Below are positions 1 to 64,000 of a DNA stretch of 64,000 nucleotides, in pieces. Location of the stretch: NCBI GenBank assembly GCA_026989335.1, contig JALSJN010000075.1, positions 62,001-126,000 of the forward strand, in the 5' to 3' direction. The position numbers and the translations under genes were made by a program. The stretch is from Thiotrichaceae bacterium. Its GTDB lineage: Bacteria > Pseudomonadota > Gammaproteobacteria > Thiotrichales > Thiotrichaceae. Below the pieces are notes generated by a model that did no database searches, was not told where the DNA came from, and saw only the letters and a program-made list of their open reading frames with translations. Position 1 is the stretch's first letter, and each line of letters opens with the position of its first letter.

Positions 1-252
1 TTTGTCATGCCAGTAAAATTCATAATGATAATATAACTATACTTTAGAAGATTAAAGTATGATTAATGTATAATAATATTGTCATAATAATGGTGTATTT
101 TTGTATAAGTTGCAATAGTTTTTTGATGGTGGGGTGTTATCACACGATATGATTTGTATCTGAATCCTGATTTCGATACGGAAAACAATGCGGATAACAG
201 AGTGTAGGAAATTGGTTTAGCACGGGGTTTAACTCTACTGTATTATCACCCC
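1..252. other. Gene-free AT-rich leader with a short inverted repeat
   Basis: No credible coding region is visible here. Positions 39-60 hold a perfect 8-bp inverted repeat (ATACTTTA, 6-bp spacer, TAAAGTAT) that could be an operator or a weak hairpin. The rest is AT-rich and probably carries the promoter of the sulfotransferase-like gene that follows. No clear -35/-10 pair could be chosen. Confidence 0.35.
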
Positions 253-1218
253 ATGACAGATAAATTAAGTGACCAGAATAGTAAAAAATTTATAACTGAA
301 CTGAAGCAACGCCTTAGATTAGTTAACAGGAGTTCAAATAGTTCGATAGATAATCGTTTAAAGCTCATTCTACATGTCGGCACACCTAAAACAGGAACAA
401 CAAGTGTGCAGGTCTATTTAGATAAAAAACAACGTAAACTTCGCTTACAGGGTATTCTCTATCCGACTCGTTTTCATAACCCGAATGCGCCAAGACATCA
501 GTGGTTTGAGCGAAACTTAGTAAGCAGTAATTTCGAAAGCTTGCTAGAGAATTTTGTAGATATTTTAAATCATGTTGAAGAACACACGCATACTATCTTG
601 TTATCATCAGAAGGCATTTACAATCATTGGTGGGATTTTCCAGAAGAGTCAAAAGCTTTATTGCTTGAGTTAAATAACTTATTTGATGTTGAAGTATGGG
701 CATGGTTTCGTGAGCCGCTAGTGTTTGCTGAGAGCTTTTATAAACAGTGTCTGCGTAACCCTCAGGTTGGTCATATCAGTTGCTATGGCAGGGACTTATC
801 CTTTGCCGAGATGTTAGCAGACCCGTGGTTTAGTCAGCATTTAGATTATATTGGTTTTGTAAATGAGTGTGATGAGTTGTTTGGTAAAGACTCAGTGAGT
901 GTATTTGATTGTCAAACGGACACAGTAAAAACAGTGATTAATCTTTTGGGTTTAACGACACCGCATGATAACCCTACACCACGTAAAAATAACTGCATGA
1001 CTTCGGTAACTGCGGAGTTGTATCGGGTGATTAATCGTTTGCCTTTAGCCGCGAAAGAGAAAGAGAAATTAGTGCCATTTGTTAATGAGTTGGACTCCGC
1101 GCTAATGCTATATAGTGATAGAGAAAATAACTCTTTAATTGATAATGAATCGAGAGATAAAATCATTAAAATGACGTCTGAAGGGATGTTGGGGATACAG
1201 AAACGTTTTGTTGTGTAG
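253..1218 (+). CDS. Sulfotransferase-like protein
   Basis: A 321-residue soluble protein with no signal peptide. Residues about 38-52 (LILHVGTPKTGTTSVQ) match the 5'-phosphosulfate-binding loop of PAPS-dependent sulfotransferases, where the GTPKTGTTS segment contacts the PAPS phosphates. A later stretch (residues about 150-165, WAWFREPLVFAESFYKQ) resembles the 3'-phosphate-binding region, with an R-E-P and a following Ser. The likely role is transfer of sulfate to a sugar or surface molecule in the cytoplasm. The substrate cannot be read from sequence. It stands alone, followed by a family C repeat (1270-1403) and a lipoprotein gene. The nearby GT4 gene and polysaccharide locus make a glycan substrate plausible. 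The family call is fairly firm; the substrate is inference. Confidence 0.7.
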   Translation: MTDKLSDQNSKKFITELKQRLRLVNRSSNSSIDNRLKLILHVGTPKTGTTSVQVYLDKKQRKLRLQGILYPTRFHNPNAPRHQWFERNLVSSNFESLLENFVDILNHVEEHTHTILLSSEGIYNHWWDFPEESKALLLELNNLFDVEVWAWFREPLVFAESFYKQCLRNPQVGHISCYGRDLSFAEMLADPWFSQHLDYIGFVNECDELFGKDSVSVFDCQTDTVKTVINLLGLTTPHDNPTPRKNNCMTSVTAELYRVINRLPLAAKEKEKLVPFVNELDSALMLYSDRENNSLIDNESRDKIIKMTSEGMLGIQKRFVV

Positions 1219-1269
1219 CCCTTCCTTTGTTAGATAATAACGATAAAAGTTACTTATATTTAGTAAACT

Positions 1270-1403
1270 GAGACTTTTCACGACTAGGATGACAAGTAAA
1301 AATGGCTGAAAGCGCACTAGTTTTCGTTGAAAAACTAGCTAATAACGCAATCAGTGAAAACTCATCCGATTTTTCTTTCGCTATCGACTCGTGCAAAGGT
1401 CTC
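1270..1403. repeat. Family C inverted-repeat element, copy 1
   Basis: About 134 bp bounded by GAGACTTTTCACGA on the left and TCGTGCAAAGGTCTC on the right, which are near-perfect inverted repeats. The interior shares blocks with the element at 11084-11242 (AATCAGTGAAA, a GATTTTTCTTT tract) and with 2767-2845 (TTCGTTGAAAA, GCTAATAAC). It carries no gene and looks like a non-autonomous mobile or hairpin repeat. Confidence 0.6.
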
Positions 1404-1456
1404 GGATTATGTTAATTATTAGATGTTTTTATTCAAAAGGTATTAAATAAAATGTT

Positions 1457-2749
1457 ATGAATTTTAATAAAGCTAGACTAAAACTACTTAAAATTATTAG
1501 CCTTGCTCTTTTATTACTGGGTTGTACTCCTGAGCAAAAAAACACAGGTGGGGTTGACGAGCCAGAAATAACAAATGGTGTCAGCTTTTATAAAGAAACG
1601 CTAAGGCGAGTTGGTACTGGCGGGGTAGCAGGTGATAATTGGTGCGTAACATGGGCTAATGATGATAGTCAGATAATATCGATGGATGATGGCTCATGGC
1701 TGGATCCAACGGGAAGCTATCATAACCGCCTTTATAAAATAACAGGCTCCAGTGATTTTAGACATAATAGCGATGTAACTGAGATTGAGAACTATCCTTA
1801 TTTTAGAGATGGTGGTGGCGAGCGTGGCTGGTATGGCTATGGCGTTGTCTCTATTGGCAATACACTTTATACCACGCTGTCTTTGACGCCGAATACCAAG
1901 TTTAATCCCTTTATAGGTGTGAAAATATTGAAATCACCAGACAACGGTGAAAATTGGTATCGAGTTAATAAACAGGGCAAAGAAAGAAAACTATCAACTG
2001 ATAATTTGGCTAATTATGAAACAGATTCTGGTGAAATGTTTTTCGATAGGGAGTTTGGTAAAACAGGTCATGGGCGCACCTCTTACCCCTTTGTTTGGCT
2101 TAGTTTTGTTCAAAATGGTAAAGCAGCCGCTGCCTCAAAGGATGGCTATATCTATATTTATTCACCAGAAGGTTCAGATGCTTCTCAGCTCTTACTCGCA
2201 AGGGTAAAGGAAGATAAGTTTGAGGCAAGGTCGAACTGGGCGTTTTTTAAAAGCTGGAATGGCTCAATACCTGTTTGGACAAAGGATATAAACCAGCGAG
2301 GAGTGCTTCATAAATTCCCTGATAAAAACAAAAATAATGATTACTTTGGTTGGTATTCTTGGTTGCCATCGGTTGTGTGGAACGAGGGTTTAGGTGTTTA
2401 TATTATGGTAAATGGTGGCACTTATGCGGGAATGAGGCGAACACAATCACGCTCAGATTATTATAATAGTTGGATACATACTAAGACGGGTAGTCTAGGC
2501 TTTTGGTATTCTAAAAATCCTTATGGCCCTTGGACAAAGTTTTATTATACTGAATATTTCACGGTTGATAATAAAAATAACCGTACCTACCAACCTAAAT
2601 TGTCGCCTAAATGGATTAGTGAAGATGGTAAAAAAATGGTCTTGATTTGGTCAGACGCAGGTCAGAATAGCAAAGGAGAATATTATTCTGATAATTACAC
2701 TTGGAACCAAATGCAAATAGAAATTAAAAATGAACTGTGGAAAAAGTAA
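1457..2749 (+). CDS. Secreted lipoprotein, DUF4185-like (sialidase-like propeller fold)
   Basis: A 430-residue protein with a lipoprotein signal peptide: a hydrophobic run then LLLLGC, placing the lipidated Cys at residue 23. The mature part has repeated aromatic, Trp/Gly/Asp-rich strands such as SPDNGENWYRVN and GYGVVSIGNTLY, and ends with LVLIWSDAGQN. These resemble DUF4185 proteins, which are predicted beta-propellers related to sialidases and glycosidases. The SPDNGENW segment looks like an Asp-box (S-x-D-x-G-x-x-W), a fold marker rather than a catalytic site. It is probably anchored in the outer membrane or periplasm and binds or cleaves a glycan. The family call is moderately sure; the substrate is unknown. 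The sulfotransferase-like gene lies upstream in the same direction, but a 238-bp gap holding a family C repeat argues against an operon. Confidence 0.55.
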   Translation: MNFNKARLKLLKIISLALLLLGCTPEQKNTGGVDEPEITNGVSFYKETLRRVGTGGVAGDNWCVTWANDDSQIISMDDGSWLDPTGSYHNRLYKITGSSDFRHNSDVTEIENYPYFRDGGGERGWYGYGVVSIGNTLYTTLSLTPNTKFNPFIGVKILKSPDNGENWYRVNKQGKERKLSTDNLANYETDSGEMFFDREFGKTGHGRTSYPFVWLSFVQNGKAAAASKDGYIYIYSPEGSDASQLLLARVKEDKFEARSNWAFFKSWNGSIPVWTKDINQRGVLHKFPDKNKNNDYFGWYSWLPSVVWNEGLGVYIMVNGGTYAGMRRTQSRSDYYNSWIHTKTGSLGFWYSKNPYGPWTKFYYTEYFTVDNKNNRTYQPKLSPKWISEDGKKMVLIWSDAGQNSKGEYYSDNYTWNQMQIEIKNELWKK

Positions 2750-2766
2750 AATATTTTCTACATAGT

Positions 2767-2845
2767 GAGATCTTTGCGTAAATCAGATGACGAGAAAAAA
2801 TCCCAAGATTCCATTTCTTCGTTGAAAACTGCTAATAACCTGCTG
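2767..2845. repeat. Family C element, partial copy 2
   Basis: Begins with GAGATCTTTGCG, close to the family C terminus, and contains TTCGTTGAAAACTGCTAATAAC, an internal block shared with copy 1 in the same orientation. No matching right-hand terminus was found, so the copy looks truncated. The rest of the interval to 3049 has no convincing gene; a 61-codon minus-strand reading frame there lacks a ribosome-binding site. Confidence 0.4.
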
Positions 2846-3049
2846 ATATCGTAATCCATCTAAATACTGTGCTAACGCTATATCTGGATAGACAGAACAC
2901 GCTGATTGATAAATGTACTTTAAGTCCTTTTTGAATACGGGTGAAACTTTTGTCCTTACCCCAATAGGGATATTCAGAACTTAGTTCAGTCACGTATACT
3001 CCATCCACAATTTTCATAAACTATTTACCCATTTCAAGAGGATAAGCAA

Positions 3050-3244
3050 ATGAATCAGGAATATTACGACGCAGTTGTATCAATGGAAAAAGCAGGAGTT
3101 GATGCTGAGTATTTACAAGGTTGGCAGGGCGGATACCTTGTAAACCCTGAGCGTGAAGAGCAGCGAGTAACAGATGCTTATGAAGCTGGTTACGCTGATG
3201 GTGTTGAGCATAATATGGATGGTTATAAAAGCTGGGTTAAGTAG
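3050..3244 (+). CDS. Small acidic protein of unknown function
   Basis: A 64-residue, acidic, soluble protein rich in Gly, Tyr and Glu. The ATG is preceded by AAGAGGAT at good spacing, and a strong intrinsic terminator follows 30 bp after the stop, so it is a complete single-gene transcription unit. Two similar Gly-Tyr patterns are visible (LQGWQGGYLV near residue 20 and AYEAGYADGVEHN near residue 45). That layout loosely recalls ribosome modulation factor and other small Gly/Tyr-rich stress proteins, but no family is recognised. The own ribosome site and terminator argue it is a real, well-expressed gene. Confidence 0.65.
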   Translation: MNQEYYDAVVSMEKAGVDAEYLQGWQGGYLVNPEREEQRVTDAYEAGYADGVEHNMDGYKSWVK

Positions 3245-3270
3245 TAATACTCTAGTTAGTTTTATATTAA

Positions 3271-3309
3271 AAAAACCCCCTTGTTTATCAGAGCAAGGGG
3301 TTTTTTTTT
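3271..3309 (+). terminator. Intrinsic terminator after the 64-residue protein gene
   Basis: The stem CCCCTTG/CAAGGGG with a 10-nt loop is followed by nine T residues and preceded by an A run. It ends the small-gene transcript and may work in both directions. Confidence 0.9.
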
Positions 3310-3482
3310 AATATTTTTTCCTTATTGTAAATATATATCCCCCGATAAGCATGAATAGAAACCATTAGTTGGTTAATATTTATACTACTTGTCGCTTGTA
3401 TAGCTACTATCATCAAGAACTTACTACAAAAGATTATTAATCTAATAGAAACTAGTTAAATCCAAAGTGGCTAGGAGCTATT

Positions 3483-4781
3483 ATGATAACAAAACAAACG
3501 GAACTGCTCGGAAATGGAAGTTGGTATGAGAAGCTGGCAGATAGTAAAACGAATTTTTTAGATAAAGTCTATGATTTACTTACTGATTCACACCATACTT
3601 CACTTACGAACAATAACGAGCAGAAAATGAGCCACAATAAAAAAGTAATTTTGCATGTAGGTGGTGAAGATGTGCGAATGCGGATTCCAATGCTTACTAT
3701 ACTCTCATCAAATAATTTTAATGTAGGCGCTATTGGTTGTGAGGATTATGAAGCCTTTGAAAGAACCGATATTCCTTATTTCAACTATACTTTACACCGT
3801 TGGCTGACACCCTTTGCTGATGAAGCTAGTAAAAAAGAGCTCATCGGGATTTTTAAAAATGTTGAGCCCGATCTAATTCATCTTTTTGATACGAAGCCCG
3901 GCGTTCTTACCCCGAAAGTTGCTAAACAATCTGGTGTGAAATATGTGGTTAGGACCGTCACAGGAATGGGTTATGTTTTTTCATCAAATTCAGTTATTGC
4001 GCAGCTCTTAAAGCCTTTCTATCGAATGGCACAAAAACGCGCAATTGCATACACCGATGTTGTAATTTTTCAAAATGAAGATGATAAAGCTTATTTCGAA
4101 AAATATAAATTAGTTCCTGCAGAAAAAAGTAAATTGGTGCGTAGTTCAGGCTTAAATGTAGAAGACTTTCTGAAAAATAAGCCAAATGAAACTGAGGTGG
4201 TTAAAATTCGTAAACAGCTTCATGCTGGCGAGAATGATGTTGTCGTGACTATGGTTGCGCGCTTAGTAAAAGATAAAGGTGTGTTAGAGTTTTTAAAAAC
4301 CGCTAAGCAATTATCACAATATTCGAATATTAAGTTCGTACTAGTAGGGCCTTTAGGTTCTGAAGGCAAACAAGCTATTGAGAAAAAAACTATTGAATAC
4401 TATGCGCAATATGTTAATTATATCGGCTCAGTAAGTAATGTTGTAAAAGTGTTAGCAGCATCGGATATGTTTGTATTACCTACCTACTACCGAGAAGGAT
4501 TACCGAGAATACTGCTAGAAGCTGGTGCCTTAGGTTTACCCTTGATCACAACGGATATGCCGGGCTGTCGTGATGTAGTAAAAGATGGCTGGAATGGTTA
4601 TTTAGTGCCTACACGTGATTCAAATGCATTAGCTAATGCGGTTAAAAAGCTATCTGATAACAAAGAGCTACGCGAAGAGATGGGTGCAAAAAATCCTATT
4701 TTCATAAAAAATAACTTTAGTTTATCTCAAGTATCTAGTGCTTATATGGATATTTATAATAAATTACTCAATAAGTTGTAA
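3483..4781 (+). CDS. GT4-family glycosyltransferase
   Basis: A 432-residue GT-B fold glycosyltransferase. The C-terminal half carries the GT4 (RfaB/WecA-pathway type) signature: VTMVARLVKDKG near residue 255, FVLVGP near 285, and YREGLPRILLEAGA near 337-348 with the E-x7-E pattern that binds the nucleotide sugar, then LPLITTDMPGCRDVV. The N-terminal half has a Rossmann-type acceptor domain (KVILHVGGEDVRMR, residues about 55-70) after a roughly 50-residue extension. AGGAGC precedes the ATG, which supports the long start. It probably transfers a hexose in glycan synthesis; PglA/capsular galactosyltransferases are similar in size. The gene stands outside the minus-strand polysaccharide operon and ends just before a family A repeat. 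Confidence 0.85.
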   Translation: MITKQTELLGNGSWYEKLADSKTNFLDKVYDLLTDSHHTSLTNNNEQKMSHNKKVILHVGGEDVRMRIPMLTILSSNNFNVGAIGCEDYEAFERTDIPYFNYTLHRWLTPFADEASKKELIGIFKNVEPDLIHLFDTKPGVLTPKVAKQSGVKYVVRTVTGMGYVFSSNSVIAQLLKPFYRMAQKRAIAYTDVVIFQNEDDKAYFEKYKLVPAEKSKLVRSSGLNVEDFLKNKPNETEVVKIRKQLHAGENDVVVTMVARLVKDKGVLEFLKTAKQLSQYSNIKFVLVGPLGSEGKQAIEKKTIEYYAQYVNYIGSVSNVVKVLAASDMFVLPTYYREGLPRILLEAGALGLPLITTDMPGCRDVVKDGWNGYLVPTRDSNALANAVKKLSDNKELREEMGAKNPIFIKNNFSLSQVSSAYMDIYNKLLNKL

Positions 4782-4807
4782 AGGTTTCTTATAAGTATTA
4801 ACTAGTT

Positions 4808-4967
4808 AGGGAATTCCTGATCAAGTCCAATTATTTTTAGCTTGCTAAAACAGCCGATATTTTCCACGAAGTTCGGCGCAAGGGAATGACCATTACGTCT
4901 CACTTCGTGAAAATAGCGACAGTTTTTTCTACACTAAATTCTAATCGACTTAATCAGGCTTTCCTTA
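4808..4967. repeat. Family A palindromic element, copy 1
   Basis: About 160 bp, an imperfect long palindrome. The left end (CCTGATCAAGTCCAATTA) matches the reverse complement of the right end (TAATCGACTTAATCAGG), and the arms share an inner TATTTTCCACGAAGT / TATTTTCACGAAGT block. Related copies lie at 11268-11358, 41854-42012 and probably near 47160-47192. It contains no gene. Confidence 0.75.
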
Positions 4968-5049
4968 GAAAATCTCAATAATTTATTTAATAGATAATTC
5001 ACCTAGATCGAAGTTTCACAAGATGGTAGTTTAAACATTCTGAAATAGA

Positions 5050-6558
5050 ATGTTTAAACAAATGAAACAACAAAGTTCTAAATTTCGTAAATTAATTGCA
5101 TTCGCAATTTTACTGATCACCTTGCTCTTGTTACTGTTTGTTTTTTCAGCAACTAGAAGTGCTTTAGATGTTTGGGATAGACTTCAACAGTTACCCGAAG
5201 CCTTATTTTATACTTATTCTGCCCTAATCATTGCGGGCTTGTTTTTTAGTTTCTATCTCATCTATAAGCTCTTACGCCCATCTTCAGCGTTATCTGCTAA
5301 GCAAGAGCATGAATATGTATCCCAAGAAACAGTATTAAAAGAGATTTCTAATGCTGAAGAGTCAGGTATGGAAACAAGTGCTCTGCACCGAGAAATAGAG
5401 CATTTAGAAGAGCGTAAAGCAACGGGTAAAGTGTATATTGCTTTATTCGGGGATGTTAGTACGGGTAAATCATCCATCATTAAAGCATTACTTCCTGAAG
5501 CAAAGGTAGATATCAATGTTCAAGGTGGGTCAACTCAGGATATTCATCAATACACATGGGCAAGCACCTCAGGGGATGAATTGGTACTTACTGATTTACC
5601 TGGCAGAAGTGAGGCAGAAGGCTCATTAGACTTGATGGCGCAAGAAGAAGCCATTCGTGCCCAAGTTGTGGTTTATGTGACGGATTCGGATTTATCACGC
5701 AGTCAATTTAATGATATTTTAGAGTTACAAAGCTTTGGCAAGCCCTTAATCATTGCGGTCAATAAAAGTGACCGTTTTAATAATGAGGAAAAAGATTTAA
5801 TCAGAGCTCGGTTTACTGAGCATTTTATAGAAGGTGACTCTAATTCATCTTCTATGAAAATAGTCTTTGTTCAATCAGGGGGGGAAGAAGAAGTTCTAAA
5901 AATATATCCCGATGGGCGGGAAGAAAAAATTCAACGTAAGAGAAAAGCAGATGTTGCGGCGTTAGCAGAATCCCTGCAGAGTGAAATTGATACACAAACA
6001 GAGCTATTAGAATCATTACGGGATGCCAGTGTCTTTGTGCTGGTGAAACAAAAACTTGATAAAGCAAAAGATCAATTCCGACAAGAAAAGGCTGAGTCTA
6101 TTATTAAAAGCTCAACGCGCAAAGCAGTGTTGGGTGCATTAGCAGCGGTAAGTCCAGGTTCTGATCTAGTCATTCAGGGTGTCTTAGGTACACAAATGGT
6201 TAAAGGTCTATGCGCCTTATATGATGTACCTGTACGCCAACTTGATATTGATAAATTATTAAATTTTAGTGGTAGTCAAATGAAGAAAAGTACCCCATTG
6301 TTATTGGCAGTTGCAGGCAATGGTATGAAGGCATTTCCGGGGATTGGTACGGTTACGGGTGGCTTAACGCACGCCGTTGCTTATGGGCTAATTTTTGATG
6401 CATTAGGCCATGCGGTCAATAAAACCTTGCAACAACGTGGTAAGCTACAAGCAGCACCGGCAGCGATTACCTTTAAGGAGATGTTAAGTGAAGATCTTGA
6501 ATCACGTGCAAAGTTATTTGCCAAGCTGGTTTTCGACAAGCAACGAGCAGACAAATGA
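5050..6558 (+). CDS. Membrane-anchored GTPase (Era/YcjF-like, DUF697-type C-terminus)
   Basis: A 502-residue protein. Two N-terminal transmembrane helices (residues about 15-34 and 52-75) are followed by a GTPase domain with the P-loop GDVSTGKSS at 134-142, DLPG (G3) at 182-185 and NKSD (G4) at 238-241. The C-terminal third (about 355-475) is Ala/Gly-rich and hydrophobic, like DUF697 in YcjF-type proteins, and probably inserts in or lies on the membrane. The second GTPase gene begins inside its 3' end, so the two are translationally coupled and likely act as a pair. The start at 5050 has no strong ribosome site; an ATG at 5062 is an alternative. The general family (TRAFAC GTPase plus DUF697) is firm. 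The cellular role is not known. Confidence 0.75.
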   Translation: MFKQMKQQSSKFRKLIAFAILLITLLLLLFVFSATRSALDVWDRLQQLPEALFYTYSALIIAGLFFSFYLIYKLLRPSSALSAKQEHEYVSQETVLKEISNAEESGMETSALHREIEHLEERKATGKVYIALFGDVSTGKSSIIKALLPEAKVDINVQGGSTQDIHQYTWASTSGDELVLTDLPGRSEAEGSLDLMAQEEAIRAQVVVYVTDSDLSRSQFNDILELQSFGKPLIIAVNKSDRFNNEEKDLIRARFTEHFIEGDSNSSSMKIVFVQSGGEEEVLKIYPDGREEKIQRKRKADVAALAESLQSEIDTQTELLESLRDASVFVLVKQKLDKAKDQFRQEKAESIIKSSTRKAVLGALAAVSPGSDLVIQGVLGTQMVKGLCALYDVPVRQLDIDKLLNFSGSQMKKSTPLLLAVAGNGMKAFPGIGTVTGGLTHAVAYGLIFDALGHAVNKTLQQRGKLQAAPAAITFKEMLSEDLESRAKLFAKLVFDKQRADK

Positions 6559-7909
6559 GGACACTACAAATAATAATGCCATGTCGAACAATAGTCATAC
6601 CACAGTCATGAATAAAGGTGATTCTAATATTGATTTAGCTAAAGAGTCTTTAACAGCGCTGCTTGATGATCGTCGAGTTCCTGATTCTGTGCGTAATGTT
6701 TTACAGGAAGATTACCAGCAGTTACGGATCATGTTGGATAAGTTGGAAAATGGTCATTTACATATCGCGGTATTTGGTCGTGTGAGTGTCGGTAAATCAT
6801 CGGTTCTTAATGCTTTACTGGGTAAAGATGCGTTTAGCGTTAGTATTTTGCATGGTGAAACTAAAACTGAAGGCATTGAAGAATGGCAAGAGGTTGATGC
6901 TGGTGGGGTTTACCTCATTGATACACCAGGGATTAATGAAATAGATGGTGAGGAAAGAGAGCGTCTAGCGCATGAAGTCGCTAATCGTTCAGACTTATTG
7001 TTATTTGTAGTTGATAGTGATTTAACGGATGTAGAGCTGAGTGCGTTAAAAACAGTTGCCGCAACCAACCGGCCAATAATTTTGGTGGTTAATAAATCTG
7101 ATCAATATAATGAAAAAGAAGTTCTGCAACTACGTACTATTATTCGTAAACGTGTAACAGGGCTTATTGCTCCTGAAAATATTGTATTTACGGCAGCATC
7201 ACCCAGTCAGCAAACCGTTATTATGGTGGATGATGAGGGCAATGAGACTGAAACAATCCGCCAACGACCTGTTGATATAATAAATTTAAAGTCTCGACTT
7301 TGGGATATTATCGAGGCGGAAGGTAAAACACTGTCAGCATTAAATGCCTCGTTATTTGCGGGTAGCTTAAGCGAGCAACTGGGTGAAAAGTTACTCTCAG
7401 CGCGTAAACAAGTGGGCGAGGACACTATTCATATGTATTGTATTGGAAAGGGTATTGCAGTTGCACTTAACCCTGTACCAGTGGCTGATTTACTAGCAGC
7501 TGCCGCTATCGACGTTAGTATGGTTATTCACTTGTCTCGTATCTATGGTTTACCCATGAGTAAATCAGAAGCAGGGGAGTTGATCAAAACAATTGCGGCT
7601 CAAATGTTGGTGCTGTATGCAACTTTTTGGGCAATACACTTGGCTTCATCGGCATTAAAAATTGGCACGGTAGGGTTTTCTACGATTGTGACAGGGGTGG
7701 CGCAAGGGGCTGTAGCTTGGTATAGCACCTTGGTTGTAGGTCGAGTGGCGGAAGACTACTTAGCAAAAGGGAAGTCTTGGGGAGAAACGGGGCCTAAGCT
7801 TACCGTACAAAATATTTTGGATAGCTTGGATCGAGATTCGATCATGAGTGAGGCAAAAGAAGAAATTGTAGCGTATTTGAAAACATCAAAAAAACCGAAA
7901 AAGTCCTAA
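6488..7909 (+). CDS. Second GTPase of the pair, DUF697 domain
   Basis: A 473-residue protein. The GTPase motifs are all intact: P-loop GRVSVGKSS at 97-105, switch region with Thr near 125-128, DTPG at 145-148, and NKSD at 202-205. A DUF697-like hydrophobic region spans about 310-445 (CIGKGIAVALNPVPVADLLAA onward). There is no N-terminal membrane helix, unlike its partner. The start is a GTG at 6488 with AAGGAG seven bases upstream, inside the previous gene, giving a 71-bp overlap; an ATG near 6581 (MSNNSH) is an alternative that would remove the overlap. The two proteins share domain order but are clearly diverged, so they may be ancient paralogues forming a heteromer. Function unknown; membrane remodelling or stress roles known for related GTPases are only an analogy. 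Confidence 0.8.
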   Translation: MKILNHVQSYLPSWFSTSNEQTNEDTTNNNAMSNNSHTTVMNKGDSNIDLAKESLTALLDDRRVPDSVRNVLQEDYQQLRIMLDKLENGHLHIAVFGRVSVGKSSVLNALLGKDAFSVSILHGETKTEGIEEWQEVDAGGVYLIDTPGINEIDGEERERLAHEVANRSDLLLFVVDSDLTDVELSALKTVAATNRPIILVVNKSDQYNEKEVLQLRTIIRKRVTGLIAPENIVFTAASPSQQTVIMVDDEGNETETIRQRPVDIINLKSRLWDIIEAEGKTLSALNASLFAGSLSEQLGEKLLSARKQVGEDTIHMYCIGKGIAVALNPVPVADLLAAAAIDVSMVIHLSRIYGLPMSKSEAGELIKTIAAQMLVLYATFWAIHLASSALKIGTVGFSTIVTGVAQGAVAWYSTLVVGRVAEDYLAKGKSWGETGPKLTVQNILDSLDRDSIMSEAKEEIVAYLKTSKKPKKS

Positions 7910-7989
7910 GCGGAAGATAATAAGCATCATCAGACCTTTTTCGGTAGTGAGTTTATTTAGTTTTTAACCAACCGACAGGAGAAGTATGT

Positions 7990-8664
7990 ATGAATATTTT
8001 AGCTTTTGGACCCAATGGTAGTGGCAAAGGAACGCAGGGCGCAATTGTAAAAGAAAAATATGGTTTAGATCATATTGAATCAGGTGCTATTTTTAGAGAG
8101 CACATCAAAGGTGGTACTGAATTAGGTATGAAGGCGAAGGCCTTTATTGATAGCGGTGACCTTGTTCCTGATGAGATTACGATACCAATGGTATTAGAAA
8201 CTTTGAGTAATTCGAAAGAGAAAGGCTGGTTGTTAGATGGTTTTCCAAGATCATTAGTGCAGGCAGAAGCTTTAGATGCAGCGCTTAAAGAGGCAGGTAT
8301 GGATCTTGATTTTATGATTGAAATAGAACTAGATCGTGAAATTGCTAAGCAACGCATCATGGGACGAAGACTTTGTGCAAATGATAATAATCACCCGAAC
8401 CACATTGCTTTTGATGCGATAAAACCGGTAGAAAAGGAGGGTGAACTGTTTTGTCGAGTTTGCGGTGGTGAATTATCAGCGCGCGCTGATGATCAGGATG
8501 AAGAAGCGATTAATAAACGTCATAATATTTATTATGATAATAAGACAGGCACAATGGCAGCCGTTAACTACTTTAAAAATGAGGCTGGGGCTAAGGTGAT
8601 TTCAGTGAATGGATCTAAAGCGATTGGTGATATTTCTGAGGAAATAATGTCTCAACTGACATAA
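7990..8664 (+). CDS. adk: Adenylate kinase with Cys/His LID domain
   Basis: A 224-residue nucleoside monophosphate kinase (ATP + AMP to 2 ADP). The P-loop is GPNGSGKGTQ at 7-16, rather than the usual GAPGAGKGTQ. DGFPRS at 83-88 is the AMP-binding segment, and GRRL (125-128) opens the LID. The LID carries C129-X5-H135 and C155-X2-C158, a potential metal site. E. coli Adk has no such site, but adenylate kinase of Desulfovibrio gigas is reported to bind Zn/Co/Fe through a C-X5-H-X15-C-X2-C set, as I recall it. AGGAG precedes the ATG. A bidirectional terminator follows. With APS reductase elsewhere in the window, the enzyme could recycle AMP in sulfur oxidation; that link is inference. Confidence 0.9.
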   Translation: MNILAFGPNGSGKGTQGAIVKEKYGLDHIESGAIFREHIKGGTELGMKAKAFIDSGDLVPDEITIPMVLETLSNSKEKGWLLDGFPRSLVQAEALDAALKEAGMDLDFMIEIELDREIAKQRIMGRRLCANDNNHPNHIAFDAIKPVEKEGELFCRVCGGELSARADDQDEEAINKRHNIYYDNKTGTMAAVNYFKNEAGAKVISVNGSKAIGDISEEIMSQLT

Positions 8665-8722
8665 AAAATTAGATTGAAACTAACTTGTTTCAGTGATGAG
8701 CGTCTTTCGTTACTGATACAAT

Positions 8723-8758
8723 AAAAAAGCGTTCGGCCTACAGGCTAGCGCTTTTTTA
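8723..8758. terminator. Bidirectional terminator between adk and the tyrosine kinase gene
   Basis: An A-run, AGCG...CGCT outer stem and CCT/AGG inner stem, then a T-run. The symmetric A and T tracts suit two convergent genes, both of which end next to it. Confidence 0.8.
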
Positions 8759-8772
8759 TTGGTAATTTTTAA

Positions 8773-10971
8773 TTACAGTGATCGAACTTTTGCTGTTCTT
8801 TGAACATTTTGAGTAGTCGCGTAAGAATAATACTTTTGGTTATATTCAGGGTTAATGGCCCGGCTTAAACGCGTTAAAACACTTCCAAGCAGGTTGGCTT
8901 TTGCGCTCTCTAAACGTTTAAGACTATCGAGCAAACTAGCTTTTTGGGTTACGCCTGCTTGCACCGTTACAATGGTGGCTTCGGCTAGATTAGCAATCAC
9001 AAGCGCATCTGCCAAACCTAAAACAGGCGGGCCATCAATAATAATATGATCATATTCTTGAGATGCTTTGTCTAATAATTCGACCATTTTTTGCCCTGAT
9101 AAAAGCTCTACTGGGTCTGAAGGAATAGGACCAGATGTGATCACTCTTAAGTTTTTAATCATACAAGGGTGGCTAGCATCCTCATAAGGCGCTGTGGTAT
9201 TGGCTAGTACATTGGTCAAGCCTTCAATATTATTTAATTCTAGTAATTTATGAATACTAGGATTCCTAAGATCAGAGTCGATTAAAAGTACTTTATTTCC
9301 AGTTTGAGCGTAAGCCGTAGCAAGGTTGAGTGCAATTGTACTTTTTCCTTCTGCTGCTCCAGAGCTGGTGATGAAAATTGTTTTTGGTGCGCCACTGCGT
9401 GTTGAAAAACGTAAGCTAGTTCGTAAAGATTTTATCGCTTCCGTTAATGGAGATCGAGGTTCTAGTGCAACTTGAAGTGCTAACTTTTTAGGATCAGTAT
9501 CCTTAATATCAGGTAATTGGGTCAATACGGGGAGCCCTGTTGTACGCTCAAGGACCCGATGATCTTTTATCGTATCATCCGTAAACTCACGCAAAAAGGC
9601 AATTCCCATACCGAGTAATAATCCTAGTAATGAACCAAATAATAAATTAGTTTTTAAGTTGGGCTTGTACCTTTTACTGGGTGGGCTAGCTTTATCAATG
9701 ATCGTAATGTTATTTGAATTTACATTGATGGCGGTATTAATTTCCATCAGCTGTTCAAGCTGTTTATTGTAAGAGAGTTGATTAATTTCTACTTCTCTCA
9801 ATAAACGATTGTATTTTGTGTTTTTAGCTTGCCCACTTAATGCACTTTTTTTAAGCACTTCAAGTTGGGTGCGCAACATATTTTCTTTTTGTTGAGCTTC
9901 TAAAAAACGGGTCTTGAGTGATGATTTGATATTATTTGTTTCGGCATTGATATCACCTAAAATATTATCAATTTGTTTGCGTAAACGACGAGCGCTTGCG
10001 GTGCGTTTGTTCTTTAGTGACTGATATTTAGCCTCATTTTTTGCCGCTGCTTTCTTTAAAGATAGAATATAAGGGTCATTAATGGTAGCTGAGATACCAT
10101 TTTCTGGGTTTTTTCGGTGCAGTGTAAATGCAGCTTCGGCTTCTATTCTTTCTTTCTCTGCGAGCACCACTTCTTCTGTGTGCTTTTTTAAAGTGAAGCT
10201 ACCACTTGATTGTCCATCTGCATCTTGCACAATACCTTCAGCACGCGCGTACTCATTGAGCTTCTGTTCTGCTTCTTCTAGGCTTCTTTTAGCAATCGTG
10301 ATATTTTCATTCACATAAGCTTTGGAGCTAGTTGCGGTATCAAATCGACGTTCTAAGTTTTGTCTGACAAAGGTCTTAGCTACGGAGTTGCTTATTTGGG
10401 CAGCAAGCTGAGGATCAGATGAGTCATAACTCACTTTTAATAATTGAGAGGTTCCAATGGGTTTTACTGTCAGTCCTTCCAAGAAGAGCAGTTCTACCTG
10501 ATCTTTTTTATTGGTATTTTTTGAGCCGAAAATACTATTTTTAATTCTGGATAAGAATCCACCAGTAACATTTTTAGTATCCAACTTCAGTTCATCAATA
10601 ACGCGACGGGCGAGCGTTTTTGTTTGTAGTAATTGGATTTGGGTTTCAAAATAATCACGGTCGCTTCGTGAAACTTCTGTTTTCAAAATGTCACTGGTGT
10701 TAGAGCCTGCCGCGTTACGTTCTACTTTAATTGTAGAGTCGGCTCGGTAAACAGGCTTCATGAGTAAAGTAGAAAGTAAGGCAAGCAATAAGGTGGCAAG
10801 AGTCGTTGCTAACACTAATTTTTTACGACGAGCTAGTACAGTCATAAATTCTTTAAGATCAAGACCACTTGATTCATCAAGTAACTCTTCAGGGTAAATT
10901 GAACTAGGGTGTTTAACCAAATTTGTATGAGACGAATTAGTTTTGGGGGGTAGGTTATTGGTTGAATTCAT
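8773..10971 (-). CDS. Wzc-type polysaccharide co-polymerase / BY-kinase
   Basis: A 732-residue inner-membrane protein that controls chain length and export of exopolysaccharide. The N-terminal Wzz domain follows TM1 (about residues 52-71); a long periplasmic coiled coil leads to a Pro-rich PSK-R-YKPN segment and TM2 near 440-460. The cytoplasmic kinase domain has Walker A (SSGAAEGKST, about 535-545), Walker A' (LLIDSDLRNP, about 560-569) and Walker B (IIIDGPP, about 643). The C-terminal tail has a small tyrosine cluster, EYNQKYYSY, near 713-721, the expected autophosphorylation site. This is a fused Wzc rather than a split CapA/CapB pair. No Wzb-like phosphatase or Wza exporter gene lies near it. 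It is the most downstream gene of the minus-strand polysaccharide locus. Confidence 0.9.
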   Translation of the reverse strand: MNSTNNLPPKTNSSHTNLVKHPSSIYPEELLDESSGLDLKEFMTVLARRKKLVLATTLATLLLALLSTLLMKPVYRADSTIKVERNAAGSNTSDILKTEVSRSDRDYFETQIQLLQTKTLARRVIDELKLDTKNVTGGFLSRIKNSIFGSKNTNKKDQVELLFLEGLTVKPIGTSQLLKVSYDSSDPQLAAQISNSVAKTFVRQNLERRFDTATSSKAYVNENITIAKRSLEEAEQKLNEYARAEGIVQDADGQSSGSFTLKKHTEEVVLAEKERIEAEAAFTLHRKNPENGISATINDPYILSLKKAAAKNEAKYQSLKNKRTASARRLRKQIDNILGDINAETNNIKSSLKTRFLEAQQKENMLRTQLEVLKKSALSGQAKNTKYNRLLREVEINQLSYNKQLEQLMEINTAINVNSNNITIIDKASPPSKRYKPNLKTNLLFGSLLGLLLGMGIAFLREFTDDTIKDHRVLERTTGLPVLTQLPDIKDTDPKKLALQVALEPRSPLTEAIKSLRTSLRFSTRSGAPKTIFITSSGAAEGKSTIALNLATAYAQTGNKVLLIDSDLRNPSIHKLLELNNIEGLTNVLANTTAPYEDASHPCMIKNLRVITSGPIPSDPVELLSGQKMVELLDKASQEYDHIIIDGPPVLGLADALVIANLAEATIVTVQAGVTQKASLLDSLKRLESAKANLLGSVLTRLSRAINPEYNQKYYSYATTQNVQRTAKVRSL

Positions 10972-11083
10972 AAAATTTCGGTTCTAAATTATTTTAAGGT
11001 TATTGCTAGTATCTAACGCTTTTTCTTCTTGATCAAACAGGTTGAGGATAGAGAAGTCTTTTCTAACGACAAAGTACCTATTA

Positions 11084-11242
11084 GAGACCTTTGCTCGACT
11101 CTGATGATGAGTAAAAATAGTAGAAGCTCCGCTGCTTTTGGTTGGGAAATTTACTAATAACTCGTTATTAGTTGCATTCATCGTCTCAATCAGTGAAATT
11201 TCATCTGATTTTTCTTTTCGCCAGAGATCGTGCAAAGGTCTC
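11084..11242. repeat. Family C inverted-repeat element, copy 3
   Basis: About 159 bp bounded by GAGACCTTTGCTCGA and TCGTGCAAAGGTCTC, an almost perfect 15-bp inverted pair. The interior matches copy 1 (AATCAGTGAAA, a TTTTTCTTTTCGC tract) in the same orientation. It lies between the kinase gene and the acyltransferase gene. An 83-codon minus-strand reading frame covers it but is best seen as repeat-derived. Confidence 0.7.
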
Positions 11243-11267
11243 TATTCATTAAAATAGCTAAACTTTA

Positions 11268-11358
11268 AGGGTAACCTTATCTAGCCCAGTTATTTTTAAC
11301 TTGCTGAAACTACTGCTATTTCCACGTTAAATTATAATCGACTTAATCAGGCGTTCCT
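11268..11358. repeat. Family A element, internally shortened copy 2
   Basis: About 91 bp. The left part (TTATTTTTAACTTGCTGAAA, then CTATTTCCACG) aligns with the left arm of copy 1, and the right part (TTATAATCGACTTAATCAGG) aligns with its right end. The central portion is missing. Together with the family C copy just beside it, it fills most of the 449-bp gap between the kinase and acyltransferase genes. Confidence 0.65.
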
Positions 11359-11420
11359 GAAGAAAGCGGACGCAGTATAACAGTTTACTTATATTGGAAC
11401 AAATTGCTGATAGTTAGTTT

Positions 11421-12497
11421 TTAAGAAAATTTATTACGAAAAAATTTTCTCATGGGTGTTTCTAAAAAATGATAAGAGACAATTGAAAGCATGATTAAAA
11501 AAACTAAGAAAATATAGAAGTGCTGTGTATCAGATAATAATAGTCTTGGCACTATAATTTTGTCGTAAAGACCGTGAATAGGTTTTTGTAGTATATATAA
11601 AGAATAACTAGCTTCGCCTAATAAAATAAGCCAAGGGTGGCTTAATAGTCGTGAAAATAGTCCTCGGTCTTTTGCTAAAATGATGATAAAAAATAAAAAA
11701 GCAGGAGCAAGTAAACCGTTCGTTAATGCGATTTTAAAGCCTAAGATATTCTCAAGATGAGGTCTGCCCCAAATAAATAGAAAGATAATGATGAAGGAGA
11801 AAATAATCCAAAAAGTATTATCTTTTCTCTGTGAGTCAGTTGCGCTGTGCTTAAAGAAAATGCCAACGACTAAGCCCGCGATAAAAGAGTTCAGATGCAT
11901 GAGAGGATTGTAATAAATAAAGTCATGTAAGAGTGTTTTGGGTGCGTATAGGTCTGAGTTAAGGCTTGTCAATAAAACAAGTTGGGTGATTAGCCATAAG
12001 CTAATACCAAAAATGGCTAAGGAGCGAATCCCAAATTTATAGACCCATAGTAATAAAAAAGGTAAACAAAGATAAAAGAATGCTTCAACCGATAATGACC
12101 AACCAGGCGTGTTAAGCGTGATTGGGTAACCAGGAATCCATGACTGGAGGAGTAATAAGTGCAAAGGTAACTGTGCTGGGTTATTGGCAATAACGCTTAC
12201 TTTTACGGCTGCAATTAATAATAACGCAACGAGGTAAACAGGGTAAATTCTGGCAAAGCGTGCAACCCAATATTTCTTTTTATTGATAGCATGTTGTTTG
12301 TTTTTATCTGTCTGGTAATAGGCAATGGCCATAATGAAACCAGATAAAACATAAAAATAGCCTACAGCAATAGGCCCGGCCGTAACATTTTCGAATAAAA
12401 AGGGGATGTTAGCAGGGAATACGCTCTGCCCGTAGTGAAAAAAAACAACCGAGAGAGCGGCAATAAAACGCGTAAATGTTATTTGATCAAGTTGCAA
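11421..12497 (-). CDS. Membrane acyltransferase (acyltransferase 3 / OafA-like)
   Basis: A 358-residue integral membrane protein with about ten hydrophobic segments. The start MQLDQITFTRFIAALSVVFFHYG fits the acyltransferase-3 family: an early R-F-I-A-A pattern and the catalytic His in FFHYG near residue 22. A second family hallmark, NTPGWSLSVEAFFYL near residue 130, carries the WSLSVE-x-F-x-Y motif. It probably O-acetylates or O-acylates a sugar of the exopolysaccharide on the lipid carrier. It follows the WcaJ-type gene by 14 bp in the same direction and is likely co-transcribed with it. Confidence 0.88.
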   Translation of the reverse strand: MQLDQITFTRFIAALSVVFFHYGQSVFPANIPFLFENVTAGPIAVGYFYVLSGFIMAIAYYQTDKNKQHAINKKKYWVARFARIYPVYLVALLLIAAVKVSVIANNPAQLPLHLLLLQSWIPGYPITLNTPGWSLSVEAFFYLCLPFLLLWVYKFGIRSLAIFGISLWLITQLVLLTSLNSDLYAPKTLLHDFIYYNPLMHLNSFIAGLVVGIFFKHSATDSQRKDNTFWIIFSFIIIFLFIWGRPHLENILGFKIALTNGLLAPAFLFFIIILAKDRGLFSRLLSHPWLILLGEASYSLYILQKPIHGLYDKIIVPRLLLSDTQHFYIFLVFLIMLSIVSYHFLETPMRKFFRNKFS

Positions 12498-12511
12498 AGA
12501 GACTTGTTAGC

Positions 12512-13873
12512 TTAGTAAGCATTCTTATCATTAAAACCACGGAAGATGGTTAAGAAGATGATTTTCATATCAAGCCATAAATCAAACTCGATACGCTTAC
12601 GCATTTTATGAATTGTATTAGTTTCGCCACGCCAGCCGTTGACTTGTGCCCAACCTGTAATCCCGGGCTTCACTAAATGGCGCAACATATAACCAGGAAT
12701 GATTTGTCGGTATTGCTCATTATGCGCGACAGCATGTGGACGAGGGCCTACTATAGACATAGTACCTTGTAGTACATTGAAAAATTGGGGTAATTCATCC
12801 AAAGAGGTTCTACGTAAAAACGCACCAATTTTAGTGTAACGACTATCACCACGCGTGGCTTGTGTGACAGTATCACCGTCTTCACAGACAGTCATCGAAC
12901 GAAACTTCCAGACACGTATTTTCTCACCTTTTTGACCATAACGGGTTTGTTTGAATAACACAGGGCCTTTTGAGGTTACTTTAACGGCGATCGCAATAGC
13001 CACTAAAATGGGTGAAATTAAGGTCAGAATAATACTGCCAACCAATAAATCTTCAACCCGTTTAATGAAGGCGTGATCAGCTGAAAAAGGTGAATCATAA
13101 ATACACAGTACGGGATTGTCTGCAATTTCAATAAATTTGCTTTTAAGTAAATTTGTGGTGAAAAAATCGGGTAACAGGCGAACAGGGGTCGCGCTATCAG
13201 AGAGTTGATCAAGTAGACGCAACATGCGCTTACGTGCCTCTACAGGTAACGCGATATAGATTTGATCCCACTCACCGTTACGAGCAGATTTTATCATATC
13301 GTCAAAATCACCTAAGTTTTGATAGTGGTTTAGTACATCTTTGTGGATCCGGTCTTCACGGTCATCATAGAAGCCAGCAACTTTATAACCAAACTCTGGT
13401 TTGCTTTCCAAGTCTTTAGCGAAATTTAGTCCGTTTCGAGTCATGCCTACGATAGCAACAGTACGGTTGTTAACCCCCATTTTCCGTAAACGTGAAAATA
13501 TTTGACGTAAAATAAACCGTGCACTAATAAGTAGTACGGGTGTCGCAATAAGCCATGCGACAAGCACTACGCGCGAGAATTGTTCGCTGGTTTTAGTGAT
13601 AAAAGCGATAAAGACCAAAGACATAAATGTCAAAATCCACGCTAAGGTTACTCTGATGGCTTCATCGCTTAAAGGACGGCCACTCCAAGAGGTATAAATA
13701 TCAGTAAAACGGCCAACTAAGCCAAAAATAACTACAGCACTTAAGCCTGCAACTAAATAACCTTCGACATTATAAAAGTTAGTATAAGGAGCGCCTAGAA
13801 ATAGAATAAATAGAATAACCAGAATATCCGTAATTCGATAAATTAGCTCAGAGCTTATGTGTCGATCATCCAT
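12512..13873 (-). CDS. Undecaprenyl-phosphate sugar phosphotransferase (WcaJ type)
   Basis: A 453-residue polyprenyl glycosylphosphotransferase that begins the repeat unit by loading sugar-1-phosphate, probably glucose-1-P, onto undecaprenyl phosphate at the inner membrane. Four N-terminal membrane helices occupy about residues 15-130, followed by a Rossmann-like CoA-binding-type domain (VAIVGMTRNGLNFAKDL near 140). The bacterial sugar transferase domain covers about 265-453, with a reentrant helix near 275-295 and the conserved KFRSM, SLDELPQFFNVLQGTMSIVG and PGITGWAQVNG motifs. Length and order match the WcaJ/ExoY-plus-membrane-domain subfamily. It is followed by the acyltransferase gene. 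A 188-bp gap separates it from the GT2 gene upstream. Confidence 0.93.
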   Translation of the reverse strand: MDDRHISSELIYRITDILVILFILFLGAPYTNFYNVEGYLVAGLSAVVIFGLVGRFTDIYTSWSGRPLSDEAIRVTLAWILTFMSLVFIAFITKTSEQFSRVVLVAWLIATPVLLISARFILRQIFSRLRKMGVNNRTVAIVGMTRNGLNFAKDLESKPEFGYKVAGFYDDREDRIHKDVLNHYQNLGDFDDMIKSARNGEWDQIYIALPVEARKRMLRLLDQLSDSATPVRLLPDFFTTNLLKSKFIEIADNPVLCIYDSPFSADHAFIKRVEDLLVGSIILTLISPILVAIAIAVKVTSKGPVLFKQTRYGQKGEKIRVWKFRSMTVCEDGDTVTQATRGDSRYTKIGAFLRRTSLDELPQFFNVLQGTMSIVGPRPHAVAHNEQYRQIIPGYMLRHLVKPGITGWAQVNGWRGETNTIHKMRKRIEFDLWLDMKIIFLTIFRGFNDKNAY

Positions 13874-14061
13874 GAGGTTAGTTTCCTGAGTTAATAATTA
13901 ATAGGTTTTCACTCTATTGGGGGTAATTATTAATCTAAAGTTCAATAAAAAGCAGGTTAGGATAACTTTTCTAGCCTACTATTTTGCACTATTGTTGTAT
14001 AAAAGCAACATATTTTCAGATAAAAGCAAAAACGGGGTGTTAATATCTCACAAGCTTATCA

Positions 14062-14898
14062 TTAACGAGATGATGTGTCTTTTTCCCATTGATAAGACTG
14101 AATTTTTTTAAATTGAGCGCTAGCCCTTAGTCTTATGATTGATGCAGTGATGATATAAATAATAGTCGGGATAAAGTCTTTGCTTAGTAGCTTTTTTTTC
14201 ATCACACTACCGTAATTCTTTTTTTCAATCACTGGGCACTTTTTCTTCGCGATTAACTCCATATTACCGAGTCGGGCACGGGTTTTTATTTTTATCAAAG
14301 AGTAAAAATCACGGGGGGCAGTAATATAAATTTCAGCGCCTTTGATATTGGATATTTCACTGTTTTTAAAATGACAACGAATAAAACCATCATCTCCAAT
14401 CACATTGGCAAACTTATCAAAACGCAGTCTACCTTGTTCGCTGACAATAAAGCTACAGGTCGCGATAACACCTTCCTTAATATAAGGTAGGCTGGTCCAA
14501 ACCTTGTAGTATGTTTTTACCAACCAAGAAGATTTTCTGGTATCAATAATAGGGGTTGGAGCAGATAATAAAATATCACCAGCGGCCATTTTTTGAGTAA
14601 TTAGGGGAATGCAGTTATCGCTTAACTGGGTGTCGGCATCAATATAAAAAATAGGGTAGGTAACACCTAGTTCCTGTGCTTTTTGTTCTGCAACATTAAG
14701 CGCATTGGTTTTAGAGGGTTTTTTTATATTTAAACAAACAACATGAGGGAATTTATCTTCTACGATTTCAACCGTGTTATCGGTGCAGCCGTTGCAGGGC
14801 ACAATGATGTGATCAATACCTGATTGATTAACGATACTGTTAAGGCAGTCTTCAATTACGCTTGCTTCATTATGAGCAGGGACGATTACGGTAGCCAT
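14062..14898 (-). CDS. GT2-family glycosyltransferase
   Basis: A 278-residue GT-A fold enzyme. It starts VIVPAHNEASVIEDCLNSI, the classic GT2 nucleotide-sugar-binding strand, continues with NGCTDNT near residue 37, and has an FYIDADTQLS (D-x-D) motif near residue 85 for metal and UDP/GDP-sugar. A moderately hydrophobic helix near the C-terminus (FIPTIIYIITASIIRL) probably associates with the membrane. It lies four bases after the preceding GT2 gene in the same operon, so it adds one sugar of the repeat unit. Donor and linkage unknown. Confidence 0.87.
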   Translation of the reverse strand: MATVIVPAHNEASVIEDCLNSIVNQSGIDHIIVPCNGCTDNTVEIVEDKFPHVVCLNIKKPSKTNALNVAEQKAQELGVTYPIFYIDADTQLSDNCIPLITQKMAAGDILLSAPTPIIDTRKSSWLVKTYYKVWTSLPYIKEGVIATCSFIVSEQGRLRFDKFANVIGDDGFIRCHFKNSEISNIKGAEIYITAPRDFYSLIKIKTRARLGNMELIAKKKCPVIEKKNYGSVMKKKLLSKDFIPTIIYIITASIIRLRASAQFKKIQSYQWEKDTSSR

Positions 14899-14902
14899 AA
14901 GT

Positions 14903-15835
14903 TTATTGGTAGCCCTTTAACCATTGTTTGCGCTGCTTATAAATGGTGCGCCATTCATTACGCTCAGGTATTTTGTCTTTTTTAATGAGTGAAACGAGGT
15001 TAAATGCCATTAATTTATTAGCGACATGCGCTAGTAGTAAGCCTTTATATAAGGGTTTTTTCCAGCTTGCATAGTGTTTATTGATTAGCTCGGCCTTTCC
15101 TTTCAATAGCTTAAGCATTTTCCCCGATAAGTTGGTTTCGCTGACACCGCCATGGTGGATAATTTTTGCCAGCGGTGTAACGCGAGGTTGATAACCTTTC
15201 TTAATCGCTCTGATACAATAGTCTGCTTCTTCGGCATACATAAAGAACGTTTCATCTAGTCCATCTAATTCTTCCCACAGTTTTCTGGGTGTTAAAAAGA
15301 AACACCCGGTGATGACATCGACCTCACGTTCACTGTTTCGTCCCCAGCAACCATAATTATCATGATTGAAAAAGCAGCTTTTTTTAAATAGTTTACTTAG
15401 CCCAGTTGCGCTAAAAAACAGGTTTTTGAAAGATAGTTGGGCGCGGGCATTATTGGGGTTTAGGCTTAAATCATTGTTTAAAGTCACGCCACCCCAAATG
15501 CCTGCTTGAGGTGTTTTTTTGGCATATTCCATTAATTTGTCAACAGCCCCTTCAAGAATTACGGTGTCAGGATTTAGTAACAAAATAAATTCGCTATCGC
15601 TGGCTTTAGTGCCGACATTAACACCGCCAGCAAAGCCTAAGTTTGCACCCGTTTGGATAATTTCAACATTAGGAAAGTGTTCAGCGACTAATTCAACCGA
15701 GTTATCACTCGAATTATTATCCACCATAATAATGTTAAACGTGGTCTGTTTGGTTTCATCGTAAACAGATTCAATCGCGCGTTTTGTGTAATCGGCGGTA
15801 TTGTAAGAAACGAGAATAATATCAAGCTGGTTCAT
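14903..15835 (-). CDS. GT2-family glycosyltransferase, rhamnosyltransferase-like
   Basis: A 310-residue GT2 enzyme. IILVSYNTADYTKRAI opens the domain, MVDNNSSDNSVEL follows near residue 37, NLGFAGGVNVG near 65, and LLLNPDTVI near 83 is the D-x-D-like region. ITGCFFLTPR and DETFFMYAEEADYCIRA near 200 are typical of WbbL-like rhamnosyltransferases (GT2). The rmlA gene at the head of the operon makes dTDP-rhamnose a possible donor, though rmlBCD are not in the window. It overlaps the preceding acetyltransferase gene by 14 bp. Confidence 0.88.
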   Translation of the reverse strand: MNQLDIILVSYNTADYTKRAIESVYDETKQTTFNIIMVDNNSSDNSVELVAEHFPNVEIIQTGANLGFAGGVNVGTKASDSEFILLLNPDTVILEGAVDKLMEYAKKTPQAGIWGGVTLNNDLSLNPNNARAQLSFKNLFFSATGLSKLFKKSCFFNHDNYGCWGRNSEREVDVITGCFFLTPRKLWEELDGLDETFFMYAEEADYCIRAIKKGYQPRVTPLAKIIHHGGVSETNLSGKMLKLLKGKAELINKHYASWKKPLYKGLLLAHVANKLMAFNLVSLIKKDKIPERNEWRTIYKQRKQWLKGYQ

Positions 15836-16337
15836 TGCTGACTCTATCCAAATGTTGGTTTTTTTCAGGTGTTGCCTGCGCTAAATATTCTTCTGTTAAC
15901 ATGCCGTAGGCAATCGTATCTATACCTGTTTTGATGATTTTAGCAGGGTTTCCTGCAACGATACAGTTATCAGGCACATCCCGAGTAACGACACTGCCAG
16001 CGGCAATAATACAATGGTTGCCGATAGTAATATTGGGCAAGATAACGGAAGCACAACCAATAAAGCAATGTGAGCCTATTACCGTTTTTGCTGAGTGGCG
16101 ACGTGAAGCATAATCATGCGAAAGCACTACCGCATCAAAAGTTACCATGGTTTTTTCACCAATGGTTAAACCTTGTGGGTTGGTTTTATCAATCCGTGCT
16201 TTAAATGAAATGCGTACATCTTTGGCGATATTCATGCCGTACATTGTGCGCAAATACCAAGTTCTGGCGTAAAGTAATTTATTGCGCAAGTTAACCAGAG
16301 TCATAAACATAGTTTGATTAATGAAGCGCGCTCTCAT
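15822..16337 (-). CDS. Hexapeptide-repeat acetyltransferase
   Basis: A 171-residue left-handed beta-helix protein of the WcaF/WcaB/LacA-like class. The hexapeptide rungs are visible from about residue 85 (IGSHCFIGCASVILPNITIGN, HCIIAAGSVVTRDV), ending with NCIVAGNPAKII, the usual signature of these O-acetyltransferases. A candidate catalytic His is in VVLSHDYASRRH near 72-81. It probably acetylates a sugar of the polymer using acetyl-CoA. It overlaps the upstream polymerase gene by 4 bp and the downstream GT2 gene by 14 bp, so the three are translationally coupled. Confidence 0.85.
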   Translation of the reverse strand: MRARFINQTMFMTLVNLRNKLLYARTWYLRTMYGMNIAKDVRISFKARIDKTNPQGLTIGEKTMVTFDAVVLSHDYASRRHSAKTVIGSHCFIGCASVILPNITIGNHCIIAAGSVVTRDVPDNCIVAGNPAKIIKTGIDTIAYGMLTEEYLAQATPEKNQHLDRVSNEPA

Positions 16338-17659
16338 GGTTGTTCACCGTGAGGTGATGGTATTAATGTCTTATTCTGCTGCTGTCTCTTACGAGCGGAG
16401 CGTGAGCGTGCCCTTTGACTCATAGCGCTAATAATTTTATTTAGTTTGGGATAATTATTTGCCCAGCCGATTGAGCCTAAAATAAAGAAAAAGAGTGGTT
16501 GAATTTTGCCAAAGTAATCGACGGTAAAACCAATTAAAATAAGCGACATAAAGGCTAGAATCCACGATTTAACCATCCAGCGGCTGGCTGGGTGATGTTT
16601 ATGTAAGCGATTTAAAACATGAAAAACAGCATATAAAGATAAGAATAAAAGTATAAAGCTGGCAATAATACCGTGTTGTAATGTCATTAATAACCAGAAA
16701 CTATCAATACTATTATTCATCCAACTTGGGCGTGACCAATCATGTAAACCAATGCCAAACAGCGGGTGATCCGTAATATCATCCATGGTGTACTTCCACT
16801 GCAACATTCGCCAATAACCAGTGGCTGGATTGAATGTTAGGTTGGAGATTAGGATGGCAAAAAAGCCACGGTTAGACATTGAGCTAATTAAAATCATGCC
16901 AGATATTGCAATAAAACCAAAACCAAACCAAAAACGTTTCCCACCTGACCAGAAGCGCGCTAATACTGCTGTCATTCCTTGAAAAGCAATCGATAGTAAA
17001 GGTGCGGATGATAATGTGGAAATCATCCCGATAAAGAGAGCAAGTGCTTTTGTAAGATTGCTGAGTTTAAATTTATACAGCGTTAACAAAACAATAAAAG
17101 GAAAAAATATTGCACCGATCGTGCCGTAAAGAATAGGGTGGGCGAAGAGGTTGGTTGTTCGTAAAATACCCATGCGGATGTAGTGATGGGTATACAGGCG
17201 ATAGTCCAGCGCATCGTTACCGGTAATATTCTTTGCCCATTCATGCAAAATGCGGTGTTTGGCAAAGGCTTCGTAGAGTGAAAATCCCACCAATACTGCT
17301 AAGGCAAGAACAAACCAACTATTAATTTGGTAGTAGGCTTTAGGTGTGGTAATAAATAAGCGCGCAAGGTAGAACGCTCCAAGAATTTCTATAATTAATA
17401 TTCCAGCTGACTCCACGCCCTTTTGTGGGCCATGATTATAGATTAAGCTTGCGCTGGCTAAAATCACAAAAAAGAAGAGTAAAATATCAATAATATCGGC
17501 ACTTTTAAGGACATGGCGGATATTGATAAAAGCATAAATTAACGCTAGCGCCAGCACAATCCGGTATGCCTCTAGGCGTAATGACCCAGCAAGTATATGG
17601 AATTCTACAGGAATAAAAATCGACACCACAAAGAGCAGGCCAAGCAATCGAATGATCAT
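16334..17659 (-). CDS. O-antigen polymerase / ligase-like membrane protein (Wzy-type)
   Basis: A 441-residue protein from the start chosen here, with about ten to twelve membrane helices and a large periplasmic loop in the C-terminal half, near the TGYWRMLQWKYTMDDI... DHPLFGIGLHDW segment. That segment, with G-x-G-L-x-x-W, is typical of Wzy_C/WaaL proteins. The likely role is polymerising repeat units on the periplasmic face. A longer frame exists to 17722, but the ATG at 17659 has AGGAGG at ideal spacing and sits just after the flippase stop, so it is the better start. The C-terminus is basic (RARSRSARKRQQQNK), which may bind the inner face. Wzy and ligase are hard to tell apart by sequence; the position in the locus favours Wzy. 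Confidence 0.78.
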   Translation of the reverse strand: MIIRLLGLLFVVSIFIPVEFHILAGSLRLEAYRIVLALALIYAFINIRHVLKSADIIDILLFFFVILASASLIYNHGPQKGVESAGILIIEILGAFYLARLFITTPKAYYQINSWFVLALAVLVGFSLYEAFAKHRILHEWAKNITGNDALDYRLYTHHYIRMGILRTTNLFAHPILYGTIGAIFFPFIVLLTLYKFKLSNLTKALALFIGMISTLSSAPLLSIAFQGMTAVLARFWSGGKRFWFGFGFIAISGMILISSMSNRGFFAILISNLTFNPATGYWRMLQWKYTMDDITDHPLFGIGLHDWSRPSWMNNSIDSFWLLMTLQHGIIASFILLFLSLYAVFHVLNRLHKHHPASRWMVKSWILAFMSLILIGFTVDYFGKIQPLFFFILGSIGWANNYPKLNKIISAMSQRARSRSARKRQQQNKTLIPSPHGEQP

Positions 17660-17660
17660 G

Positions 17661-18959
17661 TTAACTTTCCTCCTGTGGTTGCTGTAAGAGTTTATGGAAA
17701 TAAAATAGCGATAATACGGCAATTAATAAAAAGACATTAGCAAATAATGTCGCTAACGCTGCTCCGTTAATCCCGTAGGAGGGAATTAAAAAGGCATTAC
17801 TAATTAGGTTAGTCGCTAGCGCCAAACCTAAAATAATATTCAAATAACGGACTTTTTCACGAATTATAAACATAAATGAAAAGGTGAGGCTGATGGCTCT
17901 AAAGAGTTGTGCGAACAATAGTATATGTAAAGATTCGCTAGCCAATGTGTAGTTGTTAGAGGCATTACCAAAAAAGCTTAAAATTAAATCAGACAAAAAA
18001 TACATCGCTAAACTAATGCTGAATACAATGGCAATGACCAGTGCTGTCGATTGCCAGAAGAACGAACGTAGTTGCGCAGGTTTTTGGCTGGCAACATTTA
18101 AGAGTCGTGGGTAAATAGTCGCTTCTAAAGCGCCGAGAAAAAATAACACGATAAATGAAATGCGCCCTGCAATTTCATACAAAGCGACATCTGCATTCGT
18201 CAGATAAAGTCCCACCATAATTTTATCAGCAAAAATCATTAAGAATGAAATAAAGGAGATAGGTGCTAAAGGAAGTGATTTCTTAATCAGTGTTTTAAAG
18301 CGTTGAGAATTTTTTGCAGTTGCCGCTTGACTAAACAGTGCTGCTTTTGTCATAAAAACTGCGACAACACCTGCAAGGAATAGGGATAGGGTATACAGGT
18401 TGATAAAGGCTTGATTTTTTGGGAAGTTATTCCAGAAAAGTGCGATTAAAATTAATAAAGTTATAGCGGGTAAGGCGTTTTGAGATAAGACTGCTTTAAC
18501 GGTTTGTTTAATTGCCTTGAGGTAAGTACTGTTAATAATAACGATGTTATAAAACAGAATGCCTACGCTCGCGAGCATTAAGTAATTAAGATTAATTTGA
18601 TTGTCAAAAAAATATTTTTGTAAAAGAGGGCTAAGAACCAGCCAAAATGTGATGAAACCGAGTGAAAAAATACCAATAAAACGATAGCTACTACGCAAAA
18701 AACCGTGCTTAAAAGCATCATCACTATCTTTGGCTGATGCTACTTCTTTAACTAATAACTGATCAATGCCAATGCGGCTAAACAAGGCAAAGCCTGTTAC
18801 AAAGGTCATTAATAAAAATAACATACCTGCTTCGGCGCGGGGTAATTCAGTTGTAATGATTTTAGCGACAGCAAAGTTGAGAGCAACCCCAATAAAGCGG
18901 GCAGCAATCGATAATAAACTTTGCAATAGCAGCGGGTTACGGAGTACTTTTTTAAGCAT
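17661..18959 (-). CDS. Polysaccharide flippase (Wzx-type, MOP superfamily)
   Basis: A 432-residue integral membrane protein with about twelve to fourteen helices. The first segment (LLQSLLSIAARFIGVALNFAVAKIITTEL) followed by EAGMLFLLMTFVTGF is typical of the polysaccharide-transporter branch of the MOP superfamily. LAPISFISFLMIFADKIMVGLYL in the middle is the second repeat of the fold. It would flip lipid-linked repeat units to the periplasm for the polymerase encoded just downstream. The polymerase gene starts directly after its stop. Confidence 0.88.
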   Translation of the reverse strand: MLKKVLRNPLLLQSLLSIAARFIGVALNFAVAKIITTELPRAEAGMLFLLMTFVTGFALFSRIGIDQLLVKEVASAKDSDDAFKHGFLRSSYRFIGIFSLGFITFWLVLSPLLQKYFFDNQINLNYLMLASVGILFYNIVIINSTYLKAIKQTVKAVLSQNALPAITLLILIALFWNNFPKNQAFINLYTLSLFLAGVVAVFMTKAALFSQAATAKNSQRFKTLIKKSLPLAPISFISFLMIFADKIMVGLYLTNADVALYEIAGRISFIVLFFLGALEATIYPRLLNVASQKPAQLRSFFWQSTALVIAIVFSISLAMYFLSDLILSFFGNASNNYTLASESLHILLFAQLFRAISLTFSFMFIIREKVRYLNIILGLALATNLISNAFLIPSYGINGAALATLFANVFLLIAVLSLFYFHKLLQQPQEES

Positions 18960-18985
18960 GACCCTGATAGTTTTTATAGTTCATT

Positions 18986-19498
18986 CTAAAGCTTCACCAA
19001 AGATTCTTTATTGTCACCATGAAGAATAAAGTCGGCGATAGTATCACTCAGATGTTGATTGCCTACATGAGAGTTCTTTGCAGGTTTTAAGTCATTAATA
19101 TGTTGAAGGTGTTGATAAAGCTCTTCTTGAGTCGATGCGGTATAAACACCATCGAGTTTCCCCATCCATTTGAGACCGTCGGCCTGATGGTCGTTGCGAT
19201 GCTCACCTAAAATAATTTGACGATTAATAACAATAATCGGTGTTTGTTGTTCGCGCGCACTAATAATATTCCCCATACCTGCGTGGGATACAAAGACAGA
19301 AGCCTGGCGAACATTTTGGTTATAGGTTTCGCCGCTCATAAAGCGTTCGTATTCAATATTAGTAGGCAAGTAATCACCCTCTGAAATTTGAGCAATAACA
19401 TTTTCTTGTGTTTTATTGTTATCTGAAATCGCCCAATCATCCATATATTGGATTAAACGATTAAATGGAAACTGTGTCCCAACGGCTACAAAGATCAT
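18986..19498 (-). CDS. PssE/Alg13-like catalytic subunit of a split glycosyltransferase
   Basis: A 170-residue protein corresponding to the C-terminal half of a GT-B (GT28) enzyme: MIFVAVGTQFPFNRLI at the start, VFVSHAGMGNIISAREQQTPIIVI near residue 88-110, and RQIILGEHRNDHQADGL near 113. HAGMGN and the following E are the UDP-sugar-binding signature, as in Alg13 and the PssE/CpsIJ-type proteins. It cannot work alone; the partner is encoded directly upstream with a 4-bp overlap. The pair probably transfers a hexose, often glucuronic acid or galactose in related systems. Confidence 0.85.
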   Translation of the reverse strand: MIFVAVGTQFPFNRLIQYMDDWAISDNNKTQENVIAQISEGDYLPTNIEYERFMSGETYNQNVRQASVFVSHAGMGNIISAREQQTPIIVINRQIILGEHRNDHQADGLKWMGKLDGVYTASTQEELYQHLQHINDLKPAKNSHVGNQHLSDTIADFILHGDNKESLVKL

Positions 19499-19959
19499 AA
19501 TATAGAGCCTTGATAAGTTATTTTGTGCCCATCACTTAAAGGCTCCCACTGGGTGATAACCTTGTCCGCAATATTTTTTACCATGCGCCCAGAACGTGAA
19601 AGTTGTGCAACATTCGCAATACTATCCACCCAAATTGTTCTGATGGGTAAAATTTTCGCTAATAATATGGCAATCGCACCTGGCGCCGCTCCTGTTGAAA
19701 TAATGGCTGTTGGGCGCTCTTTAATGAAAATGGTAAGCAGTTGAAAAACCAGCGGGATAATCTTTAACTTACTATCAGCGCTAGCATCAGTAATATTAAG
19801 TATTCTTTTATTTTTGTTGGTGGTGCTATATTGCGCGCCAGGGGTAATATAAACCACATCAAATTGACTTTCTAAAGGCTGGCATATTTTATATAATTGT
19901 ATCCAATGCCCTCCGGGTGAGGCAATGGCTAATACTTTTTGTTTACTATTAGGGTTCAT
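19495..19959 (-). CDS. PssD/Alg14-like membrane subunit of a split glycosyltransferase
   Basis: A 154-residue partner of the Alg13-like protein. VLAIASPGGHWIQLYKI near residue 9 is the acceptor-domain loop of Alg14/MurG (SxGGH). A hydrophobic stretch near 85-110 (IISTGAAPGAIAILLAKI) probably binds the membrane. In eukaryotes Alg14 recruits Alg13 to the ER; here the pair is likely at the inner membrane face acting on a lipid-linked sugar. The next gene upstream ends one base before this start. Confidence 0.85.
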   Translation of the reverse strand: MNPNSKQKVLAIASPGGHWIQLYKICQPLESQFDVVYITPGAQYSTTNKNKRILNITDASADSKLKIIPLVFQLLTIFIKERPTAIISTGAAPGAIAILLAKILPIRTIWVDSIANVAQLSRSGRMVKNIADKVITQWEPLSDGHKITYQGSIL

Positions 19960-21000
19960 TTATGCAGGTTTCTTAAGGTAGAAAGCAGCTTGATCGCCTG
20001 ATTTCGTACGGTTTAACTCTTTACTATGCTCTTCAAACTCACGAATATCTTCTGCATTAAAACGTGATTTATCAGGGTTAACAGCATACGAATTTTCATC
20101 TTGTAAAGCAATGTCGTGTTGATACTGAATACTACCCCAACTTTGAAAGGCAAATGAATCATAAACTACATCATCTAAATTAAGCCCGGTTTGATCGGCT
20201 AATAACTGCATGCTGCGGATTGAATGTAAGAAAAAGTGACGAGGAGCGTCAAGTTGTACCCAGTCAACCCCGTAACTACGCCAAGCCCATGAAGTTACGG
20301 TAGGGATGCGAATCATACAAACACCACCGGGTTTGAGTAATTCAAAAACCTTTTCAAGTACATCATGTTGGTCAAAAACATGCTCAAAGGAATGATTGAA
20401 CATGATTAAATCCCAATCACCTGACTCATGATTAAGCGTTAAATCATGGATTGATTTCTTTTCAATTTTTAATCCATTGTCATAGTTGATGTCTTCGTTG
20501 TTAAAAGGGTCGATACCTAATAAGTTTTTAAAGCCAGCCTCTTTCATAGCGTGTAAAAGATGCGCTGCACCGCAACCCACATCAAGAATTTTTGAATCAA
20601 GCTTGACGTTGGCATATAGTAGCGAAGGTAGCTTGTCATGGGGTTGGAAGCGTTGCATGATTTTGCCGAGCAAGCACGAACCTGTGGCAGCGTATCGGTC
20701 ACGCTTTTTAATTAAAAAACCTTTAATGCCTGAGACAGCTTTAACTTTGTCATAAGAATAGTAATCATCACTGGGGTAGAATGACTGAATATTATCAGGC
20801 ACTTCGGTGATTTGTAAGCAGCCGCAATCTGCACATTCAAAATAACTGTGCAGTGTTCGTAAACCAAGCATCATTTCACGCACTTCATGGGTAATATTGT
20901 GATCAGAATTTTCACAGATTCGACACACCGTCATGTTGGCTGATGACTGTTTATTGCTAGATTCTATTGACGTTGTTTCTGTCATTTTAGTGGTACTCAT
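19960..21000 (-). CDS. SAM-dependent methyltransferase with N-terminal Cys cluster
   Basis: A 346-residue protein. Residues about 25-65 hold a four-cysteine zinc-finger-like module (CRIC...CADCGC) seen in methyltransferases of sugar pathways (Methyltransf_13-like, related to NovU/TylC3). The class I SAM fold follows: ILDVGCGAAHLL near 138, DLIMFNHSFEHVFD near 190 and LLKPGGVCMIRIPT near 215, matching Methyltransf_23. It probably methylates an exopolysaccharide sugar or its nucleotide precursor; the target is unknown. It is the second gene of the minus-strand operon after rmlA, 55 bp downstream of it. Confidence 0.83.
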   Translation of the reverse strand: MSTTKMTETTSIESSNKQSSANMTVCRICENSDHNITHEVREMMLGLRTLHSYFECADCGCLQITEVPDNIQSFYPSDDYYSYDKVKAVSGIKGFLIKKRDRYAATGSCLLGKIMQRFQPHDKLPSLLYANVKLDSKILDVGCGAAHLLHAMKEAGFKNLLGIDPFNNEDINYDNGLKIEKKSIHDLTLNHESGDWDLIMFNHSFEHVFDQHDVLEKVFELLKPGGVCMIRIPTVTSWAWRSYGVDWVQLDAPRHFFLHSIRSMQLLADQTGLNLDDVVYDSFAFQSWGSIQYQHDIALQDENSYAVNPDKSRFNAEDIREFEEHSKELNRTKSGDQAAFYLKKPA

Positions 21001-21055
21001 TGTTCTTGTTAGTTTTATTCATTCTATTGCGTTTTTCGAGAGAAAGTGTCTTTCT

Positions 21056-21937
21056 TTAGCCGTGAAGTCCTACTTCAACAATATCAATAAGATATTGACC
21101 ATAACCACTTTTCTTTAAAGGCTCGGCAAGTGCCAGTAGTTGTTCACGATTAATATAACTCATAAATAAAGCAATCTCTTCGGGGCAGGCGATTTTTAAG
21201 CCTTGGCGTTCTTCAATGATACGAATGTAGTTACCAGCATCTAGTAAAGAGGCATGAGTCCCCGTATCTAACCACGCTGTGCCGCGTTTAAGCATCTCAA
21301 CTTCAAGCGTGCCACGCTCAAGGTAAACTTTGTTAATATCAGTAATTTCAAGCTCGCCACGAGGTGAGGGCTTAATAGTGGCGGCTATATCGAGCACATC
21401 ATTATCATAAAAATATAAACCCGTTACGGCATAGTTTGATTTAGCGACCTCGGGCTTTTCCTCAATACTTAGCGCCTTGCCGTTGTCATCAAATTCGACC
21501 ACGCCATAGCGCTCAGGGTCGCGCACATAATAACCAAAAACGGTAGCACCTGATTCTTGTTTGGAAAGCTCAAATAAACGATCAGATAAGCCTTCGCCAT
21601 AAAAAATATTATCACCTAGAATTAAGGTAACTGGGTCGTTACCGACAAACTCTCTACCAATAATAAAGGCTTGTGCGAGTCCTTCAGGTTCTGGCTGAAC
21701 GGCGTATTGAATATTCAATCCCCACTTTGAACCATCACCTAATTGTTGTTGAAAAGCGCTGCTATCATGGGGCGTGGTGATAATTAAAATATCCCGAATT
21801 CCCGCTAACATTAGAACGGTTAAAGGGTAGTAAATCATCGGCTTGTCGTAAACAGGCATTAATTGCTTACTAACAACTTGAGTTAATGGGTGTAAGCGTG
21901 TTCCGCTACCGCCTGCGAGTATAATGCCTTTTCTCAT
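21056..21937 (-). CDS. rmlA: Glucose-1-phosphate thymidylyltransferase
   Basis: A 293-residue enzyme that makes dTDP-glucose from glucose-1-P and dTTP, the first step to dTDP-rhamnose and other 6-deoxy sugars. [19 protein letters not shown] at the N-terminus is the nucleotide-binding signature, and [17 protein letters not shown] follows at about 23-40. LGDNIFYG near 109 carries the catalytic Asp, and EEKP near 160 is conserved. Length is typical. rmlB, rmlC and rmlD are not in the window, so the rest of the pathway must be elsewhere. It is the first gene of the long minus-strand operon; its promoter should lie in 21938-22072. Confidence 0.96.
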
Positions 21938-22072
21938 TTTCTGCCCTTTCTTTGTATGTGCTTAGCTTTTTAAGTATTATTAGTATAATGTTACAGTAAA
22001 TACTATTGTTTTCCAATAGCTTATAGCTTGAATATTAAGCAGTACATTATTGATGTGATGTTTTTCAAGGGC

Positions 22073-22753
22073 TTAGATAAATTGTTTCTTGGCTTGTTCA
22101 ATCGCTTTTGAATCATCAATAAAAACATTACGCGTACCTTGAAGTTCTTCAATCAAATCATTTCGGCGCATTTCCTCTTTGCTGGGCTGATCAACTTTAT
22201 TCCAATAAGCCAGCGTTTCTGCTTGTTTAGCAAAGATTATCAGGTCGTAAGTGGTTGCCATGTGGTACATCGATCGGGCTACTTCACCTTGGCTGGCTGG
22301 GGCGGGTTCAATAATGCGGCGTTTATTATCCAGTTTGAAATCAAAAGAGCCAAATAAGCGAAGCTCACCTTTAACCTTGCCAAAGCGATGACTGGCGCGC
22401 AGCATGTTTAAATCTCGCCGACTGGGGTAAAGGTTATGTAAATCTGATTCGATGAAGTTGAATCGCTTTTTATTATAACGACAATCACGTCGATCTTTGC
22501 ATTTTAAAGCATTGACTACCCACGCCATGGGGAAAATATGCTCGATATTAATCCAGTCTGGTTTTACTGGGCCAAACTGTTGTTGGCTGTAAATGGCTTT
22601 ACCGCCGGTGGCATAGAGTTCTTTCCAAAATAGGCGAATGGCTTTTTGGTAACTATTGATTTCTTGTTGGGGTAAAGAACGCAACATAGGCTGTGATGAA
22701 GAATGTGGGTTGGATTTGAGGCTCATGTGGATTAACTCTAGCACATTTGCCAT
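22073..22753 (-). CDS. Endonuclease I family protein without an obvious signal peptide
   Basis: A 226-residue protein from the ATG chosen here (a TTG two codons earlier is the frame's first start). WINIEHIFPMAWVV near residue 80 matches the active-site EH-x-x-P-x-W of the EndA/NucM/Vvn family, and CKDRRDCRYN plus ESDLHNLYPS with the N-L-x-P pattern are hallmarks of the same family. These enzymes are normally periplasmic or secreted nonspecific nucleases with a signal peptide and disulfides. Here the N-terminus (MANVLELIHMSLKSN) is not a convincing signal. Either the protein stays in the cytoplasm or the true start was lost. It is divergent from hemB, with only about 35 bp between the starts. 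Confidence 0.85.
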   Translation of the reverse strand: MANVLELIHMSLKSNPHSSSQPMLRSLPQQEINSYQKAIRLFWKELYATGGKAIYSQQQFGPVKPDWINIEHIFPMAWVVNALKCKDRRDCRYNKKRFNFIESDLHNLYPSRRDLNMLRASHRFGKVKGELRLFGSFDFKLDNKRRIIEPAPASQGEVARSMYHMATTYDLIIFAKQAETLAYWNKVDQPSKEEMRRNDLIEELQGTRNVFIDDSKAIEQAKKQFI

Positions 22754-22755
22754 AA

Positions 22756-23799
<1,044 letters not shown>

Positions 23800-23803
23800 C
23801 TGA

Positions 23804-24415
23804 TCACATGCCATTGCCAAACTTATCGGTTTGAGTGACCCCGCTTTTTCGTACTTGTTTGAGCGCAATAGCATATTCTTTGAGTTGAGCTAAAGTCCAA
23901 TCAATGCGTTCTTTAAAGTAAGCATCTGCTTCGATATTGTTAGCATCAGTATTCTCATTTAAGACAGATTCAACGTTGCGAATAATCAGATGCTCTGGCA
24001 TATAACACAGCTTATTATTTTTATAACTACTCATGCGCAACTCTGCCACAGGGTAGGAGCCACCATCCGCTGAAGATACGCCAACTATCAAGGCAGGTTT
24101 GTGAGATAACTCATGTTTCCACATTAAAAAGAAATTTTTCAATGCGGCGGGTACTTGTCCATGATACTCCGGCGCGATAATGACAAAGCCATCGCTCTCA
24201 CTAAGTTCTTTTGAAATGGGTTCAAGGATCACTTTCCATTTTTCGTCTCCGTTCCAGATACCTTCATCCCATAGAGGGAGTGGGTTTCCTGCTAGACTAA
24301 ATAAATAAGTTTCATCGGAAAAAGTGTTGCTGAGTAATGACTTTTCAATATGTTTGGCAACTTTAATACTTTGTGAGTTTTGGCGGTGACTGCCGCTAAT
24401 AATGGCTATTTTCAT
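23804..24415 (-). CDS. NADPH-dependent FMN reductase family protein
   Basis: A 203-residue flavodoxin-like protein. IAIISGSHRQNSQSIKVAK is the FMN phosphate loop, NPLPLWDEG a family turn, and DGFVIIAPEYHGQVPAALKNFFLMW at about 75-99 is the second flavin-binding segment (P-E-Y-x-G) of the FMN_red family. It probably reduces quinones, azo compounds or FMN with NAD(P)H. It is monocistronic and converges on hemB with only 4 bp between stops. Confidence 0.88.
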   Translation of the reverse strand: MKIAIISGSHRQNSQSIKVAKHIEKSLLSNTFSDETYLFSLAGNPLPLWDEGIWNGDEKWKVILEPISKELSESDGFVIIAPEYHGQVPAALKNFFLMWKHELSHKPALIVGVSSADGGSYPVAELRMSSYKNNKLCYMPEHLIIRNVESVLNENTDANNIEADAYFKERIDWTLAQLKEYAIALKQVRKSGVTQTDKFGNGM

Positions 24416-24512
24416 TGTTTTCTCGATTAAGATAGTGAATTACTTGCAGTATTCAATCTTACAAGTTTTTTTAGAATATGCTAATTTATAAATTTAAGGA
24501 AGGATTAACGGT

Positions 24513-25115
24513 ATGACAGGTTCACTTCAAGATCAGTTTTTAGCCGCGGGTTTGGTTAAAAAACAAAAAGCTAAGAATATTCAAACAGCAAAGAAAAAAG
24601 CACTGAAACAAAGTCGCGCAAATAAGGTCGAACTGGTTGATGAGGCAGCAGAGCTGGCAAAAAAAGTACAGCAAGAGCAAAGGATAAAGTCACAGAAGCT
24701 AAACCAACAGCGTAAAGCAGCCGCAGAGGAAAAAGCGCTTATGGCTCAAATACGCCAAATAATTACGCTCAATAGTATAGCAAAATCATCCCAGAAAACT
24801 CCCGAAGATGCGCTTTCTAGTTATAGCTTTAGTCACAACAATAAAGTTAAAACACTTACAGTTTCAGCTGAAAACCATGATTTAATTACACGTGGTGTTA
24901 TTGCAATCGTTAGTTTAGGTGAATTAGAGGGTGGCTGTGATGGCTCAACTTATCATCTGATTCCTGCGCAAGCTGCCCGTAAAATCAGTCAGCGCGATGC
25001 TGATACGGTAGTATTGCTCAATGGTTTTTTAGCGCAGACTGGCAATACTAATGAAAAGACGCAGCAGGATGACCCATACGCAGACTTCGAAGTACCTGAT
25101 GATTTGATATGGTAG
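24513..25115 (+). CDS. DUF2058 protein (YaiL-like)
   Basis: A 200-residue protein of the DUF2058 family, similar to E. coli YaiL. The N-terminal half is strongly basic and Gln-rich (QFLAAGLVKKQKAKNIQTAKKKA), probably a coiled helix that binds nucleic acid or ribosomes. The C-terminal part has the conserved NHDLITRGVIAIVSLGE and YHLIPAQAARKISQRD segments. It ends in an acidic tail (DDPYADFEVPDDLIW). Biochemical function is not established. AAGGAAGG upstream is a good ribosome site. It runs convergent with amtB. Confidence 0.82.
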   Translation: MTGSLQDQFLAAGLVKKQKAKNIQTAKKKALKQSRANKVELVDEAAELAKKVQQEQRIKSQKLNQQRKAAAEEKALMAQIRQIITLNSIAKSSQKTPEDALSSYSFSHNNKVKTLTVSAENHDLITRGVIAIVSLGELEGGCDGSTYHLIPAQAARKISQRDADTVVLLNGFLAQTGNTNEKTQQDDPYADFEVPDDLIW

Positions 25116-25191
25116 AATTGTACCTTTAGTCGCTGATAGTTAGCACATTCTTGATCTATGTAAGGTTGTGTTAGCAGGTAAACATCAGTCA

Positions 25192-26495
25192 TTACATATC
25201 ATAACCACGCTCTTCATGATCAATAATGTCTAGCCCTTGATTTTCTTCATCTGGGTTAACCCGTAAGCCTGTAACCATGGCTACGATTTTAAGTAAAATA
25301 TATGTCACAACGGCAGTGTAAATGAAGGTGGCTACTACGCCGATAGCTTGAACTTTTAACTGCTCGCTCATTGAAGAGATACCTTCAGCAAAGCCTTGTC
25401 CGCTAAAGATACCTAGTTCGCTGGAAGCAAAAATACCCGCCATTAATGTGCCAATAATACCGCCGACACCATGCACGGGGAATACATCTAAGGAATCGTC
25501 AATTTTCCATTTTTGTTTAATAATGATAACTGCGTTAAAACAAATTATACCTGCTATAAAGCCAATCACTAAAGCGCCTGCTGGGCCAACAAAGCCAGAG
25601 GCTGGAGTAATTGTGCCTAAGCCTGCTACCATGCCAGTAACGGTGCCAAGAGCTGTTGGCTTGCCGAATTTGATCCATTCATAAAACATCCAGGTGACGG
25701 CACCTGTGGCTGCAGAGATATGGGTGACCAGCATTGCCATTGCAGCATCGCCATTGGCAGCAAGTGCGCTACCGCCATTAAAGCCAAACCAGCCAACCCA
25801 GAGCATGCCTGCACCGGTTACTGTCATGGTGAGGTTGTGGGGAGTCGTTGCTGACTTACCAAAGCTCTTTCTAGGGCCAATCACAATGGCGGCGACTAAT
25901 GCGGCAACTCCTGCAGTGATATGGACTACCGTTCCGCCAGCAAAATCTAATAAGCCCATCTGTTGCAACCAACCACCGCCCCAAACCCAATGCGTAATAG
26001 GTGCGTATACTAAAATTAACCAGAGGGCAGAAAATAGAACCACGGCTGAAAATTTTGTGCGTTCTGCAAAACCACCAATAATAAGGGCGGGTGTGATAAT
26101 TGCAAAGGTCATTTGGAACATGGCAAATAAAGATTCAGGGATATCGCCAGCTAAGGTTGATTCTGAAATGCCGTTAAAAAACATTTTGCCAAAACCACCA
26201 AAGTAAGGGTTGCCTTCATCAAAGGCGATGCTGTAACCGACGACAACCCATAAAATACTGGCGATGCCTGCAATGGCAAAGCACTGCATTAAAATGAATA
26301 ATATGTTTTTACTTCTCACTAAGCCGCCATAAAATAACGCCAGGCCTGGTAAAGTCATCATTAGAACAAGTGCCGTTGAGGTCATAATCCATGCGGTATT
26401 AGCCGCGTTTAACTCGTCTGCTTGAGTAAGAAAAGGCAATAAGGTGAGTAGAATTAAAAAGCTTAATTTAAAAGGTGAGCGAGTTACGGCTATCA

Positions 26496-26496
<1 letters not shown>
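25192..26496 (-). CDS. amtB: Ammonium transporter
   Basis: A 434-residue Amt channel. An N-terminal signal sequence (FLILLTLLPFLTQADE) precedes eleven membrane helices. The twin pore histidines lie in GGTVVHITAGVAALV (near residue 178) and DVFPVHGVGGIIGTL (near 330), and GLALFYGGLVRSKN is the Amt signature. The C-terminal tail (GLRVNPDEENQGLDIIDHEERGYDM) is the segment that contacts GlnK. It overlaps glnK by one base (TAATG), as in most bacteria, for stoichiometric coupling. It imports ammonium and is closed by deuridylylated GlnK. Confidence 0.96.
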
Positions 26497-26852
<356 letters not shown>

Positions 26853-26942
26853 TTAGTGTGCGTAAGAATACATGAGTTTTAAGTAATTGAAAGCGCTAAT
26901 AGAGGTGCTAAATGCTAAATTAATGGAATTAGTCAAAGGTGA

Positions 26943-27635
26943 TCAAGCATGTAAATAGCGAACATCTGCTTTAGTGGCTGATTCATTACTGGGGATATAA
27001 AAGTGAGGGGAGGCAAATGCAGGTGGTATTTCATCTGCTGTTATTAATAGTGTGAGTTCTTGTTTTGCACGGCTCATCGCAATAGTGAGTTGTCGTGCAT
27101 TTTTCATAATTAAATCTTGTTCTTTTTCAGCATCGTTATGAAACTGCTTTTCACTAGCTGTTTGTAAATGGAGGTCGCTGATAAAAACATATGCCGCACT
27201 TAAATTGTATTCATGCAAGAAAGACAGTGTGCAAATTGCAATGTGATCAGCCGAGCGTTGAATATTTTCATTATTTAAGCAAGAGCATGGTACATCTAAA
27301 GTGCTCTCAATAAGAGCTTTAAGTGATTTTTGTGTGGTATGGCTGGTGGTGACTAGCAGAATGCTATTAGCGCTTACCTCGCCATGAATAAGGTTTTTAA
27401 CTTCAGATAATAGTCTGTTTCTTTCATCTTTTTGCTGAAGAAAATGGAGTAACTTAGGTCGTAAAAACTCAGAGTCAATGGCATTGTAGTCCTTAATAGG
27501 TATTACTTGGGCATCAAGCTTCTTTCTTAAATAAGCATTGGCGGCAATAAGAATTAACGGATTGCTGGTTTTTGTTCTTGTTAAGCTGGTTGTCATATTG
27601 ATTATTATAAAATTATTATTCAATAACTTTAGCAT
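26943..27635 (-). CDS. SF1-helicase-like C-terminal domain protein, truncated
   Basis: A 230-residue protein resembling only the second RecA-like domain of UvrD/Rep/PcrA-type helicases. A motif near the end, ARQLTIAMSRAKQELTLLI (about residues 190-208), matches motif VI (V-A-x-S/T-R-A-K), and ICTLSFLHEYNLSAAYVFISDL (about 131-152) is a degenerate motif V region. No Walker A motif exists anywhere in the protein, and the upstream 150 bp encode no missing half. So it cannot be a stand-alone helicase and may be a remnant, an accessory subunit or a decayed gene. The reading frame is nevertheless intact. It stands divergent from apaH. The start at 27635 lacks a strong ribosome site; MTTSLTRT at 27596 is an alternative. 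Confidence 0.55.
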   Translation of the reverse strand: MLKLLNNNFIIINMTTSLTRTKTSNPLILIAANAYLRKKLDAQVIPIKDYNAIDSEFLRPKLLHFLQQKDERNRLLSEVKNLIHGEVSANSILLVTTSHTTQKSLKALIESTLDVPCSCLNNENIQRSADHIAICTLSFLHEYNLSAAYVFISDLHLQTASEKQFHNDAEKEQDLIMKNARQLTIAMSRAKQELTLLITADEIPPAFASPHFYIPSNESATKADVRYLHA

Positions 27636-27787
27636 GGCTTAAATGAACCTAAGGTAAATAGGGAGTCTTACTTTAGTGGAAAGCGATAAGCGGCGTTTTG
27701 CGGGGTTATGATGATTTATCATAATGATGGAGCTGCATTAATAGGGTGTTTAGCCTTCTAGTGTAAAATATAAAAAAGGATGTTAAC

Positions 27788-28621
27788 TTGGCAGTATACG
27801 CAATAGGGGATCTACAGGGTTGTTATGATTCATTACAACGCTTGTTAGAAAAATTAGATTTCTCGCCGCAGAATGACCAACTTTGGCTAGTGGGTGATTT
27901 AGTTAACCGTGGTAAAAAATCTTTAAAAACACTGCGTTTAATCCAAAGCTTGGGTGATTCAGCAATTACGGTATTAGGTAATCATGATATTAGTTTAATC
28001 GCTATGCATTATGGTGTTCTGCCTCCGAGTAAATCATTAAGAAAATTATTGAATTCTCCTTATCGAGAAGATTTAGTCGAATGGTTGCGTCATAAATCTT
28101 TTTTACATGTGGATGAAAGCCTAGGTTTTTGTATGGCACATGCAGGTATTTCACCCCAATGGACACTGCTAGAGGCGCAAATACATGCGAAAGAAATCGA
28201 AACTGCACTTCAAGGTGATAATCAAGCGGTAAGCGAGTGGTTAAAGCATGCTTATGGCAATAAGCCCAGAATATGGTCAGGGGACTTATCAGGAGTGGAG
28301 CGCCATCGCTATATCTTAAATGCGTTTACACGTATGCGTTACTGTAATGCTAAAACAAGCTCTTTTAATTTCAAACTTACAAAACCACCTAGAATAAAAA
28401 AAGCAAAAACAGCTAAACATGTACCTTGGTTTTTGGTGAAAAATAGAAAGCGACTTCCCGTTACGGTAGTTTTTGGTCATTGGTCAAGCCTAGGTTATTA
28501 TCAAGATGACAATGTGTTGTCGCTGGATACGGGCTGTGTTTGGGGTGGGCAACTTACTGCAGCACGCATAGATGCATCTCCTATTACCTTGGTTAGCGAG
28601 CCCTGTAGGGATAAAAAGTAA
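27788..28621 (+). CDS. apaH: Symmetrical bis(5'-nucleosyl)-tetraphosphatase
   Basis: A 277-residue metallophosphoesterase that hydrolyses Ap4A to two ADP and removes Np4 caps from RNA. YAIGDLQGCYD near the N-terminus, WLVGDLVNRGKKSLK near 34 and VLGNHDI near 65 hold the metal ligands, and AHAG near 118 and FGHWSSLG near 236 complete the site. The start is TTG at 27788, with AAGGA nine bases upstream; no ATG lies near it in frame, so the TTG is likely real. The length is normal for ApaH. Confidence 0.95.
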   Translation: MAVYAIGDLQGCYDSLQRLLEKLDFSPQNDQLWLVGDLVNRGKKSLKTLRLIQSLGDSAITVLGNHDISLIAMHYGVLPPSKSLRKLLNSPYREDLVEWLRHKSFLHVDESLGFCMAHAGISPQWTLLEAQIHAKEIETALQGDNQAVSEWLKHAYGNKPRIWSGDLSGVERHRYILNAFTRMRYCNAKTSSFNFKLTKPPRIKKAKTAKHVPWFLVKNRKRLPVTVVFGHWSSLGYYQDDNVLSLDTGCVWGGQLTAARIDASPITLVSEPCRDKK

Positions 28622-28628
28622 AAAAACT

Positions 28629-29147
28629 ATGAATGACGAAAGCCAAGGTAAAGAAAGTGATGAGGATCAAGCGGAGCACTATGATTCGTTTAATACTCCT
28701 GCAGGTAGCTTAAAGTTCGTTATAAAAAACACCGAATATTTGGTGCGAATCATGCGGCCATCAGGTAGTGCAACTTTGCACGAACTGCAAAAATCATTAC
28801 AGCGTAACCGTGATATGCTGGATGAAAGCTATGCTGATATGGTTAAGGCAAGCCGTAAAGAAATTATTCACAAAAAAGGTGGGGTTGATTATCTTTCACC
28901 CACACAAAATGCCTTGGTCGCGCGTGCCAATATTGATTTACTCATTCCGTTGATTAATGTGCGCGGAGGAATTGCAAGTTATAAAGGCAAGCAAGAAGCA
29001 ATGCCCATCGAAAAACATATTGAAGGCCTGCGTAAAAAAGCCATTAAAAAAGTTGAGGCAGAAATTTCTTCAACACGTTTAGGTAGCTTTATTATTATTA
29101 GCGTGGTGTTGGTGATAGCGGGTTTTTTCCTTTGGTTGCTTATGTAA
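28629..29147 (+). CDS. Tail-anchored protein of unknown function
   Basis: A 172-residue protein from the start at 28629; a frame beginning at 28572 runs into apaH and is less likely. The N-terminal 30 residues are acidic (MNDESQGKESDEDQ), the middle is basic and helical with QKSLQRNRDMLDESY-type heptads, and the last about 20 residues (IIISVVLVIAGFFLWLLM) form one membrane helix with no signal peptide. It is probably a cytoplasmic protein held in the inner membrane by its C-terminus. It starts 8 bp after apaH and is likely co-transcribed. No known family was recognised. Confidence 0.6.
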   Translation: MNDESQGKESDEDQAEHYDSFNTPAGSLKFVIKNTEYLVRIMRPSGSATLHELQKSLQRNRDMLDESYADMVKASRKEIIHKKGGVDYLSPTQNALVARANIDLLIPLINVRGGIASYKGKQEAMPIEKHIEGLRKKAIKKVEAEISSTRLGSFIIISVVLVIAGFFLWLLM

Positions 29148-29232
29148 GGCTTTGCAATTTTTTTAGAATCTCTTATGCCCATGAGAATTAAGAGGTATAC
29201 TGAAACCAGAGTCCATAATAAGTACGGTAAAA

Positions 29233-29257
29233 TTGATAATTACTAATGTGCCCCAAC
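29233..29257 (+). promoter_or_regulatory. Possible heat-shock (sigma-32-like) promoter of lon
   Basis: TTGATA at 29233-29238 and CCCCAAC at 29251-29257, separated by 12 bp, resemble the sigma-32 -35 and -10 boxes, about 30 bp before the lon start. lon is a heat-shock gene in E. coli. The match is imperfect and the spacing a little short, so this is a suggestion only. Confidence 0.3.
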
Positions 29258-29289
29258 ACTCAATAGCAATGTTATAAAAAGAGAGTCTT

Positions 29290-31743
29290 ATGTCAAGTTC
29301 AGAGTCTAATTCAGAAAACAGTAAAGTCATTAATAATATTCCTGTTCTCACGCTAAGGGATGTTGTTGTCTATCCGCATATGGTTATCCCATTGTTTGTA
29401 GGGCGAGAAAAGTCGATTCGTTCTTTAGATGAAGCAATGGAAAATGATAAACAGATTTTACTGGTTGCTCAAAAAAGTGCAGAAGTAGATGAACCAGGTG
29501 CTGCTGATGTCTTTGAAATAGGTACGTTAGCAACCATTTTACAGCTTTTAAAATTACCTGATGGAACATTAAAGGTGTTGGTTGAAGGTGTTGAGCGCGT
29601 AAAAATAGCGTCAATGGATACTAAGGGTGAGTACTTTACAGCAAATGTGAGCGTGGTTGCTGAAAGCGACGCTGGTAGTGATGATGAGCAGCGTAAAACA
29701 GAGCTGCTTTCCCGCGCATTGGTTAATCTTTTTGATAAATACGTCAACCTAAATAAAAAAGTCCCGCCAGAGATTCTTTCATCATTATCGGGTATTGATG
29801 ACCCTGATCGTTTGTCAGACGCTATCGCCGCGCACTTGGGTTTGAAAGTGACTCAGAAACAAAAAATTCTAGAAATTATTTCGGTAAAAGAGCGTCTTGA
29901 GCATTTAGTTTCTTTAGTTGAGGGTGAGATTGATTTACTGCAAGTTGAAAAACGTATCCGCGGACGTGTAAAACAGCAAATGGATCGTAGCCAGCGCGAG
30001 TATTATCTTAATGAGCAGATGAAGGCGATTCAAAAAGAATTGGGCGATTTGGAAGATGCGCCAGAAAATGAAATGGATGAACTCGCATCAAAGCTAGAAA
30101 AAGCCAAAATGCCTAAAGAGGCCAAAGAAAAAGCCGAAGAAGAACTTAAAAAATTAAAAATGATGTCGCCGATGTCGGCAGAAGCCACCGTGGTAAGAAA
30201 CTATATTGACTGGATGGTGGGTTTACCGTGGAGCAAAAAATCTAAAATATCAAAAGATTTATCCAAAGCACAAAAAATTCTTGATGAAGATCACTACGGT
30301 CTTGACGAAGTTAAAGAGCGTATTGTTGAATACCTTGCGGTACAACAACGGGTGAAAAAACTAAAAGGTCCGATCATGTGTTTGGTGGGTCCTCCAGGTG
30401 TCGGTAAAACCTCATTGGGTAAATCATTAGCGCGTGCGACAGGGCGTAAGTACACCCGTATGGCGCTTGGTGGAGTTAGGGATGAAGCTGAGATTCGTGG
30501 TCATCGCCGTACCTATATTGGTGCATTGCCGGGTAAAATCATTCAAAATTTATCACGTGTTAAAACCAGTAATCCGTTATTTTTGCTGGATGAAATTGAT
30601 AAAATGGCAACCGATTTTCGAGGCGATCCGGCATCAGCGATGCTAGAAGTGCTCGACCCTGAGCAAAATAACGCGTTTGCTGATCATTATTTAGAGGTCG
30701 ATTTTGATTTATCAGACGTGATGTTTGTGGCTACAGCAAATAGTTTGAATATTCCAGGGCCGTTATTGGATCGTATGGAAATCATCCGTATCCCAGGTTA
30801 CACCGAAGATGAAAAATTAAATATTGCTAAAAACTACCTTATTCCAAAGCAGTATAAAGATAACGGTGTAAAAAAAGGTGAAGTATCGATTAGTGATTCT
30901 GCTGTGCTATCTATTATCAGGCATTACACACGTGAGGCTGGTGTTCGTGGATTAGAGCGCGAAGTTTCAAAAATCTGCCGTAAAGTTATTCGTGAGCATT
31001 TATTGGGTAAAAAATCAAAATCAGCTATTTCTGCTAAGAATATCTCTAAATACTTAGGTGTCGAGAAGTTTGATTTTGGTAGAGCAGATAAAAAGAGTCA
31101 AGTAGGGCAAGTAACAGGCTTGGCGTGGACATCAGTAGGAGGCGAGCTATTAACTATCGAAAGCGTGGTTGTTGCAGGTAACGGTCATGTTAAAAGCACT
31201 GGTAGCCTTGGTAAGGTGATGCAAGAGTCAATACAGGCGGCAGAAACCGTGGTAAAGAGTCGTTCTCGTTTGTTAGGTATTACGCAGAAGTTTTTAAAGA
31301 AAAATAACGTCCATATCCATGTGCCTGAAGGTGCAACGCCCAAAGATGGCCCGAGTGCAGGTGTAGGTATGGTTACGGCAATTGTGTCTTCAATGACAGG
31401 TATTCCGGTCAAAGCAGAAGTTGCTATGACGGGTGAAATAACCCTGCGTGGCGAAGTATTACCTATTGGTGGCTTAAAAGAGAAATTGTTAGCCGCACAC
31501 CGTGGGGGTATCACAACAGTATTGATTCCCAAAGATAATGAAAAAGATTTGACTGATGTGCCTGATAATGTCAAAAAAGGTTTATCCATTAAGCCTGTGA
31601 AGTGGATTGATGAAGTTTTAGAGCTTGCTTTAGAGTCTCTGCCGGTTGCATTGACCGAAGAGGAGGACGAAGATGTTGCCGATAATGATAAAAGCACACA
31701 GGCGGGAGACTACGATAAAGATGGTGAGCTACGAGCGCATTAA
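29290..31743 (+). CDS. lon: ATP-dependent protease Lon
   Basis: An 817-residue LonA protease that degrades misfolded and specific regulatory proteins in the cytoplasm. The N-terminal substrate-binding domain starts at PVLTLRDVVVYPHM. The AAA+ module has Walker A GPPGVGKTS near residue 366 and Walker B LLDEIDK near 434. The protease domain has the catalytic Ser in PKDGPSAGVGM near 687 and the Lys in LPIGGLKEKLLAA near 730. A 40-residue acidic tail (EEEDEDVADND) is longer than in E. coli. hupB follows, as in many gammaproteobacteria. Confidence 0.98.
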   Translation: MSSSESNSENSKVINNIPVLTLRDVVVYPHMVIPLFVGREKSIRSLDEAMENDKQILLVAQKSAEVDEPGAADVFEIGTLATILQLLKLPDGTLKVLVEGVERVKIASMDTKGEYFTANVSVVAESDAGSDDEQRKTELLSRALVNLFDKYVNLNKKVPPEILSSLSGIDDPDRLSDAIAAHLGLKVTQKQKILEIISVKERLEHLVSLVEGEIDLLQVEKRIRGRVKQQMDRSQREYYLNEQMKAIQKELGDLEDAPENEMDELASKLEKAKMPKEAKEKAEEELKKLKMMSPMSAEATVVRNYIDWMVGLPWSKKSKISKDLSKAQKILDEDHYGLDEVKERIVEYLAVQQRVKKLKGPIMCLVGPPGVGKTSLGKSLARATGRKYTRMALGGVRDEAEIRGHRRTYIGALPGKIIQNLSRVKTSNPLFLLDEIDKMATDFRGDPASAMLEVLDPEQNNAFADHYLEVDFDLSDVMFVATANSLNIPGPLLDRMEIIRIPGYTEDEKLNIAKNYLIPKQYKDNGVKKGEVSISDSAVLSIIRHYTREAGVRGLEREVSKICRKVIREHLLGKKSKSAISAKNISKYLGVEKFDFGRADKKSQVGQVTGLAWTSVGGELLTIESVVVAGNGHVKSTGSLGKVMQESIQAAETVVKSRSRLLGITQKFLKKNNVHIHVPEGATPKDGPSAGVGMVTAIVSSMTGIPVKAEVAMTGEITLRGEVLPIGGLKEKLLAAHRGGITTVLIPKDNEKDLTDVPDNVKKGLSIKPVKWIDEVLELALESLPVALTEEEDEDVADNDKSTQAGDYDKDGELRAH

Positions 31744-31942
31744 TATTATGAGAACCTTAGCATAACTCGTGAACGGATAAAAAAAGGCTGTAATTTTCCA
31801 TTTTTCATCCAGAGTTATAGGTGAGGTCTCATTGTAAAAAATAACGCTGCTTTTATGTGGTGTGCTATGAAGTTGTTGATGTGGCTTGCTTTGAGTGAGT
31901 ATTATCGAATTACTAAAGTAAAAAATGCATTATTTTAGGCTT

Positions 31943-31975
31943 AATAAGCTAATTCAGTCATATTTTTAGCTTATT
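31943..31975. other. Hairpin in the lon-hupB intergenic region
   Basis: A perfect 10-bp inverted repeat, AATAAGCTAA and TTAGCTTATT, with a 13-nt loop, in a 374-bp gap between lon and hupB. No T-run follows directly, so it is not a typical terminator; it could be an operator or mRNA structure. No gene or other signal was recognised in this gap; hupB has AATGGAAGGAAAT before its ATG. Confidence 0.4.
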
Positions 31976-32117
31976 CGGTTGAAAGTTGGTAGAAGCACTG
32001 GTATAAATGCACGGCTTACAGGGATGGGGCAATATAAGCCTCAAATGATGATAATAAGAACTGTAAGTTTTTTAAATATCACAAGTAATTATTACAACCA
32101 ATGGAAGGAAATATAAA

Positions 32118-32390
32118 ATGAACAAATCAGAACTAATCGAAGCAGTAGCAGATAAATCAGGTCTAACAAAAGCTGACGCAGAACGCGCAGTAAAAGGTTT
32201 CATTGAAACAGTGACAGATACTCTAAAAGCTGGCGACCCAGTTACTCTAATTGGCTTTGGTACTTTTTTGGTACGTGAGCGTAAAGCACGTCAAGGACGC
32301 AATCCTCGCACGGGCGAAACTATCCAAATTAAAGCTGCAAATAATCCTGCATTTAAGGCTGGTAAAGCATTAAAAGATGCAGTAAACTAG
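32118..32390 (+). CDS. hupB: DNA-binding protein HU (beta type)
   Basis: A 90-residue histone-like protein that bends DNA and compacts the nucleoid. [25 protein letters not shown] begins the dimerisation helices, and the DNA-binding arm carries the signature GFGTF-V-ER-AR-GRNP-TGE at about residues 46-70. The RNP intercalation motif is present at its tip. Position after lon identifies it as the HupB homologue. Strong AAGGAAAT ribosome site. Confidence 0.98.
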
Positions 32391-32398
32391 CGCGCTTT

Positions 32399-32426
32399 CC
32401 AAGGTGAATGATTATTTAAACCTTGG
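32399..32426 (+). other. Hairpin after hupB
   Basis: A perfect 7-bp stem, CCAAGGT/ACCTTGG, with a 14-nt loop, just after the hupB stop. No T-run follows, so it may be an mRNA-stabilising or processing structure between hupB and the tRNAs rather than a terminator. Confidence 0.4.
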
Positions 32427-32461
32427 AGCCACTTGGTATTTTGAGCGTTAAAATATCCTGT

Positions 32462-32537
32462 GGGTGATTAGCTCAGTTGGTAGAGCGTCGCCCTTACAAG
32501 GCGAATGTCGGGAGTTCGAGCCTCTCATCACCCACCA
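32462..32537 (+). tRNA. tRNA-Val (anticodon TAC)
   Basis: A complete cloverleaf: acceptor GGGTGAT/ATCACCC, D-arm with AGCTCAGTTGGTAGAGC, anticodon arm TCGCC-CTTACAA-GGCGA with anticodon TAC, TpsiC arm with GTTCGAGC, and encoded CCA at the 3' end (32535-32537). It decodes GUA/GUN valine codons. Confidence 0.97.
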
Positions 32538-32575
32538 TTTTTTTTTTGCATTTTTTATTAAAAAAGTGTGATTTC

Positions 32576-32652
32576 GGAGCGGTAGTTCAGCTGGTTAGAA
32601 TACCGGCCTGTCACGCCGGGGGTCGCGGGTTCGAGTCCCGTCCGCTCCGCCA
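32576..32652 (+). tRNA. tRNA-Asp (anticodon GTC)
   Basis: A complete cloverleaf: acceptor GGAGCGG/CCGCTCC, anticodon arm CCGGC-CTGTCAC-GCCGG with anticodon GTC, TpsiC arm GGGTTCGAGTCCC, and encoded CCA. It lies 38 bp after tRNA-Val and is followed by a terminator, so both are probably processed from one transcript. Confidence 0.97.
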
Positions 32653-32660
32653 TATAAATA

Positions 32661-32696
32661 AAGGCGCTATGTGTTAAACATAGTGCCTTTTTTTTT
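32661..32696 (+). terminator. Intrinsic terminator after the tRNA pair
   Basis: The stem AGGCGCTATG/CATAGTGCCT (one G-T pair) with a 7-nt loop and nine or more T residues, directly after tRNA-Asp. Confidence 0.92.
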
Positions 32697-32795
32697 CCTG
32701 AAAAACCAGGTGGTTAGCGAGTATTTTGTTTCGACTTATTATGCATTTAGGTGCAGTTACGATAGACTGACTGTAGACTCTGAAAAAGGTGACTC

Positions 32796-33197
32796 ATGGA
32801 TAAGAACGATATTAAACAAGCGGGTTTGAAAATAACCAAGCCACGTATTGAAATATTAAAACTGCTTGAAACTTCTAAAAAACAACATTTTACGGCTGAA
32901 GAAATCTATCAAGAATTACTGGCGCATGATACGAAAGTCGGCATTGCGACCGTTTACCGTGTGTTAACCCAGTTTGTCGCAGCAGGCTTAATTATGAAAC
33001 ATAATTTTGAAGGTGATCAATGTGTGTTCGAACTTGATCGCGGCGAACACCATGATCATATGGTGGATATGAAGTCAGGGAAGATTGTCGAATTTCACGA
33101 TGAAATTATTGAGCAAAGACAACGAGAAATTGCCAAAGAGCACGGCTTTGAACTGCTGGATCATTCACTTACGCTTTATGGTGAATTCAAAAAATAG
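32796..33197 (+). CDS. fur: Ferric uptake regulator
   Basis: A 133-residue metal-dependent repressor. The winged helix runs from LKITKPRIEILKLL to KVGIATVYRVLTQF, with the recognition helix ATVYRVL near residues 51-57. The regulatory metal ligands are in HHDHMVD near 87-93 (HHDHM-x-D). The C-terminal zinc CxxC pairs found in many Fur proteins are absent; the only Cys is in DQCVFELD near 76. So it resembles the Cys-poor Fur proteins such as those of Pseudomonas. It stands just upstream of the Fe(III) importer genes with Fur-box-like sites. Confidence 0.95.
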   Translation: MDKNDIKQAGLKITKPRIEILKLLETSKKQHFTAEEIYQELLAHDTKVGIATVYRVLTQFVAAGLIMKHNFEGDQCVFELDRGEHHDHMVDMKSGKIVEFHDEIIEQRQREIAKEHGFELLDHSLTLYGEFKK

Positions 33198-33220
33198 CAG
33201 TTAAGCTGGATGCTTATATA

Positions 33221-33463
33221 CTAAATCCTCAAATTGAAGCGTGAGTGAAAGTGTAAGACTTGGTTTCATTCTTTTAGTTTGCACGAGTACATTTCAAAAA
33301 TAGCCGTTTCACTTGTAGATTTAGTGAGCGCTACCCACTCAATTCAATCATTGAACGAGTACATGAGTCGTTAATAACGAGTAGTGCATACAACGGGATT
33401 TTTGGGTATCTTACGGAGCCAAAGTCTTATGCTGCCATCGTATTTCTAATCTGGGGTTAGGGA
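33221..33463. repeat. Family B element, copy 1
   Basis: About 243 bp from CTAAATCCTCAAATTG to AATCTGGGGTTAGGG. The interior (33292-33390: ATTTCAAAAATAGCCGTTTC, then GAGCGCTACC and CACTCAATT) closely matches the reverse complement of 34775-34880. The right end GCCAAAG...CTGGGGTTAGG matches that of the second copy in the same orientation. No gene is visible; the interval 33198-33648 holds this repeat and two Fur-box-like sites. Confidence 0.6.
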
Positions 33464-33523
33464 TATAGACTATAGCATGATGGTCATCAAGTTTGTTCTA
33501 GTCTTGATTAAAACCCTTAACGC

Positions 33524-33542
33524 AAATGATAATAGTTATTGA
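33524..33542 (+). promoter_or_regulatory. Fur box-like operator 1 upstream of the Fe(III) importer gene
   Basis: AAATGATAATAGTTATTGA contains the core ATGATAAT of the Fur consensus and lies about 107 bp before the importer start. A second site follows 38 bp downstream, as expected for cooperative Fur binding. Confidence 0.6.
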
Positions 33543-33579
33543 CAGCATTGCCTCTCCCGTTTACTCTCGCTATCGTATT

Positions 33580-33598
33580 AAGAATAGTTATCATTATC
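33580..33598 (+). promoter_or_regulatory. Fur box-like operator 2 upstream of the Fe(III) importer gene
   Basis: AAGAATAGTTATCATTATC matches the 19-bp Fur consensus at 14 positions by eye, including the complete right half (ATCATTATC). It lies about 50 bp before the importer start, so it likely overlaps the promoter and links the importer to iron control by the neighbouring fur gene. Confidence 0.75.
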
Positions 33599-33648
33599 TA
33601 TTCAGCCTTGTTTTTAAGTATGCTAAAAGAGAGTTGCGGAGATTAATT

Positions 33649-34692
33649 ATGTCAGTACAGTTTAATAACATCGCCATCAAGGTATTATTAGGTGGGGTAA
33701 TCCTAAGCTTTGCCACTATGCCGGTCATTGCAACGGCGGACGGCGAGGTAAGCCTTTACTCGGCACGTAAGGAAAAGCTCATTAAACCTTTATTAGATAA
33801 ATTCACAGCATTAACGGGAATTACCGTTAATCTTGTTACCGGTAAGGCAGATGCTTTGCTCAAGCGTTTAGAAGTTGAGGGAAAAAATAGCCCTGCCGAT
33901 TTATTTATCACAACCGATGCGGGTCGTTTGCATCGCGCAAAAGTGGCGGGTGTTTTACAAAAAGTTGATTCTGATATCCTAAATAAAGCCATTCCAAGCA
34001 ATTTACGTGATAAAGACGGTACATGGTTTGGGTTGTCACAACGTGCTCGTCCTATTATGTATGTCAAAGGCAAAATAAAGCCTGAAGAGCTATCGACGTA
34101 CGAAGCATTGGCAGATGCTAAGTGGAAAAACCGTATCTGTATTCGTGGGTCAGGCAATATTTATAATCAGTCTCTAGTCGCCTCAATGATTTCAAGCATC
34201 GGTGTTGAAAAAACCGAAGCATGGGCAAAGAAATTTGTTGCAAATTTTGCGCGCCCGCCCAAGGGTGGCGATCGAGATCAAATAAAAGCGGCAGCAGCAG
34301 GGCAGTGTGATATCGCCATCGCGAATACTTACTACCTAGGAAAAATGATTCACGGCAAAGATGAGTACCAAAAGAAAGCGGCTGCTGCGGTAGCTATTTT
34401 TTGGCCTAATCAAGATGGTCGTGGTGGGCATGTTAATGTGAGTGGTGTGGCGATGACAAAGTCTGCTAAGAATAAAAATAATGCTAAAAAGCTGATGGAA
34501 TTTTTAGTTAACAAAGATTCGCAACAATGGTACGCAAGTTCTAATCATGAGTACCCTGTAGTGGCTGATACCAAATGGTCAGACACATTAACAAGCTGGG
34601 GCAAGTTTAAAGCAGATCAACTTAACCTGTCCAAATTAGGTGAGCTGAATGCTGATGCGGTAAAATTAATGGATAGAGCGGGTTGGAAATAG
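33649..34692 (+). CDS. fbpA: Fe(III) ABC transporter substrate-binding protein
   Basis: A 347-residue periplasmic ferric-binding protein. The start chosen is the ATG at 33649, with CGGAGA upstream, giving a clear signal peptide (VLLGGVILSFATMPVIATADG). A longer frame from 33526 would read through the Fur boxes and is rejected. EVSLYSARKEKLIKPLLDKFTALTG is typical of FbpA/FutA, and IANTYYLGKM near 224-233 supplies the paired tyrosines that bind iron. ATADLFITTDAGR-like strands match the family. It is followed, after a family B repeat, by the permease and ATPase genes. Confidence 0.93.
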   Translation: MSVQFNNIAIKVLLGGVILSFATMPVIATADGEVSLYSARKEKLIKPLLDKFTALTGITVNLVTGKADALLKRLEVEGKNSPADLFITTDAGRLHRAKVAGVLQKVDSDILNKAIPSNLRDKDGTWFGLSQRARPIMYVKGKIKPEELSTYEALADAKWKNRICIRGSGNIYNQSLVASMISSIGVEKTEAWAKKFVANFARPPKGGDRDQIKAAAAGQCDIAIANTYYLGKMIHGKDEYQKKAAAAVAIFWPNQDGRGGHVNVSGVAMTKSAKNKNNAKKLMEFLVNKDSQQWYASSNHEYPVVADTKWSDTLTSWGKFKADQLNLSKLGELNADAVKLMDRAGWK

Positions 34693-34759
34693 CGTTGGAT
34701 GTGTATCATTTAGCTGTAAATGTTAGGTATTTAGTTTTATTAAATGTGCTACTCGATTA

Positions 34760-34931
34760 TTAAGCACATCTGTTGAGTGGAGTAGTAGTGCTCACTAGCG
34801 ACTCTCGTGCACTCGTTCTAATAATTGAGTGCGGTAGCGCTTACTAAGTCTATGGGTGAAACGGCTATTTCAGGAATGCCCTGTGAGGCCAAAGCTTACG
34901 CACACGTTTGCGTTTCTATCCGAGGGTTAGG
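34760..34931. repeat. Family B element, copy 2 (interior inverted relative to copy 1)
   Basis: About 170 bp. Its interior, read as reverse complement (GAAATAGCCGTTTCACCC, then AGCGCTACC, CACTCAATT, AACGAGTGCA), matches copy 1 over about 100 bp. Its right end (AGGCCAAAGCTTACG...CGAGGGTTAGG) matches copy 1 in direct orientation. The two copies flank fbpA. The left boundary is approximate. No gene lies in the 338-bp gap between fbpA and fbpB. Confidence 0.6.
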
Positions 34932-34950
34932 ATAAATGATAATGCTTCTT
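34932..34950 (+). promoter_or_regulatory. Possible Fur box upstream of the iron permease gene
   Basis: The site contains the Fur core AAATGATAAT followed by a weaker right half (12 of 19 consensus positions by eye). It lies directly after the second family B repeat and about 80 bp before the permease start, which would give the permease-ATPase pair its own iron-controlled promoter. Confidence 0.45.
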
Positions 34951-35030
34951 ATTTCATTTTAAGCTAAGATAAAAAACCTATTCGTATCTTGCGGATGGGC
35001 TTTTTGTTACTGGTCTCATATATTTCCACT

Positions 35031-36710
35031 ATGTCACAAGCACTCACTACTCATAAGCTCCACAAAGGCACAAAATTTAAAACCCCTAATCGTTGGGTGA
35101 TGTTGACGGTGCTTATTGCGTTGATTATGTCTTTGCCAGTGCTGGTTGTTGGTAGCGCTATTTTCGTGCCTTTTAATGATAACTGGCAGCATCTTAAGGA
35201 ATTCTTGCTAATAGAATATATCAGTAATTCCCTGATTCTTATGCTTGGGGTGAGTGTTGGCGTGCTATCGATGGGGGTTATTACCGCATGGTTGACCAGT
35301 ATGTGCGAGTTCCCTCAGCGGCGTTTATTCTCGTGGTTATTGTTACTGCCACTGGCGATTCCTGCCTATATTATTGCTTATACTTACACGGGTCTATTAG
35401 ATTTTTCGGGTCCGATTCAAACACAGTTGCGTGAGTTGACCGGCTGGGGTTATGGTGATTATTGGTTTCCTGAGGTGCGTTCTATCGAAGGTGCTATTGT
35501 GATGCTGTCACTGGTTTTATATCCTTATGTTTATATGATGGCACGCGTTGCTTTTTTAGAACAATCCGCAGGTGCGCTTGAAGTAAGTCGTACCTTAGGT
35601 AGTACACCATTAAATGGCTTTTTCCGCGTGGCATTGCCGTTAGCTCGACCCGCTATTATTACGGGTTTATCATTGGCCTTAATGGAAACATTGGCTGACT
35701 TTGGTACCGTACAGTATTTTGGTATAGCTACATTTACTACCGGTATTTTTCGCACATGGTTTGGCGTGGGGGATGGTACTACAGCATCGCAGTTAGCGGT
35801 GATGATGCTGTTTTTTGTGTTTGCATTAATCTTACTAGAACGCTGGTCGCGCAAGCGGGCAAAATTTCACAATACTAGTCAAAAGCACATGGCAATTAAA
35901 CGTTTTAAATTGAAAGGTGCTAAAGCATTTTGGGCGTGGCTTGCATGTTTGTTGCCGGTATTGTTTGGTTTTATTTTACCCGCTTTGCAGCTGTTATGGT
36001 GGTTTTTTACAACCGCAGAAGAAACTATTGATGCCTCCTTTTTTAGTTTAACCATCAATACGATGTTACTGGCAATAAGTGCAGCAATGATAGCGGTAAC
36101 AATTGCTTTATTGTTGGCCTATGGCAAACGCCTTCATTATAAACCCTTGATACGCTCAGGTGTTTCTATTGCTTCCCTTGGCTATGCCGTGCCAGGCACC
36201 GTTATTGCGGTAGGTATAATGACACCGCTTGCATTTATAGATAATACAGTCGATGCTTGGATGCGTGAGAGCTTTAATGTTTCAACAGGCTTATTGTTGT
36301 CAGGTACGGTATTTGCTTTGTTATTTGCATACACGGTGCGTTTTTTAGCGGTGTCGGTCAATGCGGTTGAGTCCGGTTTGGGGAAAATTAAACCAACAAT
36401 GGATGATGCGGGACGCTCAATGGGCTTATCGCCACTTGGCGTGTTACGGCAGATACACTTACCCTTAATGCGTGGCACCGTGTTAACCGCTTTGCTTTTA
36501 GTTTTTGTTGATGTTTTAAAAGAGTTGCCAGCGACTTTGATTTTGCGCCCCTTCAACTTTAATACACTCGCGGTTCGCGCCCATGAATTAGCTGCAGATG
36601 AACGCTTAGCCGATGCTGCGACTCCAGCACTAATGATTGTATTAGTGGGAATACTTCCCGTCATTTTATTGAGTCGCGCAATTAGCCACTCGCGTGTAGG
36701 AGAGAAATAA
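35031..36710 (+). CDS. fbpB: Fe(III) ABC transporter permease, fused two-domain
   Basis: A 559-residue inner-membrane permease with about twelve helices, made of two homologous halves (binding-protein-dependent transport permease domains), as usual for FbpB/SfuB. Each half has the cytoplasmic EAA loop that contacts the ATPase: EVSRTLGSTPLNGFFRVALPLARP near residue 180-203 and DDAGRSMGLSPLGVLRQIHLPLMRG near 460-485. The start chosen (ATG 35031) has no strong ribosome site; a TTG at 34989 would add 14 residues. It joins fbpC directly. Confidence 0.93.
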   Translation: MSQALTTHKLHKGTKFKTPNRWVMLTVLIALIMSLPVLVVGSAIFVPFNDNWQHLKEFLLIEYISNSLILMLGVSVGVLSMGVITAWLTSMCEFPQRRLFSWLLLLPLAIPAYIIAYTYTGLLDFSGPIQTQLRELTGWGYGDYWFPEVRSIEGAIVMLSLVLYPYVYMMARVAFLEQSAGALEVSRTLGSTPLNGFFRVALPLARPAIITGLSLALMETLADFGTVQYFGIATFTTGIFRTWFGVGDGTTASQLAVMMLFFVFALILLERWSRKRAKFHNTSQKHMAIKRFKLKGAKAFWAWLACLLPVLFGFILPALQLLWWFFTTAEETIDASFFSLTINTMLLAISAAMIAVTIALLLAYGKRLHYKPLIRSGVSIASLGYAVPGTVIAVGIMTPLAFIDNTVDAWMRESFNVSTGLLLSGTVFALLFAYTVRFLAVSVNAVESGLGKIKPTMDDAGRSMGLSPLGVLRQIHLPLMRGTVLTALLLVFVDVLKELPATLILRPFNFNTLAVRAHELAADERLADAATPALMIVLVGILPVILLSRAISHSRVGEK

Positions 36711-37784
36711 ATGCCTGATTCTCAGAAAAATCCACAGCAAAAAATAATGCTAGCCGTTAATCATGTATCTATCGCATATGGCAGAAATGCTGTGGTAGAG
36801 GATGTTTCGCTGCAATTAAAAAAAGGTGAAATTGGTTGTTTTCTCGGTCCTAGTGGTTGCGGTAAAACCACCTTACTGCGTGCTATTGCAGGTTTTGAGC
36901 CCTTGAAAAAAGGTGACGTTCAAATAAATAAAAGTGTCGTCAGTAGTATTAACACGCACCTAGCACCTGAGAAGCGTAATATCGGTATGGTGTTTCAAGA
37001 TTTTGCGTTATTCCCGCACCTAACGATTGCCGATAATATCGCTTTTGGTATCCGATATTTAAAACGTGTCGAGCAGCAACTGCGTATCCAACAACTATTG
37101 GAAATGGTTTCATTGGGCGATTACGGGAACCGTTACCCTCATGAGTTATCTGGTGGGCAGCAACAACGAATTGCGTTGATTCGTGCGTTAGCACCGAAGC
37201 CTGATTTGCTGTTAATGGATGAGCCTTTTTCCAGTATGGATGTGGAGTTACGCCAAGAACTCGCCACTGAAATTAGAGATATTCTAAAGCAAGAAAACAT
37301 AACCGCAATCCTCGTTACCCACGATCAAAATGAAGCCTTTTTAGTCGCTGATACCATTGGCGTAATGCAACAGGGAAGACTCACGCAGTGGGCAGAAGGC
37401 TATGAACTTTATCATCAGCCTGCTAATGCCTTTATAGCTGACTTCATAGGGCAGGGCGTATTTATTGAAGGAGAGGTATTGTGTGAACACAGTATCAAGA
37501 CACCGTTAGAAATTGTTCACGAAAAAGTCCCCAAAGGCTGTCAGCCGGGCTGTAAGGTTAATGTGTTTGTACGACCTGATGATATTATTCTTGATGAAAG
37601 TGCAGACTTAAAAGCAACCGTTGTCGGGCGAGAGTTTCGTGGTGCAAACTTTATTTACTCCCTTGAGCTTGCCGATGGTAATAGGCTCTTAACTCTAGAG
37701 CATTCGCATCATCGTCATGCTATTGGTGATGAAGTAGGGTTGCGGCTTGATTTAGAGCATGTGGTTGTGTTTGCAATTAAGTAA
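36711..37784 (+). CDS. fbpC: Fe(III) ABC transporter ATP-binding protein
   Basis: A 357-residue ABC ATPase. Walker A GPSGCGKTT near residue 47-55, the signature LSGGQQQR near 146, Walker B LLLMDEPFS near 165 and the His switch VTHDQ near 202 are all present. A C-terminal TOBE-like regulatory domain (KVNVFVRPDDIIL onward, residues about 280-357) is typical of FbpC/PotA. The ATG follows the permease stop immediately (adjacent), so the two are translated together. Confidence 0.95.
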   Translation: MPDSQKNPQQKIMLAVNHVSIAYGRNAVVEDVSLQLKKGEIGCFLGPSGCGKTTLLRAIAGFEPLKKGDVQINKSVVSSINTHLAPEKRNIGMVFQDFALFPHLTIADNIAFGIRYLKRVEQQLRIQQLLEMVSLGDYGNRYPHELSGGQQQRIALIRALAPKPDLLLMDEPFSSMDVELRQELATEIRDILKQENITAILVTHDQNEAFLVADTIGVMQQGRLTQWAEGYELYHQPANAFIADFIGQGVFIEGEVLCEHSIKTPLEIVHEKVPKGCQPGCKVNVFVRPDDIILDESADLKATVVGREFRGANFIYSLELADGNRLLTLEHSHHRHAIGDEVGLRLDLEHVVVFAIK

Positions 37785-38046
37785 AGCCTGTCTGGTATTC
37801 TCTAGTTGATGTAACGCCATTAATCTCGCTGTAAGGCTTTGAATAGTAATTGATATAAGTCAATATATTCATATTTGTGTTCTTGTTATTATATTTATCT
37901 ATAGTGGAGAATAGAATTTGTTTCTAATTATAGTTGAAATAGCCGTTTGTAAGTGATAGTGTGTGAGCGTGAAAAATTCACCGCTAACCGTTGCTATATA
38001 TAAGCTTTCACTTATTTAGCCGCACTTAAAAAGGAGTCTCAATAAT

Positions 38047-38895
38047 ATGTTAACTACCAACCCATTCGCAGAGCTTGCTAATGTCTCAGAGCTTATCTCG
38101 CCGACAACGATGCAAATTTATGCGGTTTTAATGTTTCTTTTAGTTGTCGGTGGAACCATTCTCGACATAGTACACAAGAAAAGCATGAAGTACTTTAATG
38201 AATATACTGACAAGGCTAACGCTAAAGCTACCAAGCAAGTAAGCGCAAGTGATATGGCTAGTATGCGAGTAAAAGTATTAACCAGTGAAGTTTTAACCTC
38301 TTCAGAATTTTCAAATCAAAAACGTCGTTTGTCGCATTTGTTAACGATGTATGGTTTTACACTTTTTGTTATTACATCGGCGATCATGATCTTTTTCTAC
38401 GGTGATGCGGCGGGTGGTGAAACACCTTCAATCTGGCCTTTATTATGGCACCTAGGTGCATTAATGCTGTGTGTGGGTGGTTACTGGTTCTGGTTTGCTA
38501 TCCGTGTGGATGTCGCTGCAGAAGGTAAGAAGTGGTACGATATCGCTCCAAGAGCTGATATGTTCATCCTTTCTTTATTGGGTACTTGTACCTTTGCATT
38601 ACTTTGGTCTTTCACCAGTGGTGCAGGAATATTCTTCTTATTATTCCTAATTTCTAGTTTGTTCTTATTTGGTGGTGTGTATTGGTCGAAATTTGCTCAT
38701 ATGTTCTTTAAGCCTGCTGCTGCTTATCAGAAGAAAGTGCTTGAAGCTAATGGTCATAATCAAAACTTGCCTTATGTCCCAGACTTATCAAGTGCTGAAG
38801 TGCATGAAAAATACCCTGATATTCCTACTTACATGGGTAAAAACCCACCTAATATGGGGCCTGGTATCAGACGCGAATCAGCTAATCATTACTAA
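38047..38895 (+). CDS. aprM: APS reductase membrane subunit AprM
   Basis: A 282-residue integral membrane protein with about five to six helices (for example YAVLMFLLVVGGTILDI near 25-41, LTMYGFTLFVITSAIMIFFYG near 101-121, LLWHLGALMLCVGGYWFWFAI, FILSLLGTCTFALLWSF and a following GIFFLLFLISSLFLFGGVYW). It matches AprM, which sulfur oxidisers of the Apr lineage with aprMBA order use to anchor APS reductase and pass electrons to the quinone pool. The Cys/His residues near the fourth helix are unassigned. It precedes aprB by 39 bp. AAGGAGT is the ribosome site. Confidence 0.9.
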   Translation: MLTTNPFAELANVSELISPTTMQIYAVLMFLLVVGGTILDIVHKKSMKYFNEYTDKANAKATKQVSASDMASMRVKVLTSEVLTSSEFSNQKRRLSHLLTMYGFTLFVITSAIMIFFYGDAAGGETPSIWPLLWHLGALMLCVGGYWFWFAIRVDVAAEGKKWYDIAPRADMFILSLLGTCTFALLWSFTSGAGIFFLLFLISSLFLFGGVYWSKFAHMFFKPAAAYQKKVLEANGHNQNLPYVPDLSSAEVHEKYPDIPTYMGKNPPNMGPGIRRESANHY

Positions 38896-38934
38896 ACCAA
38901 ATTAACCGTTAGAAGAATTTAAGAGGAATTTATT

Positions 38935-39417
38935 ATGCCTACATATGTACATATGACTCGATGTGATGGTTGTGGCGAATGTGTTGACATTTGCCCATCA
39001 GATATCATGCACATTGATAAAACGATACGCCGTGCTTACAACATAGAACCCAATATGTGTTGGGAGTGTTATTCTTGTGTAAAAGCTTGCCCACATAATG
39101 CAATTGACGTGCGTGGTTATGCTGACTTCACACCGTTAGGAAGCTCCGTTCGCGTACACCGTGATGAAGAGAAAGGCGTTATCGCCTGGAGAATTATCTT
39201 CCGTAACGGAACCAAAGATTTTGAATTGCTTGCACCCATAACTACCAAACCATGGGGAGAAGGTATACCTGATCTAAATACTGCTGAAGCACCGAGCGAT
39301 GAAATGCGTAATAGTCAGTTGCTCTATAACGAGCCGAAGTATATTCGTATGGATGAAGGTGGTTTACACACCTTTGAAACCAATAAGTTATCATTGAAAG
39401 AAGGGGTTTACTACTAA
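38935..39417 (+). CDS. aprB: Adenylylsulfate reductase beta subunit
   Basis: A 160-residue iron-sulfur subunit carrying two [4Fe-4S] clusters: CDGCGECVDICP at residues 10-21 and CWECYSCVKACP at 42-53. The clusters pass electrons between AprA's FAD and the membrane. The C-terminal half (EGIPDLNTAEAPSDEMRN and later) wraps around AprA in the known structure. It overlaps aprA by one base (TAATG). Confidence 0.97.
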   Translation: MPTYVHMTRCDGCGECVDICPSDIMHIDKTIRRAYNIEPNMCWECYSCVKACPHNAIDVRGYADFTPLGSSVRVHRDEEKGVIAWRIIFRNGTKDFELLAPITTKPWGEGIPDLNTAEAPSDEMRNSQLLYNEPKYIRMDEGGLHTFETNKLSLKEGVYY

Positions 39418-41324
39418 TGGCTTACAAGACTATTATTGAAGATGATATTGATGTGCTTGTAGCAGGTGCTGGTCTAGGTGGTACAGGTGCTGCTTTTGAA
39501 GCGAGATACTGGGGCAAAGACAAGAAGATTATTATTGCTGAGAAAGCAAATATTGATCGTTCTGGAGCTGTTGCGCAGGGTCTTTACGCCATCAACTGTT
39601 ACATGGGAACGCGTTTCGGTGAAAACAACCCAGAAGATCACGTACGTTATGCACGTATGGATTTAATGGGTATGGTACGTGAAGATTTACTGTTTGATAT
39701 GGCGCGCCATGTGGATTCGGCAGTACACCAGTTTGAAGAATGGGGTATGCCAATCATGAAAGACCCAGAGACAGGTAATTACCTGCGTGAAGGTCGTTGG
39801 CAAATAATGATTCATGGTGAGTCATATAAGCCTATGGTTGCAGAAGCGGCTAAGAAATCAGCCGACAAAGTCTTTAACCGTATTTGTGTAACACATCTTC
39901 TTATGGATGAGTCTACAGAAAACCGTGTTGCTGGTGCAGTTGGTTTTAATGTGCGTACCGGTAACTACCACGTATTTAAATCAAAGACAGTAATCGTGGG
40001 TGCTGGTGGTGCTTCAAATATTTACAAGCCTCGTTCAGTAGGTGAGGGCGCTGGTCGTGTTTGGTATGCACCATGGTCATCAGGTTCTGCTTACGGTCTT
40101 ATGATTGAAGCGGGTGCTAAAATGACCCAGATGGAGAACAAAATAGTTCTTTGTCGTTTTAAGGATGGTTATGGTCCTGTTGGCGCATACTTCTTACATC
40201 TTAAGACTTATACGCAGAATGCTGCGGGTGAAGAGTACGAATCAAAGTGGTTCCCATCATTGTCTAAAGACATTGTAGGTAAAGAATACTTGGATACGGA
40301 AGGTCAGCATTTATCACATAAGCCGATTCCAACCTGTTTACGTAATCATGCCTTTATTAACGAAGTAAATGCAGGTCGTGGCCCGATATACATGGTTACA
40401 ACAGAAGCATTCCAAGATCCGCATCTTGAAGAAATTGGATGGCATAACTTCTTAGGTATGACGGTTGGTCAAGCAGTACTTTGGGCAGCTACTGATGTTG
40501 ACCCCAAATACGAAAACCCTGAACTTACAACATCTGAGCCTTATGTAATGGGTTCTCACGCTACTGGTTGTGGCGCATGGTGTTCTGGTCCTGAAGATTT
40601 ATCGCCTAAAGAGTACTTCTGGGGGTATAATCGCATGACCACTGTTCAAGGTTTATTCGGTTGTGGTGATGCTGTTGGTGGAACACCGCATGCATTCTCC
40701 TCAGGTTCATTTACTGAAGGTCGTTTAGCGGCAAAAGCGGCAATTCAATATATTGCTGATGGTAAAGCTGATGGTATTAGTGTTACCGATGCGCAGATTG
40801 AAAAGCGTCGTGAAGAAGTTTATAAACCAATGGATATTTACCGTACTTATCGTAATCATATTACAGCAGGTTCAGTAAACCCATATTATATTAACCCAAG
40901 ACAAGGTCTTGATCGTCTACAAAAGATCATGGATGAGTACTGTGGTGGTGTAACGGTAAGTTACATGACTAACGCTAATCTTTTGACAATAGGTCTTAAG
41001 AAGATGGGTCTACTGGCTGAAGATTGGCAAAATGGTATAGCTGCAGAAGATATTCATGAGTTACTACGTGCTTGGGAACTTAAGCATCGTATATTAACTT
41101 CTGAGTCTGTATTGCAACATACGCTTTTCCGTGATGAGACACGCTGGCCTGGTTACTACTACCGTGGCGATAAAATGAAGCTGGATGACAAGAATTGGCA
41201 TGTATTAACTGTTTCTCAGCGTAATCCAGAAACAGGTGAATACACCATGGAAAAGGCACCGCTTTATCATTTAGCTGATGATGATGAGGGAGCTAAAGCA
41301 GGTAAGTTGGAAAAAAAGAAGTAG
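39417..41324 (+). CDS. aprA: Adenylylsulfate reductase alpha subunit
   Basis: A 635-residue FAD flavoprotein. In sulfur oxidisers it runs in reverse: sulfite plus AMP to APS, with release of two electrons. The FAD-binding fold starts at DVLVAGAGLGGTGAAFEAR, residues about 12-31. TVIVGAGGASNIYKPRSVGEGAGR near 190-215 and FGCGDAVGGTPHAFSSGSFTEGR near 415-440 complete the flavin site. Length and motifs match known AprA. It is the third gene of aprMBA and is followed by a strong terminator. Whether sat (ATP sulfurylase) or another AMP-releasing route acts with it cannot be seen here; adk lies in the same window. Confidence 0.98.
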   Translation: MAYKTIIEDDIDVLVAGAGLGGTGAAFEARYWGKDKKIIIAEKANIDRSGAVAQGLYAINCYMGTRFGENNPEDHVRYARMDLMGMVREDLLFDMARHVDSAVHQFEEWGMPIMKDPETGNYLREGRWQIMIHGESYKPMVAEAAKKSADKVFNRICVTHLLMDESTENRVAGAVGFNVRTGNYHVFKSKTVIVGAGGASNIYKPRSVGEGAGRVWYAPWSSGSAYGLMIEAGAKMTQMENKIVLCRFKDGYGPVGAYFLHLKTYTQNAAGEEYESKWFPSLSKDIVGKEYLDTEGQHLSHKPIPTCLRNHAFINEVNAGRGPIYMVTTEAFQDPHLEEIGWHNFLGMTVGQAVLWAATDVDPKYENPELTTSEPYVMGSHATGCGAWCSGPEDLSPKEYFWGYNRMTTVQGLFGCGDAVGGTPHAFSSGSFTEGRLAAKAAIQYIADGKADGISVTDAQIEKRREEVYKPMDIYRTYRNHITAGSVNPYYINPRQGLDRLQKIMDEYCGGVTVSYMTNANLLTIGLKKMGLLAEDWQNGIAAEDIHELLRAWELKHRILTSESVLQHTLFRDETRWPGYYYRGDKMKLDDKNWHVLTVSQRNPETGEYTMEKAPLYHLADDDEGAKAGKLEKKK

Positions 41325-41366
41325 ACTACTTGTAGGTACGTTTTAGTAAGCGTATTTATTGTAGAT

Positions 41367-41399
41367 AAAAAAAGGCCAGCATTTTGCTGGTCTTTTTTT
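41367..41399 (+). terminator. Intrinsic terminator after aprA
   Basis: The stem CCAGC/GCTGG (extended by G-T pairs) with a short loop and a run of seven T residues, ending the aprMBA transcript. Confidence 0.88.
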
Positions 41400-41485
41400 A
41401 TCCCAGCTTCAAGAATGGTAGTCTTCTTGTTAGGATGCCTTCTTCAAAGAAGGCATAGTTAAGTCATTAGAAAACTGGAGTTATT

Positions 41486-41836
41486 ATGAATATCATTGAT
41501 CTTAAAGATGAAGATATATTAAAAGTTGCTGAACCCTATTGGGATGACCTTGTTAAATACTCTAATAATAAGAATTATGGTGCATTTACGAGACACTTTT
41601 CTCACAAAATGAAATTAGCAGCGAATGAAGTTGAAATCGGCAAGCAGTTTGCGAAAAGTCAATTAACCAAAAACTTGGCAAAAGAGAGAGAATACCTTGG
41701 TATCATTCGTCGTGGAGAGCATGTGACCGTTCTTTACAAGCAAACTAACACCAAGCAAGAGGGTGAGTGGCTAGGGCGATTGGTTTTAGGTTTTGAAGGC
41801 GAGGAAATCAAAATATTTGGTGCTACCCTTTTTTAA
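41486..41836 (+). CDS. Small soluble protein, NTF2/SnoaL-like size
   Basis: A 116-residue soluble protein with no signal peptide. The N-terminus has a helix-rich segment (EDILKVAEPYWDDLVKYSNNK) and the C-terminal half predicted strands, ending in VLGFEGEEIKIFGATLF, which suits a small alpha+beta NTF2-like fold. No motif identifies a function. GGAG precedes the ATG. It stands just after the apr operon and before a family A repeat, in the group of little-known genes that includes the FKBP and TPR proteins. Confidence 0.6.
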   Translation: MNIIDLKDEDILKVAEPYWDDLVKYSNNKNYGAFTRHFSHKMKLAANEVEIGKQFAKSQLTKNLAKEREYLGIIRRGEHVTVLYKQTNTKQEGEWLGRLVLGFEGEEIKIFGATLF

Positions 41837-41853
41837 AAAACATTGATTCTTTT

Positions 41854-42012
41854 AAGGAAAGACTGATTAAGTCCAATTACTTTATACTGGCTAGAATCAT
41901 CCTGAATTTTCAAGAAGTGAACGAGAATAGTTGCTCTATTGTCGCGAACTTCGTGGAAATTCAGGATGATTCTAGCCAGCTGAAAATAATTGGACTTAAT
42001 CAGGATCTCCTT
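41854..42012. repeat. Family A palindromic element, copy 3 (near-perfect hairpin)
   Basis: About 159 bp forming one long inverted repeat. The left arm (CTGATTAAGTCCAATTA, then CTGGCTAGAATCATCCTGAA) matches the reverse complement of the right arm (TTCAGGATGATTCTAGCCAG, then TAATTGGACTTAATCAGG) almost base for base, with a short central loop around 41934. It is the best-preserved member of family A and lies just before the FKBP gene. Confidence 0.9.
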
Positions 42013-42106
42013 AATGCAGGTGATGGTTTGAGTACATCACTTAATAATGAATTTTTCTATACTAAGACCTTCAAAACCGTATTATGGATTACTAATAAAT
42101 TTTATT

Positions 42107-42616
42107 ATGAAAGAAATTATTCAAAAAGATAAGCTGGTAGAACTCAGTTACAAAATAGTCGATCAAAAGTCAGGTGAAGTTTTAACGTTAGTTGAATTTC
42201 CTGTGGCATATGTTCAAGGCGCAGGTTCTGTTTTAGCACCTGAGGTGACAGCGGAACTAGAAGGTAAGTCAGTCGGTGATATTATCGAAGTACCTATTGA
42301 TTGTAACGAGCTCTACGGTCCTAGAGATGAGTCACTCGTTTTTACTGATCGTATTGAGAATGTTCCTAAAGAATATCAAGAAGTAGGTTTGACGATCACC
42401 ATGGAAAGTGAAAAAGGCGATCCTAAAAACTTTATTGTAACCCGTTTTGATGATGAAACATTAACGGTTGATGGCAATAACCCCTTGTGTGGAAGAGAAG
42501 TTATTTTCAAACTTGAAATATTGTTGGTACGTGATGCAAGTGATGAAGAAATTGCATTGGGTGGTAAGCCTGATGATGATTCTGCCCCTGAGATTGAAGG
42601 AATGGTTGAAATCTAG
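42107..42616 (+). CDS. SlyD-like FKBP-type peptidyl-prolyl isomerase
   Basis: A 169-residue protein from the start chosen here (a longer frame from 42047 would begin close to the repeat). The FKBP domain opens with LVELSYKIVDQKSGEVL and closes with LTVDGNNPLCGREVIFKLEILLVRDAS near 125-151, the pattern of SlyD/FkpB (V-D-x-N-H-P-L-A-G-x-x-L-x-F). Two differences are visible: the family His is replaced by Asn in GNNPLC and a Cys stands where Ala is usual. The C-terminus is acidic, without the His/Cys metal tail of E. coli SlyD. It probably isomerises prolines and acts as a chaperone. Its neighbours are a TPR protein and a DUF4279 protein, of unknown connection. Confidence 0.85.
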   Translation: MKEIIQKDKLVELSYKIVDQKSGEVLTLVEFPVAYVQGAGSVLAPEVTAELEGKSVGDIIEVPIDCNELYGPRDESLVFTDRIENVPKEYQEVGLTITMESEKGDPKNFIVTRFDDETLTVDGNNPLCGREVIFKLEILLVRDASDEEIALGGKPDDDSAPEIEGMVEI

Positions 42617-42662
42617 TTTCAGAAATTCTCTCATTAAAAACTAACTAAGGCATAAAATATAG

Positions 42663-43508
42663 ATGGCAAATAAAGCACTTGAAGCATTTGAAAAAGAACT
42701 TTCAGGGTTAAATGAAAAGCTAGCCCCGTTAGAATGGGCTTCACCTAGGAATAATTTAGGCTATGCATTAGTTGCATTAGGTCAAAATAAGTCTGGAATA
42801 GAGCATTTAAAAAAGTCAATTACTGAAATGGGCGATGTACTGGAAGCTTCTGACCCAAAAGATGCACTTGATGACTGGGTTTCCTTACAGCTTACCTATG
42901 CAGCTGCACTCCATGCTTTAGGGCAACGTAATACGGGAGAGACGGTATCGCTTCTTAATAAGTCGATGGAGGCTTATAAAAAAATATTACCCGTATTAAA
43001 ACGTCAAGAATCGCCGTTAGAATGGGCGTTAATGATGCATAATATTGCGATGGTATTTCAAGACCTAGGTGAGCACTCGGAAGGATCGAGAACCTTAGAA
43101 CGGTCAATTACCGCATATAACAATGCCTTAACGCAACGATCAGCTAATGTAGTACCTTTGCAATGGGCGTTGTCTCAAAATAACGCTGCGGTTTCATTGC
43201 AAGTATTGGGTGAGATTCAACAAGATTCAGAAATACTAAAAGATGCGGTTGTATCCTACGGCAATGCCTGTCATAAATTAACACAATCAAAACATGCGGT
43301 TGCTTGGGTGATTACAACGGGTAACTTGGGTAGCGTACGTACACTTTTAGCAGAGAAAACCAACGATGCTGAAATGGCACGCCAAGCAGTTAATAACCTT
43401 AACGAGATTGTTGATTTTTTAAGTGGCGTGGCCAATACTAAATACTTAGTATTGGCAGAGCGCTTCCGAGATAAGGCAAAAGCGGTATTGGAAAAAATTA
43501 ACACATAG
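42663..43508 (+). CDS. TPR-repeat protein
   Basis: A 281-residue soluble protein made of a repeated 50-60 residue unit. Each unit ends with a helix pair of the TPR type: APLEWASPRNNLGYALVALGQ near 17-37, SPLEWALMMHNIAMVFQDLGE near 121-141 and VPLQWALSQNNAAVSLQVLGE near 174-194. Conserved P-L-x-W-A and N-x-x-x-x-L-G-E positions show internal duplication. TPR units bind protein partners, so this is likely a scaffold. No signal peptide or membrane helix is seen. It lies 46 bp after the FKBP gene and may be co-transcribed with it. Confidence 0.8.
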   Translation: MANKALEAFEKELSGLNEKLAPLEWASPRNNLGYALVALGQNKSGIEHLKKSITEMGDVLEASDPKDALDDWVSLQLTYAAALHALGQRNTGETVSLLNKSMEAYKKILPVLKRQESPLEWALMMHNIAMVFQDLGEHSEGSRTLERSITAYNNALTQRSANVVPLQWALSQNNAAVSLQVLGEIQQDSEILKDAVVSYGNACHKLTQSKHAVAWVITTGNLGSVRTLLAEKTNDAEMARQAVNNLNEIVDFLSGVANTKYLVLAERFRDKAKAVLEKINT

Positions 43509-43662
43509 TTATTTATAGGTAGCAACTGCTAGAGTATTTGCACGAACAGCAGTGAAATAAAAACAGCTTATTAAGTCGTTTTTCAATGAAAGCAATAGGG
43601 TTTAGCCCTGTCTAGTCGCTCATTTTTTTCGTATATGGGTTCTATTTAAGAGGATAAAAATT

Positions 43663-44073
43663 TTGGCAATAAATGAAGCAACAGTAACTTTTGCAATGGG
43701 TGGTTACAGCTTTGATACTGATGAAGTATCTCAGATTCTAGAAATTGAGCCGACAGCAGTAATGAATGGTAATACTAGGCTGGGTGATGATCTTCCTGCG
43801 GTGAGCTCATGGGAGTATTCATCTGAAAAAGTAATCGATGATGATATTGATATTTATTACATGACGCGAATGCTAATTAAGGAAATTGAACCTGCCAAAG
43901 ATAATATTATCATTGCAGCGGAGCGTTATAATTTAGTACCTAAAATTATCGTGAAGCTCGTTATATCTGCCGACAAAGATGAAGCTGTACCTGATATTGG
44001 AATTAGTACTAGAAATTTACGATTTTTATCAGAGATTGGTGCTTTTGTAGATATTAATATAAAGAAGCGATAA
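43663..44073 (+). CDS. DUF4279-like protein
   Basis: A 136-residue soluble protein. The pattern VTFAMGGYSFDTDEVSQILEIEPT at the start and ISTRNLRFLSEIGAFVDINI at the end agrees with DUF4279, whose members are small alpha/beta proteins often found near toxin or surface genes. Some DUF4279 members are predicted immunity proteins; no toxin is visible here. The start is a TTG at 43663 with AGAGGAT upstream; no in-frame ATG fits better. It stands between the TPR gene and ppiD. Confidence 0.6.
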   Translation: MAINEATVTFAMGGYSFDTDEVSQILEIEPTAVMNGNTRLGDDLPAVSSWEYSSEKVIDDDIDIYYMTRMLIKEIEPAKDNIIIAAERYNLVPKIIVKLVISADKDEAVPDIGISTRNLRFLSEIGAFVDINIKKR

Positions 44074-44232
44074 ATATTTGCACTAAGTCTATCAATCACC
44101 TTGGTAATTAATTATAGAGAACTCTTTAGATATTTGGTATCTCTGAACTAATAATGTAATATAGACCGCTTGAGATTCAGCAGTTGTAGGGCTATTTGCT
44201 GAAATATTATAGACTATAAAAAAAGAGATATT

Positions 44233-46119
44233 ATGCTTCAGAGTATTAACGATAGAGCGAGCAGCTGGCTGGCTTATGTAATTATTGGGTTAATTGTTTT
44301 TTCATTTGCATTGTTTGGAATTGGCTCATACCTAGGTGGAAGTGATGCATTAGTTGCAGCCACGGTGAATGGTGAAAAAATTCTAGCTGACCGAATTCAA
44401 AGCACGGTTGTTTCCTTAAGACAGCGTGGTCAAAATGACCCAGCGATTAAGCAAAAAGTCCTAGAGTCAGCTGTTAATGACGTAATTTTAAGTCAGCAAG
44501 CGAAAGAGAGTGGCTTTAGAGCCAGTAATCAAGAAGTCTATGATTGGATTTCATCAAATCCAGAGTTTCAAAAAGACGGTAAATTTGACCCTGCAACCTA
44601 TGAGTTATTATTGGCTTCGTCTCGGCGTTCTAAAGTAGACTACGAAGCTAATATTAGAAGTATGTTAACAAACCAGCAGATGACTCGTGCGATTAGCGAG
44701 TCGGCATTCCTGCCTGTTGCTGAATTACAACGGTTTCAAAAGTTACAAAATCAAACACGTAGTGGTGAAACGGTTACTTTGAGAATGTCTGATTTTGAGT
44801 CTAGTGTTAAGATAGACGATGCTGAAATTAAAACCTATTACGACGCAAACCTTGCAAAATTCATGACGAAAGAGAAGGTGAAGTTACAAGCTGTTGCGCT
44901 GAATCAAGCAGATTTAGAGGGAAAAGTTGAGTTGATGGGTGATACTTTGCAAACAATTTATGATGATAACCTTGATCGTTATGTAGAGCCTGAGCAACGT
45001 AAACTGGCTCATATTTTAATTAAAATAGGTGAGGGGCCGGATGCAGAAAATAAGGCAAAAGAGAAAGCCTTAACACTGTTTGATGACATTATCGCTGACG
45101 AAATAACGTTCGAAAAAGCGGCAACGACGATTTCTGAAGATAAAATAGCGGCAAAAAAATCGGGTGAACTTGGCTTGATTGTTAGAGGTGATATGGGGAA
45201 AGCATTTGAGGATGCTGCTTTCTCACTAGAAAAAGGAAAAATATCTGAGCCTACACTGACAGATGCGGGGTTTGAGATTATTAAGTTACTGGACATTGTT
45301 CCATCAAAGCAAAAGTCGTTTGATGTCGTTAAAACCGATATTGAGAAAGAGTATCGTGTTGAACAAGCTGAAAAGACGTTTGCTAATAACTCTGAAAAAT
45401 TAGAAACTTTAGCATTTGAAAATGATTCAAGTTTAGAAATGGCAGCAGACTCATTAGAAACAAAAGTGCAAGAGTCTGACTGGATAGAAAGGGGAATGGT
45501 AGTAAAACCAAATCCTGATAATCTATTTATGTCACCAAAAATATTGGCTACTGCATTTGGTGAGGATGTTTTAAATAAAGGGAAAAACTCAGAACTCATT
45601 GAAATAGATAGTCAAACGGTTGCGGTAATACGTGTACAAGAGCATCAGTTGCCACAACAAAAGTCTATGGCGGATGTAGCTGATGATATTAAAGCAATTC
45701 TGAAAACAGACAAGACGCGTAAATTGTTAATAGAAAAAGGTGAATTAGCGCTTAAAACGGTGCAGAAATCTGGTCAGTGGTCTTCAATCAGCAGTACGAT
45801 AGGTTCACTTGATAAGTTGGAAAAGCTTGAGTCTGTAAGGCGTACGGATAGAAAAATATCTGCTGAACTTGTTGATAAGTTCTTTAGTATGGGTAAGCCA
45901 AGCGGTGAAAAAACACTATTCTCAAATGTTATTTTACCCTCAGGTGATTATGTTTTGGTGGGCTTAAATACTGTAAAAGAGGGTGTGGTAGAAAAGACTG
46001 AAGCTGACATTATGCAGACTGTTCTAGCAAGTTCTTATGCCTCTGCAGAACAAAATGCACTCCTAAAATCATTAAGAAATCAGGCAAAAGTAGAGCTTTT
46101 CCCTGAAATAATTGAGTAG
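44233..46119 (+). CDS. ppiD: Periplasmic folding chaperone / peptidyl-prolyl isomerase PpiD
   Basis: A 628-residue protein anchored in the inner membrane by one N-terminal helix (WLAYVIIGLIVFSFALFGIGSYLGG, residues about 12-36) with the bulk in the periplasm. A SurA-like N-terminal chaperone domain (VNDVILSQQAKESGFRASNQEV near 80-100) is followed by a parvulin domain at about 255-355, where RKLAHILIKIGEG opens the PPIase fold. Length matches E. coli PpiD (623 residues). In many gammaproteobacteria ppiD follows hupB directly; here 11.8 kb separate them. Confidence 0.95.
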   Translation: MLQSINDRASSWLAYVIIGLIVFSFALFGIGSYLGGSDALVAATVNGEKILADRIQSTVVSLRQRGQNDPAIKQKVLESAVNDVILSQQAKESGFRASNQEVYDWISSNPEFQKDGKFDPATYELLLASSRRSKVDYEANIRSMLTNQQMTRAISESAFLPVAELQRFQKLQNQTRSGETVTLRMSDFESSVKIDDAEIKTYYDANLAKFMTKEKVKLQAVALNQADLEGKVELMGDTLQTIYDDNLDRYVEPEQRKLAHILIKIGEGPDAENKAKEKALTLFDDIIADEITFEKAATTISEDKIAAKKSGELGLIVRGDMGKAFEDAAFSLEKGKISEPTLTDAGFEIIKLLDIVPSKQKSFDVVKTDIEKEYRVEQAEKTFANNSEKLETLAFENDSSLEMAADSLETKVQESDWIERGMVVKPNPDNLFMSPKILATAFGEDVLNKGKNSELIEIDSQTVAVIRVQEHQLPQQKSMADVADDIKAILKTDKTRKLLIEKGELALKTVQKSGQWSSISSTIGSLDKLEKLESVRRTDRKISAELVDKFFSMGKPSGEKTLFSNVILPSGDYVLVGLNTVKEGVVEKTEADIMQTVLASSYASAEQNALLKSLRNQAKVELFPEIIE

Positions 46120-46155
46120 TTACCGCCTTTGGGTCTATTTAATAGCTGGTAAGTG

Positions 46156-46186
46156 AGGCGATGTTATTAATAACATCGCCTTTTTA
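46156..46186 (+). terminator. Intrinsic terminator after ppiD
   Basis: A GGCGATGTTA / TAACATCGCC stem with a very small loop, followed by a T-run. The hairpin is close to perfect. Confidence 0.92.
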
Positions 46187-46209
46187 TTTAAAGCTCGAAA
46201 GGTTAGTGT

Positions 46210-46371
46210 CTTAAACCCTAGTTCCCAGATAGAAACGAGAGTGAGAGTGCAAACCATGGTTTGCAGGGCATTTCAAAATAACCGATTCGCTGTAGGTTTA
46301 CCTGAAATTTGAGGTGTCTGTGGAATTAAAGACGCTGCTATCATGTGCTTCTATCTGGGGTTAGGGCTAAG
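46210..46371. repeat. Family B element, copy 3
   Basis: About 162 bp with inverted ends: TTAAACCCTAGTTCCCAGAT on the left, and CTATCTGGGGTTAGGGCTAA on the right (reverse complement TTAGCCCTAACCCCAGATAG). The interior ATTTCAAAATAACCGATTCG matches the core of copies 1 and 2. Nothing else is recognised between 46120 and 46519. Confidence 0.7.
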
Positions 46372-46519
46372 TACGATAGAGCTCATGCCAAAGATAATAA
46401 CGCCAAATTTCTGTCGGGTTGAAACTTATGCTATAAAGCTAGTCTTACTAGAAAGTTGAATTAATCAATAGAGCTATTTGAGTCTTCAGATAATAAAGGT
46501 TTCTTAACAGGAAAATACC

Positions 46520-47134
46520 ATGAACAAAAGCCCATTAAAATCATTATTATTTATCGTATTGAGTATCGTTTTATTATTAACAGCTTGTACCGAGACTCAA
46601 TCTCCTAAGCAGGTGAGCCAACAGTTTTGGGAGGCCGTACAGAAACGTGATATGGAAACCGCAAAGCAATTATCAACATGGGAGACGGTTGATTATCTTA
46701 AGTATCTGAAAGTTGACAAACTCCACCCGGAACGTTTTGAGTTGGGCGAAGAGATGTTGGGCGAAAAAAGCGCACAGATTAGCACCACTTTATACACCAG
46801 CCGCCAAGGGTCGTCGGGTATTAAAGTTCCAGGTGTGACCGTGTTGGTTAAGATAGAGCAGGGCTGGCGTGTTGATGTGAAGCAAACCCTCAGCACAGTA
46901 GTCAAAGAAACGGTGAATAATGTGTTTGAGCAATTAAATGGTTTGATGCAAGAAGGTGTGAGTGAACTTGATAAAGTGTTATCTGAATCGATGAATGAAC
47001 TGGGTAAGGCGCTTGACCAAGGAGCTAAAGAGCTAAGAAAGGAGCTCTTAATAAGCCAATTTTTCCACAACCTCGGCGATTGCAACCGCAACCCGAAAAG
47101 AATATCAGCTTATAAGTACTTAATTTCTAGATAG
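46520..47134 (+). CDS. Putative lipoprotein with repeat-like C-terminal tail
   Basis: A 204-residue protein with a lipoprotein signal (LLLTAC, Cys at residue 23). The mature part begins with KQVSQQFWEAVQKRDMETAKQL, a DUF4878/NTF2-like pattern used by small envelope lipoproteins. A helical stretch (EQLNGLMQEGVSELDKVLSES) follows at about 135-160. The last 30 residues (SQFFHNLGDCNRNPKRISAYK...) differ in composition, and their DNA (47048-47134) loosely resembles family A repeat sequence. The 3' end may therefore have been altered by a repeat, with loss of the original C-terminus. Function unknown; probably in the outer membrane. Confidence 0.6.
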   Translation: MNKSPLKSLLFIVLSIVLLLTACTETQSPKQVSQQFWEAVQKRDMETAKQLSTWETVDYLKYLKVDKLHPERFELGEEMLGEKSAQISTTLYTSRQGSSGIKVPGVTVLVKIEQGWRVDVKQTLSTVVKETVNNVFEQLNGLMQEGVSELDKVLSESMNELGKALDQGAKELRKELLISQFFHNLGDCNRNPKRISAYKYLISR

Positions 47135-47159
47135 GTAGTTGGTAGTTAGATAGTAGTGC

Positions 47160-47192
47160 TGGAGCGGTTAACTTAATCAGGCTCTTCTTACG
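47160..47192. repeat. Family A element, probable terminal fragment
   Basis: TTAACTTAATCAGGCTCTTCTTA resembles the right end of family A (CGACTTAATCAGGCTTTCCTTA). The region to its left (47040-47160) has only weak likeness to the family A left arm. The fau stop codon (TGA, on the minus strand) lies inside this fragment. Confidence 0.45.
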
Positions 47193-47809
47193 GATATAAA
47201 GTGGCTTTCCGTTGCTATGTAATTCAGTGGAACATCCCAATATTCAGCCTTTAAGGATGCTACTTCCTGAAAACTATAAGCAACCCCTATTAATAGTGGC
47301 TTGCGAGTCTTTTTCTTAAGAAACTCAAAGGTTCTATCGTAAAAACCACCACCCATGCCTAAACGGTTACCCTGTTTATCGAAGCCTAATAAAGGCATTA
47401 AAACTAAATCTAACGCATCGCCTGTGATTAATTCATCTTTATTACAGACGGGTTCTGGGATTGAAAAACGATTTTCGGAAAATTCACTTTCACTTGAAAA
47501 AGGTGCAAATAACAATGATTCATTGTCGCCTTGTAAAATGGGTAGGTAGAACTGCTTGTTATTATTGGCAGCGAAACTTCTTAGTTGGGCGAGAGGAAGA
47601 GGGTCAGCTTCACCTTGAACAGGTGAGTAGACGGCAATATGTTTTGCTGATACGTATGCAGATGAATGGGATATATGTAAAACAATACTCGCAGATTTTT
47701 CCTGTTGCAAGGTGCTAGAAAGGTCATTTCGTTGTTGACGGAGTGACTTTCGTAAGGCTTGTTTATCGTCTGAGGTTCGCTGCATATTTTCATTGTCTGA
47801 TAAATTCAT
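47177..47809 (-). CDS. fau: 5-formyltetrahydrofolate cyclo-ligase
   Basis: A 210-residue enzyme that converts 5-formyl-THF to 5,10-methenyl-THF with ATP, as YgfA does in E. coli. LRKSLRQQRNDLS near the N-terminus binds nucleotide phosphate, and DLVLMPLLGFDKQGNRLGMGGGFYDRTF at about 132-160 is the family signature. The start used is ATG 47809; a TTG two codons upstream is also possible. The last residues (FISVRRA) and the stop lie in a family A fragment, so the terminus may have been modified. In many gammaproteobacteria 6S RNA sits just upstream of this gene; none was recognised here. Confidence 0.93.
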   Translation of the reverse strand: MNLSDNENMQRTSDDKQALRKSLRQQRNDLSSTLQQEKSASIVLHISHSSAYVSAKHIAVYSPVQGEADPLPLAQLRSFAANNNKQFYLPILQGDNESLLFAPFSSESEFSENRFSIPEPVCNKDELITGDALDLVLMPLLGFDKQGNRLGMGGGFYDRTFEFLKKKTRKPLLIGVAYSFQEVASLKAEYWDVPLNYIATESHFISVRRA

Positions 47810-47826
47810 CACCAAATTATGGCAAT

Positions 47827-47856
47827 AAAAAAGCCATCTGAAAAGATGGCTTTTTT
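47827..47856. terminator. Intrinsic terminator between mltD and fau
   Basis: A-run, then GCCATC/GATGGC stem with a 6-nt loop and a run of six T residues. It lies 11 bp after the mltD stop and just before fau, both on the minus strand. The symmetry allows use in both directions. Confidence 0.88.
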
Positions 47857-47867
47857 AGGTGGATAAT

Positions 47868-49400
47868 TTAAGAGTATCGTTTACCTTTTCTCAAGGCAAC
47901 TTTGAGTCGTTTCCCAGGCCAAATTTTATTACTTCTTAGCTTGTTTAAACGTTTTAAACGTTTAACAGAGATGCCGTGCCTTTTGGCTATTTGATAAAGA
48001 TTATCACCTAGCTTTACTCTTACATAGCGATAACGTCTCTTTTTGGAGTAACGCTTTTTATAACGTTTCTTTTTGCTAGGTTGGTATGCATATTTATTAT
48101 GTACATCACGCGCAGTAGGAAGGCGGTGAATAATTTGTGTTAAACGTCCTGCGTGACGGCGCGGTAATAGTATCTCATTTGAAATACGTGGTGTGGTTAT
48201 ACCGTGTAAGAATGCAGAGTTGAGTATCGTTAAGGTATCTGAAGGAAGGCCTGCTGTAGTGGCTGCCTTTCTTAGGTTTACCGCTTTATTAATACGTATA
48301 CTGGTTAATGCAATTTGGTTCGGAATGCCGCGCAAGTGAACGCCATAAGCTCTTGGATTGCGGAATATTTGTTTAAAGGCTAATAGACGCGGTACATATT
48401 GTCTGGTTTCTCTTGGGAGGTTTAAGCTCCAGTAGTCAGTGCGCATACCACGACGTCTATTGTTAGCTATTTCGCGTGCAACACGGTATTCGCCACAATT
48501 GTAAGCCGCTAAAGAGAGTAACCAATCACCTTTAAACTGGCGATTCAGCGTTTGTAAGTAAGACAGGGCAGCCTTAGTTGCTTTAATCGGGTCAAGTCGT
48601 GCATCATAACTGCGGGTTCGGTGTAGTCCAAAACGACGACCTGTACCTGGAATAAACTGCCACATCCCCGCAGCGCCTGCATGTGAATATGCAGCGTTAC
48701 GGTATGCACTTTCTACGAAGGGTAATAAGGCAAGTTCTGTTGGCATGTTACGGCGGTTGATTTCATTCACAACCATGTACAAAAAGTCTGAAGAGCGATC
48801 AGCTAACTGTTGAATCCTTGCCGGACTTCTTGAAAATTCCCTCGTAAATCGTTTTACTAAAGGCTTATGCTTATGGTTATAATCCCTAATTCTGAAGCCT
48901 TGGTATATACGGTCCCAAACATTGTTATGGGTTTGTTGTGGGCGGTATTGTTGTCTAGCCTGTGGAGCTCGATATTGATGGGTGCTACGTGAATTACTTA
49001 CGTGCCTAGCTTGAGCAAGTTGACGTTGCCTTTGTTGGATTTTTTGTTGGCGTTGTACGTTGAGACGATACATATGCGCTTTTCTACGCGCGGTATTTTC
49101 TTTTAGTATTTGTAAGCGTTTGCGGGCGTAAGGGTCAGCTTTTCTGACTTGTCTGATTCTTTGTAGCTGTGTACTAGGTTTTTGTTTTACGATTCTCGCC
49201 GGTCTAGCAGGTGCAGGTCGTGCTTGCTGCTTGGGTGCGCGGTAAACAGGTGGAGTGTTAGTTAAGCCGAGTTGAGCGGCAGCAGCACGTAAATCACTAT
49301 TGACAGGCTGAGCAATAGCAGGTGTAGTGAAAAAGCTGGCACAAAAAATGAGTGTGGTAACAAGCGAAAGTGTTACCTTAGACGGTCTTTTATTAGTCAT
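47868..49400 (-). CDS. mltD: Membrane-bound lytic murein transglycosylase D
   Basis: A 510-residue periplasmic muramidase. A signal peptide (LSLVTTLIFCASFFTTPAIA) is cleaved near residue 30; there is no lipobox, unlike E. coli MltD. A very Arg/Gln-rich linker (about 55-165) precedes the SLT domain, where LPTELALLPFVESAYRNAAYSHAGAAGMWQFIPGTG near 218-255 holds the catalytic Glu (E in FVESAY). One C-terminal LysM domain (VKLGDNLYQIAKRHGISVKRL near 458-478) binds peptidoglycan; E. coli MltD has two. It is divergent from the methyltransferase gene, the usual gammaproteobacterial context near rnhA-dnaQ. Confidence 0.92.
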   Translation of the reverse strand: MTNKRPSKVTLSLVTTLIFCASFFTTPAIAQPVNSDLRAAAAQLGLTNTPPVYRAPKQQARPAPARPARIVKQKPSTQLQRIRQVRKADPYARKRLQILKENTARRKAHMYRLNVQRQQKIQQRQRQLAQARHVSNSRSTHQYRAPQARQQYRPQQTHNNVWDRIYQGFRIRDYNHKHKPLVKRFTREFSRSPARIQQLADRSSDFLYMVVNEINRRNMPTELALLPFVESAYRNAAYSHAGAAGMWQFIPGTGRRFGLHRTRSYDARLDPIKATKAALSYLQTLNRQFKGDWLLSLAAYNCGEYRVAREIANNRRRGMRTDYWSLNLPRETRQYVPRLLAFKQIFRNPRAYGVHLRGIPNQIALTSIRINKAVNLRKAATTAGLPSDTLTILNSAFLHGITTPRISNEILLPRRHAGRLTQIIHRLPTARDVHNKYAYQPSKKKRYKKRYSKKRRYRYVRVKLGDNLYQIAKRHGISVKRLKRLNKLRSNKIWPGKRLKVALRKGKRYS

Positions 49401-49571
49401 GAATCCCTTTAATCCCTAAATTAATTCGTACGACAGAAGTCATTTTAGTGCTTTATTTTATTTTCATGTTTATTATGAAAATATATGAAAAATATAAAGT
49501 TTTTAGTATGTATGTCGAACGGTGGCTAAATATAGTACGATATGGCTCTAATCGCAAGGAGAGAATGGTTT

Positions 49572-50393
49572 ATGAAATTGAAAAAAAAGTCTATTGAGTC
49601 TCTTTCGGGGTGGTATAAAACGCAATCTGGCCAAGCTACTTTAACTAAGTTGGATGAGCAATGTGCGGAGGTGTTGTCTGAAATATTTGGTTATTATGCG
49701 GTTGAAATGGGCGTGTTAAGTGGTCAACACAGTCTATTGCAACAAACAAGAATCGCCACAAGTTTTACGCTGATTGACAAAGCAGGAAGCAACTTATTAT
49801 CTATTAAGCCGAAAAAAAGAATTGAAGGTGATCAGCTAGAAACTTTTTCAACCTTAATTTCTAGTAATGAACAACTGCCTCTTGCAACCGACAATATTGA
49901 TTTAGTATTAGGGACACACGTATTAGAATTATCGAAAGACCCGCATCAAGTACTGCGTGAAATTGATAGGGTATTGGTTCCCGAAGGACATTGTATTTTA
50001 ATTGGTTTTAATCCTTTTGCCATTAGTGGTTTGGCTGATCAATTGCGGTCAAAAATATTACGAAAAAAAGAGCCTTTTGAATTGCGGAGTGCTTCTAGGA
50101 TCAGGGATTGGTTCTCTTTATTAGGATTTGAGGTTTTAGATGTTCACTACATGGGATTACGCCCAAATGTGAAAAGTAAAAAATTATTTGATAGCCTCTC
50201 TAAGTTAGAAAATTGGGGCGAAATAGCAGGGCCGCTTTTAGGTAAGTTATATATGATACACGCGAAAAAACAGGTGGTGGCGATGACACCGTACAAGAAG
50301 GTTTGGCGTGCACCTGCAGTGCTTAGTGGTGGGAAAGTCGTGTTGAATAATACCGCACAAAAAGTACGCCGTGAAAATTACTCAAATTATTAA
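49572..50393 (+). CDS. SAM-dependent methyltransferase (YafS-like)
   Basis: A 273-residue class I methyltransferase of the YafS type. The family core reads [48 protein letters not shown] at about 102-150, with the D-x-V/I-x-G-x-H-x-L-E pattern. The start used is ATG 49572, with AAGGAG ten bases upstream; a longer frame from 49542 lacks a site. YafS sits next to rnhA in E. coli, and the same arrangement holds here. The substrate is unknown. Confidence 0.85.
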
Positions 50394-50407
50394 TACCTCG
50401 TAACCTT

Positions 50408-50863
50408 ATGTCTACAAATGAAAATAAAGTGACCATCTATACGGATGGTGGATGTCGCGGTAACCCAGGCCCTGGTGGTTGGGGGGCTGTTTTAGAGTAT
50501 GGAAGTTCTACCAAAGAGCTTTACGGCTACGAACAAGAAACAACTAACAATCGTATGGAGTTAATGGCGGCTATTCAAGCTTTAGAGCTTCTGAAGCGCC
50601 CTTGCACCGTATCATTAACAACAGACTCACAATATGTTCGCCAAGGTATACTTGAGTGGATGGAAGGATGGAAGTCACGGGGCTGGAAAACAGCAGCGAA
50701 AAAGCCTGTGAAAAATAAAGACTTATGGCAGCGTCTTGATGAAGCCACTCAAAAACATGAAATTGAATGGCATTGGGTGAAAGGCCATAGTGGGCACGCT
50801 GGCAATGAACGAGCAGATGATTTGGCTAATCGTGCGATGGATGAAAAATCGGGAAATTCGTAA
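50408..50863 (+). CDS. rnhA: Ribonuclease HI
   Basis: A 151-residue enzyme cleaving RNA in RNA-DNA hybrids. The catalytic acids are visible: D13 ([17 protein letters not shown]), E51 ([10 protein letters not shown]), D73 (TTDSQYV) and D137 (NERADDLA), with the His in KGHSGH. The length matches E. coli RNase HI. It lies 14 bp after the methyltransferase gene and 21 bp before the dnaQ start, forming one operon. Confidence 0.97.
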
Positions 50864-50884
50864 AGAATATTGGAAAGCAAAAGA

Positions 50885-51601
50885 ATGAAAGAAGCAGAAG
50901 GGCATCGGCAAATATTTTTAGACACTGAAACCACGGGTTTAGAGATTCGTGAAGGAAACCGAATTATCGAAATAGGTTGTGTCGAAATGATTGACCGTAA
51001 GCTGACGGGTAATAACTATCATCAATATATAAAAGTAGACCGCGAAAGTGAGGAAGGCGCATTAGCGGTTCATGGGATTACTACCGCATTCTTATTCGAT
51101 AAGCCGGTCTTTTCAGAAATCATTGGTACATTTTTAAGTTATATACAAGGTGCAGAATTAATTATTCATAACGCACCTTTTGATATTGGTTTCTTGAATA
51201 ATGAGTTATTGCTTGCGGATTACTCGCAAAAGATTGAGACGCTTTGTGATATTAACGATAGCCTTGTGCTTGCAAGGCAAATGCACCCTGGGCAAAGAAA
51301 CACCTTGGATGCGTTGTGTAAACGTTATGATATAAAAAATGAGCACCGTACTTTACACGGCGCACTATTAGACTCAGAAATTTTGGCAGATGTTTACCTT
51401 GCGATGACGGGAGGTCAAAAGGGTTTATCGTTTGGTGAAGAAAACTCAGGTGAGTCAGGTGTTGCTAATTATTCCTTTGAAAAGCTTTCTTCGCTGCGAA
51501 GCCCAACTTTGGTGATTAAAGCTTCCGATGAAGAATTACTGGCGCACCAGAAATATCTAGAAAATATAGAAAAGGATGGTGTAAAGCCAATCTGGCATTA
51601 A
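50885..51601 (+). CDS. dnaQ: DNA polymerase III epsilon subunit (3'-5' exonuclease)
   Basis: A 238-residue DnaQ proofreading exonuclease. The DEDDh motifs are FLDTETTG near 11-18, HNAPFDIGFLNNE near 96-108 and HGALLDSEILADVY near 152-165, with the catalytic His. A flexible C-terminal tail (about 185-238) would bind the alpha polymerase subunit. The start used is ATG 50885; a TTG five codons upstream is possible. The rnhA-dnaQ order is normal. Confidence 0.96.
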   Translation: MKEAEGHRQIFLDTETTGLEIREGNRIIEIGCVEMIDRKLTGNNYHQYIKVDRESEEGALAVHGITTAFLFDKPVFSEIIGTFLSYIQGAELIIHNAPFDIGFLNNELLLADYSQKIETLCDINDSLVLARQMHPGQRNTLDALCKRYDIKNEHRTLHGALLDSEILADVYLAMTGGQKGLSFGEENSGESGVANYSFEKLSSLRSPTLVIKASDEELLAHQKYLENIEKDGVKPIWH

Positions 51602-51618
51602 TGCTTCTTTAGTTTTTC

Positions 51619-52101
51619 TTAACGACCTTTTAAAATTCGTTGTTTATCACGATTCCAATCTCGCTCTTTGGAAACTGCACGTTTATCGTGTGTTTGTTTG
51701 CCTTTACCAACACCAATTTCAAGTTTGACCTTATTGTGTTTCCAATACAAAGATAGAGGTAAAATGGTATAACCTTTGCGATCCACCGCAGCGGCTAATT
51801 TCACAATCTCATAATCATGTAATAATAACTTTCGAATCCGTGTGGCCATCGGGTTGATATGGGTGGATGCCGAAAGTAATGGGGTGAACTGCGCGCCCGA
51901 CATCCATACCTCACGATTTTTGACAAAAACATAGGCTTCTTTGAGTTGGGCGCGACCATCCCGCAGGCTTTTGACTTCCCAGCCTTCCAGTACGAGACCA
52001 GCCTCGTAAGTATCTTCGATAAAATAGTCATGGCGCGCAACTTTATTGGTTGCGATAGTTTTTCCGCCGTGACCTTTCTTCTTTTTATTTTTTTTTGCCA
52101 T
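51619..52101 (-). CDS. smpB: tmRNA-binding protein SmpB
   Basis: A 160-residue ribosome-rescue factor that carries tmRNA into stalled ribosomes. [37 protein letters not shown] is the conserved barrel, and the basic C-terminal tail ([23 protein letters not shown]) enters the mRNA channel. The start used is ATG 52101; the longer frame to 52161 would add a hydrophobic stretch not found in the family. ssrA (tmRNA) was not seen in the window. It is divergent from ratA. Confidence 0.97.
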
Positions 52102-52204
52102 GTGTTTTTTGCTAGATAAGTAAAGCGTTAAGATTAAAAAGAGGATTATAGCGCAACACACTGCTAGAATGCCTTATATTATTTCAGTAGTTGGTTTGAA
52201 AAGA

Positions 52205-52636
52205 ATGCCTCATATCTCTCGTAGCGCCTTAGTCCCATTTAGTGCCGAGCAAATGTATAACTTGGTCGATAAAATTGATGCTTATCATGAGTTTTTACCA
52301 TGGTGTGGCTATTCACAAGAAATAGATCGAGGCGACGACTGGGTTAAAGGCTCAGTAACGATTGAGAAAGGAGGGCTCAATAAAACCTTTACGACAAAAA
52401 ACTACCTTAAAAAAAATGAGAAAATTGAATTAACACTGGTGGATGGGCCTTTTAAAGAGTTGCAAGGCTTTTGGACATTTGATGCTTTAAAAGAAGATGC
52501 ATGTAAAATATCTTTAGAATTGGACTATGAATTTTCGAGTAAAATGTTAGGTCTTGTGGTTGGTCCTGTATTTAACCAGATCGCCAATGCCATGGTAGAT
52601 TCATTTGTAAAAGAGGCACGTGTGAAATATGGCTGA
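52205..52636 (+). CDS. ratA: RatA/PasT-like START-domain protein
   Basis: A 143-residue Coq10/START-domain protein. MPHISRSALVPFSAEQMYNLVDKIDAYHEFLPWC is the hallmark, followed by VTIEKGGLNKTFTTKN and ending with GLVVGPVFNQIANAMVDSFVKEA. In E. coli RatA (PasT) is reported as a ribosome-association toxin or ubiquinone-related factor. The MPHI start at 52205 fits the family better than the upstream ATG at 52169. It overlaps rnfH by 8 bp. Confidence 0.93.
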   Translation: MPHISRSALVPFSAEQMYNLVDKIDAYHEFLPWCGYSQEIDRGDDWVKGSVTIEKGGLNKTFTTKNYLKKNEKIELTLVDGPFKELQGFWTFDALKEDACKISLELDYEFSSKMLGLVVGPVFNQIANAMVDSFVKEARVKYG

Positions 52637-52964
52637 TAACAAACTCGCTGTAGAAGTTGTATATGCTTTGCCTGAGGAGCAAACACTGCTCAGTGTTATG
52701 GTTGAAGACGGCGCTACCGTTAAAGATGTCATATTACAGTCTACTATATTGCAAGAGTACCCTGATCTTAATATCGATTCGTTAACCGTTGGGTTATTCG
52801 GTAAAGCCACAAAAATGACTCAAGTCGTTCGAGAAAAGGATAGGGTAGAGATATACCGTCCTTTAATTGCAGACCCTAAAGAGGTTCGTAAACGCAAAGC
52901 AGCAGAAGGTAAAAAACTAAAAAAAGGCGGCGCTGATGCATCAGAAAATAAGGTGATACAATGA
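52629..52964 (+). CDS. rnfH: RnfH-family ubiquitin-like protein (RatB/PasI)
   Basis: A 111-residue beta-grasp protein. AVEVVYALPEEQTLLSVMVEDGATVKDVI at the start and VGLFGKATKMTQVVREKDRVEIYRPLIADPKEVRKRKA at about 58-95 are typical of RnfH/RatB. It is paired with ratA in most gammaproteobacteria and is described as the antitoxin PasI in E. coli strains. The tail is Lys-rich. It overlaps the next small gene by 4 bp (ATGA). Confidence 0.94.
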   Translation: MADNKLAVEVVYALPEEQTLLSVMVEDGATVKDVILQSTILQEYPDLNIDSLTVGLFGKATKMTQVVREKDRVEIYRPLIADPKEVRKRKAAEGKKLKKGGADASENKVIQ

Positions 52965-53224
52965 GGGGGATGGTGCCGATGGACCCTCAAACTAGCGTAT
53001 CTCAACAGCAGTTTGCTCTGATTTACTTGCCGAATAAAGATCGCACAACAAAAAAACGCCGTAATAAACGCTTTCCAGCAAGTTGTGTGGAAGTTAAAGA
53101 ATCAAAGAGTCTGGCGATCGAAGCCGCTAAAGTTAACGATAAAAAGTATGCTGCAATCGTGATAGGGCCATCGAAATCATCAGAAGGGCAATACATATAC
53201 TACTTACAAGCGTGGCTGGAGTAG
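52961..53224 (+). CDS. Small protein added to the ratA-rnfH operon
   Basis: An 87-residue basic protein overlapping rnfH by 4 bp (ATGA), so it is translated by coupling. The central part is Lys/Arg-rich (NKDRTTKKRRNKRFPASCV), the end has predicted strands and aromatics (AAIVIGPSKSSEGQYIYYLQAW). No family was recognised. The overlap and lack of stops argue it is real. A DNA- or RNA-binding role can be imagined from the charge but is not supported further. Confidence 0.7.
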   Translation: MRGMVPMDPQTSVSQQQFALIYLPNKDRTTKKRRNKRFPASCVEVKESKSLAIEAAKVNDKKYAAIVIGPSKSSEGQYIYYLQAWLE

Positions 53225-53243
53225 GAGGAGGCATTAATGCCTC

Positions 53244-53540
53244 TTAGTTCTTGATATTTACAAGTTGTTCATTTTTAAAGATTAAAGTAACGCTTTTCTT
53301 GAAGGCGGCTGCTCTTCCTTTTTTGCTAAAGTACACATAATCCCAGCGATTACTTCTGAAATTATCCTGTAGCAATGATGTGCCTAGTAGTGTGGCAACT
53401 TCTGCCTTACTCATTCCTGTTTTTAATTGTGCTACGGTTTCACTCGAGAGTATGTTTCCCTGTTGAATATCCATTTTATAAAGTGAGCAATTGCTCAATA
53501 AAAGACTAAGAAAAATAATAAGGAGTGATGATTTCTTCAT
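53244..53540 (-). CDS. bamE: Outer membrane assembly lipoprotein BamE
   Basis: A 98-residue lipoprotein of the beta-barrel assembly machine. The lipobox LLLSNC puts the lipidated Cys at residue 18. YKMDIQQGNILSSETVAQLKTGMSKAEVATLLGTSLLQDNFRSNRWDYVYF is the SmpA/OmlA domain, with the G-M-s-k-x-x-V-x-x-L-L-G-T signature. It is short, as usual. It converges on the ratA operon; bamE lies close to smpB and ratAB in many genomes. Confidence 0.95.
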   Translation of the reverse strand: MKKSSLLIIFLSLLLSNCSLYKMDIQQGNILSSETVAQLKTGMSKAEVATLLGTSLLQDNFRSNRWDYVYFSKKGRAAAFKKSVTLIFKNEQLVNIKN

Positions 53541-53704
53541 GTTATTTGTGTGTATATTAATGGTTGAATTGTGTGTGTTTATTCTACCGTAGGCATGAAG
53601 GTAACGCAGTAGTTTTAACGCAGAAATTGAAAAATAGCGTTAGTTTTAACAAAATACTTTTAAAATATTCTTATTTTGAGTTTTATTTTATGCTCATGAG
53701 GGCG

Positions 53705-53710
53705 TATAAT
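53705..53710 (+). promoter_or_regulatory. Likely -10 box of the rpsU promoter
   Basis: A consensus TATAAT about 46 bp before the rpsU start, with a T-rich region upstream but no good -35 box at the right distance. It is the best promoter candidate in the 215-bp gap between bamE and rpsU. Confidence 0.45.
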
Positions 53711-53755
53711 GTGCCGTTCAGTTTTTAAATAAAATATCAAAAGAGCTATTAAACT

Positions 53756-53971
53756 ATGCCAAGCGTAAAATTAAGAGATAACGAGCCGTTTGAAATTGCA
53801 CTTCGTCGTTTTAAACGTACCTGTGAAAAAGCAGGCGTTGTTGCAGAAGTAAGAAGTCGTGAATATTACGAAAAGCCTACTTCAGTACGCAAAAGGGAAA
53901 AAGCAGCAGCAGTAAAGCGTAATATTAAAAACTTGAAGCGTGAAATAAATCGTCGCGTTAGAATGTATTAA
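53756..53971 (+). CDS. rpsU: 30S ribosomal protein S21
   Basis: A 71-residue basic ribosomal protein needed for initiation. The [41 protein letters not shown] sequence is nearly identical to the family. The order rpsU-yqeY is conserved, but the usual dnaG-rpoD that follow are replaced here by hemE. Confidence 0.98.
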
Positions 53972-54003
53972 AGTCGTTTCAACACGTTAATTACATTTAT
54001 ATT

Positions 54004-54453
54004 ATGTCATCCCAACTGCAGCAACGTATAACAGAAGATATGAAAGCTGCAATGCGCGCGAAAGAGAAGGATCGTCTGCTGACGATTCGTAATATTCTCG
54101 CCGCGATTAAACAGCAAGAAGTTGATACCCGTGAATCAGTAGATGATACGGCTGTGCTCGCCATAGTCAATAAGATGTGTAAGCAACGTCGTGAATCTAT
54201 TTCACAGTTTAACGATGCGGGGCGTGATGACTTGGTTGCTCAAGAAGAATTAGAACTTGGTTTTCTACAAGACTACCTACCCGAAGCAATGAGCGATTCA
54301 GAAGTGAAAGCGTTAATACAAGAAGCACTTGAATTTACTGGCGCAAGCAGTATGAAAGACATGGGTAGCGTGATGGCTTATATAAAGCCTAAAGCACAGG
54401 GGCGTGCCGATATGGGGAAAATCAGCGGACTCATAAAGTCAGCAATAAGCTGA
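54004..54453 (+). CDS. GatB/YqeY domain protein
   Basis: A 149-residue protein of the YqeY family: QRITEDMKAAMRAKEKDRLLTIRNILAAIKQQEVD at the start and SSMKDMGSVMAYIKPKAQGRADMGKISGLIKSAIS at the end are typical. It resembles the tail domain of GatB, which in the amidotransferase contacts tRNA, but the free-standing protein has no proven role. It follows rpsU by 32 bp. Confidence 0.93.
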   Translation: MSSQLQQRITEDMKAAMRAKEKDRLLTIRNILAAIKQQEVDTRESVDDTAVLAIVNKMCKQRRESISQFNDAGRDDLVAQEELELGFLQDYLPEAMSDSEVKALIQEALEFTGASSMKDMGSVMAYIKPKAQGRADMGKISGLIKSAIS

Positions 54454-54543
54454 TTTGACAGCATACTGAGGTCTCAGAATCTCCCTTTCAAAGTTTGACT
54501 TCTAACTAAACCCCTTTTAAATCCTTCAATTCTAGGTTTTCTC

Positions 54544-55602
54544 ATGACTGAATTAAAGAACGATCGTTTTTTACGCGCGCTATTAAGGCAACCCGTCGAT
54601 ACCACACCTATTTGGATTATGCGTCAAGCAGGTCGATATTTACCAGAATATAAAGCTACTCGTGCAAAAGCAGGTAGTTTTATGGATTTGTGTGAAAATC
54701 CTGATTTAGCGTGTGAAGTGACCTTACAGCCGCTTAAACGTTACGACCTTGATGCCGCGATTTTATTTTCGGATATTTTAACCATACCGGATGCGATGGG
54801 GTTAGAACTTTACTTTTCCGAAGGTGAAGGGCCTAAGTTTAAAAACCCGGTGCGTGATCTGGCGAGTATTAAAAACCTCCCTGATCCTGATCCTGAACAA
54901 GAATTACGCTATGTGATGGATGCTGTGCGTACGATTCGCCGAGAGTTAGACGGCAGTGTACCCTTAATTGGCTTTTCTGGTAGTCCGTGGACATTAGCGA
55001 CTTATATGGTAGAGGGCGGGACTACCAAAGATTTTGGTAAAGTAAAGGGTTTATTGTTTGAATCACCTGAGGTGATGCATTTACTGCTGGATAAGTTAGC
55101 GAATAATGTTACAAAATATTTAAATGCGCAGATTGCGGCGGGTGCTCAAGCCGTTATGATTTTCGACACATGGGGTGGGGTGCTATCACCTGAAAACTAT
55201 AAGCTATTCTCCTTAGCTTATATGGAAAAAATCGTATCGGGCTTGACTCGTGAAGCTGATGGGCGACGAGTTCCTGTAACCTTGTTTACCAAAGGCGGTG
55301 GTCAGTGGTTAGAAATAATGGCTGAAACAGGTTGCGATGCATTAGGTTTGGACTGGACACAAGATATTACGGATGCTCGTCAGCGTGTAGGTGGTCAGGT
55401 TGCTTTACAAGGAAATATGGATCCTTCCGTATTATATGGTTCACCAGAAGTTGTTCGTGAAGAAGCGAAAAAAGTTATGCAAGGTTTTGGTTCGGGCGAT
55501 GGCCATGTGTTTAACCTAGGTCACGGTATACATCAGCATGTAAATCCAGATAATGTCAGTGTATTAGTTGATGCGGTGCATGAGTTTGGGAAGCGGAACT
55601 AG
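54544..55602 (+). CDS. hemE: Uroporphyrinogen decarboxylase
   Basis: A 352-residue enzyme of haem synthesis that decarboxylates the four acetate side chains of uroporphyrinogen III to coproporphyrinogen [19 protein letters not shown] near 21-36 is the N-terminal signature (R-Q-A-G-R), [16 protein letters not shown] near 74-89 holds the catalytic Asp, and [17 protein letters not shown] near 142-158 is the second signature. Length is complete. It sits 90 bp after yqeY, an unusual partner for rpsU-yqeY. Confidence 0.97.
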
Positions 55603-55660
55603 ACTTCGATAATAAAGACTTTAGCCACGGATGGTAGGGGAAAACACGGAGGAGGGTAAG

Positions 55661-55759
55661 CTTTAAATTCCCTGATGGAAACCCGATTATAGCGCAAGTT
55701 GTTGACTTTAAAAGATACTTTAACTCTCGTTCACTTTCTATCTGGGGTTAGTGTATAAG
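55661..55759. repeat. Family B element, shortened copy 4
   Basis: About 100 bp. The left end (CTTTAAATTCCCTGATGGAA) resembles the family B left end and the right end (ACTTTCTATCTGGGGTTAG) matches the family B right end. The core seen in other copies is missing. It fills much of the gap between hemE and mrcA, which shows no terminator that I could recognise. Confidence 0.5.
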
Positions 55760-55840
55760 ACTAGAGTTAACCATAATAAAACGGTAGTGTTCTTTTTGAA
55801 GCCTATGCCTGCTAACCTGTTTCACATACAATTTGCAGAA

Positions 55841-58384
55841 TTAATTAGCGCCTCCTTGAAGTTGTTGCAAACGTTGTTGTTCTCTTTGACGAGCTAGCGC
55901 GCGTCGTTCTTCATTTTGTTGACGTTGTAGTGCTTCACGGTGGATTCGATCTAATTGACGTGCTTTAGTCACTTCATCGGCATCGGCTAAAGCTTCTAGT
56001 TGCCGTTTTTCTAACAACTCTTCTTGGTGCTTTTGCATATACGCTTGTATTTCTTCCTCTGTTGGTATTTGTTCTGGGGTGAGTGCTTCGTTGATGGTAT
56101 CAACGGTGTATTGATCTGGCGGCATTCCAGTATCGGCATCAAGTTCTACATTGATTAAGCCACTGGGTGCGAAAAGTGGCAGTGGCTGGGTATCTTTTAG
56201 TGCCGTTTTCATAAAGTCTATCCATAAGGGTAAAGCCGCACCTGCTGCAGTTTCCCTGCGTCCTAATGGTTTAATGCGATCAAAGCCGAGCCATACCGTT
56301 GTGACATTGTTGGGAGTGAAGCCACAAAACCAGGCATCTTTTTGATCATCTGTAGTGCCTGTTTTGCCCGCTAAATCTTGGCGACCTAGCATGGCACTTG
56401 CACGGGCTGCGGTGCCAACTTGCGCGACACTACGTAACATGCTGTTGATCTGATAGTTGACGTAGGGTTTCATAATACGTTTGGCAGGATTCTTCATGCT
56501 GTTTTTTAATAGTTCACTGTTTGGTTTACAATTACTTGCACATACAGCGACAGGGTCTGCGGTATAAATTTCTTCTTTGTCTCGATTGACAATTTTACGA
56601 ATGAAATGACTATCGACTTTAAAACCGCCATTAGCAAAACTAGAATATGCGGTTGCCATTTCTAAAGGTGTAGCTGAGCCTGTTCCAAGTGTTAGTGTTA
56701 AATTAATAGGCAAAGTTTTTTTCTTAAAGCCAAACTTTTTTGCATAATTTAGGGCATAGCCTAAACCAATTTCTTGCAATAAACGAATAGATACTAAATT
56801 TTTGGATTTAGCCAGTGCAGTCCTTAAACGCATCGAACCACTGTAATTATGGCTATAGTTTTTAGGATTCCAGTTATTCTTATTGTTTTTAATTTCAATC
56901 GGCTCATCCAATACTGTGGTTGCAGGTGAGTAGCCTTTTGCGAGGGCGGCAGCATAAATAAAGGGCTTAAAGCTAGAGCCAGGTTGTCTTTGTGCCTGTG
57001 TGGCGCGGTTAAATTTACTCAGGTTATAATCAAATCCACCCGCAATCGCTTCAATTGCACCGTTATCAGGGTTCATGGAAACAAGTGCTCCCGATACTTT
57101 GGGTAACTGGCTGAGTTGCCAGTCTCCTTCTTTATCTTTTTGTACGCGTACAATATCGCCAGCTTTAAGTACGTTGCTGACTTTTTTAGGCCTTTTGCCA
57201 CGTTTATTCTCGTTGATATAGGGTCTGGCCCATTTAAGTTTTTTGAGTGACAGCGTAATTGGCTGGTCTTGTTTATAAACGGTTAAAGTGGCTTTTTTAT
57301 TTCCCGATTCTGTTACAAGAGCAGGGTATAAATCAGCGTACACATGATAACTTTTAAGCTTTTTTTGCTGCTCTTTAAGGGTTTTGAAATCATTTAATTG
57401 GAGGTTATCTTCACTGCCTCGATAGCCGTGGCGTTTGGTATATTTTAAAAGGTGCTTCCTAAGTAATGTGATGGCATTTTTCTGTGCCTTACTATCGAGA
57501 GTGGTATAAATATTTAGACCAAGCTTATAAATATTAGCCTCACCAAAGCGTTTAATAGCATCAGTACGCACCATCTCCGCCATATAGGGGGCGTAGGTTT
57601 GTGTTTCAACGCTGTGAACTGCAGCACTTAATGCTTCATTAAGTGCTGCTTGGTACTGCTTATTAGAAATATAATTGAGTTCATGCATTCTCTTCAGAAT
57701 GTAATTCCGGCGTATTTTTGCCCGTTTTGGGTTTCGTATGGGATTATAGGCTGAGGGTGCTTTGGGTAGGCCCGCTATCATGGCACTTTGTGCAAGGCTG
57801 AGTTCTTCCACTTTCTTACCGTAATAGATTTCAGCGGCTGAGCCTACACCGTAAGAGCGTTTACCTAAAAATATTTTATTTAAGTAAAGCTCAAGAATCT
57901 CTTCTTTGCTTAATTCTTCTTCAATTTTTAAGGCTAATAGGGCTTCTTTTAATTTACGGGTAATACTTCTCTCGTTGGTAAGATAAAAGTTACGTGCCAC
58001 TTGCATCGTGATGGTACTAGCACCTTGGGTTACTCTACCTTTTTTGAGCACGGCAACAGCGGCACGTACTATACCTCGGTAATCCACGCCTTTATGTTGA
58101 TAGAATCTTGCGTCTTCTATTGCGACAAAAGCATTTTTAAGGTTATTCGGTGTATCTTCAATTTTTACTGGGCGACGTCGATGTTGCCCGAATTCAGCAA
58201 TAAGTTGATCATCGGCACTGTATACCCGCAGTGGTAATTGTAATTGTGTATTTTTCAATTCATTGACTGAAGGTAGTTGTGGCAAGTAGTAGAAGTACAT
58301 GCCTGCTAGTACGACGACCCCTATTAGTGAGAGCATAACTACTGGTGCAATAAGGTAGCGGTTAATAAATTTAAATAGTTTCAT
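55841..58384 (-). CDS. mrcA: Penicillin-binding protein 1A (bifunctional)
   Basis: An 847-residue class A PBP. One N-terminal membrane helix (LIAPVVMLSLIGVVVLAGMYFYYL, residues about 11-34) precedes a GT51 glycosyltransferase domain with the catalytic Glu in FVAIEDARFYQHKGVD near 86-100 and ASTITMQVARNFYL near 121. An OB-like insert lies near 300-420. The transpeptidase has SSFKP (S-x-x-K) near 470, SKN near 530 and KTGT near 671. The tail (about 780-847) is Arg/Gln/Glu-rich and coiled. It is divergent from pilM, an arrangement found in many gammaproteobacteria. Confidence 0.96.
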   Translation of the reverse strand: MKLFKFINRYLIAPVVMLSLIGVVVLAGMYFYYLPQLPSVNELKNTQLQLPLRVYSADDQLIAEFGQHRRRPVKIEDTPNNLKNAFVAIEDARFYQHKGVDYRGIVRAAVAVLKKGRVTQGASTITMQVARNFYLTNERSITRKLKEALLALKIEEELSKEEILELYLNKIFLGKRSYGVGSAAEIYYGKKVEELSLAQSAMIAGLPKAPSAYNPIRNPKRAKIRRNYILKRMHELNYISNKQYQAALNEALSAAVHSVETQTYAPYMAEMVRTDAIKRFGEANIYKLGLNIYTTLDSKAQKNAITLLRKHLLKYTKRHGYRGSEDNLQLNDFKTLKEQQKKLKSYHVYADLYPALVTESGNKKATLTVYKQDQPITLSLKKLKWARPYINENKRGKRPKKVSNVLKAGDIVRVQKDKEGDWQLSQLPKVSGALVSMNPDNGAIEAIAGGFDYNLSKFNRATQAQRQPGSSFKPFIYAAALAKGYSPATTVLDEPIEIKNNKNNWNPKNYSHNYSGSMRLRTALAKSKNLVSIRLLQEIGLGYALNYAKKFGFKKKTLPINLTLTLGTGSATPLEMATAYSSFANGGFKVDSHFIRKIVNRDKEEIYTADPVAVCASNCKPNSELLKNSMKNPAKRIMKPYVNYQINSMLRSVAQVGTAARASAMLGRQDLAGKTGTTDDQKDAWFCGFTPNNVTTVWLGFDRIKPLGRRETAAGAALPLWIDFMKTALKDTQPLPLFAPSGLINVELDADTGMPPDQYTVDTINEALTPEQIPTEEEIQAYMQKHQEELLEKRQLEALADADEVTKARQLDRIHREALQRQQNEERRALARQREQQRLQQLQGGAN

Positions 58385-58707
58385 AGTTGTCGATGCTAAA
58401 AGCCCAGCGATTAATTAATAAATAGCGACCTTCGTACCAAGGTCTCAAGTTGTTTTTATTTTTATATACGATGCCATTTATAACTTTGTGGCAAAGTCAT
58501 TTTATTATACGGAAGCATGAGACAAAACCGAAGAAGAACCGTTCAATAATAAATAAAACCTACCGCTTGTCTAAAGTAACGGCCATTAAGGAGAAAGAAG
58601 GTAGACACTCCCCGATAAGCTCGCTAGTATTACTCAACGTAACAAAAGGTGACGCACACTTCAAACGGTGTTTCATATAATAATAACAATAAATAGGACT
58701 TGAATCT
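58385..58707. other. Divergent mrcA-pilM intergenic region
   Basis: About 320 bp holding both promoters. A short inverted repeat, GACCTT-N7-AAGGTC, at about 58426-58444 recalls family C ends but lacks the rest of an element. A 76-codon plus-strand frame is present with no supporting ribosome site and no likeness to a family, so it is not annotated as a gene. PilM is preceded by AGGAC. Confidence 0.4.
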
Positions 58708-59763
58708 GTGTTTTCCTTATCCAGTAAAAAAGGCAATTTGCTTGGCATTGATATAAGCTCATCAGCAGTAAAGTTGATCGAGTTATCACGTAGTAAAGGC
58801 AATAATTATCGAGTTGATAGTTATGCTGTAACCTCGCTTGCCGAAGGCGTAACGAGTGAGCGTGATATTAATGAGGCTGAGCAAGTAGGCGAAGCTATTA
58901 AGCAAGTCGTTAAAAAGAGTCGTACTAAGAGTCGACGTTGTGCTTTAGGTATTCCATCCTCTCAAGCGATTAATAAAATTATTTCTTTGCCTGCTTCTAT
59001 ACCTGCTTCTGAAATGGAAGCTCAAGTTGCACTTGAAGCGGAGCAATATATTCCATATCCGATGGATGAAGTTAATTTTGATTTCGAAGTGTTAGGCCCA
59101 TCAGCAACCTCATCAGAAATGGTTGATGTGTTGATTGCTGGTACGAGAACTGAGAATGTTGAAGTGCGACTCGCCGCAGCTGAAATGGCGGGGCTTGATG
59201 TTGAAGTTGTTGACTTAGAATCTCACGCGGTAGAGTTACTCTTTAAAACCATGATTGATGACCTTGATAAACACGAAGTATTGGCTACGGTTGATTTTGG
59301 TGCCTCAATGACAGGTATCAACGTGTTTGAAAACGGTAAAGTGGTATTTTCACGAGAGCAAGTCTTTGGTGGCAAACAACTGACCCAAGAGATTACGCAA
59401 CGTTATGGTCTTACTTATTCTGAAGCGGGTCTGGCTAAAAAGACGGGCAATCTTCCAGAAGGTTATATTCCTGAAGTTTTAGATCCATTTAGAGAGAATA
59501 TGGTAAGACAGGTTCAACGTTTCTTACAATTCTATTATGCATCCACACAAAACGATAAAGTAGATAAAGTTTTACTATCGGGTGGTTGTGCAAGCCTTCC
59601 GGGTATTGATGAGCAGATTCAAGAAGTGATTGGTATACCAACCGCTTTGGCCAACCCATTTGCTAATGTAGTTTTACATTCAAAAGTAAATCCAGCTCGT
59701 TTTACCAGCGATATTCCTGCTATGTTAGTCCCTGCAGGCTTAGCTTTAAGAGGATTTGAATAA
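58708..59763 (+). CDS. pilM: Type IV pilus inner-membrane platform protein PilM
   Basis: A 351-residue actin-like cytoplasmic protein that binds the N-terminus of PilN. LLGIDISSSAVKLIEL near 10-25 is the phosphate-1 segment of the actin/FtsA fold, ATVDFGASMTGINVF near 196-210 is phosphate-2, and VDKVLLSGGCASLPGIDE near 290-307 the adenosine motif. The start is a GTG with AGGAC upstream. It begins the pilMNOPQ operon and overlaps pilN by one base. Confidence 0.95.
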   Translation: MFSLSSKKGNLLGIDISSSAVKLIELSRSKGNNYRVDSYAVTSLAEGVTSERDINEAEQVGEAIKQVVKKSRTKSRRCALGIPSSQAINKIISLPASIPASEMEAQVALEAEQYIPYPMDEVNFDFEVLGPSATSSEMVDVLIAGTRTENVEVRLAAAEMAGLDVEVVDLESHAVELLFKTMIDDLDKHEVLATVDFGASMTGINVFENGKVVFSREQVFGGKQLTQEITQRYGLTYSEAGLAKKTGNLPEGYIPEVLDPFRENMVRQVQRFLQFYYASTQNDKVDKVLLSGGCASLPGIDEQIQEVIGIPTALANPFANVVLHSKVNPARFTSDIPAMLVPAGLALRGFE

Positions 59764-60353
59764 TGTCAGGCATTAATTTATTACCGTGGCGTGAAGCGGC
59801 TCGTAAGAAAAGCCAGCAACAATTCGTTATGTCTGTTGTTGGTGCTTTAGCGGTAGGCGCTGCAGTTGTAGGCGGTGGTTACACGTATATGGAAGGGCAA
59901 ATATCTTATCAAAATGAGCGTAATGCTTATATTGATAAAGAAATTAAACGACTTGATAAGGTATTAGCCGAGATTAAAACATTGGATGCTAATCGAAAAG
60001 CATTATTAGATCGAATTGATGTTATTGAGCGTTTACAGTCAACACGACCTGGAATCGTACATTTATTTGATGAAATGGTAAGTGCATTACCCAAAGGGTT
60101 ATATTTAACTAAGTTGCAGCAAACTAACGATAAAATAAAATTGGAAGGAAAAGCTGAATCAAGTGCGCGAGTTTCAAGCTATATGAATCGCTTAAACTCA
60201 TCACCTTGGTTGAGCTCATCTGATTTGAATACAATCTCTATTGATACTAAAAATAAAAACAAAGCTGGTTATAGCAACTTACGTTACTTTAGTTTGAATG
60301 TAACGCAGTTATTAAAGTCAGGCGAAGATAAGGAGAAGGACAATGGCAATTGA
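59763..60353 (+). CDS. pilN: Type IV pilus assembly protein PilN
   Basis: A 196-residue bitopic inner-membrane protein. The conserved INLLPWREAARKK near the start is the PilM-binding motif, followed by one membrane helix (FVMSVVGALAVGAAVVGGGYTYM). The periplasmic part has a coiled coil and a ferredoxin-like domain typical of GspL-like proteins. It overlaps pilO by 11 bp. Confidence 0.94.
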   Translation: MSGINLLPWREAARKKSQQQFVMSVVGALAVGAAVVGGGYTYMEGQISYQNERNAYIDKEIKRLDKVLAEIKTLDANRKALLDRIDVIERLQSTRPGIVHLFDEMVSALPKGLYLTKLQQTNDKIKLEGKAESSARVSSYMNRLNSSPWLSSSDLNTISIDTKNKNKAGYSNLRYFSLNVTQLLKSGEDKEKDNGN

Positions 60354-60963
60354 TCTACAAGAATTAAATAGCTTAATTGAAGATCCAGCTAATGTGTCAC
60401 TGCCCATTAAAGCAGGTGCAGTAGCAGCGGTTTTTGGGCTGGTACTTTTCATGGGATACAAACTTGTGATTGTCGATCAATTAGCGAGCTTAAAAACAGT
60501 GCAAGCCAAAGAACAGGAGAAGCGTTCCGCTTATATCATTAAACAAAAGCGTGCCAATAAGTTACCTGCATTTAAAACACAATTAGAAGAAATGCAAACA
60601 TCATTTAGCGCATTGAAAGATCAGCTACCCAGTGATACTGAAATTCCCGGTTTAATTTTGGATATTTCAGAGAAAGGCTTAAGTAACGGTTTAGAAATTG
60701 ATTTGTTCGAGCCAAAGCCTGAAATCCATAAAGAGTTCTTTGCAGAAAAGCCGATTAAACTCAAAGCAAAAGGTACTTATAACGAGTTGGCAGGATTTGT
60801 AAGTGACCTTTCTGCATTACCGCGTATCGTAACGATTAATGATATTCATTTAACCAGTATTGCTGATAAGTCTGATAAAAAGAAGAGAAAAGGTAATCAA
60901 AAGCTGGTGCTCGATGCAACCATTAAGACTTTTAGATATTTAGATGAAGAAGAGGGTAGCTAA
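60343..60963 (+). CDS. pilO: Type IV pilus assembly protein PilO
   Basis: A 206-residue protein pairing with PilN. One membrane helix (KAGAVAAVFGLVLFMGYKLVIVD, about 23-45), then a coiled coil (KTVQAKEQEKRSAYIIKQKRA) and a ferredoxin-like periplasmic domain with FSALKDQLPSDTEIPGLILDIS typical of PilO. It ends directly before pilP. Confidence 0.94.
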   Translation: MAIDLQELNSLIEDPANVSLPIKAGAVAAVFGLVLFMGYKLVIVDQLASLKTVQAKEQEKRSAYIIKQKRANKLPAFKTQLEEMQTSFSALKDQLPSDTEIPGLILDISEKGLSNGLEIDLFEPKPEIHKEFFAEKPIKLKAKGTYNELAGFVSDLSALPRIVTINDIHLTSIADKSDKKKRKGNQKLVLDATIKTFRYLDEEEGS

Positions 60964-61536
60964 ATGTTATTCAATTATAATAAAAATAAATCATTAGGTT
61001 TCGTGAAAAATTTTAAAAAAGCGCCTTTGACACTTAGTTTGTGTGGCTCATTATTGTTGCTTTCAGGTTGTAACGATAGCATCAGTGACTTAGATCAGTT
61101 TTTTGCAGAAGAAAGAGCAAAGCCAGCTGCACCGATAGATCCTATTCCTGAGGTTAAGCCTTACTTACGTTACGCCTATCCTGAGCATGATAAAGACCCG
61201 TTTAATGCGGCGATGATGGCACCTGAACCTGGCCAGCGTGAAGTGAGTGATAACGGTATTCGTATCGATACCACGCGAGTTCCAGAGTTTTTGGAAGGCT
61301 ACCCTTTAGATAGTTTGAGAATGGTAGGTACCGTTCATAAAGATGATACCTTATGGGCTTTAATTAAAATTCCAGATGGTGCGGTTCAAAGTGTTAAGGC
61401 TGGTAATTATCTTGGGCAAAACTATGGGAAAATCGTTTCTATCTCCGATGTGAAATTAGAGTTAAAAGAAACAGTTTCAAATGGGCTGGGTGGTTTCGAA
61501 AAGAAAGAAACATCCATCGCATTAAACCAAGACTAA
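60964..61536 (+). CDS. pilP: Type IV pilus lipoprotein PilP
   Basis: A 190-residue lipoprotein that links the PilNO platform to the PilQ secretin. The lipobox LLLSGC puts the lipidated Cys at residue 36, after an unusually long basic N-region. YPLDSLRMVGTVHKDDTLWALIKIPDGAVQSVKAGNYLGQNYGKIV is the PilP beta-domain. pilQ follows after 56 bp. Confidence 0.94.
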   Translation: MLFNYNKNKSLGFVKNFKKAPLTLSLCGSLLLLSGCNDSISDLDQFFAEERAKPAAPIDPIPEVKPYLRYAYPEHDKDPFNAAMMAPEPGQREVSDNGIRIDTTRVPEFLEGYPLDSLRMVGTVHKDDTLWALIKIPDGAVQSVKAGNYLGQNYGKIVSISDVKLELKETVSNGLGGFEKKETSIALNQD

Positions 61537-61592
61537 CGAACCATAAACTAGAATAACTAATAAATTAAAAATAAAAAGAAGTGGGTTAAAAC

Positions 61593-63845
61593 ATGAAAAT
61601 TATTACGCGTACACTACTCGGTTTGAGCTTGCCAGCGTTGCTACTAGCAACCGGTAGCACCTATGCAGAAGCACGTTTGCAAAGTATTGACTCTGCAGTA
61701 CAGGCTGGTAAAACAACATTGCGTTTAAACTTTGATAGTAAGGTAGCAATGCCTAAGAGCTTTGCGATGAGAGGTGGGAAAAGTATTGTACTTGATTTCC
61801 CAGGAGCAGATTCCTCCATACTTAAGCGGAGTAAACGCTTTAACTCCCGCTCATTAAAGGATGTTAAATTTGCCAAAGGCGCGAATAAACTTCGTGTGAT
61901 GGTGTCACTCAACAAATTAACCAAATACTCAACACGCGTACAAGGCAATGATGTGGTATTAACGTTTGATGATAACCAAGGTAATCGACAACAACCACGT
62001 TTAGCAGCACAAACCGCGTTACAACAGCAACGTGTTCAAGCACAAAGACAGGCCCAAGCGCAACGAAATGCTCAGGCACAAAGAAATGCTAATGCTGAGA
62101 GACGAAAAGCAGTAAGCCGTCAGGCAGTAGCAAGTAACTATGTTGCTCGTCCACCGGCGCAGACATCACGCTTTAACCCAAGACAACAAAACGTAGTACA
62201 TAGAGCGCCTCAGCAGCAACGTGCACAACAAGGTGGATCAAGAGTTCTTGGTGCGATTGACTTCCAAAGAACACAAGCAGGCGGAGGACGTGCTGTCATA
62301 AAGCTACCACATCCATCAACAGTCGTTGAGTCACGTAAAGTGGGTAACGTCGTTGAAGTCACGGTTAAAAATGTACGAGCACGTAGCGGTAATAAACGAA
62401 TCGACGTAACTGATTTTGCAACACCAGCATCTTATTTGGACGTGACTCAAAGTGGCCGTGATGTGAAAATCAGAGTGTTAGCGAATGCAGCATTTAATTA
62501 TAATGCGGTAAAGCAGGGTAACAACTATGTGGTTAACTTTAATAAAGTAAAAGCTAAAATTGTGAATGACCCCTTCAAGCTTAAAAAGAAACATTACACT
62601 GGCAAAAAGCTTTCATTAAACTTCCAAGATATCGAAGTTCGCTCAGTACTACAGTTACTCGCTGACTTTACCGACAAAAATATCGTTGTAAGTGATACGG
62701 TAAAAGGTAATATCACACTTCGCTTAAAAGATGTACCGTGGGATCAAGCCTTAGATATCGTCCTTGAAACCAAAGGCCTAGCAATGCGCAGTAACGGCAA
62801 TGTTATTTGGATTGCACCGGCAAGTGAGTTAGATGCAAAAGAGCAACGTGAAATGCAAGCATTTAAGCGCAAGCAAGCACTTGAGCCATTAGTGACAGAA
62901 TATATCTCAGTCAATTATGCGAAAGTAGAAGATTTAGCCGGCTTAGTTCAATCATCAGCGGGTAAAGATGAAGGTTCGCTACTATCTAAACGAGGCAGTG
63001 TCTCAGTAGATAAACGTACTAATACATTGTTAGTGCAAGATACGGCTGATCGCGTGAGTGAAATCCGTGCGATGGTCAAGACTTTAGATGTCTCTGTTAG
63101 ACAGGTATCGGTTGAATCACGTATCGTTATCGCATCGGATGAGTTTAGTAAAGATTTAGGTACACGTTTTGGTGTAACTCAATTTGGTAAAAACTTATCA
63201 ACATCAGGTAGCTTAGAATCAACTTCATCAATGAGTAATGATTTGCTGGGCGGATCAGGAAATGTGGGTATCCCATCACTGAATGATCGCTTGAATGTAA
63301 ACATGCCTATACCAGGCGCAGCTAAAATGGCATTCTCAATCTTGAGTAAAGATTACTTGATTGATCTTGAATTATCAGCGCTACAGGCAGAAAACAAAGG
63401 CGAGATCGTATCAACCCCACGTGTTGTTACAGCTGATAAGAAGAAGGCGTTGATTGAACAAGGTGTTGAAATTCCTTATAAGACAGTCAGCTCGTCAGGT
63501 ACTAAAGTACAGTTTAAGAAAGCAGTATTAGCACTTGAAGTAACGCCACAAATCACACCGGATGAACATGTCATCATGGATCTTAAAGTAAGCCAAGATA
63601 CAGTGGGTGCGATTTATGATGGTGTTCCCAGTATTAATACGCGTGAAGTCAATACTCAGGTATTGGTTGCCAATGGACAGACGGTTGTACTCGGTGGGGT
63701 TCATGAAGAAGTTAACTCTAAGAAGATTGATAAAGTGCCCTTACTGGGAGATGTGCCTATCATTGGTAAGCTCTTCCAGAGAACCTTTAACCGTGACAAC
63801 AAACGTGAGCTACTTATTTTTGTAACACCAAAAATATTGAAATAA
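61593..63845 (+). CDS. pilQ: Type IV pilus secretin PilQ
   Basis: A 750-residue outer-membrane secretin. A signal peptide (TLLGLSLPALLLATGSTYA) is followed by an AMIN domain (about 30-125), a low-complexity Gln/Arg/Ala linker (about 130-215), a second AMIN domain (about 220-315), the short STN/N0-like domain (SLNFQDIEVRSVLQLLADFTDKNIVVS, about 343-370), a NolW domain and the secretin core ending in TQVLVANGQTVVLGG and PLLGDVPIIGKLFQ near 685-730. It forms the pilus pore. A terminator follows 41 bp after the stop. Confidence 0.96.
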   Translation: MKIITRTLLGLSLPALLLATGSTYAEARLQSIDSAVQAGKTTLRLNFDSKVAMPKSFAMRGGKSIVLDFPGADSSILKRSKRFNSRSLKDVKFAKGANKLRVMVSLNKLTKYSTRVQGNDVVLTFDDNQGNRQQPRLAAQTALQQQRVQAQRQAQAQRNAQAQRNANAERRKAVSRQAVASNYVARPPAQTSRFNPRQQNVVHRAPQQQRAQQGGSRVLGAIDFQRTQAGGGRAVIKLPHPSTVVESRKVGNVVEVTVKNVRARSGNKRIDVTDFATPASYLDVTQSGRDVKIRVLANAAFNYNAVKQGNNYVVNFNKVKAKIVNDPFKLKKKHYTGKKLSLNFQDIEVRSVLQLLADFTDKNIVVSDTVKGNITLRLKDVPWDQALDIVLETKGLAMRSNGNVIWIAPASELDAKEQREMQAFKRKQALEPLVTEYISVNYAKVEDLAGLVQSSAGKDEGSLLSKRGSVSVDKRTNTLLVQDTADRVSEIRAMVKTLDVSVRQVSVESRIVIASDEFSKDLGTRFGVTQFGKNLSTSGSLESTSSMSNDLLGGSGNVGIPSLNDRLNVNMPIPGAAKMAFSILSKDYLIDLELSALQAENKGEIVSTPRVVTADKKKALIEQGVEIPYKTVSSSGTKVQFKKAVLALEVTPQITPDEHVIMDLKVSQDTVGAIYDGVPSINTREVNTQVLVANGQTVVLGGVHEEVNSKKIDKVPLLGDVPIIGKLFQRTFNRDNKRELLIFVTPKILK
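62020..62105 (+). repeat. Degenerate 18-bp tandem repeat inside pilQ
   Basis: The linker of PilQ contains successive six-residue units such as QAQRNA, coded by imperfect copies of an 18-bp unit (CAAGCGCAACGAAATGCT and CAGGCACAAAGAAATGCT). Such tracts can vary in copy number by slippage, changing linker length. Confidence 0.6.
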
Positions 63846-63885
63846 GCTAAACGGGCACTAAGGTGTAAGTTTACGTGTTTTATTA

Positions 63886-63914
63886 AAAGGCTGGGATTAT
63901 CCCAGCCTTTTTTT
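63886..63914 (+). terminator. Intrinsic terminator after pilQ
   Basis: The stem AAGGCTGGGA/TCCCAGCCTT with a very short loop and a run of T residues, the end of the pilMNOPQ transcript. Nothing else is recognised from here to 64000. Confidence 0.93.
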
Positions 63915-64000
63915 ATTGCCGTAAAAAATAGTTTAACTTGATTCCTTTATGAGCAACTGGCATAAATAACAGTATGATAAAAAACGAAAATATAATACTG

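Follow-up and report, generated by a model that had tools for sequence, protein, structure and literature searches.

A sulfate-reducer-type adenylate kinase in a Thiotrichaceae bacterium that encodes APS reductase

The adenylate kinase (Adk) of Desulfovibrio gigas is represented by the structures PDB 2XB4, 3L0P and 3L0S (Mukhopadhyay et al. 2011, as cited in PMC8843374). APS reductase (Apr) joins sulfite and AMP into APS (PMC3779200), and a supply of AMP to Apr by an adenylate kinase is chemically sensible. In the APS/ADP route of Sulfolobales adenylate kinase is a named step (PMC8551704), and in D. alaskensis it is listed among the essential genes for sulfate activation (PMC4215793). These papers establish the importance of an adenylate kinase to the APS route but do not require it to be of D. 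gigas type; our literature search for sulfur oxidisers with a second adenylate kinase found nothing.

We analysed 64,000 nucleotides of the genome of a Thiotrichaceae bacterium (GCA_026989335.1, contig JALSJN010000075.1, positions 62,001 to 126,000), hereafter the window. Its adenylate kinase locus comprises the following features.

7990..8664, + strand: adk, D. gigas-type adenylate kinase (NF011102), 224 aa, intact (open reading frame, PDB and NCBIfam match, alignment)
8008..8037, + strand: P-loop GPNGSGKGTQ, residues 7-16 (translation)
8374..8463, + strand: predicted LID metal-site segment C129-C158, with C129, H135, C155 and C158 (translation, alignment)
8723..8758, no strand: inverted repeat between A and T runs, lying between adk and a convergent polysaccharide gene (direct reading)

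The reading frame is unbroken from ATG (7990) to TAA (8664) and is preceded by an AGGAG ribosome-binding site. The best PDB match of the product is 2XB4, together with 3L0P (E ~1e-88; the next group follows at 1e-49), with 66% identity over 219 aligned positions. Among the NCBIfam adk models listed, NF011102 (PRK14529) is the only one whose cut-off it passes, at 382.4 bits against 331; the general adk model falls narrowly short (165.8 against 168). The alignment with 2XB4 further shows the core motifs to be kept: the P-loop, DGFPR, R-X-DD and KR. From these matches, identification as a D. gigas-type Adk is well supported; the enzyme family is already known, and the window adds one laterally acquired member to it. 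Downstream, the inverted repeat is likely to act as a two-way terminator for adk and the convergent polysaccharide gene; it is absent from the output of our promoter and terminator consensus scan, whose result was not above chance. Two overlapping GTPase genes lie immediately 5' of adk (5050-6558 and 6488-7909; MMR_HSR1, the second with DUF697), and this GTPase-GTPase-adk order is also kept in two other loci (L009 and L039).

The preliminary description of this locus had pointed to C129-X5-H135, C155-X2-C158 and the P-loop as parallels to the D. gigas enzyme. All are present, and the alignment with 2XB4 bears the parallel out: the four LID residues correspond one for one to D. gigas C129, H135, C151 and C154. 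The same C-X5-H...C-X2-C set, with all four positions kept, recurs in every one of the more than 110 NF011102-type adenylate kinases recovered, so the motif is not a product of chance; the GPNGSGKGTQ P-loop is found in nearly all of them. In other adenylate kinases of Thiotrichaceae the LID is of the four-Cys type or of the metal-free gammaproteobacterial type. By analogy with the D. gigas site, the LID of the window Adk is predicted to bind metal. The hosts of the NF011102 family include organisms both with and without Apr. Judged from these sequences, the Cys/His LID is a hallmark of the family and not an adaptation of this genome or to Apr.

Among gammaproteobacteria the enzyme is rare, in keeping with its P-loop having been called non-standard for the class: in an evenly sampled set of 369 genomes of the class, an NF011102-type adk exceeds the cut-off in three, namely this genome and two genomes, G098 and G218, that belong together to another genus. 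Within the window's own family it occurs in 19 of 63 genomes, a count that takes in two matches at 315-328 bits, just below the NF011102 cut-off. The closest relatives in named genomes, at 80-93% identity, belong to Thiotrichaceae (Cocleimonas, Leucothrix) and to Desulfobulbales. In the tree the Thiotrichaceae copies are nested within Desulfobulbales, and an AU test rejects a Desulfobulbales clade without them (p-AU 0.000135). Nesting and rejection together point to an old lateral transfer, the nesting giving its direction, from sulfate reducers to Thiotrichaceae. Branches inside the Desulfobulbales clade have modest support (80-95), which leaves the precise donor loosely defined. The AU test does not reject that the Thiotrichaceae copies arose once (p = 0.185), and either one or two transfers would fit. 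The G098 and G218 copies sit elsewhere, among other sulfate-reducer sequences, and represent a separate transfer.

The GC content of adk is 0.39, the same as that of the window, compared with 0.47-0.60 in donor-group loci; its composition is fully adapted to the host, as would suit a transfer long ago. In the Desulfobulbales loci examined, adk has none of the neighbours that flank it in the window, which suggests that adk moved as a single gene. Altogether, the lateral acquisition of a sulfate-reducer-type kinase, as first suggested, is well supported by its rarity in the class, the tree and the AU test.

Two observations on related copies may be recorded here. Three genomes of the window's genus (L104, L105 and L106) carry a fast-evolving form of adk, 63-67% identical to that of the window and on a branch of 0.93, with the LID ligands kept; a second adk was not found in these genomes, which are incomplete drafts. 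In addition, a record named as an Aquificaceae MAG (L024) holds a Thiotrichaceae adk, the same gene being present in a genome of the window's family (G386); the Aquificaceae name is probably wrong.

The preliminary description had asked whether the genome holds a second, standard adk. It does, of another type: a 214-aa enzyme with a four-Cys LID (L002), encoded divergently from purB and 5' of a Rieske protein gene, both neighbours being named by sequence reading. Many carriers in the family likewise have two adk genes in a PF00406 search. In the same search of draft genomes, the sulfate-reducer-type adk is the only one found in Cocleimonas flava DSM 24830 (G369) and in an uncultured Cocleimonas (G379), both identified through their contig coordinates and listed as 100% complete. 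The D. gigas-type enzyme can thus serve as a housekeeping kinase; in these two genomes the native adk has apparently given way to the foreign enzyme, which argues for a general role and against the dedicated AMP-handling kinase that had been envisaged. Separately, the four-Cys adk of another genome (L112, G371) is interrupted within the match by an in-frame TAG, reflecting either a sequencing error or decay.

We now propose, as the probable joint explanation, that this adk was acquired long ago as a single gene of Desulfobulbales-like origin and has a general adenylate kinase role. Its product would be a working adenylate kinase (ATP + AMP <-> 2 ADP), in which one His and three Cys would form a structural metal site that holds the LID. 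The donor would have been a Desulfobulbales-like sulfate reducer and the recipient an early member of the Thiotrichaceae branch that holds Cocleimonas and Leucothrix. The enzyme would act as a general adenylate kinase, as a second enzyme here and, in Cocleimonas flava, where the search turned up no other, as the sole one. Sulfur oxidisers may use Adk to regenerate the AMP for APS reductase from two ADP, and any adenylate kinase could do this. We infer the activity of the window Adk, its metal binding, its direction in vivo and its physiological role.

The strongest competitor to this general role, though itself unlikely, is a kinase dedicated to Apr: sulfite oxidation by AprBA would drain AMP, the second enzyme would refill it by 2 ADP -> ATP + AMP, and the purB-linked adk would serve growth. 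Such a division of labour would suit the place of adenylate kinase as a named step of the Sulfolobales route, and some of the genomic distribution as well. Within the family, aprA occurs in 18 of 19 carriers of the kinase and in 24 of 44 others (p = 0.0015, without correction for kinship); the one carrier that lacks aprA is a genome 69% complete. The gene is also present in 38 of the 43 genomes that hold the nearest Adk relatives. Carriers in the family thus nearly all have aprA, and these proportions leave room for a real link to Apr. As a rule, though, the proposed tracking of the kinase with aprBA is not supported. In the class sample the D. gigas-type adk is missing from 104 of 106 aprA-bearing genomes, while G218, listed as 100% complete, has the kinase and not aprA. 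Among 247 Desulfobacterota, 32 have both genes, 17 only this adk, 66 only aprA and 132 neither, so that 17 of 49 carriers lack aprA. The link had been called unsupported should the Cys/His LID be common in gammaproteobacteria without Apr; this applies in part, since the LID does occur without Apr. The lack of any other adk hit in Cocleimonas flava, the ~31 kb between adk and apr and the different origins of the two also weigh against dedication.

Two further patterns favour some tie between Apr and adenylate kinases. First, extra adk genes are commoner in Apr-bearing gammaproteobacteria: at least two PF00406 adk genes occur in 55 of 106 aprA-bearing genomes versus 12 of 263 others in the class sample, and in 29 of 47 versus 4 of 111 with one genome per family, a comparison that counts extra copies regardless of type and is not corrected for lifestyle, lithoautotrophy being a possible confounder. 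Several of the exceptions, with at least two adk genes and no aprA, come from families with Apr-bearing members, so the pattern may mark sulfur-oxidiser lineages and not Apr itself. Second, in nearly all genomes of a Thiothrix-like genus (g277; L261, L263) an ordinary adk with a metal-free LID follows aprA in the same orientation, ~150 bp further on. This tight pairing is confined to the Thiothrix-like genomes, whose aprA is of another lineage than that of the window. Both patterns keep a general link between Apr and Adk alive, not one for the window enzyme in particular. We discarded the idea that adk generally neighbours apr: one of ~45 apr neighbourhoods of the class sample has an adk within ~5 kb (L241), and the D. 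gigas-type adk was found in none of the apr neighbourhoods examined.

It is conceivable, if doubtful, that gammaproteobacterial oxidisers using the APS route need extra Adk, and gain it through additional copies, through an adk that follows aprBA (Thiothrix) or through the sulfate-reducer enzyme (Cocleimonas/Leucothrix), sometimes displacing the native one. This raises the question of whether AMP is limiting for sulfite oxidation through Apr and extra adenylate kinases are kept for that reason. As a separate observation, the four-Cys Adk of many gammaproteobacterial families bears a C-terminal tail of ~100-315 residues that is Lys-rich and often Ala-rich (L118, 862-2070, - strand; also L274-L284, L286-L288 and L290), with KKAAPAKK-like repeats resembling histone H1 or AlgP tails; a literature search on such a Lys/Ala-rich Adk tail found nothing.

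The presence of APS reductase in this genome, part of the initial reading, is confirmed in the window itself, where the apr genes provide context without being linked to adk.

38047..38895, + strand: membrane protein gene immediately 5' of aprB, in the position of aprM (several hydrophobic stretches)
38935..39417, + strand: aprB, APS reductase beta subunit
39417..41324, + strand: aprA, APS reductase alpha subunit, gammaproteobacterial lineage

The aprA product scores 1065 bits, where the cut-off is 642. The order resembles aprMBA of Allochromatium vinosum (PMC3779200); a Pfam search of the 38047..38895 protein gave no match.

A joint acquisition of adk and aprBA from a sulfate reducer in one event, as had also been suggested, is very improbable. 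Thiotrichaceae and Desulfobulbales do both carry both genes, but the window AprA is 86-99% identical to that of other Thiotrichaceae, 81-88% to the same AprA lineage in other gammaproteobacteria and only 44-46% to AprA of Desulfobulbales, while Adk reaches 80-89% to Desulfobulbales. The AprA is thus of a gammaproteobacterial lineage, and these identities rule out that adk and aprA were acquired together.

Least probable of all is that adk derives from a Desulfobulbales contig in a metagenome bin: the draft genome does have 4.2% listed contamination, but adk lies on a 136-kb contig that also holds the gammaproteobacterial aprA, its flanking genes recur in the same order at 75-94% identity in another Thiotrichaceae record (L009), and the ortholog in the cultured strain Cocleimonas flava DSM 24830, together with the shared flanks, rules contamination out.

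On the preferred reading, of an old single-gene transfer and a general role, an essential enzyme of core metabolism passed from sulfate reducers into sulfur oxidisers, which live in the same sediments and mats, and in Cocleimonas flava it has apparently become the only adenylate kinase.

How the window Adk relates to known adenylate kinases can be set out type by type. With the D. gigas enzyme it shares 66% identity, the P-loop and the four LID ligands in register; it differs by four extra residues, X19 instead of X15 separating H135 from C-X2-C, and by its host, which oxidises sulfur and has a second adk. The X19 spacing is also that of Desulfobulbales. There the enzymes of Desulfobulbus, Desulfocapsa and Ca. 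Electrothrix are 80-89% identical to that of the window, have a LID of equal length and are its neighbours in the tree; their hosts, mostly sulfate reducers, sulfur disproportionators or cable bacteria, differ from the window host in carrying another AprA lineage. The four-Cys zinc LID enzymes (Bacillus/Geobacillus type, 1ZIN; L002 of this genome) likewise have a metal-site LID, with the same fold and active site, but place C-X2-C or C-X4-C where the window Adk has C-X5-H, and are only 33-38% identical. Finally, the metal-free gammaproteobacterial type (E. coli, Thiothrix) shares the reaction and the core motifs with the window Adk, but is ~34% identical to it and has a GRRVH...DD LID without the Cys/His site.
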